Below, one piece after another: positions 1-40,647 of a DNA stretch of 40,647 nucleotides (positions are counted from its first letter, which is position 1; each line of letters opens with the position of its first letter). Origin of the DNA: a virus; IMG/VR virus record IMGVR_UViG_3300020020_000015, positions 1 to 40,647 of that record. One strand, written 5' to 3'. Made by a program: the position numbers and the translations under genes. Below the pieces are notes generated by a model. That model made no database searches. It was not told where the DNA came from and was given only the letters and a program-made list of their open reading frames with translations.

Positions 1-127
1 CGACCTGCTCGAGAGGTAACCAGTCCACCTGACCCTTAACCCCGCCCTTCTCGGCGAACATCGCCCAATTGTCCACTGGAATGAGCGTATTGTCGAAGCC
101 CTCGAGTAGCATTCGTTGGACACCCTC
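1..127. repeat. Terminal direct repeat, left copy
   Basis: These 127 bases recur without change at 40521-40647. The portal reading frame continues across the junction when the copies are merged, so the true unit is 40,520 bp. An exact repeat of 127 bp is what a de Bruijn assembler with k=127 leaves on a closed circle. It is more likely an assembly overlap than a physical terminal repeat, and a biological repeat cannot be excluded from sequence alone. Confidence 0.95.
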
Positions 128-1375
128 TGCTGCTCGATCATATACACCGACGACTTTACATGCCTGGACAAGAAGTGAGATTCTATTATTGACATTATCC
201 AGCTCTGAATACTGGTCCTGGACCATGTAAAAGTCAGGACGTGGAACTGTATTTGAGGTCGAGATGTTCGCCAGTAGCGGCTTCGGACACGGTTCAAACC
301 CGATGAGATTAAGGAAATCATCCTTCTCATCCAGGATTTTGTCATAGTCTTTACATAGCCAAACTACCTTGCGATGAATACGATCCCAGATCTCGTAGAC
401 CCTCGCCTGTTTGATCGCTTGGTTCGTTGGAACCAATCCACCAGGGTAGGTGTTAAGGTTCAAGTTCATTGGACGATGGTTCAGCGGAACAGCTTTCCCT
501 TTTTCTGCTCCGAATCGCTGGACCAGCTGGGTCTGATCCATGTATACCACTCTACCAACCCAACGGCGTTCTTCCCAGACCCTACACGGGCTCCACAGAA
601 AGTCTTCCCAATAGACATAATCAAGCGCGACTCTTTGGTCAGTAATGCGCTTGAACTTCATGATCACCGGCGCAGGAGGTTGCTGCGGAGGGCCAGACGC
701 TCCGGGTGCTCCAGGTCCCGGAGGTGGCATGCCCCCTGGCGGCGGTCCCGCTTGGCCAGCTCCCATAGGAGACTGAGGGGGTGCTACAGCTGGCGGTTGC
801 GGGGGTGTACGTACTTGTTGCTCGTCTGGCGCGGGTCCTGTTTTGAACCCTGAGTTCTCCGGCAAGTTATGGTGATCAACGGCCTCACCTACGGACTGCA
901 TCTGACCTTCGATGATCAGCTCATCTTCCTCTGTATCGGTCTCGAGACGACACCATGCCTGACCGAGACCAGGTACTAGACGATCTGTAGATACATGTCG
1001 GAGGACTGCATCGAACAGGTCGCGGGGATCGTCACCGTCTGGTTGAATGGCACGTTGAAGTATGGACGAAGCGACTCGACCAAGGTCGTCCTTGTAATCG
1101 GTGAACTTTCTCTTGACTTCCGGCTTTGGAATCTGCGAGTACAATGCCGCCCGCATGATCTTCGTATTGGCATAGAAGAGGTTGAACCACTTCATGCCTG
1201 ATTCCATGGCATCGCGTTCATCTAGGAACCGGCGCACAACCTTCCTAGCTCGCTCGTGGTACTTCTTCAGTTCCTGTTCGGCGTAGGCAATCTCAGTCTT
1301 CCAGAGCTCAATCGGAGTGAGCTTCTCTGGATCGACGATTGTGGGGTTACCACTAGATGGGCTGTCGGAGCTCAT
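1..1375 (-). CDS. Portal protein, N-terminal part (gene continues at 40520)
   Basis: This is the first 458 codons or so of an 808-aa portal protein. The rest is at 39469-40520 once the duplicated ends are merged, and I read the frame from 1375 to 1 without finding a stop. The portal forms the dodecameric ring at the capsid vertex through which DNA is packaged and ejected. The ATG overlaps the large terminase stop as ATGA, the usual terminase-portal order. Residues 1-165 or so are a helical start with many charged residues. Residues of about 170-237 are a Pro/Gly/Gln-rich low-complexity stretch (PPGGMPPPGPGAPG), after which a normal fold resumes (ALDYVYWEDFLWSP). That insertion is unusual in a portal. 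The assignment rests on length, context and the Gln/Met/Glu-rich helical C-terminus. Confidence 0.85.
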   Translation of the reverse strand, partial: MSSDSPSSGNPTIVDPEKLTPIELWKTEIAYAEQELKKYHERARKVVRRFLDERDAMESGMKWFNLFYANTKIMRAALYSQIPKPEVKRKFTDYKDDLGRVASSILQRAIQPDGDDPRDLFDAVLRHVSTDRLVPGLGQAWCRLETDTEEDELIIEGQMQSVGEAVDHHNLPENSGFKTGPAPDEQQVRTPPQPPAVAPPQSPMGAGQAGPPPGGMPPPGPGAPGASGPPQQPPAPVIMKFKRITDQRVALDYVYWEDFLWSPCRVWEERRWVGRVVYMDQTQLVQRFGAEKGKAVPLNHRPMNLNLNTYPGGLVPTNQAIKQARVYEIWDRIHRKVVWLCKDYDKILDEKDDFLNLIGFEPCPKPLLANISTSNTVPRPDFYMVQDQYSELDNVNNRISLLVQACKVVGVYDRAAEGVQRMLLEGFDNTLIPVDNWAMFAEKGGVKGQVDWLPLEQV

Positions 1376-2715
1376 GCGATACGCCTATTCCCAAGTGTCT
1401 TTGAACGGTCATTGTGCAGTTCTTCCAAGGCGTAACGGTAGTTCATCCCATCGTTAATGGGGACCACGTTACCTTCTTTCTTCGCAATTGCTTTCACAAA
1501 CCTGGGATGTGCTACTACGCACATGTACCCAAAGGCATCAGCATAGTCTGAGCACCAGTCATGCAAAGGTACGTCTGAAAAGATCAGGTTCTTGTCATCC
1601 CAGACCCGACGGTAGCCCTTCAGGGCCTCGATGAGGTCTTCTGTAGCAAGTTTATCGAAGGCGATAAGGGGGAATATCTTTCTCGCCGAAGCAAGACGGT
1701 CCCGCACCTTGTGATTTGGAACCAGCTTGGGACGAATGTTCTGGTCGAGGAACTGTTCGACCAGTGACCTACCCGTTTGAAGATTCCTCGCTCGCGCATC
1801 GTGCGGGAGCCACACATCGCCCAGCTCACCAACGAACGAGTGAAGCTTGTCAATGTGGTAGAAGATGTCCTTCCCCTGCGTCGCCTCAACATGCACAATC
1901 CGGACAGGAAAATCACCTTTTGTACTGGGTGCCTCTTGCCAGAAGATGGCAACAGTCGCATCTGTGAAGCCGAGGTCGAAGACGACGTTAGTCGGGAGGT
2001 TCTCATCATAGATGTTGTCCCGGATCCGATTCTGGAGAAAGACCTCGTTCAATTCATCAGCGTAGATAGCACCCTTGAGCGCGCTGTCAAACGAGCACAG
2101 GTACTCCTGAGCGAATTCCTCTGGATCCATGTCTTTGCGAAGCTCGGTAAGCTCCGAGGGGGCCATGATCCCCGATGTGTCTGCCCGTAGTTCTAGGTAG
2201 AACCAGTCTGGATTGTTTTTGGCTTCTTTGCAGACGTCGTAGAAGATGTTCTTTCCGCGCGGGGTACTCGCAAACACGAACCACCCATGACGATCCGATA
2301 ATGTTGGCCGAATGACCTGTGGGAAGACGGATGGCCTAAAGAGGGCGTACTCGTCGCCAACACCTCCATCCAGGTACATCCCGCGGAGTGTATCAGCGTT
2401 GTCTGCGCCGAGGACATATATTGTTCGGTCTCCATGGAGTGTGATCTTCAGTTCGGCTTCTTGCGGGGGCCGTGACATGTACGGTTCGGCATAGTCCTTC
2501 AGGTACGTCCATGCGACACGTTTGGCCTGGGCATAGGTAGGCCCGATATAGGCCAGTTGAGGCTTATAGTTCTCGCACTCTAGGGCGCCGAAGACCAGGT
2601 CATTAACTAGGCCGACGGTTTTCCCTGCTCGGCGGTGGGTGTTTAGGGCACCCCACCGTTGCTGGCGATTATGGAACGAGACAAACTGTTGTCGTGGTGT
2701 GTACTTTAAGGCCAG
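1372..2715 (-). CDS. terL: Terminase large subunit (packaging ATPase and nuclease)
   Basis: This is the motor that pumps DNA into the prohead and cuts the concatemer. The Walker A motif is THRRAGKTV (Lys about 32), the Walker B-like acidic pair is in MYLDGGVGDEYALF, and the coupling motif is FASTPRGKN. The C-terminal RNase H-like nuclease shows VVFDLGFTDATVAIFW, LPHDARARN and a late DAFGY acidic residue. The frame is open only to a TAA at 2731-2733, and the first ATG (2478) lies downstream of Walker A, so an ATG start would destroy the ATPase. The only plausible in-frame start is CTG at 2715, with GAGG five bases upstream, giving 447 aa that begin just before the family's usual YTPRQQF segment. 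An unseen indel near 2720-2740 is the alternative. The stop overlaps the portal start. Confidence 0.92.
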   Translation of the reverse strand: MALKYTPRQQFVSFHNRQQRWGALNTHRRAGKTVGLVNDLVFGALECENYKPQLAYIGPTYAQAKRVAWTYLKDYAEPYMSRPPQEAELKITLHGDRTIYVLGADNADTLRGMYLDGGVGDEYALFRPSVFPQVIRPTLSDRHGWFVFASTPRGKNIFYDVCKEAKNNPDWFYLELRADTSGIMAPSELTELRKDMDPEEFAQEYLCSFDSALKGAIYADELNEVFLQNRIRDNIYDENLPTNVVFDLGFTDATVAIFWQEAPSTKGDFPVRIVHVEATQGKDIFYHIDKLHSFVGELGDVWLPHDARARNLQTGRSLVEQFLDQNIRPKLVPNHKVRDRLASARKIFPLIAFDKLATEDLIEALKGYRRVWDDKNLIFSDVPLHDWCSDYADAFGYMCVVAHPRFVKAIAKKEGNVVPINDGMNYRYALEELHNDRSKTLGNRRIA

Positions 2716-2740
2716 GGTGGCCTCACTACGTTACCTACCC

Positions 2741-4210
2741 TTATTGCCGCGCTTCTTGCATCTCTTTTGCGGCATTGAACCCCTTTAGTTGTTCGTAGGG
2801 GTTTCTTGTATCGAAGTCGATCGCTTTGAACTGTAGGCCCCTATCCTTTGTGCCTCGTTCAAGTTGTTTAAGAGTCCGTGGATCCATGAGCTTATTCGCA
2901 AGCACACCCGCGAAGTTATCACTATGCAAACCAACAGGTCCGAAGACCTTTAGCTCACCATAGTCCGACTTCGACGTTCTAAGCTTACGAATTAGCTCCC
3001 GGGCTTGTTTTTCAAGCTCCTCGTTCCTTTCACCACGAGTACCTCGAGCAAGTTCTTGAAGGATATGCCCTACCTGTGGGTTTTGCGCAACACCATGGTT
3101 ACCAGAATCCTTGTGGGGCAGATACGGGAACCTACTTGCCGCCTTTCTTATCTCCTCTTCATTGTTTCTGAAGAAATTCGCCACATCATCATAGATGTAT
3201 TCCGACTTCTCCCCTGCAGTACGTGGATCTAGGCGCAGAGCACCATACGGGGACTTCTCGTAGTCCTTGAATGACGGAAACCGCTTTGCATACGATAGCA
3301 TGTGGGGGTTGACATCAGCCTCTGGCGTCTCAATTTGAAGTCCTTGCCTACCGTATCCACCTCTCCCGTACTCTGGCAACGAGTATATTGACGGGGGCTT
3401 GCCTGCCGATTCTTGGAACTGTCCACCCTTCGGGAACCGTGAGATGTGCCTGTCAATGAGCCGCTGCCGCATCTGGTCCTGGATTGCATTCTCGAGGTCC
3501 AGGTTCTGTTGCATGAGATGAAAAGGCGGTTCTTCTCCCTTATCAAAGTGGTGTCCAATGACATTGTGGGTGATCTTCAGCTCGCGCAGTCTCTTAGTGA
3601 CCTCATCTGCACGCTCGCCTGTACCCTGGTTATGACGGGGGCTGAACGAGTCAAACGCAGACAGCGATGAGGGAGATGTCTTAGGGTCAAATGCTCCAAA
3701 TCGCGGTATCAGCACGGTATCATTACCGCTGAAGTCCATCGGCTTGTTCCGGGTGATGCCTAAAGACAAGTTATACAACTCCCTAGGAAACGTTGGAGAA
3801 TTACCCTGCGCTGTACCTAGTAGGTTACTAGCATCCGTGGCGTGACTATGTAGTAGGTCCTTGCGCAATGCTCCGGCATACAAACCAGCCTTCGAAGCTG
3901 CTTCCAAAGCTCCAGGCACTACCGCCAGTTTCTTAGCGGGGGTCAACGGATTCGCATACTCACCCACTGACTCGTAGGCATCACCCCCTTTAACTCCTGT
4001 TGCGGGGAGATTCTCCTTCCAATCCTCAGTTGTGGGGAAAGTGTGACTGTCCTCCTTGCCCCGTAACTTGTTTATGATCTCGCCGATGTCACCAGGCACA
4101 CCTAGAGTGCTCGCAACTCCACCCCGAAGGGTGGACGCACCCATATCAACTAGACCACGTAGACCCTCAACGAGACTGGCCTGTCGTCTTGTGCCTGGAG
4201 CGGCTGCCAT
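2741..4210 (-). CDS. Unknown 489-aa protein between small and large terminase genes
   Basis: I do not recognise the family. The protein is soluble-looking, with no signal peptide or membrane segment. It has a Gly/Ala-rich N-terminus (residues 1-60), a central segment containing LSLGITRNKPMDFSGNDTVL, and a charged helical C-terminal third (NEELEKQARELIRKLRTS). The ATG overlaps the stop of the upstream gene as TAATG, which suggests translational coupling. Being second in the late operon, ahead of the packaging genes, suggests a virion-associated or packaging-accessory role. That is inference from position only. Confidence 0.75.
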   Translation of the reverse strand: MAAAPGTRRQASLVEGLRGLVDMGASTLRGGVASTLGVPGDIGEIINKLRGKEDSHTFPTTEDWKENLPATGVKGGDAYESVGEYANPLTPAKKLAVVPGALEAASKAGLYAGALRKDLLHSHATDASNLLGTAQGNSPTFPRELYNLSLGITRNKPMDFSGNDTVLIPRFGAFDPKTSPSSLSAFDSFSPRHNQGTGERADEVTKRLRELKITHNVIGHHFDKGEEPPFHLMQQNLDLENAIQDQMRQRLIDRHISRFPKGGQFQESAGKPPSIYSLPEYGRGGYGRQGLQIETPEADVNPHMLSYAKRFPSFKDYEKSPYGALRLDPRTAGEKSEYIYDDVANFFRNNEEEIRKAASRFPYLPHKDSGNHGVAQNPQVGHILQELARGTRGERNEELEKQARELIRKLRTSKSDYGELKVFGPVGLHSDNFAGVLANKLMDPRTLKQLERGTKDRGLQFKAIDFDTRNPYEQLKGFNAAKEMQEARQ

Positions 4211-4578
4211 TACTTGTCAGGTCCTTTCACCTGTACGTCAATTATTTCCTCATCCCCTTGCCGCTTGTATGCAAGGCGCGTAGAAGTGAGCCATGGCACG
4301 TCGATTATCACCCCACCTTGCTGTTTGGCATCGTTTGCCGGAGGCAGGAGCTTGCTAATCGCTTGAACGAACACTCGAGCATTCTGATCGCTCTTTCCTG
4401 CGAATTCAATGAGCCAGTTCGCGCCTCCAAGTGAGTCAAACGCCTCGCGAAACAGCTCTCGCAACTGCCGGTTAACCTGCTGCGGAGTTGCTTCACTCCC
4501 CAGGCTGTTGACGGGGGCCTGAAACCTCGGAGGACCAGGTGGTATCAAGCTAGGAAGATGGTCCATTTTTGGTCCCAA
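4210..4578 (-). CDS. Putative terminase small subunit
   Basis: This 122-aa protein is the first gene of the leftward late operon. It has a Pro-rich N-terminus (residues 1-30), then a helical segment LRELFREAFDSLGGANWLIEFAG followed by FVQAISKLLPP, and a short strand-rich tail. The helical pattern resembles small terminase-like proteins that recognise DNA for packaging, and the position two genes upstream of the large terminase fits. There is no clear helix-turn-helix motif, so the function is tentative. The stop overlaps the next start (TAATG). Confidence 0.5.
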   Translation of the reverse strand: MGPKMDHLPSLIPPGPPRFQAPVNSLGSEATPQQVNRQLRELFREAFDSLGGANWLIEFAGKSDQNARVFVQAISKLLPPANDAKQQGGVIIDVPWLTSTRLAYKRQGDEEIIDVQVKGPDK

Positions 4579-4592
4579 ATGCGCCTGCGTAT

Positions 4593-4623
4593 ATTATAAC
4601 GCACTATCACCGGCCAGTGTTAA
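4593..4623 (-). promoter_or_regulatory. Candidate promoter for the leftward late operon
   Basis: On the minus strand a perfect TATAAT lies at 4598-4593, with TTAACA at 4623-4618 (19-bp spacing). It sits just upstream of the 4578 start. It lacks the TGTAAC/TGTAAA boxes of the rightward promoters, so the late operon is probably controlled differently. The long spacing makes it weak by consensus. Confidence 0.4.
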
Positions 4624-4651
4624 TCCAATTTCACGTCCAAGATGTAAAATG

Positions 4652-4701
4652 TGTGACAAAGTGTGACATTTATATACACGGGTAGAATTTTGTGATATAA
4701 T
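4652..4701 (+). promoter_or_regulatory. Rightward promoter P1 with variant operator boxes
   Basis: An extended -10 (TGATATAAT, hexamer at 4696-4701) is preceded by TATACA at 4673-4678 with a 17-bp spacer. TGTGAC at 4652 and again at 4662 occupy the two operator positions seen at the other rightward promoters, 10 bp apart. This is a diverged copy of the shared promoter module and drives the HNH gene and possibly what follows. Confidence 0.65.
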
Positions 4702-4720
4702 AGAATTTTAAGGGGCTGAC

Positions 4721-4990
4721 ATGACACCAGTTGAGCGCGCAGAGATCCAGATTTACATCTTAGATCGAATCAATGTGGTAAGTGAGTGTTGGATTTGGAA
4801 AAATAGATTAACGAAAACTGGTTATGGTTATAGCATAGCCTATGAAACCATCACAACCCTAATGCACCGTTTAGCATTTATAGTATTTAAGGGGGTGATA
4901 ATTGGTGGTAGCAGGGTGAAACATCATTGTGGCAACAAGGCATGCTGTAACCCTGATCATTTATATATCAAAAAGCTTGGAAAATTATAA
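4721..4990 (+). CDS. Small HNH endonuclease
   Basis: This 89-aa protein matches the compact HNH type common as free-standing phage homing endonucleases. It shows CWIWKNRLTKTGYG near residue 23, MHRLAFIVFKG near 48, and the metal-binding HHCGNKACCNPDHLYI near the end. Such enzymes nick or cut DNA near their insertion site and favour spread of their own gene. It is the first gene of the rightward half. Its coding sequence is visibly AT-rich compared with the structural genes, which fits a mobile gene. Its stop codon lies inside a repeat that recurs at 5210-5230. Confidence 0.8.
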   Translation: MTPVERAEIQIYILDRINVVSECWIWKNRLTKTGYGYSIAYETITTLMHRLAFIVFKGVIIGGSRVKHHCGNKACCNPDHLYIKKLGKL

Positions 4991-5002
4991 CGGATTATAA
5001 CA
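4982..5002 (+). repeat. Paired TATAAC repeat, copy 1
   Basis: This 21-bp element contains two TATAAC words exactly 10 bp apart (TTATAACGGATTATAACA). It matches 5210-5230 at 19 of 21 positions, the two changes being A to G. The 10-bp period places both words on one face of the helix, as in a protein-binding site. It includes the stop codon of the HNH gene. Confidence 0.65.
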
Positions 5003-5209
5003 GCCTGAAATCGGACGATAGCCGTTAGGCCTGACTGACGAAAAAAACGCGATGTGGGCTGATGTGACACGACGTGGGTAACTCGTGGCTCGATTCGGAG
5101 GCTCGGCCGGCTGGTCCGAATATCATTGTATATACTAGGTGGAGTATTTTGAAAAATTCTATGCGCTGGGCCGGCCGCCCGTCCCCTGAAGCCCCCCACC
5201 GCCCTCCTC

Positions 5210-5230
5210 AAATTGTAACGGATTGTAACA
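5210..5230 (+). repeat. Paired TGTAAC repeat, copy 2
   Basis: This is the second copy of the 4982-5002 element, here with TGTAAC words at 5214 and 5224 (10-bp period) and another TGTAAC at 5233. The same word forms the upstream box of most rightward promoters, so one regulator may bind all of them. Confidence 0.65.
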
Positions 5231-5265
5231 AATGTAACAGTTAAGAAAAACTAGTACTTTACCTA

Positions 5266-5294
5266 GTACGTAACAAAATGTAATGAACTATAAT
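5266..5294 (+). promoter_or_regulatory. Rightward promoter P2 (weak -35)
   Basis: A perfect TATAAT at 5289-5294 lies 32 bp before the next start codon. The -35 position (GTACGT at 5266) is poor. The nearby TGTAAC words are not at the distance seen at the other promoters, so activation or a different arrangement is likely. Confidence 0.45.
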
Positions 5295-5325
5295 ATCTTT
5301 ACTGTGAAAATTAAATGAAAGGAGA

Positions 5326-5616
5326 GTGAATGAAGTAAATGTAAAGAATGTAACAGATGTAACAGTTCACAACTATGTAACTTTGAAAGTTTTTATGAAC
5401 ATTGGTCAACTCATCACTTACTTGATTCTCAACAGTGACAAAAGCAACAAAGAGATTCTTGCGATTGTTCACAGTCAGTTTGAATGTAACACAACGATGG
5501 CTTGTGTTGCATGGTACAAGACTAAATTGAGGAAGGAAGGCAAGATTGATGCCAAGAGGTCACAGAAGCACAATGCTGCTTTGACTCAAGATGAACTTGA
5601 TGAACTCTGTAAGTAA
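5326..5616 (+). CDS. Small regulator-like protein, paralog A
   Basis: This gene encodes one of three proteins in this genome with the same roughly 50-residue module: an IGxxxxYLIL helix, then NKEILAIVHSQF, a threonine-rich turn and ACVAWYKTKLRKEG. The spacing of helices suggests a small winged-helix or helix-turn-helix fold, but I cannot name the family. The C-terminal TQDELDELCK resembles the end of paralog B. The start is uncertain. GTG 5326 gives 96 aa but sits one base after GGAG. ATG 5395 gives 73 aa beginning exactly at the module but has no clear ribosome binding site. The upstream codons contain TGTAAM words at 5340, 5349, 5358 and 5376 (9-bp register), so this DNA may also be operator. 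Confidence 0.7.
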   Translation: MNEVNVKNVTDVTVHNYVTLKVFMNIGQLITYLILNSDKSNKEILAIVHSQFECNTTMACVAWYKTKLRKEGKIDAKRSQKHNAALTQDELDELCK

Positions 5617-5624
5617 TTGAGAGA

Positions 5625-5648
5625 CTAGGTCAACGAAAGTTGACCTAG
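5625..5648 (+). other. GAAA-capped hairpin after paralog A
   Basis: CTAGGTCAAC and GTTGACCTAG form a perfect 10-bp stem closed by a GAAA loop. No U-tract follows, and a true terminator hairpin lies 9 bases downstream. It could stabilise the 3' end of the mRNA or be a processing site. Confidence 0.7.
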
Positions 5649-5656
5649 AACAAAGG

Positions 5657-5689
5657 ACCAGGCTCGAAGAGCCTGGTTTTCTTTTGTTT
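5657..5689 (+). terminator. Rho-independent terminator
   Basis: The stem ACCAGGCTC/GAGCCTGGT has a GAA loop and is followed by TTTTCTTTTGTTT. It closes the paralog A transcript. Confidence 0.85.
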
Positions 5690-5753
5690 CAACAAGTTGG
5701 GCGGAACTGGGCGGAGAGTGCGGCCTACCGGATTTCCATCCGATCTTCCAAAT

Positions 5754-5803
5754 TGTAACAGTTTGTAAATTATTGTTCCCAAGTTGTTCTTTTGCGTTAT
5801 AAT
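5754..5803 (+). promoter_or_regulatory. Rightward promoter P3 with operator boxes
   Basis: TATAAT is at 5798-5803. TGTAAC at 5754 and TGTAAA at 5764 are in the standard register. The third box (GTTCCC at 5775, also the -35 position) has lost the TTTACA sequence, so the promoter may be weaker or need an activator. It drives the paralog B gene. Confidence 0.65.
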
Positions 5804-5865
5804 AGACTTTGAGACAGGGAATAGTCCTTGTCTCTACCTTGGTCAAACTTAGGAGTTAGAAAGTC

Positions 5866-6306
5866 ATGGGTAAGAAGCATGTTACAGAGCACAACGAACA
5901 GAACCAGACGAACCAGGAAAGCGAGTCGCCCGTTGAGGGGGCTGATAACTCAACAGAGCGGAGTGCTGAGAACGTTGAGCAAGGTGCTACGAGCGAAGAG
6001 CAGAGCGCTTTGCCCGAGGTGCAACAGCAGGAACCGGCGGTGCCTGAAGTGGTAAAGCAGCCCGAGACGCACAAGTTCGGCATTGGTGAGTTCGCGCGGT
6101 ATTTGATCCTCAAGACGGACAAGAACAACGCGGAGATCCTGGCCACTGTGCAAAAGGTGTTCCCGAATGCTCAGACAACGCCGGCGTGCATTGCGTGGTA
6201 CAAAACGGATCTGCGCAAGAAGGGGCTGCTTGCTGCCTCGGAGAAGCGCGGAAGCACGAAGACGATCCAGTTGAGCGAAGAGCAACTCGCGCAGCTGATC
6301 AAGTAA
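5866..6306 (+). CDS. Regulator-like protein, paralog B
   Basis: This 146-aa protein has two parts. Residues 1-68 or so are a disordered Glu/Gln/Ser-rich arm. Residues 70-122 are the shared module (GIGEFARYLILK, AEILATVQKVFPNAQTTPACIAWYKTDLRKKG), ending with the short helix LSEEQLAQLIK also seen in paralog A. The module is closely similar to those at 5326-5616 and 20563-21303. It forms a single-gene unit: its own promoter (5754-5803), an AGGAG ribosome binding site about 10 bases upstream, and a strong terminator immediately after. That arrangement and the acidic arm suggest an abundant early regulator or DNA-binding protein. This function is inferred. Confidence 0.8.
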   Translation: MGKKHVTEHNEQNQTNQESESPVEGADNSTERSAENVEQGATSEEQSALPEVQQQEPAVPEVVKQPETHKFGIGEFARYLILKTDKNNAEILATVQKVFPNAQTTPACIAWYKTDLRKKGLLAASEKRGSTKTIQLSEEQLAQLIK

Positions 6307-6320
6307 AGGTCACTGCGGAT

Positions 6321-6349
6321 AAAAAAGACGGCCTCGGCCGTCTTTTTTT
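6321..6349 (+). terminator. Rho-independent terminator
   Basis: AAAAAAGACGGCC pairs with GGCCGTCTTTTTT. The long A/T flanks make it potentially active in both directions. It closes the paralog B transcript. Confidence 0.9.
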
Positions 6350-6548
6350 GGCCGTGCGACATAACTCACGCGATCGCACGAAACACGTCCGACCTTTATA
6401 TATAGCCTATTGTACATTTTTTTATTAATATATGTCTTAGTGAAACACATATAAACACACACACACATAAGATAATACAACTCTTCCAGGCCGGTATATG
6501 GTCCCCCATAGTGCATCGCGCATCGCTCGCAGTACCCGCCCAGAGAGA
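6350..6548. other. Non-coding spacer with CA repeat
   Basis: This spacer holds an AT-rich run and a short (AC)n tract at about 6457-6468, then a GC-richer stretch with CATCGCGCATCGCTCGC. I find no gene, tRNA or clear hairpin. Small minus-strand frames here have no ribosome binding site or promoter. Confidence 0.5.
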
Positions 6549-6599
6549 TGCAACGAGATGTAAAAGTGCTTTACACGGGACTTCTTGAAGTGTTATAAT
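6549..6599 (+). promoter_or_regulatory. Rightward promoter P4 with operator boxes
   Basis: TGCAAC (6549), TGTAAA (6559) and TTTACA (6570, also the -35) are followed by an 18-bp spacer and TATAAT (6594-6599). TGTAAA-AGTGC-TTTACA at 6559-6575 is a perfect 6-bp inverted repeat. It drives the operon of small genes to about 10802. Confidence 0.8.
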
Positions 6600-6640
6600 A
6601 TCTGTTGCACAGCAATTGTTCACAAAACTTCAACCCTCTC

Positions 6641-6826
6641 ATGGCAACATACACCCCCTCAAAGCCTGTAGAATCCATGACCAAGCTTGAGATGGTTGAA
6701 AAAATCAAGTCTTATAGGTTCGTTTTGTTCAAATTACACAAGGAAATGGAGGCCAAAGACGAGTTAATTAATCGGTTGAATAAACTTTTAGACAAAGCTC
6801 AGAAACAATCAGGAAAGCAGAAATGA
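6641..6826 (+). CDS. Small coiled-coil protein of unknown function
   Basis: This 61-aa protein is the first gene after promoter P4. Most of its length is one charged helix with heptad-like spacing (LEMVEKIKSYRFVLFKLHKEME, ELINRLNKLLDKAQK). I chose ATG 6641 because the possible TTG at 6605 coincides with the expected transcription start. No good ribosome binding site precedes it, and ATG 6677 is an alternative. It overlaps the next gene by ATGA. Function unknown. Confidence 0.6.
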   Translation: MATYTPSKPVESMTKLEMVEKIKSYRFVLFKLHKEMEAKDELINRLNKLLDKAQKQSGKQK

Positions 6827-7044
6827 CACTGAAGTTAAAGTGGGGTAGCAAGGTGCCCCAGGAATGTGACCTGTGCCATAATAAGATAAAAAAGACGTTC
6901 ATAGACGGCCGGACCTACGGTGGTCAATGGGGCTACATGTGTTCAATATGCCACGGTATGAACGGCGTTGGCCTGGGAACAGGGCGAGGCCAAAAGTATC
7001 AGTTGGACAGTTCAGACAACCAGTTCTATAAGGTAGGACCATGA
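6823..7044 (+). CDS. Zinc-ribbon-like small protein
   Basis: This 73-aa protein has two CxxC pairs (CDLCHNKI at about residue 15 and CSICHGM at about 40) and a GVGLGTGRGQKY segment typical of a small phage protein of unknown role. The four cysteines probably bind one zinc ion. It starts on an ATGA overlap and ends on another, inside a tightly packed operon of small early genes that commonly interfere with host functions. Confidence 0.75.
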   Translation: MTLKLKWGSKVPQECDLCHNKIKKTFIDGRTYGGQWGYMCSICHGMNGVGLGTGRGQKYQLDSSDNQFYKVGP

Positions 7045-7214
7045 CGACTCCCCCGGATGATTTTGGCAACTGCATACGCTTTGCACCGTATGTGACTGCA
7101 GAGGAACGTGCGCAGCCGCCAGCGCCTGGCGTCTTGTATGAGATAGTGCAACGCTGGGAAGTGTGCACCTCAACGTATGGCGGCGATACGGTTTCCGACT
7201 GTTGCGAGGTCTAA
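7041..7214 (+). CDS. 57-aa unknown protein
   Basis: The frame opens on ATGA overlapping the preceding stop and closes with TAA two bases before the next ATG. The product has Cys at residues 11, 42, 54 and 55 and no recognisable domain. Support is the perfect fit into the overlapping gene chain. Confidence 0.6.
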   Translation: MTTPPDDFGNCIRFAPYVTAEERAQPPAPGVLYEIVQRWEVCTSTYGGDTVSDCCEV

Positions 7215-7215
7215 G

Positions 7216-7362
7216 ATGACCAGGCACCACATCATGATGGTGCTGACTGTTCTCCTCATGTTAGTTGTGGGGAGTACAACGGCGTGGGTTTCCTCAGACG
7301 CTGTCAAGGCAACGTGTACAACCGATGCCGAATGTGGTTGTACTGACGACTGTCTGGAGTAA
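7216..7362 (+). CDS. Small exported or membrane-anchored Cys-rich protein
   Basis: This 48-aa product has a short basic start (MTRHH), one hydrophobic segment (residues 6-22) and a small tail with four cysteines (CTTDAECGCTDDC). It is either a cleaved secreted peptide or a single-pass inner-membrane protein with a periplasmic disulphide-bonded knob. ATG 7216 is preferred over an upstream start at 7177 because it directly follows the previous stop and begins at the signal-like segment. A lysis or superinfection role is possible but not shown. Confidence 0.55.
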   Translation: MTRHHIMMVLTVLLMLVVGSTTAWVSSDAVKATCTTDAECGCTDDCLE

Positions 7363-7364
7363 AT

Positions 7365-7523
7365 ATGATCGGGAAGATCAAAACCAAGGTAGTCAACCCC
7401 GTTCGTCGCAGCGGAACAAATCCATATGTCATCTGCTGCTTTTGCGGATCCTTTTACACCAAGCTAGGCATCTCCCGTCATTGGGATAAATGCCCGGCCC
7501 GTCCATTGAAGGAAAGAAAATGA
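7365..7523 (+). CDS. Small C2HC zinc-finger protein
   Basis: This 52-aa protein has a Cys-x2-Cys-x11-His-x4-Cys finger (CFCGSFYTKLGISRHWDKC, residues 25-43) between basic ends. It probably binds nucleic acid or protein. The stop overlaps the next ATG as ATGA. The finger pattern is strong support despite the short length. Confidence 0.65.
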   Translation: MIGKIKTKVVNPVRRSGTNPYVICCFCGSFYTKLGISRHWDKCPARPLKERK

Positions 7524-7777
7524 TAGTAGATCTGAATGCAAGGACCAGGCTCGAGCTTGCGAGCATGGTGTACAGTCGTTGGTGCCAGGCATATGATAAA
7601 CTGAAGGAGGTCAAAGCGCTGACCTGGGAGTCGGCAGGCAAGTTTTGTCCCAAGGAAGATTGGAATGCGTACCACTTGGACATGCAGTTCACAGCACAGA
7701 AGGAGTTAGATCTAGCGACTAATTTGAAAGACGTGATTTGTAAGTTGTCACCCCTTGTTTCTGAAGAGTCAAAATGA
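7520..7777 (+). CDS. 85-aa helical unknown protein
   Basis: The ATG overlaps the previous stop and follows GAAGGAAAG, a good ribosome binding site. The product is mostly helical and charged, with no domain I recognise. It ends on an ATGA overlap with the next gene. Confidence 0.65.
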   Translation: MIVDLNARTRLELASMVYSRWCQAYDKLKEVKALTWESAGKFCPKEDWNAYHLDMQFTAQKELDLATNLKDVICKLSPLVSEESK

Positions 7778-8031
7778 GCACAGTAACTAGCAAAGAACTG
7801 GTAGACGAGATCATTGCAAATGACGGTCATTACATGGATGACCCCCGTGTGCAGCTGATCACTGAGTACACGAACTACGAGGGGGTTCGTGAGTGCTGGG
7901 GTCTGGATTATGACTTGCCCACACGGTATTACGCGACCGAGTTCGTGCGGGATCCGAAGGTTATCTGGAGAGCGGGAGGAAAAACCAACGCAACAAAGGA
8001 GGTAGTTGAATCACCTGGCGCACATAGTTAA
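7774..8031 (+). CDS. 85-aa acidic unknown protein
   Basis: This small protein is rich in Tyr and Trp (YTNYEGVRECWGLDYDLPTRYY), with a compact fold suggested by alternating strands. It resembles small phage early proteins of unknown function. It starts on ATGA, and its end overlaps the next small frame. Function not known. Confidence 0.65.
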   Translation: MSTVTSKELVDEIIANDGHYMDDPRVQLITEYTNYEGVRECWGLDYDLPTRYYATEFVRDPKVIWRAGGKTNATKEVVESPGAHS

Positions 8032-8179
8032 ACGAGCACTAGAAGAAGGGAAGGATCCATATCGTGCATGGGCGGACTACCGGGGTATTACTCGGGTACA
8101 GGCCAAGCACGATGTGGAACTATTGATGCAGGACAAGAAGTTCATGGAAAGCATCAAGCCCCCCAAACGTAAGCAGTAA
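8006..8179 (+). CDS. 57-aa basic unknown protein (TTG start)
   Basis: A very strong ribosome binding sequence (AAAGGAGG, 7995-8002) lies just ahead of TTG 8006, although the 3-base gap is short. The product is a basic helix-rich protein (HIVKRALEEGKDPYRAWADY) with a Lys/Arg tail. It overlaps the previous gene by 26 bases in another frame. The ribosome binding site and the gap-free packing support it. Confidence 0.5.
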   Translation: MNHLAHIVKRALEEGKDPYRAWADYRGITRVQAKHDVELLMQDKKFMESIKPPKRKQ

Positions 8180-8240
8180 CCTTGCTGGCCACCACCAGCA
8201 ATCTACTGTCTATTTCCAGGCAGGGCAACGGGAGTTCAAA

Positions 8241-8495
8241 GTGCGACGTAGCAGGTTCGAAGGATATGAAGGAAGCAGACCTTTTCAGACAACATATGCT
8301 GGTGCGTTTAACGGATACAGTAAAACCCGGGAGGGGGCAATACTGGCGGCCATGAGGCACGTGGTGAAAGACGGATACAACAGAGCAACGATCACGGATC
8401 GGGTCCGGGATGTGGATGTAGCCTGGGTGACAGTGAACAAGGATAGAACCTCGGCAACGGTTCAAGTCGCAAAGCCGATGAAGGTGTTGGCATGA
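8241..8495 (+). CDS. 84-aa unknown protein (GTG start)
   Basis: GTG 8241 is preceded by GGGAG at a 7-base distance. The basic N-terminus (MRRSRFEGYEGSRPF) is followed by a mixed alpha/beta region. The end overlaps the next ATG as ATGA. No family recognised. Confidence 0.65.
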   Translation: MRRSRFEGYEGSRPFQTTYAGAFNGYSKTREGAILAAMRHVVKDGYNRATITDRVRDVDVAWVTVNKDRTSATVQVAKPMKVLA

Positions 8496-8779
8496 AGATC
8501 AAACGAATCAAGCTGCTGAACATCGGTGGTCGGCTCCATTACCCAACTGGTGGACCTGACGGGGATACAGACCCGAGTCTGTTGATGCATGTCTACGAAG
8601 CGGGGGACTGCGATACCTGCCGGTGGCCGTGGAAAGACCCTGCAAAGGAGAAAGTGATCCTGGCCTGTGCGCTGTATGACGAGCGCGAGACGAATCCGAC
8701 CTGGAAGATCTACAGTGAGGACCAGATCCTTCTGCCCGATGGTACCCCCTTCTACGATTGGGAGCATCTGGTACCATGA
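8492..8779 (+). CDS. 95-aa unknown protein with CxxC
   Basis: This protein has one CDTCRWPW motif near residue 46 and a strand-rich remainder (KIYSEDQILLPDGTPFYDW). Starting and ending on 4-bp overlaps, it is coupled to the kinase gene that follows. Function unknown. Confidence 0.65.
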   Translation: MKIKRIKLLNIGGRLHYPTGGPDGDTDPSLLMHVYEAGDCDTCRWPWKDPAKEKVILACALYDERETNPTWKIYSEDQILLPDGTPFYDWEHLVP

Positions 8780-9276
8780 TGCATCTGAACTTGCATACTG
8801 AGACCATGATAGAGGCTCTGGTCCGGATTCGGGCCCCACTGTTCATAGTCCTGGTTGGAATACCTGGATCTGGAAAAACAACTTTGGCCAGGGAGCTGTC
8901 ACTGCATCTTGAGCCGATTGTCATTTGCAGTACGGACAGCCTGGATCCTCGGACTAAGCCAGGTCAGGGCAAAATGGTGCGCTTAGATCACTGGGTGAAT
9001 CGAGCGGTGATGACAGGTATCAGTGTTATCATCGATCAAACTAACATGGAGCAGATCAATCGAGTACAGCGGTTGAAACAGGCCCCTGTATGGTACACGA
9101 AGGTCTGCATAGATCTAAGTGGTACTGAGTTGGACAAGTGCATAGCAATGGTGGAGGAACGACACAAACAAGGAGGTAGATATGTACCGGAGCACGTAAC
9201 TAGGGAGCTGTATGCGAAGTACGAGTCCCCGAAGTTTAGTGAGGGATTCGAGATGATCATCGATGTTATAACGTAG
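8776..9276 (+). CDS. P-loop kinase, polynucleotide-kinase-like
   Basis: This 166-aa protein belongs to the AAA_33 / polynucleotide 5'-kinase group. It has Walker A GIPGSGKTT (Lys34), the strand VIIDQTNM that matches the kinase's characteristic DTN motif, and the lid-like RHKQGGRYVPEHVTRELYAKYESP. T4 polynucleotide kinase has an extra C-terminal phosphatase domain that is missing here. With the phage ligase it could heal nicks by phosphorylating 5' ends. Given the predicted modified-cytosine cassette, a deoxynucleotide-monophosphate kinase role is an alternative. ATG 8776 overlaps the previous stop. Confidence 0.8.
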   Translation: MMHLNLHTETMIEALVRIRAPLFIVLVGIPGSGKTTLARELSLHLEPIVICSTDSLDPRTKPGQGKMVRLDHWVNRAVMTGISVIIDQTNMEQINRVQRLKQAPVWYTKVCIDLSGTELDKCIAMVEERHKQGGRYVPEHVTRELYAKYESPKFSEGFEMIIDVIT

Positions 9277-9288
9277 TATTGGAGAGGT

Positions 9289-10719
9289 ATGAAGAAGTCA
9301 TCACTGTCTGTTGCAATTGCCATGGCGTTTGGTACTGCACATGCCCAGAGAGCACCAAACGAAGTGATCATCTACACCCCAGTAGATGGTACGGTAGCGA
9401 TCGGGAGGCGTAGCACGAACACCAACAGGAGGGTGGAGGTCCTGGTCAACAAGCAGGACGTAGTGCGACAGATAGTGATGGAATGGAAGTTCGTCGCTAA
9501 TGAAGGCCAGGCCTTTGTCATTCCCGTATATCCTCAGAAGGTCCGATATGGGGTGACAGGCTTCTGGATCGAGAAAATACTCGAGGCGGGAGGCACATGT
9601 ACCAACGAGTTCTTTGGCAGTGACCCCCGTGTGGGAGTTGTCAAGACCTGTGAGTACTGGACAGGCCCACCTCAGGTCGCAGTTAAACCCCCACCAACCG
9701 ATCATGGAGCGGGTTTACCCGTCAACATCGATGGCATTACGTTCCAACCAGGCATTAACTATCAGTACTTGTCAGCGCCTGGACCACAAAAGCCGCCTGC
9801 ACAACCAGGTGATTGGGAGAAGGGAGGAGACCTTCGGACTCTGTGCAATGTCACGAAGATGGCACGAGATGATCCTATCGTTAACCCAGGACAGCCAGGT
9901 GCAGCCCACATGCACACGTTCTTCGGGGCGGTCAACATCAACGCGTTCACTACCCCGGAAAATATCCGCCTTAATAACCAACATTCCTCCTGTCGGGGAG
10001 GGATGATCAACGCCACGGGTTATTGGGTGCCTACGATGGTGGATATGGCCACGGGCAAGGCGATCATGCCAAGATCAAATCTTGTGTATTACAAGACACA
10101 GCTCTGGTCGTACATGATCGGGTTCCCGAACATCACCCCCCTTCCTGCGGGTCTAAGGATGGTGACAGGGGATGCGAAAGCCACGAGTGGGACGAATTGG
10201 AATACCAGCTACGGGTGTCTGATGCCTGCACTTGGGTACAATCGGCCGATCCCTGCTGATCGTACGGATAAACAGATTCCCGACTGGTGCGCTGTGGGGG
10301 ACCAGATGTGGCAGGTGATCAACTTCCCACAATGCTGGGATGGTGTGAACCTGGACAGTCCAGACCATAAGTCCCATATGGCATTTCCGGTGGCCAATAC
10401 GATTCCCCCGGGTACACCAGAACGCCAATACAAATGTCCAGATACTCATCCAAAAGTCATTGTTGCCATCAGCTATCACATCCAATACGCGGTACCGGCG
10501 AATCCTGATGAGATGAAGAAATGGGCGCTCTCGAGCGATGTCTATAAGAACACTGAACCAAGTAAGCCAGGTGGATTTAGTTCACATGGCGATTGGATGA
10601 ACGGATGGGATCCGGTTATCTCCAATTTGTGGGGTGCTAACTGCTCACAAGTTCGACGGGACTGTGGCAGCCATGAAGTTGGCGACGGACGCGTTGCCCT
10701 GGAGTTCCAAGGAAACTAA
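9289..10719 (+). CDS. Exported DUF1996 protein
   Basis: This 476-aa protein starts with a signal peptide (KKSSLSVAIAMAFGTAHA, cleavage near residue 20) after a strong GGAGAGGT ribosome binding site. Residues 20-150 or so form a separate N-terminal region. From about 190 on it matches DUF1996: DPIVNPGQPGAAHMHTFFG, CRGGMINATGYWVP, PQCWDGVNLDSPDHKSHMAFP, CPDTHPKVIVAISYHIQY and FSSHGDWMNGWDP. This domain is known from secreted fungal and bacterial proteins of unknown activity and has clustered conserved His, Asp and Cys. In a phage it is unexpected. It may act in the periplasm or on the cell surface. The stop overlaps a tiny membrane-protein gene (TAATG). Confidence 0.85.
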   Translation: MKKSSLSVAIAMAFGTAHAQRAPNEVIIYTPVDGTVAIGRRSTNTNRRVEVLVNKQDVVRQIVMEWKFVANEGQAFVIPVYPQKVRYGVTGFWIEKILEAGGTCTNEFFGSDPRVGVVKTCEYWTGPPQVAVKPPPTDHGAGLPVNIDGITFQPGINYQYLSAPGPQKPPAQPGDWEKGGDLRTLCNVTKMARDDPIVNPGQPGAAHMHTFFGAVNINAFTTPENIRLNNQHSSCRGGMINATGYWVPTMVDMATGKAIMPRSNLVYYKTQLWSYMIGFPNITPLPAGLRMVTGDAKATSGTNWNTSYGCLMPALGYNRPIPADRTDKQIPDWCAVGDQMWQVINFPQCWDGVNLDSPDHKSHMAFPVANTIPPGTPERQYKCPDTHPKVIVAISYHIQYAVPANPDEMKKWALSSDVYKNTEPSKPGGFSSHGDWMNGWDPVISNLWGANCSQVRRDCGSHEVGDGRVALEFQGN

Positions 10720-10802
10720 TGGATAAGGCAAAGGGTGTGATGTTGGCCATTGTGATTGGCATCTTGCTAGCGGCAACGCTGGTGCACTGGTGGTCTACAT
10801 AG
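10719..10802 (+). CDS. 27-aa single-pass membrane peptide
   Basis: The ATG overlaps the DUF1996 stop (TAATG). The product is MDKAKGV followed by one hydrophobic helix (residues 8-23) and HWWST. The size and topology would suit a holin-like or membrane-perturbing peptide. Coupling to an exported protein suggests it acts at the envelope. It is very short, so support is moderate. Confidence 0.5.
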   Translation: MDKAKGVMLAIVIGILLAATLVHWWST

Positions 10803-10817
10803 CACGTCCAGACGAGG

Positions 10818-10868
10818 TGTAACGAATCGTAAATAGATTTTACACCAAGTCGTTCTGTGTGTTATAAT
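10818..10868 (+). promoter_or_regulatory. Rightward promoter P5 with operator boxes
   Basis: TGTAAC (10818), CGTAAA (10828) and TTTACA (10839) are followed by an 18-bp spacer and TATAAT (10863-10868). It drives the replication operon starting with the primase-helicase. Confidence 0.8.
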
Positions 10869-10894
10869 AGATCTGATGCCTGCAATGGGTATCG

Positions 10895-10991
10895 TTTTCC
10901 TGGTAGGTGCTTGGTTGCACCAGCGGAGCAAAAGCGGAGGGACTAACCAACCCTCCGCTTCCGCCTTAAAGCCAGGAATATACCAGGAAAA
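10895..10991 (+). ncRNA. Structured 5' leader of the primase-helicase mRNA
   Basis: TTTTCCTGGTA (10895-10905) pairs perfectly with TACCAGGAAAA (10981-10991), and the latter contains the AGGAAA ribosome binding sequence of the GTG start at 10995. Inside this 11-bp closing helix are two hairpins: GGTGC/GCACC (10906-10921, 6-nt loop) and AAGCGGAGGG/CCCTCCGCTT (10932-10960, 9-nt loop). The result is a multibranch fold that would hide the ribosome binding site. It matches no riboswitch class I know. Confidence 0.6.
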
Positions 10992-10994
10992 TTT

Positions 10995-13016
10995 GTGGCG
11001 ACTATTCAACTCTTTGCCCCACCGCCTCCAGCACCATGGGATAACGAGAGTAGCGGCTTTATGCACGCCGATTTAGCCAGGTCTGGGCTAGTTCCTTTAG
11101 ACATGGGAGCTTACCCCATTGCCAGTACTAAATATAGTGCTGCTGCCTACTGCATTCCCTATAAAGACAATGACAATCTTTGGCGTTGCCGTATAGCTCG
11201 TGAACGAGATAAGTACATCTCGACTACCAATTCTAAACCAGACATCTGGATACCTCCACAGACCGAGCTTGCTAGACTCTATGAAGGCGATTTGTTCATT
11301 GTTGAGGGGGAAAAGAAAGCAGCAGCGGTATATAAGTATTGGGATGTAGCCAGTGTAGTCGGCATTGGTGGATGTTGGAATGCTGTTACGAAGAATGAGA
11401 AGAACGAACAGTACCGGCTCATTGAAAAGCTCCAGATCCTGATAACACCAGGTCGCCGAGTGCATCTCATCCTTGATGGCGATGTCATAGATAACAAGAA
11501 TGTCGGGCGTGCAGCTCTGACATTGAATAATTGCATCGAAGCCCTCAACGGCTCAATGCAGTTGTATCGACCCCCCACAGAATGGAAAGGGGTCGACGAT
11601 TGGATCTTCCAGGATCCGAAAGCCTGCTTCGAACATCTCGAGCTAGTTCCATTTGATAAGCTCGCGATTAACCGTACTCTTCTTTACACTCAACTTGATT
11701 GTAGTGTAGGTTCTAATGGTTCTTTAATCTTAAATGAGCTAAATGCTAGCAAGCTCATTGCCTATCATTTCAAGTCTCTTGGAGTAGTTCAAGATAAACG
11801 ACTTGGCTTCATAGACAAAGATCGGTCCATTATTTCAATGGCATCTTTGCATACTAAAGCCCTGCATTATCTCCAGGGTGACATCAGCCCCCGTTATCCT
11901 GCTAGTGCCATTAATGGAGGTTTTTCAGATCTAACTAGCTCTGGCATAAACATAGTAGATCTTGTTCAAGACTTTGTTAAGAGTCGTCTTGTTTGGGACG
12001 GTGTTGCTCGTCTTGAAACTTGGGGTAGCGAGTATTTTCAGTCAGACATGCCTAAGCTTGCGAATGAGTGGGGTCGAATCCTGCTTACGTCCTTAGTCAT
12101 GAGAATACTTGAACCAGGATGTAAAGTAGATACAGTTTGCATCCTTAATGGTCCACAAGGAATCGGTAAGACTACGTTCTTTGAACAGCTAGCCGTCCTT
12201 GACGACTACCATTTCTACCGAGCTATATCAGATCTTCCAGGAAGTAATGGCGGTGATGATCGGACCTTTAAGCAGACTATTGTCTCTAGTTTAGTTGTAG
12301 ATCTGAGCGAAGGGATAATCTTCGAAAGTAGAAAGACATCTAGTGACAGGCTCAAACAGTTCATAACAGAACAATTTGATGAATACCGCGTCGCTTATGC
12401 CAAGAACAACACAATTACACCGCGCGGCTATATCTTCGTTGGAACTACAAATAGACCTGATCAATTAACTGATCGAACTGGTTCAAGAAGATGGCTATAT
12501 TTGAATGTCAGTAAGATCAAGCGTCTTGAATATGAAGTAAAATTGCAATTACTAGCTGAAGTTGTTGCTAGATTTGATGCGATTAAAGCGACTAACTGGT
12601 ATGATTTGCATCTTGAAATGTCAGACATGCCTGAAGAGCTACGTAATGAACACCAGCATATCACTAATCCTAATGAACTTCTAAATATCCAGCATTACCG
12701 TTCAGACTATTTAACAGATGCAATACAGCATTATTTAGATATAGATGATGTATCATATTTGCGCACTGGTGAAGCAGTTATAACAGCTGCATTTGTTGCT
12801 GCTAAACTAGGCAAATCAGGTGATGGTAGATATATTGATCAAATTTCACGCAAGTTCTCAGAGCTAAACGTGTCACCAACTTTTCCATATACATTTGAAA
12901 GAGTGCGGAAACGTGGAGGGCAAATGGACTTTAAACAAGGTCATAAGGAGCAATATATTGGATTAATAACTAACGATCAAGTAATGTTCACATGTTTCAT
13001 AGTTAAAAGGAAGTAG
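10995..13016 (+). CDS. Primase-helicase: toprim-like region plus VapE/VirE-type ATPase
   Basis: This 673-aa replication protein has two parts. The N-terminal region contains a toprim-like DUF3854 section (LFIVEGEKKAAAVYKYW near residue 100, HLILDGDV near 160). The C-terminal part is a virulence-associated-E-type P-loop ATPase with Walker A GPQGIGKTTF (about 386), Walker B SLVVDLSEG (about 432), VGTTNRPDQL (about 481) and the TGSRRW arginine finger. Phages and islands use such proteins to prime and unwind DNA at the replication start. The GTG follows an AGGAAA site that lies in a helix of the leader. The second half is strikingly AT-rich. In 12661-12720 I counted 20 G/C of 60, unlike the ligase gene that follows. 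Confidence 0.88.
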   Translation: MATIQLFAPPPPAPWDNESSGFMHADLARSGLVPLDMGAYPIASTKYSAAAYCIPYKDNDNLWRCRIARERDKYISTTNSKPDIWIPPQTELARLYEGDLFIVEGEKKAAAVYKYWDVASVVGIGGCWNAVTKNEKNEQYRLIEKLQILITPGRRVHLILDGDVIDNKNVGRAALTLNNCIEALNGSMQLYRPPTEWKGVDDWIFQDPKACFEHLELVPFDKLAINRTLLYTQLDCSVGSNGSLILNELNASKLIAYHFKSLGVVQDKRLGFIDKDRSIISMASLHTKALHYLQGDISPRYPASAINGGFSDLTSSGINIVDLVQDFVKSRLVWDGVARLETWGSEYFQSDMPKLANEWGRILLTSLVMRILEPGCKVDTVCILNGPQGIGKTTFFEQLAVLDDYHFYRAISDLPGSNGGDDRTFKQTIVSSLVVDLSEGIIFESRKTSSDRLKQFITEQFDEYRVAYAKNNTITPRGYIFVGTTNRPDQLTDRTGSRRWLYLNVSKIKRLEYEVKLQLLAEVVARFDAIKATNWYDLHLEMSDMPEELRNEHQHITNPNELLNIQHYRSDYLTDAIQHYLDIDDVSYLRTGEAVITAAFVAAKLGKSGDGRYIDQISRKFSELNVSPTFPYTFERVRKRGGQMDFKQGHKEQYIGLITNDQVMFTCFIVKRK

Positions 13017-13019
13017 TTA

Positions 13020-13910
13020 ATGGAAACCGCAAACTCGACTCGTCCACTACTGGCGCAGACACTCGATGATACATCACTACTCAGGCTTCCCGTTATTGGA
13101 TCTGCTAAACTCGATGGCATCCGATGCATTATCGAGAACGGTGTTCCCATCTCCAGGAATGGCAAACCTATACGGAACCGATACATTAAAGAAGTTCTGG
13201 GACATCATAAATACAGCGGCCTGGACGGTGAGCTCATCGTCGGACCCCCTTCAGGTGATGCCGTCTTCAATCGTACCACCTCCGGTGTCTCATCTATCGA
13301 AGGTACACCAGACTTCACATACTGGGTCTTCGATACTTTCCTCACGCCTCACACTCCCTACGCCCTTCGCCTCAAGTCTATTGACGACTACCCAGTTGAC
13401 CCGCGAATCATTAAACTTCCGACAGTCATTATCCATACGCTTTCAGGACTGGCTGATTTTGAGCGAAAGACGCTCGCAGCAGGATTCGAGGGGGTGATGC
13501 TGCGGCGGGTCGATGGCCCGTATAAGCAAGGACGTAGCACACTGAACGAACAGATCCTACTCAGGCTCAAGCGGTTCAGAGATGGTGAAGCGCTGATCAC
13601 AGGGCTCGAGGAAGGGAAGATCAACGACAATGAAGCAGTTACGAATGCTCTGGGGTACATAGAGCGATCGACTCACCAGGCTAACATGCGAAAAGCTGGT
13701 CGTGTGGGCACCATCCTTGCAACTGACTTGTCGACTGGGGACCCGCTTCGGTTGAGTCCAGGGCGTATGACTGCAGATCAACGCATCAGGCACTGGGCTA
13801 TGCCTGCTGGTTGTGTTATGAGACAGTGCAGATACAAGTGCTTTGACTACGGGTCCATTGATGCACCCCGCTTCGCAACCTTTCAATCATTCCTGGATGG
13901 TCAACCATGA
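13020..13910 (+). CDS. ATP-dependent DNA ligase
   Basis: This 296-aa ligase seals nicks after replication and repair. The adenylated Lys30 sits in motif I (AKLDGIRC). Motif Ia/III regions are SRNGKPIRNRY, LDGELIVG and WVFDTF. Motif IV is FEGVMLRR and motif V is LLRLKRF. The C-terminal OB-fold part is compact, as in T7-like phage ligases. It starts 3 bases after the primase stop and overlaps the next gene by 4 bp. Confidence 0.92.
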   Translation: METANSTRPLLAQTLDDTSLLRLPVIGSAKLDGIRCIIENGVPISRNGKPIRNRYIKEVLGHHKYSGLDGELIVGPPSGDAVFNRTTSGVSSIEGTPDFTYWVFDTFLTPHTPYALRLKSIDDYPVDPRIIKLPTVIIHTLSGLADFERKTLAAGFEGVMLRRVDGPYKQGRSTLNEQILLRLKRFRDGEALITGLEEGKINDNEAVTNALGYIERSTHQANMRKAGRVGTILATDLSTGDPLRLSPGRMTADQRIRHWAMPAGCVMRQCRYKCFDYGSIDAPRFATFQSFLDGQP

Positions 13911-14155
13911 TCAAGAAGTTTATCATCCCCCACGAACAAGCCCTTTCGAACAACAACTTCGCATTGACATGCCTGGCAGTAATGGTGAAACGTCATGGCG
14001 ACGAAATCATCCACTTCTCTCAAGCAGACCTCGATGCTGTGGCGGGGCTGACTCTCCTCGAGGGGCAGGATAGCAAGGGCTTCATGATTGCTTTGACGAC
14101 TAAGGAAGATGCGCGAGCGGCTGGTATAGCAGTAAACCCAGTGGAGAAACACTAA
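13907..14155 (+). CDS. 82-aa unknown protein
   Basis: ATGA overlap with the ligase and TAATG overlap with the next gene place it firmly in the replication operon. The product is a small alpha/beta protein with no family I recognise. Confidence 0.7.
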   Translation: MIKKFIIPHEQALSNNNFALTCLAVMVKRHGDEIIHFSQADLDAVAGLTLLEGQDSKGFMIALTTKEDARAAGIAVNPVEKH

Positions 14156-14361
14156 TGAGCATGATCGATGGCAGAATAAAGGTCAGTCATTCTATGGCAT
14201 TTCCATATGCAGCCTTTGAGGCTGTAACTGCATCCTATGAACCTGGGGATCCGATTGGTTACGGTCGTACTCCAGAAGCTGCAGTTCATGACCTTATTAA
14301 TCTAATTCATCTACATCTTAGCTGGCTCGAAATTGTCAATCCACAAAGTGGACCTACGTAG
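14155..14361 (+). CDS. 68-aa unknown protein
   Basis: This is the last gene before promoter P6. The sequence pattern (KVSHSMAFPYAAFEAVTASYEPGDPIGYGRTPEAAVHDLI) resembles small phage proteins with an alpha/beta dsRBD-like outline. This is only a resemblance. It is translationally coupled by TAATG. Confidence 0.65.
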   Translation: MSMIDGRIKVSHSMAFPYAAFEAVTASYEPGDPIGYGRTPEAAVHDLINLIHLHLSWLEIVNPQSGPT

Positions 14362-14362
14362 A

Positions 14363-14412
14363 AGTAACAAAGTGTAAAAAAGGTTTACACGGAGACAATT
14401 CCGTGGTATAAT
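14363..14412 (+). promoter_or_regulatory. Rightward promoter P6 with operator boxes
   Basis: AGTAAC (14363), TGTAAA (14373) and TTTACA (14384) are followed by a 17-bp spacer and TATAAT (14407-14412). TGTAAA-AAAGG-TTTACA is a perfect 6-bp dyad. It drives the operon from 14463 onward. Confidence 0.8.
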
Positions 14413-14462
14413 ATCTACGTGCCACTAAATCGTTAGAGGTACATGGTTCAAAGGAAAATGGT

Positions 14463-14852
14463 ATGACTGATCCAAAAGACATTGGTGCACACATTGACGC
14501 TTTGTATGCTTTGCGTGAACAGCGCCTGGGCATTGAGCGTCGAGTCAAGGAGCTAAAAGAACAAGAAGTCCAGATGCGGAATAACATCTTCGAGATGCTC
14601 GCAGGTATGGGACTCACAAAGGCAAGCGGGGCTGTTGCCACAGCAGGTATCAAGGTTTCGAACATTCCCCTGGTCGAAGACTGGGATCAGCTCTGGAAGT
14701 ACATCCAGCAGACTGGCGAGTTCGATCTGGTTCAGAAGCGTGTCTCAGTTACGGCTTGGCGTGCCAGATACGATGACGGGATCACAGTTCCTGGTGTCAG
14801 CAAGGTCGAGGACGTTGACATCTCATTGACAAAGGCATCGCGGGGTGTCTGA
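14463..14852 (+). CDS. 129-aa replication-operon protein with coiled coil
   Basis: The first 50 residues form a coiled coil (LREQRLGIERRVKELKEQEVQMRNNIFEML), followed by a beta-rich part with WDQLWKYIQQTGEFDLVQKR. Proteins of this outline are found next to ssDNA-binding and polymerase genes in podoviruses, but I cannot name the family. It is the first gene after promoter P6, and its stop overlaps the next start as TGATG. Confidence 0.75.
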   Translation: MTDPKDIGAHIDALYALREQRLGIERRVKELKEQEVQMRNNIFEMLAGMGLTKASGAVATAGIKVSNIPLVEDWDQLWKYIQQTGEFDLVQKRVSVTAWRARYDDGITVPGVSKVEDVDISLTKASRGV

Positions 14853-15019
14853 TGTCAAATCAAGATAGCTATACGCTTGGTGCCATCATTGCGTTTGTTA
14901 TCATGCTGTTGCCAACTGTTCTCTTCTTCTGGGCACTCTTTAGTATTCGCAACCAAATTAGAAGAGTTGCAAGAGCCATTGAACAACAGAGGCGTTTAGA
15001 ACCGAAGGCCTGGCCATGA
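14852..15019 (+). CDS. 55-aa single-pass membrane protein
   Basis: The frame starts on TGATG and ends on ATGA, so both ends are coupled. A hydrophobic helix spans residues 9-31 (GAIIAFVIMLLPTVLFFWALF), followed by a basic cytoplasmic-type tail (RNQIRRVARAIEQQRR). The topology suits an inner-membrane anchor. A lysis or host-takeover role is possible. Confidence 0.6.
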   Translation: MSNQDSYTLGAIIAFVIMLLPTVLFFWALFSIRNQIRRVARAIEQQRRLEPKAWP

Positions 15020-15201
15020 CCGAGTTGCTATCGACGGTTTTACAGGGCTGGCTGCAAGGCCAGTCCCTTCCACAACGTTGCGCGGAGGAGTTGTATAATG
15101 ACAGAACCCTAGCCCTTACCAAGGATCAGAGGAATTGGTTGTTCCACTTTATAGCATTGTGGGACCTGACTGAACAAACGGAGAGTACTAATGTCAACTG
15201 A
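15016..15201 (+). CDS. 61-aa unknown protein
   Basis: ATGA overlap at the start and an 11-bp overlap with the next gene. The product is helical with several Trp and Leu (LQGWLQGQSLPQRCAEELYNDR). No family recognised. Confidence 0.6.
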   Translation: MTELLSTVLQGWLQGQSLPQRCAEELYNDRTLALTKDQRNWLFHFIALWDLTEQTESTNVN

Positions 15202-15883
15202 AGTTGAAAGTTCAGATGTCATCAAAGCAAGGATCCAGGAACAGCTGGAGCGTCAAGCCAAGGCTGCGCAGTCATTGCGGACAAGCGGTGCGTTCATCAC
15301 ATTCAAGAACGCGAACCTCAAGGTTGACGGCAACCCGGTGCCAAACAACCAGATCGATTGCCGTGTCTTGGCAGCGATCCCCGAGCGTGCCTGGTACGAC
15401 GGTCCTTATGATGCAGACAATGCACAAGTCCCGGCTTGCTACGCTCTGGATAGCGGCTCACCCCACCCGGATGCGTCTGATCCTCAAGCGGACACATGCA
15501 TGGACTGCGCCAAGAACAAGTGGGGTACAGCTCCTCCGCGACCTGGCTCGAATGTTCCAGGTAAGGGCAAAGCTTGTCGCGAAGGTGCACGTGTCATCGT
15601 TGCGCCGGCTAACGTCCCCCTCAAGACGGCTCCGTTGTATACGGCAAAAGTTCCGGTAACCTCGTTGTCAGCGATCCAGAACTACGTTGGGCGTTGTGCA
15701 GACTCAGGGCATTTGAGCGGCGAGTTTATCGGTACCATGTCGGTGACCGAAGACAAGAAGACCTTCTTCAAGGTTCACCTGGCCATCAAAGAGCATTCCC
15801 CTGACATTGATCGAGCGCTGCTTCTCCAGAGGCAGGAAGAGGCTTACCAGTTAGCCTTGAGCCCGTACCCTCAACTGGAATAA
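15191..15883 (+). CDS. Putative ssDNA-binding protein
   Basis: This 230-aa protein has an OB-like beta-rich outline with a cysteine cluster in the middle (CYALDSGSP, DTCMDCAKNKWG, GKACREGARV) that probably binds zinc. Phage proteins with this Cys layout beside polymerase genes are often annotated as single-stranded DNA-binding proteins, which coat exposed strands at the fork. The acidic C-terminus typical of such proteins is weak here. GGAG seven bases upstream supports the ATG. Position in the replication operon fits, and the assignment is moderate. Confidence 0.55.
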   Translation: MSTEVESSDVIKARIQEQLERQAKAAQSLRTSGAFITFKNANLKVDGNPVPNNQIDCRVLAAIPERAWYDGPYDADNAQVPACYALDSGSPHPDASDPQADTCMDCAKNKWGTAPPRPGSNVPGKGKACREGARVIVAPANVPLKTAPLYTAKVPVTSLSAIQNYVGRCADSGHLSGEFIGTMSVTEDKKTFFKVHLAIKEHSPDIDRALLLQRQEEAYQLALSPYPQLE

Positions 15884-15901
15884 CCAACGTTCGAGGTATA
15901 C

Positions 15902-16093
15902 GTGATCAACTTGCTCATTCAGCTACTGATACTGGTTCTGATCTTCGGTGTCATCTGGTGGATCTTTACATCAATCATACCGTTACCGGAGCCGTTCGGC
16001 AAGGTTGCGCAGGTAATCATTGCGATCATCTTCATTCTAATTCTAATAGGGATCTTCTTTGGAGGAATATCGCTGCCTTTCCCTAGAGGCTAG
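15902..16093 (+). CDS. 63-aa double-span membrane protein, holin candidate
   Basis: GTG 15902 opens a very hydrophobic protein with two membrane helices (residues 4-26 and 36-55) joined by PLPEPFGKVA. The pattern matches a small membrane family common in bacteria and phages. Two helices, small size and a terminator directly after would fit a class II-like holin. No endolysin is adjacent, so this stays a hypothesis. Confidence 0.65.
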   Translation: MINLLIQLLILVLIFGVIWWIFTSIIPLPEPFGKVAQVIIAIIFILILIGIFFGGISLPFPRG

Positions 16094-16100
16094 TTCTGCT

Positions 16101-16164
16101 CTTCCGGTTGACTTCTGCGGTTGCCATGACCGGAAGTTTCCCCTGCTAAGGCAGGGGCCTTTTT
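16101..16164 (+). terminator. Hairpin and rho-independent terminator
   Basis: CTTCCGGT/ACCGGAAG (16101-16136, 20-nt loop) is followed by CCCCTGC-TAAG-GCAGGGG (16140-16157) and CCTTTTT. It separates the 14407 transcript from the exonuclease-polymerase genes. No clear promoter follows, so read-through or antitermination seems needed for downstream genes. Confidence 0.8.
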
Positions 16165-16199
16165 CCTAGGCTTGAGTGAGTCTAGAACAAAGGATTAAG

Positions 16200-16835
16200 A
16201 TGAGAGAAGTAGTTTTCGACTTTGAAACCAAAGAGATAGACGTACTGCCAAAGTACCCGCCTAGACCGGTGGGCTTAGCCATTATGGTTGATGGTCAGCC
16301 TCTAGCTACCGATACGTTCTATCTTGCCTGGGGGCATGCGAATGGGGGTAACTGTGAAGAAGCATCAGTCATGGAAGCTGTTAGAGAGCTCGCATGTGCT
16401 GACGACACCGTCTGGATCGCACACAATTTGGCATTCGATGCAGCTGTACTCCAGAAGCACTGGAATATTCGAGTGCCATGGGGACCCAGAACAGTATGTA
16501 CCATGCTCCTCACGTTTCTGGGTAATCCATATGGAGCGCTGTCCCTTAAGGAGATATGTGAAGGACCCTTGGGCATGCCGCCTGTGGAACGTGACGCAGT
16601 ACGGGATTATATCGTCAGAAACGGGCTCGGTAAGGCAACTGATTGGGGCGCACATATCTGGCAAGCACCCTGGGAACTAGTGGCGAGTTACGCTAAGGGC
16701 GACATCGTTAGATGCGCGGCGCTGCACAAGTTTTGGAGAACAGTTCCATACTTGCTGACCCCTTATAAACCTAAGTCTACACCAGTAGACAAAGGACCAG
16801 TGCTTCATGGAGAGGGGCGTCCAAATGGATTCTGA
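16200..16835 (+). CDS. DnaQ-type 3'-5' exonuclease (separate proofreading subunit)
   Basis: This 211-aa protein has the three Exo motifs of DEDDy nucleases: FDFET (Asp7, Glu9), AHNLAFDAAVL (Asp80) and YAKGDIVR (Tyr164, Asp168). In most family A phage polymerases this activity is an N-terminal domain. Here it is a separate gene directly before the polymerase, overlapping it by about 11 bases. It probably associates with the polymerase to proofread. ATG 16200 follows AAAGGA at 6 bases and puts motif I at the very start. A longer GTG start at 16176 has less support. Confidence 0.88.
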   Translation: MREVVFDFETKEIDVLPKYPPRPVGLAIMVDGQPLATDTFYLAWGHANGGNCEEASVMEAVRELACADDTVWIAHNLAFDAAVLQKHWNIRVPWGPRTVCTMLLTFLGNPYGALSLKEICEGPLGMPPVERDAVRDYIVRNGLGKATDWGAHIWQAPWELVASYAKGDIVRCAALHKFWRTVPYLLTPYKPKSTPVDKGPVLHGEGRPNGF

Positions 16836-18129
16836 GCAACTCGAGATTCGGTTGATGCCCCATATCTATGAGATGGAGCAACGGGGTGTTAACCTAGATG
16901 GTGCAGGTCTAGCTAAAGCCTATGACTTCTACTTTTTCAAGATGGACGAACTGGATGACCAAATCCATCAGCGTCTTGGAAAGGTCTTTGACATTGATTC
17001 TAACGAAGATTTGGCTAACGCTATTCAGGCTAAGTACCCCCTTGCAGAGTTCTTCCCTACACCAGGAGGCGCCAGGTCGGTGGCTAAGGATTCACTGACA
17101 AATGCTATTCAGAGCGTAGATAAGGATGTCTTAGCTAAGCTTCTTATCCGTGGCGCGCTTGCAACGAGCCTACGGACATTCATTGGTCCATGGCATAGAC
17201 AATTTCAGGATAATGGCAGACTCTTCATCAAGTGGAATCAGTTCCGCAACTACACAGACACAGGCGCACGTACTGGCCGTCTCTCGTCTTCTCCAAATCT
17301 CCAGAACATACCTGTTGAATGGGAACAGCTCCTCGCAAGACTCAAGCACTGCGATGACTACCAAATCGGGTTCGACCTCCCCCAAATCCGTCAATACATT
17401 ATACCAGATCCTGGAAAGACTTTTGTAGGGGGTGACTATCAGGCGCAGGAAATGCGCCTACTGGCACACTTTGCTGGTGGGGCATTACTTGAACACATCC
17501 TGGCTAATCCTACTAGTGACATTCACCAGATAGCTGCGGACATCGCACAACTCACTAGGCCAGTGGCAAAGACCCTGGGCTTCGCAGTACTGTATGGTGC
17601 AGGAGTAGGTCGGGTAGCTGCTTCTATTGGTAAGACAGTTGCAGAAGCCGCCATCATCAAAGCACAGTACCTTCGGGCATTGCCAGAGATCAAGCAGTTC
17701 TCGAAAGCAGTTACAGACCAGGGCAAAAAACTTGGACATGCGATCACCACGATCAATGGTAGGAAGTATGTCACTGACTCGCCTAAGCCGGGAGTCAATG
17801 GTCAGCGTACCATGACATACGAGTACAAGCTCGTCAATTACAAGATCCAGGGTTCAGCTGCCGAACAGACAAAGTTAGCTATGTTGAATTACGTTGAAAA
17901 GAACGAAGGACAACTAGTACTATCAGTACATGACCAGTTAGTAGCCCAGGTCGACATCGGCACCACCCCCACAAAACTGGGTGATGCCATGACCGAAGCC
18001 TTTGCGGAGCGGCTAAGATACCAGATTGTAGTTGATCTGGCTGAGGGGCCTAATTTTGCTAAAACCAAGGGTGGTGGTACTCGTGCATTGGGCATGAAGC
18101 CTACCAACACTATAACGCCGGAGCTGTAA
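16825..18129 (+). CDS. Family A DNA polymerase, polymerase domain only
   Basis: This 434-aa replicative polymerase has motif A GGDYQAQEMRLLAHF (Asp204, with the steric-gate Glu), motif B RPVAKTLGFAVLYG (Arg245, Lys249, Phe253) and motif C SVHDQLVAQVD (His369, Asp370). Motif C is usually His-Asp-Glu and here reads His-Asp-Gln. Phe at the O-helix selectivity position predicts normal discrimination against dideoxynucleotides. There is no exonuclease domain, which is encoded just upstream. ATG 16825 has GAGGGG seven bases ahead, and ATG 16807 is in frame but lacks a site. The TAATG end couples it to the nuclease gene. Confidence 0.93.
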   Translation: MDSEQLEIRLMPHIYEMEQRGVNLDGAGLAKAYDFYFFKMDELDDQIHQRLGKVFDIDSNEDLANAIQAKYPLAEFFPTPGGARSVAKDSLTNAIQSVDKDVLAKLLIRGALATSLRTFIGPWHRQFQDNGRLFIKWNQFRNYTDTGARTGRLSSSPNLQNIPVEWEQLLARLKHCDDYQIGFDLPQIRQYIIPDPGKTFVGGDYQAQEMRLLAHFAGGALLEHILANPTSDIHQIAADIAQLTRPVAKTLGFAVLYGAGVGRVAASIGKTVAEAAIIKAQYLRALPEIKQFSKAVTDQGKKLGHAITTINGRKYVTDSPKPGVNGQRTMTYEYKLVNYKIQGSAAEQTKLAMLNYVEKNEGQLVLSVHDQLVAQVDIGTTPTKLGDAMTEAFAERLRYQIVVDLAEGPNFAKTKGGGTRALGMKPTNTITPEL

Positions 18130-18788
18130 TGCCCAAGTTCGAAGCCCCCTGGGGTTGGTCTAAACTCGACACTTTCCGTAAGTGCAAGAAGCAGTTCGAG
18201 TACCAGTATATCCAGAAATTACCACAGCCTGGTAATGATGCCATGGCGCGGGGAAATGACATGCACGAGACCATCGAGGCCTACTTACAAGGCTGGGTCA
18301 CAGATCTACCATCTGAACTAGCAGAGTGGAAGGAAGCCTTTGATGCTTTGAAGTCAGGCAATTTCACGGCTGAACAAGCCATAGGCCTGGATAAGAACTG
18401 GAAGGTGCTGCCTGACTGGTTCCATAAGGATACCTGGCTCCGAGCTAAGATGGATGCCAAGATACTTAGAGACCCAGAGACTCTGCGAGTCATTGACTTC
18501 AAGTCAGGCAAGTATCGCATCCCCTCAGAAGACCAGGTCGAACTGTATGCCATCGTTGGTTTGGCGATGCACCCTGAAGTTAAAAGGGTAATAGCTGAGT
18601 TCTGGTTCATTGATCAGAATGATAGCTATGTACGGACATACGAGGCCGATGAGTTACAAAAGCTCAAAGCAAAGTATGAGAATGCCGCAGAGATGATCTA
18701 CAATACAGAGGTGTGGGTCGAATCACCCAGCCGCGAATGTAAATGGTGCACCTACTCGAAGAGCAAAGGTGGACCCTGCAAATTCTAA
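18129..18788 (+). CDS. PD-(D/E)XK nuclease, Cas4/RecB-like
   Basis: This 219-aa nuclease starts with SKLDTFRKCKKQFEYQYI, the usual Cas4/RecB-type opening, then RGNDMHETIEAYL, VIDFKSGK (Asp123, Lys125) and DQVELYAIVGLAM. A C-terminal Cys pair (ECKWCTYSKS), with CKF at the end, could be a remnant of the iron-sulphur or zinc cluster of this group. Phage members take part in recombination and DNA processing. TAATG couples it to the polymerase. Confidence 0.85.
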   Translation: MPKFEAPWGWSKLDTFRKCKKQFEYQYIQKLPQPGNDAMARGNDMHETIEAYLQGWVTDLPSELAEWKEAFDALKSGNFTAEQAIGLDKNWKVLPDWFHKDTWLRAKMDAKILRDPETLRVIDFKSGKYRIPSEDQVELYAIVGLAMHPEVKRVIAEFWFIDQNDSYVRTYEADELQKLKAKYENAAEMIYNTEVWVESPSRECKWCTYSKSKGGPCKF

Positions 18789-18803
18789 CGTTGTGAGGGC
18801 AAG

Positions 18804-19142
18804 TTGAATGTAAGACCACTCGAAGGTTCAATTGAACATAACTGTACTAAGATAGCGGAGAAACATGGATGTCTACTAATCAAGCTAGAGAAACGCAAGG
18901 GGTACCCGGACCGGATGCTCCTAGCGCCCAACGGCCGAATGGCGTGGATCGAATTCAAGAGGCCGGGGGAGGAGCCGATGAACTTCCAGAGGCACATACA
19001 CTCACAGCTGAGGTCGATGCATTTTCAAGTGGAAGTAGTCGAGAACTATTCGCATTTCCTGGCATTGCTGCTATCATTGAGGGCTTTGCCCCACCTGAAT
19101 GGGTCCCCGCCGACTACCAAAGTAGAGGTGTCCAGTGGTTAG
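18804..19142 (+). CDS. VRR-NUC domain nuclease
   Basis: This 112-aa protein shows the VRR-NUC core: GYPDRMLLAPNGRMAWIEFKRPG with Asp36, Glu50 and Lys52, then RHIHSQLRSMHFQVEVVENY. These enzymes act on branched DNA and are often encoded beside an SNF2-type helicase in phages, as here. The start is TTG 18804 with GAGGG five bases upstream. The last 274 bases overlap the helicase gene in another frame. The tail after VVENY probably carries little function. Confidence 0.8.
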   Translation: MNVRPLEGSIEHNCTKIAEKHGCLLIKLEKRKGYPDRMLLAPNGRMAWIEFKRPGEEPMNFQRHIHSQLRSMHFQVEVVENYSHFLALLLSLRALPHLNGSPPTTKVEVSSG

Positions 19143-20467
19143 CGAGCCGTATTGGTTCGGCTCTCTTTTTGCCACCCGGTTTCGGCAAGACTTCTATTGT
19201 CTTGGCGGCAAAATTACAAGTAGACACTTACAAGGTTGCCAAGAGAACTACGTCTGCGAGGATGCTAGTAATAGCCCCTCTTACAGCGGCAGTGACAACG
19301 TGGATGGCAGAGCCGAAGAAGTGGCGCCAGTTCGCGAGCATGAAAGTAGCCCTAGCTCGGGGCCCGGAGCGCGAGCAGATCCTGATGGATGACTCCAATG
19401 ATGTGGTTGTTATTAACTACGATGCTCTTGAATGGGCAGCTCCTCTACTCGCACGCGGGCATAACTTTAGCATACTGGCTAATGATGAACTTACTCGTCT
19501 TAAACACATTCAATCAAAGCGATTCAAGTTACTGAAGCCACTGCTTCCTAGTTTCATCTTCCGCTGGGGCATGACAGGCACCCCCGCAGCGAATGGACTT
19601 CTTGATCTCTTTGGTCAAGTCATGGTCCTGGACCTAGGCGAAAGACTCGGGAGGTACATCACCAAATTCAGAAGCCAGTACTTCTATCAGAAGCCCTGGG
19701 ATCAGTACCGCTACTACATCTCTGACGAGTCAGCCACACGCCTGGTTAACAAAATCAAAGACATCTGTATGTACATGGATCCAGGCGAGTTCCTGAAGCT
19801 ACCGCCTCTTCTGGATGTCATTCGGCCAATAGAGATGGAGTCGAAGGTTAGGAAGTTATACAAGGAACTTGAAAACGAGTTCATCATTGCCCTCGAGATG
19901 GGGGTTGTGACTGCGGCGAATGCGGGGGTACTGACTTCGAAGCTACGCCAGTTCACTGGTGGTGCGGTATATCACCCAGGTACGAACCATGTGTGGAGCA
20001 CGGTACATACAGCGAAGATCGAGGGGCTAGACAGACTAGTGGAAGAACTAGCTGGTGAACCTCTGATGGTAGCGTACCAATTTGAACACGAGTTCGAGCG
20101 TTTGATCAAGGCGTATCCAGAGGCTCTGTTTATCAAAGGAGGCATGACTAAGAACCAGCTACAGGCAACAGTTGAGAAGTGGAACACGGGCAGTATCCCG
20201 ATACTTCTAGTACAACCTAGTGCAGCAGCTCTAGGTTTGAATTTGCAGTTTGGCGGTCATAACCTGGTTTGGTTCTCGCTGACTTACAATCTCGAGGAGT
20301 ATATCCAGCTGATAGCAAGGTTGCTACGCAAGGGGCAGACTAAGCCAGTCATGAACTACATTCTGACAGTTGAGAGCACGATTGACGTCCTTGTGGCAAA
20401 AGTACTGGTAGAGAAGGACTTGACCCAAAATAAAGTCTTTGCCGCGCTCCAGCAGCTTAAAGTGTAA
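18869..20467 (+). CDS. SNF2/DEAD-like helicase
   Basis: This superfamily 2 ATPase has Walker A PPGFGKTS (Lys107), a DE-box ANDELTRLKH instead of DEAH, TGTPAANG (motif III), PSAAALGLNLQF (motif V) and YIQLIARLLRKGQ (motif VI). It probably remodels DNA or branch-migrates intermediates with the adjacent nuclease. ATG 18869 has GGAG at 8 bases and gives 532 aa. The first 70 residues or so (rich in Gly, Pro, Ala, Glu) have no helicase homology and are read from DNA that also encodes the nuclease core. No ATG or TTG exists between 18944 (GTG) and the helicase core, so the long overlap is real unless a frameshift joins the two frames. Confidence 0.85.
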   Translation: MSTNQARETQGVPGPDAPSAQRPNGVDRIQEAGGGADELPEAHTLTAEVDAFSSGSSRELFAFPGIAAIIEGFAPPEWVPADYQSRGVQWLASRIGSALFLPPGFGKTSIVLAAKLQVDTYKVAKRTTSARMLVIAPLTAAVTTWMAEPKKWRQFASMKVALARGPEREQILMDDSNDVVVINYDALEWAAPLLARGHNFSILANDELTRLKHIQSKRFKLLKPLLPSFIFRWGMTGTPAANGLLDLFGQVMVLDLGERLGRYITKFRSQYFYQKPWDQYRYYISDESATRLVNKIKDICMYMDPGEFLKLPPLLDVIRPIEMESKVRKLYKELENEFIIALEMGVVTAANAGVLTSKLRQFTGGAVYHPGTNHVWSTVHTAKIEGLDRLVEELAGEPLMVAYQFEHEFERLIKAYPEALFIKGGMTKNQLQATVEKWNTGSIPILLVQPSAAALGLNLQFGGHNLVWFSLTYNLEEYIQLIARLLRKGQTKPVMNYILTVESTIDVLVAKVLVEKDLTQNKVFAALQQLKV

Positions 20468-20513
20468 CGAAATGTAAAAGTGCTTTACACGGCGGCACTG
20501 GCTGTGATATAAT
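20463..20513 (+). promoter_or_regulatory. Rightward promoter P7 with operator boxes
   Basis: TGTAAC (20463), TGTAAA (20473) and TTTACA (20484) are followed by an 18-bp spacer and TATAAT (20508-20513). The 20473-20489 dyad is identical to that at 6559-6575. It drives paralog C and the nucleotide cassette. Confidence 0.82.
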
Positions 20514-20562
20514 GAATTTCACACCAGGAAATTCATCAGGGTGTGAATACCAGGAGAGTTAC

Positions 20563-21303
20563 ATGGATCTTAAGAAAGCGAGCATGTCTGAACTCATTGC
20601 TCACTACAATGCCCTAGCACCAAGTAAAGGCGTTGGTCCCCAAACCGAGTTCAAAAACCTAGCAGCCGCCCGTGCTGCAATCACTGATCTGGAGAATAGA
20701 AATATGGATACCCCGTCCACCACGACGCCCGCTGTTGCTACTACGGCACCCGCTCTCACTGTTGACCAGCAAATGGCCATCGCTGCTGCAGCTGCCACTG
20801 CTGGTACTGCGTCTACCGATGGTGCTAGCAAGTACAGCACCGTTGGCAAGCGCGGTCCGAACCAGGGCATTGGCGAATTCGCCAAGCAGCTCCTGCAAGC
20901 CGGCATGCCTACCGCTGATGTTCTGACGAAGGTCCGCGAGTCCTTCCCGACTGCGAAGACTTCGCCTTCGTGCATCGCCTACTACAAGGCGGCTCTGAAG
21001 AACCCGAACCTGGGCAAGCGTAAGGCGGCGGTTGATCCGGCCGCTCTGCGTGCCAAGGCGCAGGAACTGATGAACGCGGCGACGGCAGCCGAGAACGCGG
21101 CGGTTGAAGCGGCAAAGAAGCAAGCCGAACAAGCGGCGGCCCAGGCGGCAGCTGCACAGGCTGCGGCTGCACAAGCGGCCCAACTGGCAGCAGCACAGCA
21201 AGCGGCTCTGGCAGCTGCGGCGAACGGTGGTCAACCCACTGCTACGCCCGCGACGCAAGTCGAGACGCAACCCCAGCCCGCTGTCAACACGGCGTCGATG
21301 TAA
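20563..21303 (+). CDS. Regulator-like protein, paralog C, with Ala/Gln-rich tail
   Basis: This 246-aa protein has four parts. Residues 1-48 are MSELIAHYNAL-type helices like small DNA-binding modules seen in other phage proteins. Residues 50-95 are a Thr/Ala-rich linker. Residues 100-150 are the module shared with paralogs A and B (QGIGEFAKQLLQAG, ADVLTKVRESFPTAKTSPSCIAYYKAALK). The rest is a long Ala/Gln/Lys helix of repeated AAAQAAQ units ending in a Thr/Pro-rich tail. GGAG 8 bases upstream supports ATG 20563. It is the first gene after promoter P7. It may be a multivalent DNA-binding or nucleoid-like protein. Function is inferred. Confidence 0.78.
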   Translation: MDLKKASMSELIAHYNALAPSKGVGPQTEFKNLAAARAAITDLENRNMDTPSTTTPAVATTAPALTVDQQMAIAAAAATAGTASTDGASKYSTVGKRGPNQGIGEFAKQLLQAGMPTADVLTKVRESFPTAKTSPSCIAYYKAALKNPNLGKRKAAVDPAALRAKAQELMNAATAAENAAVEAAKKQAEQAAAQAAAAQAAAAQAAQLAAAQQAALAAAANGGQPTATPATQVETQPQPAVNTASM

Positions 21304-21309
21304 CCTGGT

Positions 21310-21332
21310 CCGCGGGAGTGACAGTCCCGCGG
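21310..21332 (+). terminator. Strong GC hairpin, possible partial terminator
   Basis: CCGCGGGA-GTGACAG-TCCCGCGG is followed only by GTTT. With such a short U-run it may attenuate or protect the 3' end of the paralog C message rather than fully stop transcription into the nucleotide cassette. Confidence 0.5.
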
Positions 21333-21347
21333 GTTTAAGGAGATCCC

Positions 21348-21641
21348 ATGGATCGAGAACAATATCTCAAGCTAATCGGCCCCGCAATGGAGCTGGTAGC
21401 CAAGAAGGCTCAGGACTACGGTGATGACGCTAAGGAAGTGGGGCTGCATACCTACTTCCCGTATGGCATGCCATCGTATGTTCAAATGATGCACACCAAG
21501 ACCCTACGCCTGGTCGCCATCACAAAATCAGGCAGGATGCCCAACTACGAGACAGTCAATGACACGTTGATCGACTTGATCAACTACGCGGTCTTTGCCC
21601 TCGACTACCTCGACAAGGATCCAGATGGCATACGAGGCTGA
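21348..21641 (+). CDS. DUF1599 / Nmad1-like protein
   Basis: This 97-aa helical protein has KKAQDYGDDAKEVG near the start, a central MHTKTLRLVAI and ETVNDTLIDLINYAVFALDYL at the end. These match the outline of DUF1599 (nucleotide modification associated domain 1), a family named for its genomic link to modified-base enzymes. Its exact reaction is not known. AAGGAG six bases upstream supports the ATG. It overlaps the synthase gene by 17 bases. The neighbourhood is what makes the assignment attractive. Confidence 0.6.
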   Translation: MDREQYLKLIGPAMELVAKKAQDYGDDAKEVGLHTYFPYGMPSYVQMMHTKTLRLVAITKSGRMPNYETVNDTLIDLINYAVFALDYLDKDPDGIRG

Positions 21642-22446
21642 CTACCTGCGACTAGTCCAGGACATCATTGTATTCGGGCAGACGCGTGACACCCGGAACG
21701 GTGCCACTAAGTCACTGTTCAGTACAACCCTCTCCATTGACGAGCTTCGCGAGGATCGGTTCCCGCTTCTTACTCATCGACGCCTTTTCTACAGAGGTGT
21801 CTTTGGCGAGCTTGCAGCCTTCGTGAGGGGGGCCCGAACTGTCGGTGAGTTCAAAGAGTGGGGTTGTAACTACTGGGATGCCAACGCTAAGGCATGGCCC
21901 CGCAACAGAGGCATACCCCTTGAGCGTATGGAGGTCGGCCAGGTCTATGGCGCTCAGTGGGTCGACTGGGACGAATGCGGCTATAACCAGCTAAAGGCCC
22001 TGATCTGGTCACTGCAGAACGAGCCCCATAGCAGGCGTCACGTCATAACCACTTTCTCGCCTACCGCCGTAGCATGTTTGCCTCCATGTCACTTACTGGC
22101 GCAGTATTATGTCAATGACGACGAGACGCTGGATTGTCTGGTCTTCATGCGTTCTGTGGACGTTATACTGGGGCTTCCTAGTGATGTTGTACTTTACTCA
22201 GCTCTGTTAGTACTACTAGCGAAGGAGGCAGGACTTAAGCCAGGTTCTCTGGACTTTACACTTGGTGACACGCATATCTATGCCAATCACATTGACCAGT
22301 TCGAAGAGGTAATGAAAGATCACACCATCTTCGATCCGCCGGAGTACACCTTGCTGGTATCAGGCGTGCTTAATTTCAAGCCTGAGAACATCGAGATTCG
22401 CAACTATCTATACAACAAGGTCATTCCCTATGAATTCAATGTTTAA
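21625..22446 (+). CDS. Thymidylate-synthase-fold enzyme, predicted dCMP (hydroxy)methylase
   Basis: This 273-aa protein is clearly of the ThyA family. It has catalytic Cys155 in LPPCH, Glu62 in FGELAAF, the folate/dUMP residues in GQVYGAQW, Arg176 and Asp179 in RSVDVILGLP, and GDTHIYANH. The residue after GLPS is Asp187. In E. coli ThyA this position is Asn177, which reads the uracil ring. In T4 dCMP hydroxymethylase it is Asp179, and Asn-to-Asp at this site is known to switch preference to dCMP. The likely substrate is therefore dCMP, giving hydroxymethyl- or methyl-dCMP with methylene-tetrahydrofolate. AAGGA at 6 bases supports ATG 21625. The MazG-like and dCMP deaminase genes overlap in sequence downstream. 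Confidence 0.85.
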   Translation: MAYEADYLRLVQDIIVFGQTRDTRNGATKSLFSTTLSIDELREDRFPLLTHRRLFYRGVFGELAAFVRGARTVGEFKEWGCNYWDANAKAWPRNRGIPLERMEVGQVYGAQWVDWDECGYNQLKALIWSLQNEPHSRRHVITTFSPTAVACLPPCHLLAQYYVNDDETLDCLVFMRSVDVILGLPSDVVLYSALLVLLAKEAGLKPGSLDFTLGDTHIYANHIDQFEEVMKDHTIFDPPEYTLLVSGVLNFKPENIEIRNYLYNKVIPYEFNV

Positions 22447-22822
22447 ACAGGTCAGTGACTTCCATGAAGTCGTCCTAGGTCAGGACTTCCCTGCGATTCC
22501 GACATTGGTGAGCCCAACGTGGGTTATCGAGCGCACCAGGTTTTTACTCGAAGAAGTTGGCGAATTCACGGACGCGGCTATCAAAGGTGACATGGTAGAA
22601 GCAGCCGATGGACTAGCTGACATCGTCTACGTTGCACTCGGAACTGCCTGGCAAATGGGCATACCGATGGATAGGATCTTCGAACATGTTCACAATTGTA
22701 ACATGAAGAAGGTACGCGGTAGAACGACAAGAGGAAACGATGTCGATGCCATTAAACCTGCTGGATGGGTTCCCCCGAATCAAGGTATTGCTAAGCTCTT
22801 GGAGGATGCCCTTGATCGGTAG
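22430..22822 (+). CDS. MazG-like nucleotide pyrophosphohydrolase
   Basis: This 130-aa all-alpha NTP pyrophosphatase has the paired acidic motifs LLEEVGEFTDAAIKGD and AADGLADIVYVALGTAW that hold magnesium. T4 gp56, the dCTPase/dUTPase that removes dCTP when cytosine is to be replaced, belongs to the same all-alpha superfamily. Beside a predicted dCMP-modifying enzyme, hydrolysis of dCTP to dCMP is a sensible role. General house-cleaning of dNTPs is the alternative. ATG 22430 overlaps the synthase end by 17 bases. Confidence 0.8.
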   Translation: MNSMFKQVSDFHEVVLGQDFPAIPTLVSPTWVIERTRFLLEEVGEFTDAAIKGDMVEAADGLADIVYVALGTAWQMGIPMDRIFEHVHNCNMKKVRGRTTRGNDVDAIKPAGWVPPNQGIAKLLEDALDR

Positions 22823-23270
22823 GCCACCGATCGACCAGACCATGCTCGAGATAGCCTATGTCTTGGCTCAACGAGCAACCTGCGCGAAGCTGGCAGTTGG
22901 ATGCGTACTTGTTGACACCAGGTATCGGATCATTGGTACTGGTTACAATGGTAATGCAAGGGGACAGACACACTGCCTGGAGAAGCCTTGTGAAGGTAGG
23001 TACGCGCCGAGGGGGTCTGACCTCTGCGAGGCGATACATGCGGAGCAGAACGCCCTTCTAACTTGTCATACGCCGGATGATATCCATGTCTGCTATACCA
23101 CTCACGCCCCCTGCATGCGATGCACCAAGCTCCTCCTCAATACAGGATGCCGAAACATTGTCTTTGCCAACGGAGACTTCACCGAACCTGCCGCTCAGCG
23201 ACTCTGGCAAACAGCAAGTCGATGCTGGTTCAGGTACAGTGGTTTGGCGAACAGTCCCAGGCTTTCCTGA
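22806..23270 (+). CDS. dCMP deaminase-type enzyme
   Basis: This cytidine/deoxycytidylate deaminase-fold protein has zinc and catalytic residues in IHAEQNALL (His78, Glu80) and APCMRCTKLL (Cys103, Cys106). The N-terminal PPIDQTMLEIAYVLAQRATCAKLAVG matches the usual dCMP deaminase opening. It converts dCMP to dUMP, feeding dTMP synthesis and competing with dCMP modification. ATG 22806 directly abuts GGAGG, and TTG 22812 sits at a better 6-base distance, so the start may be 22812. The final 30 residues or so overlap the HNH gene and look degenerate. Confidence 0.82.
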   Translation: MPLIGRPPIDQTMLEIAYVLAQRATCAKLAVGCVLVDTRYRIIGTGYNGNARGQTHCLEKPCEGRYAPRGSDLCEAIHAEQNALLTCHTPDDIHVCYTTHAPCMRCTKLLLNTGCRNIVFANGDFTEPAAQRLWQTASRCWFRYSGLANSPRLS

Positions 23271-23715
23271 GTTCGAGGTAACCGAGAATGGAGACATCAG
23301 AGAAAACGGTGGCCCAGCTCGAGTCCGAGTTGCAGGCTCTGGGCATATCTACGTGCTTCGATCCCACTCACGGCCTGCGTTACTGGTGCATCGTGCGATC
23401 CTCATGGCTTGGGATCGACTCCCTCAACCAGGCGAAGTTTGTCGCCACAAGGACGATAACCCCGCAAACAACGTCCGGTCTAATTTAGTTTGGGGAACTA
23501 AGAAGGAAAATGCGGAAGACCGCATTGTTAATGCTCCGGCCAAGAATCCAGGGTGGACGGAGGAGAGGAGACTTCTGGAACGGATCAAAGGATTGGAGGA
23601 AGAGAACCTGAAACTAAAAACCCAGAACATGCGTCTCAAAGCGTCGATCATGAACCTCATGGCCGACAAGTCCTACACAATCACCCAATCACTGTTAAGG
23701 GAACTAGGATTATGA
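23239..23715 (+). CDS. NUMOD4-HNH endonuclease
   Basis: This 158-aa homing-type endonuclease has a NUMOD4 DNA-binding motif at the start (WRTVPGFPEFEVTENGDIR), then HRAILMAW and the HNH core CRHKDDNPANNVRSNLVWGTKKEN, and a coiled coil (LERIKGLEEENLKLK) near the end. GTG 23239 is chosen because it puts NUMOD4 at residue 2, as in the family. It overlaps the 3' end of the deaminase gene. Insertion of such a mobile gene may have replaced the deaminase's original C-terminus. Confidence 0.8.
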   Translation: MVWRTVPGFPEFEVTENGDIRENGGPARVRVAGSGHIYVLRSHSRPALLVHRAILMAWDRLPQPGEVCRHKDDNPANNVRSNLVWGTKKENAEDRIVNAPAKNPGWTEERRLLERIKGLEEENLKLKTQNMRLKASIMNLMADKSYTITQSLLRELGL

Positions 23716-23951
23716 AAGAGTACCAGAAGCGCGTGGTAGAAGAGAAGACTGACCTTGATAATAAGCTTATCAAGCTCAACAACTTCATTGAATCCGACAA
23801 ATTCGAGGAGCAAGACGAAGAAGAACAGGATCGCCTGACCCGGCAGGGTGCGGCGATGCAGGAGTACAGTGTCTGCCTGGAAGAGCGCATCGCGGCGTTC
23901 GACGAGGACGACGAAGAACAAGAAGACAATGATGATAGTAGTGATTCTTGA
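23712..23951 (+). CDS. 79-aa acidic coiled-coil protein
   Basis: ATGA overlap with the HNH stop. Residues 1-30 (EYQKRVVEEKTDLDNKLIKL) form a helix, and the C-terminus is almost all Asp/Glu/Ser. Similar acidic small proteins are common in phages without known function. Confidence 0.7.
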   Translation: MKEYQKRVVEEKTDLDNKLIKLNNFIESDKFEEQDEEEQDRLTRQGAAMQEYSVCLEERIAAFDEDDEEQEDNDDSSDS

Positions 23952-24120
23952 AGTCGCTGACGAGGAGGCTACGGTCATCCTCGATGGTCTTGCGGCGTTG
24001 CCTCTAAGCCGGTCCTATAATGCCTTTAACAAGGTTTATAAGCAGGTAGAGGAGCAGCGTCGCAAAAGTGTGTCTGGGCCTGATCAGCCTGGTCCCGTTG
24101 CTGCACCGGTAGTGCAGTGA
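23929..24120 (+). CDS. 63-aa unknown protein
   Basis: The ATG lies within the end of the previous gene in another frame, with an AAGAA-type site upstream. The protein shows MMIVVILEVADEEATVILDGLAALPLSRSYNAFNKVYKQV, an alpha/beta outline. No family recognised. Continuous packing supports it. Confidence 0.55.
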   Translation: MMIVVILEVADEEATVILDGLAALPLSRSYNAFNKVYKQVEEQRRKSVSGPDQPGPVAAPVVQ

Positions 24121-24139
24121 GTCCGTGTAAGGAAATGCC

Positions 24140-24979
24140 ATGAAGAAATTCTTGATGACAGCGGTAGCGTTGGGAGCGATGGCCATGCTTCCAGCGGCGA
24201 AAGCTGATGTTTGTTTCTTACTTGCAAAGGATGGCACCTGCTCCTTTGCTACAGACACCAGCGGAGGAACGACGATCTACAGTAACCCCACCAACCTGAG
24301 TAACATCGGGTCGGGGACGATCACGCCGTTCTTGGGTACGCAGAACAATGGTGTGGAGTTCGGAGTGACGACCGACATCCCCCAGGTCAATCTGCTCCCA
24401 CTGGATGACAAGCGTGACAACGCCAACACGTTCACTAACACTTTCACGAGAAGTGATTTGGGGATTCTGTCGTTGGGGGGAACTGATTACTACCAGTTCT
24501 TCCTGGATACCAATGAACCCAGTAATGTGGGGGACAAACTGATCAGTATTGACACGATCAGGATCTGGGACGCACAGTCGGCAGCTTTGCAACTGCTGAC
24601 GAACCAGAACGTCACCTCACTCGGGGATGTGGATGGCCTGTTCTCATCACTCATCTATGCGATGGGGCCGACGAACCAAATCATCATGGACGGTACGTTG
24701 TTTGCAGGTAGCGGCCTCGGCTACGACCTGTCGATGCTTATCCCTGTGGTGGAGTTCGCCGGTGTGGGGATGGACAGCCGGTTGATCTTCGGCACTGGTT
24801 TCGGCCAGGCAGGAGGTTCGGCGTCAACAGCTGACGGCTTCGAGGAGTGGGCCTACTTGTCGGCAACACCGAGAAACGATGTGCCAGAACCCAATAGCCT
24901 GGCACTCGCAGGTATCGGGTTGATTCTGCTGGGCTATGGCATCCGGCGTAGCCAGAAAGCTAAGACCGCAGCAGCCTAG
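24140..24979 (+). CDS. PEP-CTERM exported protein
   Basis: This 279-aa protein has an N-terminal signal peptide (KKFLMTAVALGAMAMLPAAKA, cut near residue 22), a Ser/Thr/Gly-rich beta-type body, and the classic exosortase signal at residues 248-270: VPEPNSLALAG, a hydrophobic helix, then RRSQK. In bacteria exosortase recognises PEP and processes such proteins for delivery to the outer surface or extracellular matrix. A phage copy implies a host with exosortase. It is the last rightward gene. It may alter host surface, biofilm or superinfection. AAGGAAA upstream supports the start. Phage-encoded PEP-CTERM proteins are uncommon. Confidence 0.88.
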   Translation: MKKFLMTAVALGAMAMLPAAKADVCFLLAKDGTCSFATDTSGGTTIYSNPTNLSNIGSGTITPFLGTQNNGVEFGVTTDIPQVNLLPLDDKRDNANTFTNTFTRSDLGILSLGGTDYYQFFLDTNEPSNVGDKLISIDTIRIWDAQSAALQLLTNQNVTSLGDVDGLFSSLIYAMGPTNQIIMDGTLFAGSGLGYDLSMLIPVVEFAGVGMDSRLIFGTGFGQAGGSASTADGFEEWAYLSATPRNDVPEPNSLALAGIGLILLGYGIRRSQKAKTAAA

Positions 24980-25121
24980 CAAGCGCGCTTGCTTGCTTCG
25001 CCTTCTCCCTTTCAGTGAGCTTGCGGTTAGCTTGCATTAAGGTTGGAGGTTCAGGTGGTACTGGAGGGGGAGCTGTCGACTCCCCCTTTTTACGCCTGCG
25101 TGTCTGCTTGAACCCGTCCAT
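24960..25121 (-). CDS. 53-aa basic protein, last gene of the late operon
   Basis: The ATG at 25121 has AGGAG six bases upstream and lies 8 bases after the tail-fibre stop. The product has a basic start (KQTRRRKKGE), a Pro-rich middle and a helical Lys/Arg/Ala tail. It overlaps the 3' end of the PEP-CTERM gene antisense by 20 bases, and the rightward terminator lies within it. Support is the ribosome binding site and position. Confidence 0.55.
   Translation of the reverse strand: MDGFKQTRRRKKGESTAPPPVPPEPPTLMQANRKLTEREKAKQASALARLLRS
25066..25091 (+). terminator. Rightward rho-independent terminator at the convergence
   Basis: GGGGGAG-CTGTCGA-CTCCCCC is followed by TTTTT. It ends the rightward transcript between the two halves. 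Read leftward there is no U-run, so it should not stop the late operon. Confidence 0.8.
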
Positions 25122-25129
25122 ATTAGCTC

Positions 25130-26527
25130 CTATGCAGTACGAGCAGGCCCTGGTAGGCGCTTACCCGCAGTGATGACAGCCAGTTCCTGTATAGCTTTAA
25201 CAAGAAGCGGCACTATGTGGGTATAGCGTAGTCCGAGGCGTTTCGGATCATCTGTGCTAACTGCTTCCGGAAGTACATCATAGACGTCCTGGGCAAGCAA
25301 CCCCACATCACGGGGTAACTTAAGATCCAGTGTACTTTTGAAGGTCCCAGCATGCAATGTCATGACCCTGTCAAGCGCGTGTGTCAGCTCGGTCCATGCG
25401 GTCTTATACCTGGCATCGCTAATGTTATTCCATCCCGGAGCACTTGGTGTCATGTAGACCCCCACCGACTCAGATGGGTTCGAAATCATGTACCAGTTCT
25501 GGCCGATGTCGCTCTTGAGTGCCGTGTTCCAGGTCTGCGCACCATTATTGAATCGCAGGTTCGGCCGACCGCCGGTATTGCCGAGCAGGATGAGGGTCGG
25601 TCCAACAGCATTGGCATGCCCAATCTGTACCTCTGGTGACAAAGCGCTGATCACCACTCGCAGTTCATTATTTGTTCCGAATGCAATGTTACGGGCATTT
25701 GCGGTCGCCAAACAAAGAGCTGTAACACCTGGATTAGGCGTCATTATGCCCGTTCCAGCATTGTTATCATGCCCAATTAGACTTGTTCCACCACCGGTCT
25801 GAATGCGAAAACCCTGGGCTGCACCAGATGAGGGACTATATACCCATGCATTGCTAGAAACAAACAGATCAAGCCAGGGTTTCAAATCGGTGCCGAGATT
25901 CAGAGTCGAGGCTGTGGCTGGACAAAAGCCGTTCTCCAGGAACTCGATACTCCGGGTCGCGTGGGTGAAGACGACCCCGCCGGCCGCCTTGACCGTCATG
26001 GTTGCCGCACCGGATCGACCGATGTACATGCCCGGCGGCTCTTCTGAACCTCCAACACGCCAGACAATAGATGCATTAGCATTAGTAAGTGTAATCGGTT
26101 CTACACTAGAACTATTAAAGTTCGTGGCAACTATCCCAGCTGTAAGCGTCACATTCCCTGTAATGGCTGCAGTACCACCTATTACCGCATTGCCACCAAT
26201 AGTAGCATCGCCAACAATAGTTGTGAGTGCGGGGGCCCATGTCTGGCGAGACACCCCCGCTACGGACACGCCCAATGTGCTTGGTGGTAGTCGGTACATG
26301 CCAGTACCTGGCTGTACGGCAAAGGCTATGCCCGGAAGAGCAACTGTACCGTCGACAAACAGTACAGGCGTATTCGGACCAAGGACACCATCCCGGGTCA
26401 AGACATTATTGAGCTGTAAAGCAACATCGTTCAGCGTAGTATTAGCCCACACCGATTCAATGACGGTCCCGTCTACGACTGGATTACCAGCCGGCAGGGT
26501 ATAGGTTCCACCTGAGTCACGCGGCAT
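25130..26527 (-). CDS. Tail fibre with S74 chaperone domain
   Basis: This 465-aa receptor-binding fibre has an N-terminal virion-anchoring segment (TLPAGNPVVDGTVIESVWANTTLNDVALQL), a beta-rich Gly/Asn/Thr shaft with repeated xNVTLT-like strands, and a C-terminal Peptidase_S74 intramolecular chaperone (NISDARYKTAWTELTHALDRV ... VGLLAQDVYDVLPEAV). The SDARYK Ser-Lys pair is the family's self-cleavage site, which releases the chaperone after trimerisation. TAATG couples it to the preceding internal protein. It decides host range. Confidence 0.87.
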   Translation of the reverse strand: MPRDSGGTYTLPAGNPVVDGTVIESVWANTTLNDVALQLNNVLTRDGVLGPNTPVLFVDGTVALPGIAFAVQPGTGMYRLPPSTLGVSVAGVSRQTWAPALTTIVGDATIGGNAVIGGTAAITGNVTLTAGIVATNFNSSSVEPITLTNANASIVWRVGGSEEPPGMYIGRSGAATMTVKAAGGVVFTHATRSIEFLENGFCPATASTLNLGTDLKPWLDLFVSSNAWVYSPSSGAAQGFRIQTGGGTSLIGHDNNAGTGIMTPNPGVTALCLATANARNIAFGTNNELRVVISALSPEVQIGHANAVGPTLILLGNTGGRPNLRFNNGAQTWNTALKSDIGQNWYMISNPSESVGVYMTPSAPGWNNISDARYKTAWTELTHALDRVMTLHAGTFKSTLDLKLPRDVGLLAQDVYDVLPEAVSTDDPKRLGLRYTHIVPLLVKAIQELAVITAGKRLPGPARTA

Positions 26528-28026
26528 TACTGTACCTTAGGCGTTGATTCTACGGCTGCTTGGCGGCCTGCGCCCAACAGGATCTGGTGAAGTATTTCCT
26601 CGCTCTGACTAAGCGGACGTCCAGAACTAATCTTTGTTTCAATGACATGGACTAGATCCATGAACTTATCTGGATCTATAAGGGCCTCGTCAATGACCTT
26701 AGTTGTCTTCATACCCTCACGCCCGGTGATGGCATTAAAGGCAGAGCGGACCTTCCAGAGAGTTACCGAGCCCTTAGCTGCAGAAGCAACGGCAAGACCT
26801 GTAGAAATGAGGTCCTTAGTACCTCGTGTATCAGGCGTCGCCCGACCAGGACCAGTGGCAGCTGTTTCGTGCTTACCTAGTTCATTGGCAATCTGCTTGC
26901 CCCGATCGACTTCGACCTGGGTCAGACCTGGTTGCAACTTGCCAAGAGCCTGTCTAAGGGGGTGTGACTCCAGTTGGGGTACCTCGAAACCGATGTCCTT
27001 GCCTACTACGTTCGGCGTCACCACAACCCCATTACGCAAGAACGTCTCTTTAAGCACATCGCCTGCCTGCGACTGGTGACCGATCGGCGTACCAGTTAGT
27101 TCATTCCAAGCCGAGCGATAGACGTTCTCATCATGAGACGTCCAGTCTGAGTTTCCACGGTTACGAGCCCCTCGTTCAAGCGCTGCGAGCTTAGGACTAC
27201 CCGTCATGGCAGCTGTACTCTGAGGTAACATTGAGGGGGATGCCTGTCTAATGAGACGAGAAGTCTCAGCGATCCCCTCGTCGCCAAGCTCCTTATGCAG
27301 TGTTTCAGCGGCTCTGCGCTCGACACCACGCTTTGTTGGTGAAATGGCTCTCCAGGCACTACTAGCTAAACCACCAGCTGTACCAAGTGCTTTGCCCAGT
27401 ACGCCAGCTGCACCTGAACCAACAGCGCCTGCTACTGCACCTTCACCAGCATCATCAGCTCTGTCCCTGGCATTGCGATCGTCATCCTCCGCATTACCTA
27501 CTACCCCAGCAGAGGCAGCCCCCTCAGTGGCGGCCCTCCCTAGTGTTCCTAGATTTGCCACCCGTCCACCAACGTTGCCAACCCGGTTTACCCAAGGGAG
27601 GGCCTTAGTCAAGACCTTAGCACCAGCACCAACGGCACCACCAATCGGGAGTGTAGCTACGCCTTCACCAACAGCCTCACCAATAGTGCCTGCAACACCA
27701 AGATGTTCCTTGCTCTTGTTCCAGGCCTTACGCTCTTCGCGCTCTTCTTCGTCACCTAGACCAACGAAGTTCTTAGCACCAAGATAGGCGTTACGGGCGC
27801 CACCACCCATGCCGACCATGCCCTTTTCCCAGACGTTCATTCCCTCAGCGGGATCGACGTTCATGGGGGGAACGACGACGGGCTTCCTGGTCTCAGCCTT
27901 ACGCTGTGCCGCAGGTATCTGCATGTCCCTTGCAACATGGGACATTAGAAGCTCGTCGGCCTCGTCCTGGGACCCAGCCTCGATGGTGAAGCTTTCGCCC
28001 TCAGGAGACTTGTACTTATACTTCAT
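26527..28026 (-). CDS. Internal virion (ejection) protein, 499 aa
   Basis: A short N-terminal segment (YKYKSPEGESFTIEAGSQDEADELL) is followed by an extended helix- and Gly/Ala-rich protein with an amphipathic middle (GTIGEAVGEGVATLPIGGAVGAGAKVL). The pattern and its place just before the tail fibre match podoviral internal core or ejection proteins that leave the virion with DNA. No enzymatic motif is seen. TAATG overlap with the fibre gene. Confidence 0.7.
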   Translation of the reverse strand: MKYKYKSPEGESFTIEAGSQDEADELLMSHVARDMQIPAAQRKAETRKPVVVPPMNVDPAEGMNVWEKGMVGMGGGARNAYLGAKNFVGLGDEEEREERKAWNKSKEHLGVAGTIGEAVGEGVATLPIGGAVGAGAKVLTKALPWVNRVGNVGGRVANLGTLGRAATEGAASAGVVGNAEDDDRNARDRADDAGEGAVAGAVGSGAAGVLGKALGTAGGLASSAWRAISPTKRGVERRAAETLHKELGDEGIAETSRLIRQASPSMLPQSTAAMTGSPKLAALERGARNRGNSDWTSHDENVYRSAWNELTGTPIGHQSQAGDVLKETFLRNGVVVTPNVVGKDIGFEVPQLESHPLRQALGKLQPGLTQVEVDRGKQIANELGKHETAATGPGRATPDTRGTKDLISTGLAVASAAKGSVTLWKVRSAFNAITGREGMKTTKVIDEALIDPDKFMDLVHVIETKISSGRPLSQSEEILHQILLGAGRQAAVESTPKVQ

Positions 28027-28028
28027 AT

Positions 28029-29306
28029 CTAGCCTCGCGTAAACCCGCCGGGTAAGGGCCTAAGCTGGGTACCAGGTGCAGGTGCAGGTGCTACACGTGG
28101 AGGTGGGGCTGTCTGTTGCCGAGTCTGCGGGGGCGGCTGCACTACTGGTTGCTGTTGTCCAGGCAATGCTTCGAAGTCTTCACCGACCTCATCGAAGGCC
28201 TCGGGAATAGCTCCATAACCAGCTCGTCCATAGATCCGACGCAGTTCGTTATAGTGCTTGGCAGCCAGCTTGGCACGCTCCTGGAGGTTCTGCTGAATGG
28301 TCTGTGGATTCATGCCTGGCTTAATGGTAGCTCTACCCCATGCAGCTTGCTCACCACCGCTTAGGGTAGTACCGAACATGGCATGGCGTTGGACTAGAGC
28401 AGCCTGGTGCTCGTAATTCTTCCACCAATTCGCTGCCTTGTCAGCGTCTTCACTTGACCAGGGATTCCAGGTGCCTGAAACATTATCGATCCAGCCGCCT
28501 ACTCCACCGTACTTGGCGTCATAGGTAGCAAAGGACTCGCTCAAACCATTAGCACTCTGCTGCGCCTCTGTCATCGTCTTGATAACAGTGTTTGGAACTG
28601 CTTTTCCAGTCTTTTGCCCTGCCGCTGCTGCTCTGGTTTCGGCTGCCTTTACTCGACCAGCGTTCTCAATTTCAGCAACCTTAATCCTCGTAGCATTACG
28701 TTGCTTTTCAATCTCATCCTTGAGCTTGCGGTTGTTTCCTGCATCGGCATACTTGAGATCCAGTTCGGCAAGTTTCTGGCGACCCTGTTCATATTGCAAA
28801 TCGAGCCTGCCCTGACGTGCCTCTTCTGCTTCAATGTGCTTGAAGCGCTGTGCATCTTCTCTGATCGGATCTTGTATGAGTTGATCCTCGAGGTACTTCG
28901 CAGCAACAGCTTTGCTAAGGGGGTTCTTCATACCCTTAGAAGCCCAGTCAATCTGTTGTTGCCGTGTGGGGACTGTCGTCTCGGTAAGGGGTTCGCCTGT
29001 CTCAGTAGGACCTGGCAGGACTCGGGTCTGCTCCTGTGGGCGACCACCCATCCACTCATTGTGGCCCGTTTCAATGTCGCGCTCGAGCTGTTGCTGGTCC
29101 TTCTGGGCGCCTCGTTCGGTGATACCACCCAGGACATTATTGACAAGGGGGCCCAGCTGTTGCGTCCAGTGAGGGGCAACGTAATGCCCTGAGACCATCT
29201 GTCCCTTTTCCATCTCTTCCTGGAGAGCTTGTTGACGGAGTGCCGCTGCCTGCGCTAGGGCACGCTTATTCTTGTCAGCTCTTGATTCGTAGTCAGTGAT
29301 AGGCAT
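28029..29306 (-). CDS. Internal virion protein, 425 aa, coiled-coil
   Basis: The product is highly charged and mostly helical (RQQALQEEMEKG, AEEARQGRLDLQYEQGRQKLAEL, KDEIEKQRNATRIKVAEIENAG) with a Trp-rich compact region (GTWNPWSSEDADKAANWWKNY) and a Pro/Gln-rich tail. This is typical of ejected core proteins. It starts 4 bases after the upstream gene's stop. Function inferred from composition and place. Confidence 0.7.
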   Translation of the reverse strand: MPITDYESRADKNKRALAQAAALRQQALQEEMEKGQMVSGHYVAPHWTQQLGPLVNNVLGGITERGAQKDQQQLERDIETGHNEWMGGRPQEQTRVLPGPTETGEPLTETTVPTRQQQIDWASKGMKNPLSKAVAAKYLEDQLIQDPIREDAQRFKHIEAEEARQGRLDLQYEQGRQKLAELDLKYADAGNNRKLKDEIEKQRNATRIKVAEIENAGRVKAAETRAAAAGQKTGKAVPNTVIKTMTEAQQSANGLSESFATYDAKYGGVGGWIDNVSGTWNPWSSEDADKAANWWKNYEHQAALVQRHAMFGTTLSGGEQAAWGRATIKPGMNPQTIQQNLQERAKLAAKHYNELRRIYGRAGYGAIPEAFDEVGEDFEALPGQQQPVVQPPPQTRQQTAPPPRVAPAPAPGTQLRPLPGGFTRG

Positions 29307-29309
29307 ATA

Positions 29310-30518
29310 TTACCCCATCTTTAAGCCACTACCACCAGAGATAGTACCAGCACCACTGCTACCACCACCTCCGAGGTAACTACCGAGTGCACCACCAAGT
29401 GCAGTACCAACAGGTCCGAAGAACGAGCCTGCGACTGAACCAGCGAGTTTCATGAGTCCGGCTGTCTTCGCGGCACCTGCTGCATTCTTGGCATTATTAG
29501 CAGCTACTTGCGCCTGGTACTCCTTATCGGTAGCACCATAGATATCAGCTGCTTTTCCAAGTCCTGCTTGGCTATATTGTTCAAAGCTTGGATTTGCACC
29601 ACCAACACCACTCATGAAGCGTTCAAGTTCCTGCAATGGCATTTGGCGTGACATTAGTGCCTCATTCATCTGCCGGGTTCGATCATCTGAAGACGCGCCT
29701 CGAAGAACGCCCTGTTCACCGAACTGTTCACCGCGAAGCGCATTGGCATACTCCGCTGCCTGCTGTTGTTCGTCGAACTGGCGACCCCGGACATCCTTTC
29801 CGAACTGTGCTGTTTTATATATCTCATCAGCGCCTTGCTTGCGCTTATCCATGCCACGGTTAAAGATATTACCGTACTCACCAGCAGCCCCGAGTAAAGC
29901 CTGTTGCTCTGCATCGTTGCGACGTTGGTCCTGGAGCTGAAGCTGGGTATTGAAGCCGGCATCACCCTCATTGAAGCCCTGGGCCTTTAGCCGAGCAATC
30001 TCTGCGTCTCGTCCCCGAGTTAAACCCGGGTCGAGTCTGGACATCATTGCTTTTTGGATTCCCTCAACAGCACCAAAGCCAGCATCCGGCATTTCCCCGA
30101 GAGAGCTATAATCCAAGTTGCCGTATTCACCAAGACCTTGGCCAGGAACAGCACCCCACTGCTGCAATTGAGAAGTATCATAGCCCTTGACATCTGTCAT
30201 CCCTTCCATGCTAAAGGGGTTAGATACAGAATCTTGGACACGACCGAGCATGCCCATGCCTACATCGCCAAGAGCCGCTCTCCGATACATGTCCTGGTCG
30301 TAGAGATACTGCTGCTCTGGAGACATTGTCTCCACAGAGGACCAGTCACCAGTCTCAGGATCTTCGAAATACTCGAGCGAACCACCAGTGGTATACTGGT
30401 TTATACGGTTCGCACGGGTCTGCTGGTCTAACGTAGCCTTATCAAGGCCCGCCTGTTCTACAGCAAGAGCCTTGTAGTCAGGTGGTGGCGGTGGCGCAGA
30501 GCCTGATTTCTTTCCCAT
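29310..30518 (-). CDS. Internal virion / tail-associated protein, 402 aa
   Basis: After a Pro-run (SAPPPPPDYKAL), a helical, Gln-rich central part with many short helices (QQYLYDQDMYRRAALG, FDEQQQAAEYANALRGEQFGEQG) leads to a Gly/Ala/Ser-rich hydrophobic C-terminus (VAGSFFGPVGTALGGALGSYLGGGG) that could insert in or cross a membrane. ATG 30518 is chosen for GGAG at 7 bases. It overlaps the acetyltransferase-like gene by 41 bases. Podoviral proteins with such Gly-rich tails are linked to DNA ejection. Confidence 0.7.
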   Translation of the reverse strand: MGKKSGSAPPPPPDYKALAVEQAGLDKATLDQQTRANRINQYTTGGSLEYFEDPETGDWSSVETMSPEQQYLYDQDMYRRAALGDVGMGMLGRVQDSVSNPFSMEGMTDVKGYDTSQLQQWGAVPGQGLGEYGNLDYSSLGEMPDAGFGAVEGIQKAMMSRLDPGLTRGRDAEIARLKAQGFNEGDAGFNTQLQLQDQRRNDAEQQALLGAAGEYGNIFNRGMDKRKQGADEIYKTAQFGKDVRGRQFDEQQQAAEYANALRGEQFGEQGVLRGASSDDRTRQMNEALMSRQMPLQELERFMSGVGGANPSFEQYSQAGLGKAADIYGATDKEYQAQVAANNAKNAAGAAKTAGLMKLAGSVAGSFFGPVGTALGGALGSYLGGGGSSGAGTISGGSGLKMG

Positions 30519-30927
30519 GTGCTTTCTCCAACCATTTACATTGATCACGCCGCATAGTCAAAATATGCAGGGCACCTTCAGGGTGAGCGTCTGGAATTGT
30601 TACTACGAGCCTAAACCCAAGACGAAGGTCAACATCAAGGGCGATCTTGTTATCATTAGATACAACTCCAATGACGACGTTACAATTAAGCTGATCGAAA
30701 GGATAACTAAAAGCAACTCGTATAAACTCGCGCGTAAGCCAGCCACTTTGGCCTGCCATGTGCATTTGACACGACTTACCAGTCCAGTTGTCATAGCCAA
30801 CTATACCAATAAGTTTACCTGCATTATCCAGTCGACCGATGGCCCGCATATGCGGTGTGGGCACCAGACCTATTTGTCTACAAAGTTCAGTGACTAGATG
30901 CTCCTGATTATCAAATTGAACATACAT
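30478..30927 (-). CDS. GNAT-like acyltransferase, virion-cluster type
   Basis: This 149-aa protein has the alternating strand-helix layout of GNAT folds (KLIGIVGYDNW, then REFIRVAFSYPFDQLNCNVVIGVVSNDNKIALDVDLRLGFRLV). Similar proteins sit in podoviral structural clusters and are often called acetyltransferase or internal virion protein. The acetyl-CoA loop is not clear, so activity is uncertain. TGATG overlap with the upstream gene supports the ATG at 30927. Confidence 0.65.
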   Translation of the reverse strand: MYVQFDNQEHLVTELCRQIGLVPTPHMRAIGRLDNAGKLIGIVGYDNWTGKSCQMHMAGQSGWLTREFIRVAFSYPFDQLNCNVVIGVVSNDNKIALDVDLRLGFRLVVTIPDAHPEGALHILTMRRDQCKWLEKAHGKEIRLCATATT

Positions 30928-31631
30928 CAAGCCCCCGGACTGTCATGATTCTGTGAGTACGGATTCATGGCATACATCCGTTGCAAATTAGCTTCCTCAT
31001 CTGCCTGGCGTTGCCGTGCCTGCTGGGTACGTAGTGCGTCTGCTTGGGCTGCAGCCTGGGCCTCTGCCTGTTTAGTAGCTGCAGCATTGGTTTGCTTAGT
31101 TTGGAAATTCTGGCGTTTCTGGCCTAGTGCTTGCTGCATGCGCTGCTGTTGCCAGTTCTGTGACCCACCTGCACCATTAAAGGCAGGCATTTGTTGACCT
31201 CCTTTACCAGGTGCTCCTGGTCTAGGCATGGCAGCTGACTTAGCAGAACCAGGCGGTTGTCCAGCACCAACAGGACCACCAGCGCCAGGCGGTTGTCCAG
31301 CACCAACGGGGCCACCAATACCAGGTGGCGGCATTGCTCTGTTCTTACCACCAGTTTGTGACGTCGGAGCCCCACCATAACCAGGTGGAGGGGGTGCCTG
31401 ACTCTTACCACTGCCACCACCTTGAGGGGATGGCATCATTCGCTGCATCTTACCGAGCATGCCCTGCAAGTTCTGGGCCTGTTGTGGAGTCGGTGCCGCA
31501 GCCGCGCCATCAGCGCCAGGCATTGGATTCGAAGGCGCAGCTTGCATCGTAGGCCCGCCTGTAGGTGGAGGCATTGCCCCTGCATTCTTGCTGTAACCGC
31601 CAGTTCCACCGCCACCACCAGCTTGTTTCAT
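30927..31631 (-). CDS. Low-complexity Gly/Pro/Gln virion-cluster protein
   Basis: This 234-aa protein is nearly all low complexity. It has an N-terminal Gly/Pro/Met-rich half with a tandem GGPVGAGQPPG repeat, and a C-terminal Gln/Ala helix (NWQQQRMQQALGQKRQNF, KQAEAQAAAQADALRTQQ). It starts on an ATGA overlap with the tail-hub gene. Flexible proteins of this kind may fill gaps in the tail or aid ejection. Function unknown. Confidence 0.65.
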   Translation of the reverse strand: MKQAGGGGGTGGYSKNAGAMPPPTGGPTMQAAPSNPMPGADGAAAAPTPQQAQNLQGMLGKMQRMMPSPQGGGSGKSQAPPPPGYGGAPTSQTGGKNRAMPPPGIGGPVGAGQPPGAGGPVGAGQPPGSAKSAAMPRPGAPGKGGQQMPAFNGAGGSQNWQQQRMQQALGQKRQNFQTKQTNAAATKQAEAQAAAQADALRTQQARQRQADEEANLQRMYAMNPYSQNHDSPGA

Positions 31632-33202
31632 AATGGACCCCCTGATCGCATAGTAAAATCTGTACTAACCCATGTGGACTCGGAGTCCGTAGATAGGGCT
31701 AGGGCTAATGACGCAGCTGTGCCCATGCCTTCAGCTGATCGCCAATCTCGTTGAACATTCAGACCCCCAGACCAGAGACTTGTATCCCAGAGACCTTCAT
31801 CCCAATGGGCGAACGGTGTGGGGATGACTGAACCGTCTGCTTGGGGGGGCTGTCTCTGGTTATAGTCATACAGGACCGACGAGTTGAACATGATCCTGCG
31901 TGTGCCCAGGAAGTTAGGGCGATACAGGCCGATCTGCTTCTGAGCCGTGGGTGTTCCAAATGTAGAGTATGCTTGTTGTACCGATGACAGGATGTTCGTA
32001 CCGCCAGTACCGTCTAGCGCAACACCATCTTTGTCATTGATCCATGAGCGTTGTACATTGCCATCTGGATCGCCAAAGAACGGGTTATCATCTGCTCGTA
32101 ACCAGCATCGAGCATCCATTCCACTAAACGTGCACCAAGCCGTGGTAATGTGATTAGCCACCAACTGGCCATTTCCACCAGAGTATACGGTTGGTACATT
32201 GATGTACAGGAAGTTTAGAGCAGGAAAGAACTCTATCTCCCAGCCTTCGAAGTCCCGGAGGGTGTTTAAGAGGTCGCTTAGTAAGAAGGCAATCTTCTTG
32301 CTATAGGTGTTATTTGCATTGACATTGACCTGCGTCGATGTCACTACAGTTGCCATGGAAACAACCCCTGTGAGGGTGAGAACGTAGAGGTCCCCTGCGA
32401 CATTTGTAACAAAGCGTCGGCCCCTTGGCGGAGAACCAATGAAAAATACCCCAATAATCCTCCAGGTGCTAGGACTAGTAGGATCCAAACCAGTGTAGAC
32501 AGCAGCTTCTCCATTAGAAGAGATAGCAACCAGGTAATCGTCCGACCCACCGCCGGCATCAACTGTCCACGTAGCCAGTGCCGCAAGATAGCCGCCGCGT
32601 TTGAACCATGGTCCAAAGTTAAACGACGTTGCGACCCCATAGTAATTGTCAGGAGGTAGGTACCAACCCTTCGTTGAGTTAGTTTCGACTCCCCAGACCC
32701 GTCGTTGATGGACAGTAGCTTGTATAATGGTAGCAGGGTTTACACCGGCCCATGTATCTGCGACAATGCCATCACCCAGCGTCAATCGTGCTACACCACT
32801 TGCCTTATAAACAATAGGGTTATCGGCCCCATTAAACATGAGAGTGAACGTGCCAGCTGCATTGGCATAACCAACGTACTGCCAGAAGGCATTACCTAGT
32901 CCAGTCACTAGAGCTGCACCCACCGGTCCTGGTGTGGTAACATCGAACATGCTATCATTGGCAAAGCCAAAGATCTTCCGCGCACCTGCAAGCGAGACCC
33001 AGGTAGTTAGGGATTCCACAGGGCCGCCGAGCCCCGATGCATGAAGCTGGTATCCCTTACGAACTGTACACCCGAAAGACTGCGGTACAATATTGGCAAG
33101 GCGCAACGCATCAGTTGGCGGCATAGCAGCCAAATTGTCATAGGCATTCAGTCCCCCGATCGGTGAGGGGGAGGTAGATAAGTTAGCTACCATCTGTCCC
33201 AT
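31628..33202 (-). CDS. Tail hub / DNA-stabilisation protein (P22 gp10 or T7 gp12-like)
   Basis: This 524-aa beta-rich protein begins SPSPIGGLNAYDNLAAMPPTDALRLANIVPQ and SFGCTVRKGYQLHA, the usual opening of podoviral tail nozzle or hub proteins. Repeated blades follow (TWVSLAGARKIFGFANDSMFDV, FWQYVGYANAAGTFTLMFNG, GRRFVTNVAGDLYVLTLTG). It would plug and extend the tail below the adaptor. AGGA seven bases upstream supports ATG 33202. The order adaptor then hub is standard. Confidence 0.8.
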   Translation of the reverse strand: MGQMVANLSTSPSPIGGLNAYDNLAAMPPTDALRLANIVPQSFGCTVRKGYQLHASGLGGPVESLTTWVSLAGARKIFGFANDSMFDVTTPGPVGAALVTGLGNAFWQYVGYANAAGTFTLMFNGADNPIVYKASGVARLTLGDGIVADTWAGVNPATIIQATVHQRRVWGVETNSTKGWYLPPDNYYGVATSFNFGPWFKRGGYLAALATWTVDAGGGSDDYLVAISSNGEAAVYTGLDPTSPSTWRIIGVFFIGSPPRGRRFVTNVAGDLYVLTLTGVVSMATVVTSTQVNVNANNTYSKKIAFLLSDLLNTLRDFEGWEIEFFPALNFLYINVPTVYSGGNGQLVANHITTAWCTFSGMDARCWLRADDNPFFGDPDGNVQRSWINDKDGVALDGTGGTNILSSVQQAYSTFGTPTAQKQIGLYRPNFLGTRRIMFNSSVLYDYNQRQPPQADGSVIPTPFAHWDEGLWDTSLWSGGLNVQRDWRSAEGMGTAASLALALSTDSESTWVSTDFTMRSGGPL

Positions 33203-33203
33203 G

Positions 33204-33929
33204 TTAGGGTCCTACATTCCATGATCCATCTGGAACAGACCAGGGACCAATTAGTGCGGGTGTATACCGAGGCGCCATGTTCAATATAGGCGCGCCCTTA
33301 CTCTTTCCAGACATCGACTGGAACACACGCATGAAATCTTGACTAGGTGCAGTTGTATCGAACCCCTTTAGTTCATAGAATTTCAGCTTCAGGAACTTAA
33401 TGATAAGCCATGGATGGTACATCACACGATCACCATCTGCCACCACTAGTTCATCGTAAGTAACTGGATCCGTAGCTTTTGCAACCCAGTTCTTAACTAC
33501 GTATTCCATCGCCATGGTGAAGGAATCCGAACCAGGCGTTGGATGAAGCCAGAATTGTTGTTGATACACGCGGTAACGTAGTCTGGGCGCGGCTGCGACT
33601 AAACCGCCTTTGAGCCATGCCCATTCCTGCGCTGATTTCGGTCCCAGGAGGGGCCAGTGATTTGTTTGATCCCACTGAGTTTGATCAGTGAAGTAAAGCC
33701 AATCTGAAGGCAGCGGGTATGAAGCTTGTCCATCAACAGTAGGCCAAGACCATTCATGGATGAATTGCTCCCATGTGTAGAATGTGAGCAATTCATTGCC
33801 AGCTGCATTCAGCAAGGACGTCAACTGGTTTACCTGAACATCAGACGTGGCAACGATAGTATCAGGCCGCGGAAGGCCCAGTTCTCCCGCTACTTGCTGA
33901 ATGATGCCCAGAGCAGACCAGTATTGCAT
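33204..33929 (-). CDS. Tail tube / head-tail adaptor (P22 gp4 or T7 gp11-like)
   Basis: The 241-aa product opens with IIQQVAGELGLPRPDTI and QVNQLTSLLNAAGNELLTFYTWEQF, the helical base of podoviral adaptors, then a beta-sandwich with PLPSDWLYFTDQTQWD and LHPTPGSDSF, and ends in a helical region. It forms the dodecameric ring below the portal. AAGGA upstream supports the ATG. The stop lies one base before the hub gene start. Confidence 0.82.
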   Translation of the reverse strand: MQYWSALGIIQQVAGELGLPRPDTIVATSDVQVNQLTSLLNAAGNELLTFYTWEQFIHEWSWPTVDGQASYPLPSDWLYFTDQTQWDQTNHWPLLGPKSAQEWAWLKGGLVAAAPRLRYRVYQQQFWLHPTPGSDSFTMAMEYVVKNWVAKATDPVTYDELVVADGDRVMYHPWLIIKFLKLKFYELKGFDTTAPSQDFMRVFQSMSGKSKGAPILNMAPRYTPALIGPWSVPDGSWNVGP

Positions 33930-33938
33930 GACGAATCC

Positions 33939-34559
33939 TTACATTGCTGCAGTGTCTACGGGTGCTGTACCCGTGGACTCTGTAGACGGCGTCGGCACGA
34001 GCGTACCTTCGGCGGGCACAAAGACAACGACCCAACCGGTCTGCTCCGTCCAACCGACCTTCCGTTCGAACTTCTGCTGGGGCTCACCGCCACTGCCTGG
34101 ACCTTCCGGGAACTGACCCGTGCCAGGATTCCAACCAGCGATTGGAAGTGTCGGGCGTGGGTCGTTCGGTCCCCAAATGCCGGGAGGTTGACCTCCACCA
34201 GGACCCTGTCCCGGCGGGAATGTGCCAGTGCTAGGATCCCAACCGGCGATTGGGTTCGTCGGGCGGGGATCGTTCGGTCCCCAGATGCCAGGCGGTTGAC
34301 CCGGCTGAGGAGGCATTGGCCCGCCCTGACCCGGGGGACGCGTACCGGGCGGGTAGTGGATCGGATGCTGCGGGAAGTTCCCGTAGATCGGGTGACTCGG
34401 GTACGGCGGCTGGTACGGCGGAAACTGACCCGTACCTGGATTCCAACCGGCAATTGGGTTCGTAGGACGACCATCGGATGGTCCCCAAATACCAGGTGGC
34501 TGACCACCGCTAGGCGGCGCCTCCATCGGTACAATCAAAGCAAAAAACGGAGCATTCAT
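33939..34559 (-). CDS. Pro/Gly-rich repeat protein (WGPNDPRPT repeats)
   Basis: This 206-aa protein carries three copies of a unit of about 33 residues: QPPGIWGPNDPRPT then NPIAGWNPGTGQFP. They are followed by a compact C-terminal strand region (FERKVGWTEQTGWVVVFVP). Proteins with this motif occur near head genes of many podoviruses. They are thought to be structural, but the role is not established. GGAGG eight bases upstream fixes ATG 34559. Confidence 0.7.
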   Translation of the reverse strand: MNAPFFALIVPMEAPPSGGQPPGIWGPSDGRPTNPIAGWNPGTGQFPPYQPPYPSHPIYGNFPQHPIHYPPGTRPPGQGGPMPPQPGQPPGIWGPNDPRPTNPIAGWDPSTGTFPPGQGPGGGQPPGIWGPNDPRPTLPIAGWNPGTGQFPEGPGSGGEPQQKFERKVGWTEQTGWVVVFVPAEGTLVPTPSTESTGTAPVDTAAM

Positions 34560-34610
34560 AACTTCCTCCAAGATTACCTAGATTCGTCTAGGCGCGTTCG
34601 ACCCGTAGGG

Positions 34611-35186
34611 TCAGGCTGTAGCAACAGCTTTCGCCGCTGTCTGGTTTGCCAAGAGCTGAGAGACCTGCTGCTTCAGCACGGCGATCTCTACATCACGTTG
34701 TTCGAGTTCTGCTTGCATTTGTGTGAAGGGGGCCGCTGCTGATGCGGCGTCGAGAAAGGCCTTCGCTTTTTGGCGAAAACCATGCATCCCCATCATCTTG
34801 CTGGCAAGCTGATCGCTCATGCCAGCAAGTTGCTCGAGGGTGAAGCAATTCACTCCCTTGAGCTCAGCGATCACGCCCACAGTTAACCATGGCACTTGGT
34901 CTAACGGTGTGCCGTCCATGACTTGTTCAAGCTGCCTCTGGAACCGCTCCCAATGTTTCGGGAAGCGGCGCTGGTAGTTCTCTGTGGCACGAGTGGTCAT
35001 CGCGTCACGGGAACCGGGGGTGATGATCTTCACCATTGGTACTTCACGGAAGATCGGACGACCTTCCAAAGCAGACTTGGGCTTGTCTTCAACGGCTTGC
35101 ACGAAGAATTCCACATACAACAGCTTGTCGCCATCATACTGGTGATCCTCCTCGAAACTTGGGCCATCATATTGTGGTGTGGGCAT
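34611..35186 (-). CDS. Podoviral head-cluster protein of unknown role
   Basis: This 191-aa protein has a beta-rich first half (DKLLYVEFFVQAVEDKPKS, GRPIFREVPMVKIITPGSRDAMTTRAT), a segment FPKHWERFQRQLEQVMDGTPLDQVPWLT, a helical NCFTLEQLAGMSDQLASKM and a C-terminal coiled coil. The layout is seen next to capsid genes in related podoviruses, without known function. AGGAG eight bases upstream. Confidence 0.7.
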   Translation of the reverse strand: MPTPQYDGPSFEEDHQYDGDKLLYVEFFVQAVEDKPKSALEGRPIFREVPMVKIITPGSRDAMTTRATENYQRRFPKHWERFQRQLEQVMDGTPLDQVPWLTVGVIAELKGVNCFTLEQLAGMSDQLASKMMGMHGFRQKAKAFLDAASAAAPFTQMQAELEQRDVEIAVLKQQVSQLLANQTAAKAVATA

Positions 35187-35258
35187 GGTGGTGCTCCTAG
35201 TAGTTGTGGGTCAGCACGCAGCGGCAACCAACCAGCTGGTGTAATACGGTCTTAGCAT

Positions 35259-35828
35259 TCAAACTCCTAAAGTTGGGACTACCTCACAAATGAGCCGTGT
35301 ATTAGACAGCTCAACGTTACTCGCAGCTCCAGTTATCTTGGAGGCACGAATCTCATAAGCGGGATCACCTGCTATAGGCTGAGCATTAATGATCTCAAAA
35401 GATGCTTCAACGACGTTACCGAGACCGCGCCCGCTAGCCGTCGTACCTCCAGGTACATTGACACCATCACGATAAAGACTGAACACCACTTCACTACCAT
35501 CTTGGGTAGCCATGTCAGTATAGAACGTGACACGGGTATTTGTGCTTGTCAGTCCAAGGGCATTGCGTGTAACTGTACCAGCACCTAGATTGGCAGTGAA
35601 ATCAGCTGTGACCGCCAATAAGGTATCAAAAGGGATCACTACGGGCGTAGTGAACAGATTAACTAGCGTATGAAGATCATTGCCAACAGCACCGAATCCT
35701 GGTTTAAAGGTATCGATGATGTCTTTGAGCAAATCTCGAACATCACCAGCACTGATGTCCCCAGTTGTATTGTCAGCAATAGTAGTATCTGCCTGGACGA
35801 GGAGGTCAGCAATAGATTTGCGGGGCAT
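35259..35828 (-). CDS. Virion-cluster protein, beta-rich (189 aa)
   Basis: A helical start (KSIADLLVQADTTIADNTTGDISAGDVRDLLKDIIDTF) resembles the attachment part of small decoration or fibre proteins. The rest is a strand-rich sandwich with alternating VTFYTDMA and SEVVFSLYRDG. It might be a capsid decoration protein or a small head fibre. The start directly follows the previous stop (TAAATG). Confidence 0.6.
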   Translation of the reverse strand: MPRKSIADLLVQADTTIADNTTGDISAGDVRDLLKDIIDTFKPGFGAVGNDLHTLVNLFTTPVVIPFDTLLAVTADFTANLGAGTVTRNALGLTSTNTRVTFYTDMATQDGSEVVFSLYRDGVNVPGGTTASGRGLGNVVEASFEIINAQPIAGDPAYEIRASKITGAASNVELSNTRLICEVVPTLGV

Positions 35829-36221
35829 TTATGGCTCCAGTACGTCAAAGGCATCACTAAAGGCCTGATTGTACGCACCTGTATCTACAGGTGGTACCCC
35901 TTCAACAACAGCGCTTAGCACAGAATTGGCAGTAAATGGAAGTCCGCAATACCAGAAAGCAGGATTGTTATCGCTGATACGCGCTTGACCATTTCCACCA
36001 ACAACGGGCCCATTGCCATCAGGGTTGAGAGCTTGCTCACTACAAACATTTGCAGACTTAAACCCGAAACCACCGAGGTAGTTTTCTGGTTCTAGCAACG
36101 AGATACAAAGCAAGCCGTCTTTAACGGGGGTGCCGCCGTTGAAATGCGCGGCATCGACAGCCTCGAGCGTACACCGGATACGCCCGAGACTGTCAAAAGT
36201 CAACAACGAATGGTTGAGCAT
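35829..36221 (-). CDS. Virion-cluster protein, 130 aa
   Basis: A small beta-rich protein (RIRCTLEAVDAAHFNGGTPVKDGLLCISLL) with NGNGPVVGGNGQARIS loops. It lies between two predicted capsid-surface proteins. I do not recognise the family. Confidence 0.6.
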   Translation of the reverse strand: MLNHSLLTFDSLGRIRCTLEAVDAAHFNGGTPVKDGLLCISLLEPENYLGGFGFKSANVCSEQALNPDGNGPVVGGNGQARISDNNPAFWYCGLPFTANSVLSAVVEGVPPVDTGAYNQAFSDAFDVLEP

Positions 36222-36224
36222 GGT

Positions 36225-36866
36225 TTACACCACTGCGGCACTCGCAGTTGAGGACAGACCGAAGACCGAGTCAGCTGCCACAAGAGCCGAGCCCGAGCGA
36301 TTAACCCAGCCGGTCTCAACAACAGCACCATTGGCAACAGCGCCAACAGCAGTAACGGTCTTGAGACGGAATCCGGTGTAGGCCGGACCAGCACCAGCGT
36401 CACGTGAACCGCCAGCAGAGGTAAGACCACCATTACCAGCAGCACCAACGCCAAAACCAGCGGTGAAGGGAACGGGCGGTGCAAGACCATCGACGTTCTT
36501 GGTGCATTTGCCACCTCCAATATACATGTATATGGAGTTGACTGCCGGTGTCGTTGGATCAGGCGTGCTCACCCCGACCGTGTAGTCATCATCAAAGTTG
36601 TTACCGGCACCGTTGGCGATTTGCAAGGCGTTCAAGATCGGAGGTGAACCGAACCCGATACCCGTGCTCAAAGCACCTGTCGAGCAGTTCAGGTTGGCAA
36701 CGGCCCCAGTCGACGCGGGGAAGACCGCAGTGGCTGCGTAGTAATCCTTGTCATTGTCAAAGGGTGAGCCCTTTGGACCTGACAAGAGATCAAAGATAAC
36801 CGTAGCGCCCTTACTCGGGTTAGCTTGGTTTTCAGCGGCGGTAGCGCCAGGAAGTCCAGCAGGCAT
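36225..36866 (-). CDS. Gly/Ala-rich capsid-associated protein
   Basis: This 213-aa protein is rich in Gly, Ala, Thr and Ser with few charged residues (FPASTGAVANLNCSTGALSTGIGFGS, GAAGNGGLTSAGGSRDAGAG). It looks like a strand-rich decoration or head-fibre protein. ATG 36866 has AAGGAG at 6 bases, and longer in-frame starts within the capsid gene lack such a site. It follows the capsid gene after a strong hairpin, which may set its expression separately from that of the capsid protein. Confidence 0.65.
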   Translation of the reverse strand: MPAGLPGATAAENQANPSKGATVIFDLLSGPKGSPFDNDKDYYAATAVFPASTGAVANLNCSTGALSTGIGFGSPPILNALQIANGAGNNFDDDYTVGVSTPDPTTPAVNSIYMYIGGGKCTKNVDGLAPPVPFTAGFGVGAAGNGGLTSAGGSRDAGAGPAYTGFRLKTVTAVGAVANGAVVETGWVNRSGSALVAADSVFGLSSTASAAVV

Positions 36867-36885
36867 TTCATTCTCCTTAAAGGGT

Positions 36886-36956
36886 GGGCGGCCAAATGGT
36901 AGAGGCGTCTCGGGAGGAGTGAGACGGCAGGTCCTCGGTTGGTCCACCGGCCGCCC
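36886..36956 (-). other. Nested hairpins between capsid gene and next gene
   Basis: GGGCGGCC (36886) pairs with GGCCGCCC (36949) around an inner stem CGTCTC/GAGACG (36906-36926). No U-tract follows on the minus strand, so this is not a standard terminator. It could protect the abundant capsid mRNA end or be an RNase III-type processing site. Confidence 0.65.
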
Positions 36957-36961
36957 AAGAC

Positions 36962-37942
36962 TTACTCGAACATCACTCCTTGGAACTGGCCACCAGACAT
37001 CGTCAGGTTTCCAGCCCACGCCAGGATCTGCACCGCTGCATCCTGGTTAACCGAGTACCTCTGACCCGGCGACAGGGGGACCATATTGCGGTCACGGTGC
37101 GGACGGTAGTGGATGTACTTGGTGTTGAGGAAGTACGCAACGCTCGCAGGCATGTAACCGCCGATACCGCCATCCAGGACCACATCGGCGTCCATGAATT
37201 TGATCGTCACAAATCCGAGCTTTGCGGTCTCCGAGTCACTGAATCGTTGGATGTTCTGCAGGGACGCCATGTAGAAGCCCCAGTAGTTGTTATCCACGAT
37301 GATCAGGTCGGGTCGATCATTACCACGAACAAGCCTTGCCCAGAGCCGATTGAAGTAGCTCTGGATGTTGGCTGCCGTAGTAGCACCAGGACCATCGGCG
37401 GAGGCATCGAAGGTCTGATTGCGCCAGAAAGTCCAGGTCAAGCGATCGATGCCGCCAACGATCCCCGTACCAGGTGCTTGTGACACCTGTTTCAGTAGGC
37501 CGTCAACCTGCTTGCCGCCAGACAAGGTACCATCACTGTAGATGCCCTGGGCAAGCATGTTCGCCATCGACGCTTCACCCACATTGACGCGGGCTTCGAG
37601 CAAGTCGATGATCTGTTCCTTGCCGCTGTTCTGCAACTGGTCCAGGCCCGAGATGGTGACGGGGCAGGCAGCTTGCTTGATGTCGTACTGGGCAGCACTG
37701 ATCACGTCTTGCGCCGCAATCGGGAGCAGGTCATAACCAGAGTACCAGCCGGCATTACCGTTGGCTTGGAAGCTCAGCTCTTGCAGGATGACGTTACCGC
37801 CACCGAAGGGCTTGACGTTGCCTTTTTGTTTAAGGCGCATCAAGAGCGCATTGTTCTTGGTCACATTGTCCGCGATCTGTCCCGTACGAGACTGGATCGT
37901 GGTAGCGATGATGTCGCTAATTGCACTATTGGCAAAAGCCAT
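36962..37942 (-). CDS. Major capsid protein (HK97 fold, predicted)
   Basis: This 326-aa protein shows the usual capsid features: an N-terminal helical arm (ISDIIATTIQSRTGQIADNVTKNNALLMRLKQ), VKPFGGGNVILQELSF, a central TISGLDQLQNSGKEQIIDLLEARVNVGEASM and the C-terminal IKFMDADVVLDGG and VPLSPGQRYSVNQDAAVQILAWAGNLT. Position after a scaffold-like gene and the strong ribosome binding site (CTAGGAG) for high expression agree. Fold assignment is by pattern and context. Confidence 0.85.
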   Translation of the reverse strand: MAFANSAISDIIATTIQSRTGQIADNVTKNNALLMRLKQKGNVKPFGGGNVILQELSFQANGNAGWYSGYDLLPIAAQDVISAAQYDIKQAACPVTISGLDQLQNSGKEQIIDLLEARVNVGEASMANMLAQGIYSDGTLSGGKQVDGLLKQVSQAPGTGIVGGIDRLTWTFWRNQTFDASADGPGATTAANIQSYFNRLWARLVRGNDRPDLIIVDNNYWGFYMASLQNIQRFSDSETAKLGFVTIKFMDADVVLDGGIGGYMPASVAYFLNTKYIHYRPHRDRNMVPLSPGQRYSVNQDAAVQILAWAGNLTMSGGQFQGVMFE

Positions 37943-37951
37943 GGATTTCTC

Positions 37952-38110
37952 CTAGAGTGTTGGGACCGGTTTACGAGGTTTCACCTCTCCACCAGTGGGT
38001 CGTGTGCGTGGTTGTCCTGGATCATTCCGGGCAATACGAAGAGTGGGTGTAGTCTTGTTGACGCGCTCGGGTGGTGTGAACCCGAGGAGGCGCTTAATGA
38101 GTCGATACAT
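37952..38110 (-). CDS. 52-aa basic protein between scaffold and capsid genes
   Basis: TAATG overlaps the scaffold stop. The product has MYRLIKRLLGF and many Arg, Lys and Pro, and ends 9 bases before the capsid ATG. It may be a minor head or decoration peptide. Function unknown. Confidence 0.6.
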   Translation of the reverse strand: MYRLIKRLLGFTPPERVNKTTPTLRIARNDPGQPRTRPTGGEVKPRKPVPTL

Positions 38111-39177
38111 TACCGACCCTCCACTTGACTAAACGCTGCTTCGATAGTGTCCCGAAGTGACATATCTTCCTGACTACCCCCACGTACGGGTGAGCCACCC
38201 GGTGCGCCAGTAACTGAGGCTGTGGCATTCAACGCCTTCTGGGCTCGGGCATTTTGTGCCTGGGCTTGCGAGAGACGTTGACCAGCCTGTTGTTGCGCGA
38301 CCGCTTGTGCGCCCCACTCAGGGTTCATCGCTACCGCACGCTGGTACGCTTGTTCCGGCGTGAGATATACCTGACGGCGGGCATTCAATTCAATGACGTC
38401 CGCCATGTCCGTCCGCACTTGTTCAAAATGCGGATACTTAACTGGGTCCTGTGACATTGCATCTATGGTAGCCAACGCATCTTGCTGGATTTGCTGATCT
38501 TGCTGCCGTGCAATCTGTTGTTGATTAGCCAAGAAAGACTGGAGAGGACTGAGTTTCTCAGCCAGCATGGTCTCAACTTGAGACCTTACTGGATCGACTG
38601 GCTCTTGTCCGGCCAATGCATTGTCGAGTTCGCGTATGTCTACCCCGTACTCCTTGATCAACTGCGCCATAAACTTGGCACGTTGAGTTGCAGGAGCAGT
38701 AATCAGGATATGGTCCGCTTTCAGGAGTTCATGCACTGCCTGTAATGGCGTAAAACCTACAGATTGGATACGGGCCTCAAATGGCCTGATGAGTTCGCCA
38801 AATTGTTTGACCTGTTCCCTCATTACATTAGTTTCACCAAAGACCCTTGTAACTTCTCTCTCGCGTCGTGTAACTTCAGCTTTGACTTCAGGAGGCAAGG
38901 TTTCCCACGCCTTCTGAGCGGCGGGCTTCCATGCCTTTGGAACTGGTTCGGCTAGTGGCGCCGTCTGTCCGGGCGGCGCAACAGGAACCTTAGTATCCGG
39001 ACGCTTCTGACCTTCAACAGGCGGCTCAGTAGTCGCACCTTCCACCACAGGCGCGGCATCCTCTTTCGGAGGGGGTGGTGCAGGTTCAATAGTCTGAACT
39101 TCTGCAACATTAGCTTCTTCTTGCTCGACAGCCGCCTCGATGGTGTCGCGCAGACTAACTTCGTCTTCAGGAGGCAT
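38110..39177 (-). CDS. Capsid scaffold-like protein
   Basis: This 355-aa protein has an acidic Pro-rich N-terminus, long helices (EVKAEVTRREREVTRVFGE, VETMLAEKLSPLQSFLANQQQIARQQDQQIQQ) and a Gln/Ala tail, just upstream of the capsid gene, as expected of a scaffolding protein. The phrase SLRDTIEAA occurs both near residue 8 and near residue 340. Repetition of the same helix at both ends suggests two equal capsid-binding or self-assembly ends. It overlaps the upstream gene by 11 bases. Confidence 0.75.
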   Translation of the reverse strand: MPPEDEVSLRDTIEAAVEQEEANVAEVQTIEPAPPPPKEDAAPVVEGATTEPPVEGQKRPDTKVPVAPPGQTAPLAEPVPKAWKPAAQKAWETLPPEVKAEVTRREREVTRVFGETNVMREQVKQFGELIRPFEARIQSVGFTPLQAVHELLKADHILITAPATQRAKFMAQLIKEYGVDIRELDNALAGQEPVDPVRSQVETMLAEKLSPLQSFLANQQQIARQQDQQIQQDALATIDAMSQDPVKYPHFEQVRTDMADVIELNARRQVYLTPEQAYQRAVAMNPEWGAQAVAQQQAGQRLSQAQAQNARAQKALNATASVTGAPGGSPVRGGSQEDMSLRDTIEAAFSQVEGR

Positions 39178-39472
39178 CTCTATATCCCTTCGAGTTGATC
39201 GTGTCTATAATTGTCTGTCGAATCGCCGTTCGATCAGGTGCGGATGGCTGGATACCCATTGGGAGACCCTTGAGCTCAGCGGTCGGAACAACATTGTGGC
39301 GAGCACAGTGATCACGGATACCCGCTCGCCCCCTAACCACCGTCCTGTCGATCGGAGATATGAAGTCGGGGGCATCTGGCATAATAGCCGGGCCCTGTCC
39401 AAATGACTCGTGTCTTGGTTCGGTACCTTTTTCATAGGCTACCCCATTAACGTAAACCCAACTTCGTCTCAT
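39167..39472 (-). CDS. Small protein between portal and scaffold genes
   Basis: This 101-aa protein begins MRRSWVYVNGVAYEKGTEP and contains PDFISPIDRTVVRGRAGIRDHCARHNVV. This is a motif seen in small podoviral proteins at exactly this place. Function is not known. ATGA overlap with the portal stop. Confidence 0.72.
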   Translation of the reverse strand: MRRSWVYVNGVAYEKGTEPRHESFGQGPAIMPDAPDFISPIDRTVVRGRAGIRDHCARHNVVPTAELKGLPMGIQPSAPDRTAIRQTIIDTINSKGYRDAS

Positions 39473-40647
39473 TTGCTCGGCCTCGACGCTTCTTTCTTGC
39501 GTTGAGCGTTGTTAAACTTTGCCTCGTCTTCCATCTGGCTCTGCTTCTGCTTGTGTTCCTGTGCGGATGAAGCCAGCTTGAGTTGATGTTGCTGTGCCTG
39601 GGCCTGCATGTTCATTCGACTCTGCATGAGCGTAGTACGCTGTTCGAGCGCTGCCTCTGCTCGTGCCATGTCGAACTCTTCGCGTGCCTGACGTTCCTCG
39701 AGCTCGAGTTCTCTGATCTTGAACTCCAGCTCCATTTGTTTCATCTGGATTTCCATCTGGTTCATGCGTTCCTGCATCTGCATTTCCATCTGGGCCCGTT
39801 GCTGCTCTATCTGGAGCTCCTGTTGCTTGCCCTGGATCTCAATTTGACCCTTCTGCTGAGCCAATTGCATCTGGCCCTGCATCTTCTCTTGCTCTGCCTT
39901 CGCTTTAATCTCTTCTGGCGACGGCCCCTTCGGTTGCTCCGGCTGCTTGATCAGTTGATCAAGGGTTTTATCAAGCATTCCCTCAATTTCTCGAGCTCCT
40001 TTGAACCCCGACACAGCCCACTTGAGCATACCGACCAGGAGGGGGGCCGACTGCGGCATGCCCTGGATCATGGTCCCTGCTTTCTCGAGATAACCAGACA
40101 CCGAAGTAAGCAGATCGACCCGATCCTGCTTCTCCATTGCATAATCAGTCTGCGCCAGTTGGTCCGCAGTTACTAGGATCCGCCACTCAAATCCTTCTTC
40201 CGACTGCAGAAGTTCGACAGCTTCATTAGCCAGAGCAGCATCATCAGTTCGAAGAATGTTGGACTTACGGATGAGGATTTCGGGATCATAGTGCTTGACC
40301 ATGATCTCGGCTTTGATCCGAAGTAACTCTGCCGCAAAGCGTGCAATCTCATCTTGGACGTCCTTGATGCGAACTGATGCAAATTTAGCCTTGATCTCTT
40401 GGGCACCGAGCGTCTCCGATGCTTTAGTGGCACCCCGGACGATGTCCGCAATGCCAGTTAGTTCATAGATCTGCGCCTTGATACTCTCTCGATTCTCGTA
40501 GAGTCGCTGCAGTGCAATGACGACCTGCTCGAGAGGTAACCAGTCCACCTGACCCTTAACCCCGCCCTTCTCGGCGAACATCGCCCAATTGTCCACTGGA
40601 ATGAGCGTATTGTCGAAGCCCTCGAGTAGCATTCGTTGGACACCCTC
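39469..40647 (-). CDS. Portal protein, C-terminal part (gene begins at 1375)
   Basis: This part continues the frame from 1375-1, and bases 40521-40647 duplicate 1-127. The merged gene encodes 808 aa. This part contains KGQVDWLPLEQV, a helical stem (RESIKAQIYELTGIADIVRGATKASETLGAQEIKAKF), and a long Gln/Met/Glu-rich coiled coil (EKMQGQMQLAQQKGQIE and what follows), which could form the barrel seen in P22-type portals. It ends with an ATGA overlap into the next gene. The TGIADIVRG and QEIKAKFAS segments are strong portal signals. Confidence 0.88.
   Translation of the reverse strand, partial: EGVQRMLLEGFDNTLIPVDNWAMFAEKGGVKGQVDWLPLEQVVIALQRLYENRESIKAQIYELTGIADIVRGATKASETLGAQEIKAKFASVRIKDVQDEIARFAAELLRIKAEIMVKHYDPEILIRKSNILRTDDAALANEAVELLQSEEGFEWRILVTADQLAQTDYAMEKQDRVDLLTSVSGYLEKAGTMIQGMPQSAPLLVGMLKWAVSGFKGAREIEGMLDKTLDQLIKQPEQPKGPSPEEIKAKAEQEKMQGQMQLAQQKGQIEIQGKQQELQIEQQRAQMEMQMQERMNQMEIQMKQMELEFKIRELELEERQAREEFDMARAEAALEQRTTLMQSRMNMQAQAQQHQLKLASSAQEHKQKQSQMEDEAKFNNAQRKKEASRPSK
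40521..40647. repeat. Terminal direct repeat, right copy
   Basis: Identical to 1-127. It marks circular closure of the contig and should be counted once. Confidence 0.95.

Follow-up and report, generated by a model that had tools for sequence, protein, structure and literature searches.

A four-gene cassette with a predicted dCMP-type synthase in an environmental podovirus-like genome

To our knowledge, replacement of cytosine by 5-methylcytosine (5mC) throughout a genome by way of the nucleotide pool is known essentially from phage Xp12. The DNA of Xp12 contains 5mC for all cytosine (PMC7653180), and its deaminase converts 5-methyl-dCTP to dTTP (PMC12088426). The DNA of AXL1, a phage of the same group (Pamexvirus/Bosavirus), is cut by only 5 of 31 enzymes (PMC9206674). 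T4 gp42 is a dCMP hydroxymethylase (dCH), whose signature, as proposed from the T4 ternary complex, consists of Asp or Glu at position −3 of the catalytic Cys and Ser or Thr at position −2 of Tyr; T4 dCH is also without the C-terminal tail of thymidylate synthase (TS), and the D145N substitution abolishes formation of 5-hydroxymethyl-dCMP (Park et al., PMC6400193). Substitution of Asn by Asp in TS reportedly shifts its preference to dCMP, with formation of 5-methyl-dCMP (Liu & Santi 1992 and others, as cited in PMC8670742). In the MetaGPA study, PF00303, PF01503, PF00383 and PF14437 co-occur, often specifically, on modified-cytosine contigs, and the top discriminators are residues 177 and 147, the former being Asp in most of the modified contigs (PMC8670742).

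Genome context and layout of the cassette

The window analysed here is a whole virus record of 40,647 bases (IMGVR_UViG_3300020020_000015). Its gene content is podovirus-like (short-tailed phage), with structural genes (major head protein, portal, tail) running leftward and early genes (primase/helicase, ligase, family-A DNA polymerase, PD-(D/E)XK nuclease, VRR nuclease, SNF2-like helicase) running rightward. No nucleotide-level relatives were found among named phages when window 1-25000 was searched. A cassette of four genes lies directly downstream of the early replication genes at 21348-23270 (Table 1). The initial annotation had named a DUF1599 gene, a MazG-like pyrophosphatase and a dCMP deaminase as neighbours of the synthase; these genes are real, the Pfam matches of all four exceed the curated cut-off, and their order is conserved among close relatives. 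The window contains a single PF00303 gene.

Table 1 Features of the cassette and of other regions of the window
Feature	Coordinates	Strand	Evidence
DUF1599 / nucleotide modification associated domain 1 protein, 97 aa	21348..21641	+	PF07659 30.5 bits
TS-fold dCMP-type synthase (predicted), 273 aa, Asp187 = ThyA Asn177	21625..22446	+	PF00303 209 bits; start ATG 21625, stop TAA 22446
MazG-type all-alpha NTP pyrophosphatase, 130 aa	22430..22822	+	PF01503 58 bits; motif EVGE-11-EAAD
dCMP/deoxycytidylate deaminase	22806..23270	+	PF00383 70 bits, PF14437 29 bits; zinc motif HAE ... PCMRC
HNH endonuclease ORF	23077..23715		
DNA polymerase, apparently split	16176..18129		both halves match phrog_17, in sequence order
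Protein with signal-like N-terminus and PEP-CTERM sorting motif	24140..24979		PF07589
DUF1996 protein	9289..10719		PF09362 151 bits; without PHROG match
P-loop kinase-like protein	8758..9276		AAA_33, polynucleotide-kinase-like

The deaminase ORF is open from ATG 22740, and the in-frame ATG at 22806 is the likelier start. Counted from the latter, each junction in the cassette is an overlap of 17 nt, and such overlapping gene ends suggest coupled translation of the four genes. In clade I, the group of synthases that includes that of the window, the gene order is exonuclease, polymerase, PD-(D/E)XK, VRR, SNF2, DUF1599, ThyA, MazG and deaminase, often with HNH next; members missing a cassette part are mostly cut by a contig end. 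This order is kept down to about 43-45% sequence identity, which argues for a functional unit.

Several other features of these genomes were recorded. The HNH ORF of the window overlaps the 3' end of the deaminase gene in another frame, and HNH follows the cassette in several relatives. The two parts of the DNA polymerase, an exonuclease ORF and a polymerase ORF, overlap in different frames. One contig, L027, carries two diverged ThyA-MazG-deaminase blocks (5649-7721 and 10831-12519), which could be a genuine duplication or an assembly that joined two phages of the same sample (compare L032). The PEP-CTERM protein, whose gene lies where early genes give way to late ones, could indicate a host with a PEP-CTERM/exosortase system. 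The DUF1996 protein is unusual for a phage.

Active site of the synthase

The synthase was assigned to the TS fold family (PF00303) by its profile match and by its catalytic Cys/Glu/Tyr/Arg/Asp/His set. Its AF2 model has a pLDDT of 93.9, and the best PDB fold matches are all true TS, with TM of about 0.9. Aligned with E. coli ThyA, it has Glu62 (E58), Tyr108 (Y94), Arg137/138 (R126/127), Cys155 (C146), His156 (H147), Arg176 (R166), Ser177 (S167), Asp179 (D169) and His217/Tyr219 (H207/Y209); the Cys155, Glu62, Arg176 and Asp179 listed in the initial annotation are thus all in place. The motifs of the ThyA reference sequence also appear in the PDB alignments. Asp187 falls exactly on Asn177 (LGLPSD in the window, LGLPFN in ThyA) in an alignment with E. 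coli ThyA, T4 gp42, SPO1 gp29 and phage relatives. T4 gp42 also has Asp at this position, and the objection that Asp187 might lie elsewhere does not apply. Asp at the Asn177 position is the residue expected of a dCMP-type TS homologue, and the residue together with its clade makes dCMP the likely substrate.

At the positions proposed to distinguish a hydroxymethylase, the window synthase resembles a TS. Specifically, position −3 of Cys155 is Leu152 (LPPC), position −2 of Tyr108 is Gln106 (GQVYG), and the tail IPYEFNV aligns over its full length with the ThyA tail IKAPVAI, so that the tail has TS length. His156, at ThyA position 147, is kept; T4 gp42 has Thr and AXL1 has Pro there. The −3 rule is obeyed by both hydroxymethylases compared, since the dUMP enzyme of SPO1 also carries Asp there. 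AXL1 and PaMx28, which stand in for Xp12 (genome MT664984) in the sequence comparisons, have Asn; in AXL1, Asn rather than Asp or Glu means that the hydroxymethylase acid is lacking there too. Membership of the window synthase in the T4 dCH group was rejected on the signature residues. A TS-like site with Asp at 177, the absent dCH signature and the best match of the AF2 model to TS predict methylation with moderate confidence, and from the absent signature we infer that the product is 5-methyl-dCMP. The initial annotation had left hydroxymethyl- and methyl-dCMP on an equal footing; methyl-dCMP is favoured by the TS features and the Xp12 parallel, and that equality is not supported given the missing signature (PMC6400193).

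Conservation of Asp187 and relatives of the synthase

A profile scan of viral contigs gave 79 synthase loci, and the comparison set comprised 87 sequences including that of the window. Asp occupies the ThyA-177 position in 84 of the 87, at divergence to about 35% identity, and in all 22 sequences of the window's own subclade. The exceptions are L055 and L068 of clade II, which have Asn, and, from outside the clade, the TS of a Bacteroides phage. Such conservation across diverged sequences is more than chance. Asn is the residue in 11 of 12 other phage TS/td-type synthases taken from outside the clade; the remaining one is the td of the T4-like phage SP18 (L094, 195-1055), an otherwise ordinary td beside frd, while T4 td has Asn. 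Because SP18 td presumably makes dTMP, Asp alone is no proof of dCMP use. Thus, the statement that Asn-to-Asp is the switch from dUMP to dCMP agrees with what is reported for characterised TS and needs this qualification: Asp at 177 appears strongly associated with cytosine substrates, and need not suffice by itself. As a separate observation, L055 and L068 carry Asn inside an otherwise Asp clade, and their neighbourhoods could show what accompanies loss of Asp.

The relatives fall into two clades. Clade I (window, L004, L005, L015-L032) has Val or Ile at 93, PPCH at the nucleophile and Met at 165. In clade II (VPMS1, Edwardsiella KF-1, ctXG1253, annotated 'pyrimidine hmase', and many more contigs), residue 93 is Asp, the nucleophile motif is PCCH and residue 165 is usually Gln. 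The tree joins the two (support 98/92) and separates them from the Xp12 group and T4 gp42; given the great branch lengths of T4 gp42 and SPO1 gp29, the number of origins of Asp is uncertain. The window synthase lineage appears distinct from the Xp12 group and from T4 gp42, with 21-23% identity. Clade II synthases are also podoviral enzymes with Asp177, are 37-39% identical to that of the window, and adjoin a DNA polymerase, a MazG-type gene and often a deaminase. They differ in the Asp at 93 and the PCCH, and in the members checked DUF6378 or a dGTP diphosphohydrolase N-terminal domain fills the DUF1599 slot. In L007, L012, L013 and L008 the slot after MazG is occupied by DUF6378 or, in the case of KF-1, by a fusion of a deaminase with the dGTP diphosphohydrolase domain, which suggests interchangeable small nucleotide enzymes. 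For VPMS1 (L107), 148 HhaI sites and a largest predicted HhaI fragment of 1.8 kb were counted, and an HhaI restriction profile of this phage has been published (PMC4870561).

Proposed pathway, alternatives and known systems

The three partner genes have the motifs of their families. The MazG-type protein has the ExxE...ExxD metal motif and matches DR2231 (E 9e-11), its closest relative in the PDB, which cleaves dUTP among other dNTPs (PMC5122711). The deaminase has the HAE and PCxxC zinc ligands of dCMP deaminases, a motif present in 53 of 57 relatives; it matches deoxycytidylate deaminases in the PDB (E 3e-14) and ComEB at 79 bits, below that model's cut-off. The DUF1599 domain was found in 32 loci, and throughout clade I it occupies the place upstream of ThyA. 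It was considered as a possible MazG-fold domain: its AF2 model is all-alpha (pLDDT 85), its PDB matches, including AF_0060, MazG and DCTPP1, are weak (all E above 1), and hhalign against the MazG family found nothing.

We propose, with about an even chance of being right, that the cassette diverts dCTP and makes 5-methyl-dCMP, giving virion DNA with 5mC as in Xp12. In this view the four genes would be an operon whose products remodel the pool of cytosine nucleotides in the infected cell. Specifically, hydrolysis of dCTP by the MazG-type enzyme would both take away the usual precursor and yield dCMP as substrate. Asp187 would recognise cytosine, and the synthase would methylate C5 of dCMP with methylene-tetrahydrofolate by TS-type hydride transfer, yielding 5-methyl-dCMP. 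Host or phage kinases would convert this to 5-methyl-dCTP for incorporation by the phage polymerase, and 5mC would replace much or all of the cytosine, conferring resistance to many restriction enzymes. The deaminase would turn 5-methyl-dCMP/dCTP, or dCMP, into thymidine or uridine nucleotides, so that dTTP is supplied too. This role would resolve a puzzle, as a deaminase fits poorly with the supply of dCMP suggested by the initial annotation and well with the conversion of 5-methyl-dCTP to dTTP in Xp12 (PMC12088426). DUF1599 would be an accessory all-alpha domain of the same pathway; its fusion and homology in AXL1 are observed, and its role is putative. A purpose in cytosine modification is supported by the same Pfam set on modified-cytosine DNA in MetaGPA (PMC8670742); the window has this set and Asp at 177 but His at 147. 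Points against the 5mC proposal include that His, at a top MetaGPA discriminator; the finding of no dihydrofolate reductase (DHFR) in the 28 relatives' records, although a methylase yields dihydrofolate; and the presence of the P-loop kinase in only 2 of 16 relatives' records (63% identical in that of L005, 36% in that of L018). Many of the 28 records are fragments, and the DHFR result is no help as evidence of methylase chemistry. Thymidylate kinase (PF02223) was found in none of 16 records. The P-loop kinase itself is a possible nucleotide or DNA kinase. CpG and TpG content was also considered as evidence and is uninformative on replacement of all cytosines.

It is unlikely that the synthase is a dCMP hydroxymethylase that makes 5-hydroxymethyl-dCMP like T4 gp42, with 5hmC in virion DNA. 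Asp177 is shared with gp42, the Pfam neighbourhood is the same as that of the carbamoyl-5hmC contigs of MetaGPA (PMC8670742), failure to find DHFR nearby fits a release of tetrahydrofolate unoxidised, and in sister clade II the Asp at 93 could replace the water-activating acid. However, the two signature positions, −3 of Cys and −2 of Tyr, hold Leu and Gln in the window enzyme, D145N abolished 5-hydroxymethyl-dCMP formation by T4 dCH (PMC6400193), the TS-like tail and His147 are kept, and no glycosyltransferase, carbamoyltransferase or TET-like domain was found in the window ORFs scanned, which covered all but a few very short ones. The initial annotation likewise recognised no glycosyltransferase; its suggestion that additional modification would have to be novel loses its relevance if the cassette makes 5mC, for which no such enzyme is required. 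The altered cytosine of the virion DNA would probably be 5mC and not the T4-type hydroxymethylcytosine.

Two further readings leave the DNA cytosine ordinary. Less probable again is plain thymidylate supply, in which Asp is tolerated and dUMP from the deaminase and MazG is converted to dTMP. Apart from Asp187 the active site is TS-like, a deaminase and a MazG/dUTPase-type enzyme classically supply dUMP, DR2231 cleaves dUTP, and in SP18 an otherwise normal td, adjacent to frd, carries Asp. Against this reading, the Asp of 84 of 87 sequences faces Asn in 11 of 12 other sampled phage TS, Asn-to-Asp shifts characterised TS to dCMP (PMC8670742), and the pairing of DUF1599 with MazG is common to the Xp12 group. 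A detour in which 5-methyl-dCMP is made and then wholly deaminated to dTMP is quite improbable. The deaminase does adjoin the cassette in the window, dCMP deaminases accept 5-methyl-dCMP, and Xp12 makes dTTP from 5-methyl-dCTP (PMC12088426); yet Xp12 combines the same deamination with full 5mC replacement, and MetaGPA ties the gene set to modified DNA (PMC8670742).

Tentatively, the 5mC proposal can be extended: phages may have a third line of dCMP synthases, closely related to ordinary TS and distinct from the Xp12 group and T4 gp42, that makes 5-methyl-dCMP in small podoviruses. With its own deaminase, it would feed both 5mC and thymidine from dCMP, one enzyme replacing two precursor pathways, and clade II may have become a hydroxymethylase via Asp at 93. 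Should the clade act as Xp12 does, this way of replacing cytosine would be widespread among environmental podoviruses, and the engineered Asn-to-Asp switch would have natural counterparts. Methyl or hydroxymethyl cytosine could then also be predicted from metagenomes by a sequence rule, namely Asp177 alone or combined with an acid at −3. The cassette also points to a testable role for DUF1599, and SP18 td offers a naturally occurring case in which to see whether Asp suffices for the substrate switch.

The engineered TS mutants (L. casei N229D, E. coli N177D) share with the window synthase a TS-like active site and the Asn-to-Asp change; the window synthase, a natural enzyme, additionally differs by F176S, Q165M and an insertion preceding the VYG motif. 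T4 (gp42, gp56 and deaminase) shares the TS fold, the catalytic Cys, Glu and Arg, the dCMP-selecting Asp and a dCTP-removing partner, gp56 in T4 and putatively MazG in the window. In contrast to gp42, the window synthase (21% identity) has neither residue of the Asp145/Ser94 signature and retains a C-terminal tail of the TS type, and no glucosyltransferase was found in the window.

By analogy, the closest functional parallel is Xp12 and its 5mC, not T4. In the Xp12 group (AXL1 gp62-gp64), an Asp177 synthase, a dCMP deaminase and MazG plus DUF1599 stand in one block, as in the window. AXL1 gp64, which adjoins the synthase and deaminase, consists of a MazG domain, with the same motif and spacing as the window MazG, and a C-terminal domain 44% identical to DUF1599 (hhalign prob 99.6, E 1.4e-24). 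All four parts are thus present in the window, where MazG and DUF1599 are separate genes rather than fused. The window synthase is 22.6% identical to that of AXL1 and has His instead of Pro at 147; this identity and its separate tree branch, in a tree limited by long branches, do not support membership in the Xp12-group synthase clade. AXL1 has DHFR next door, and none was found in the relatives of the window phage. At such low identity a shared product rests on analogy, and what the window shares with a group of known product is the four-part composition.
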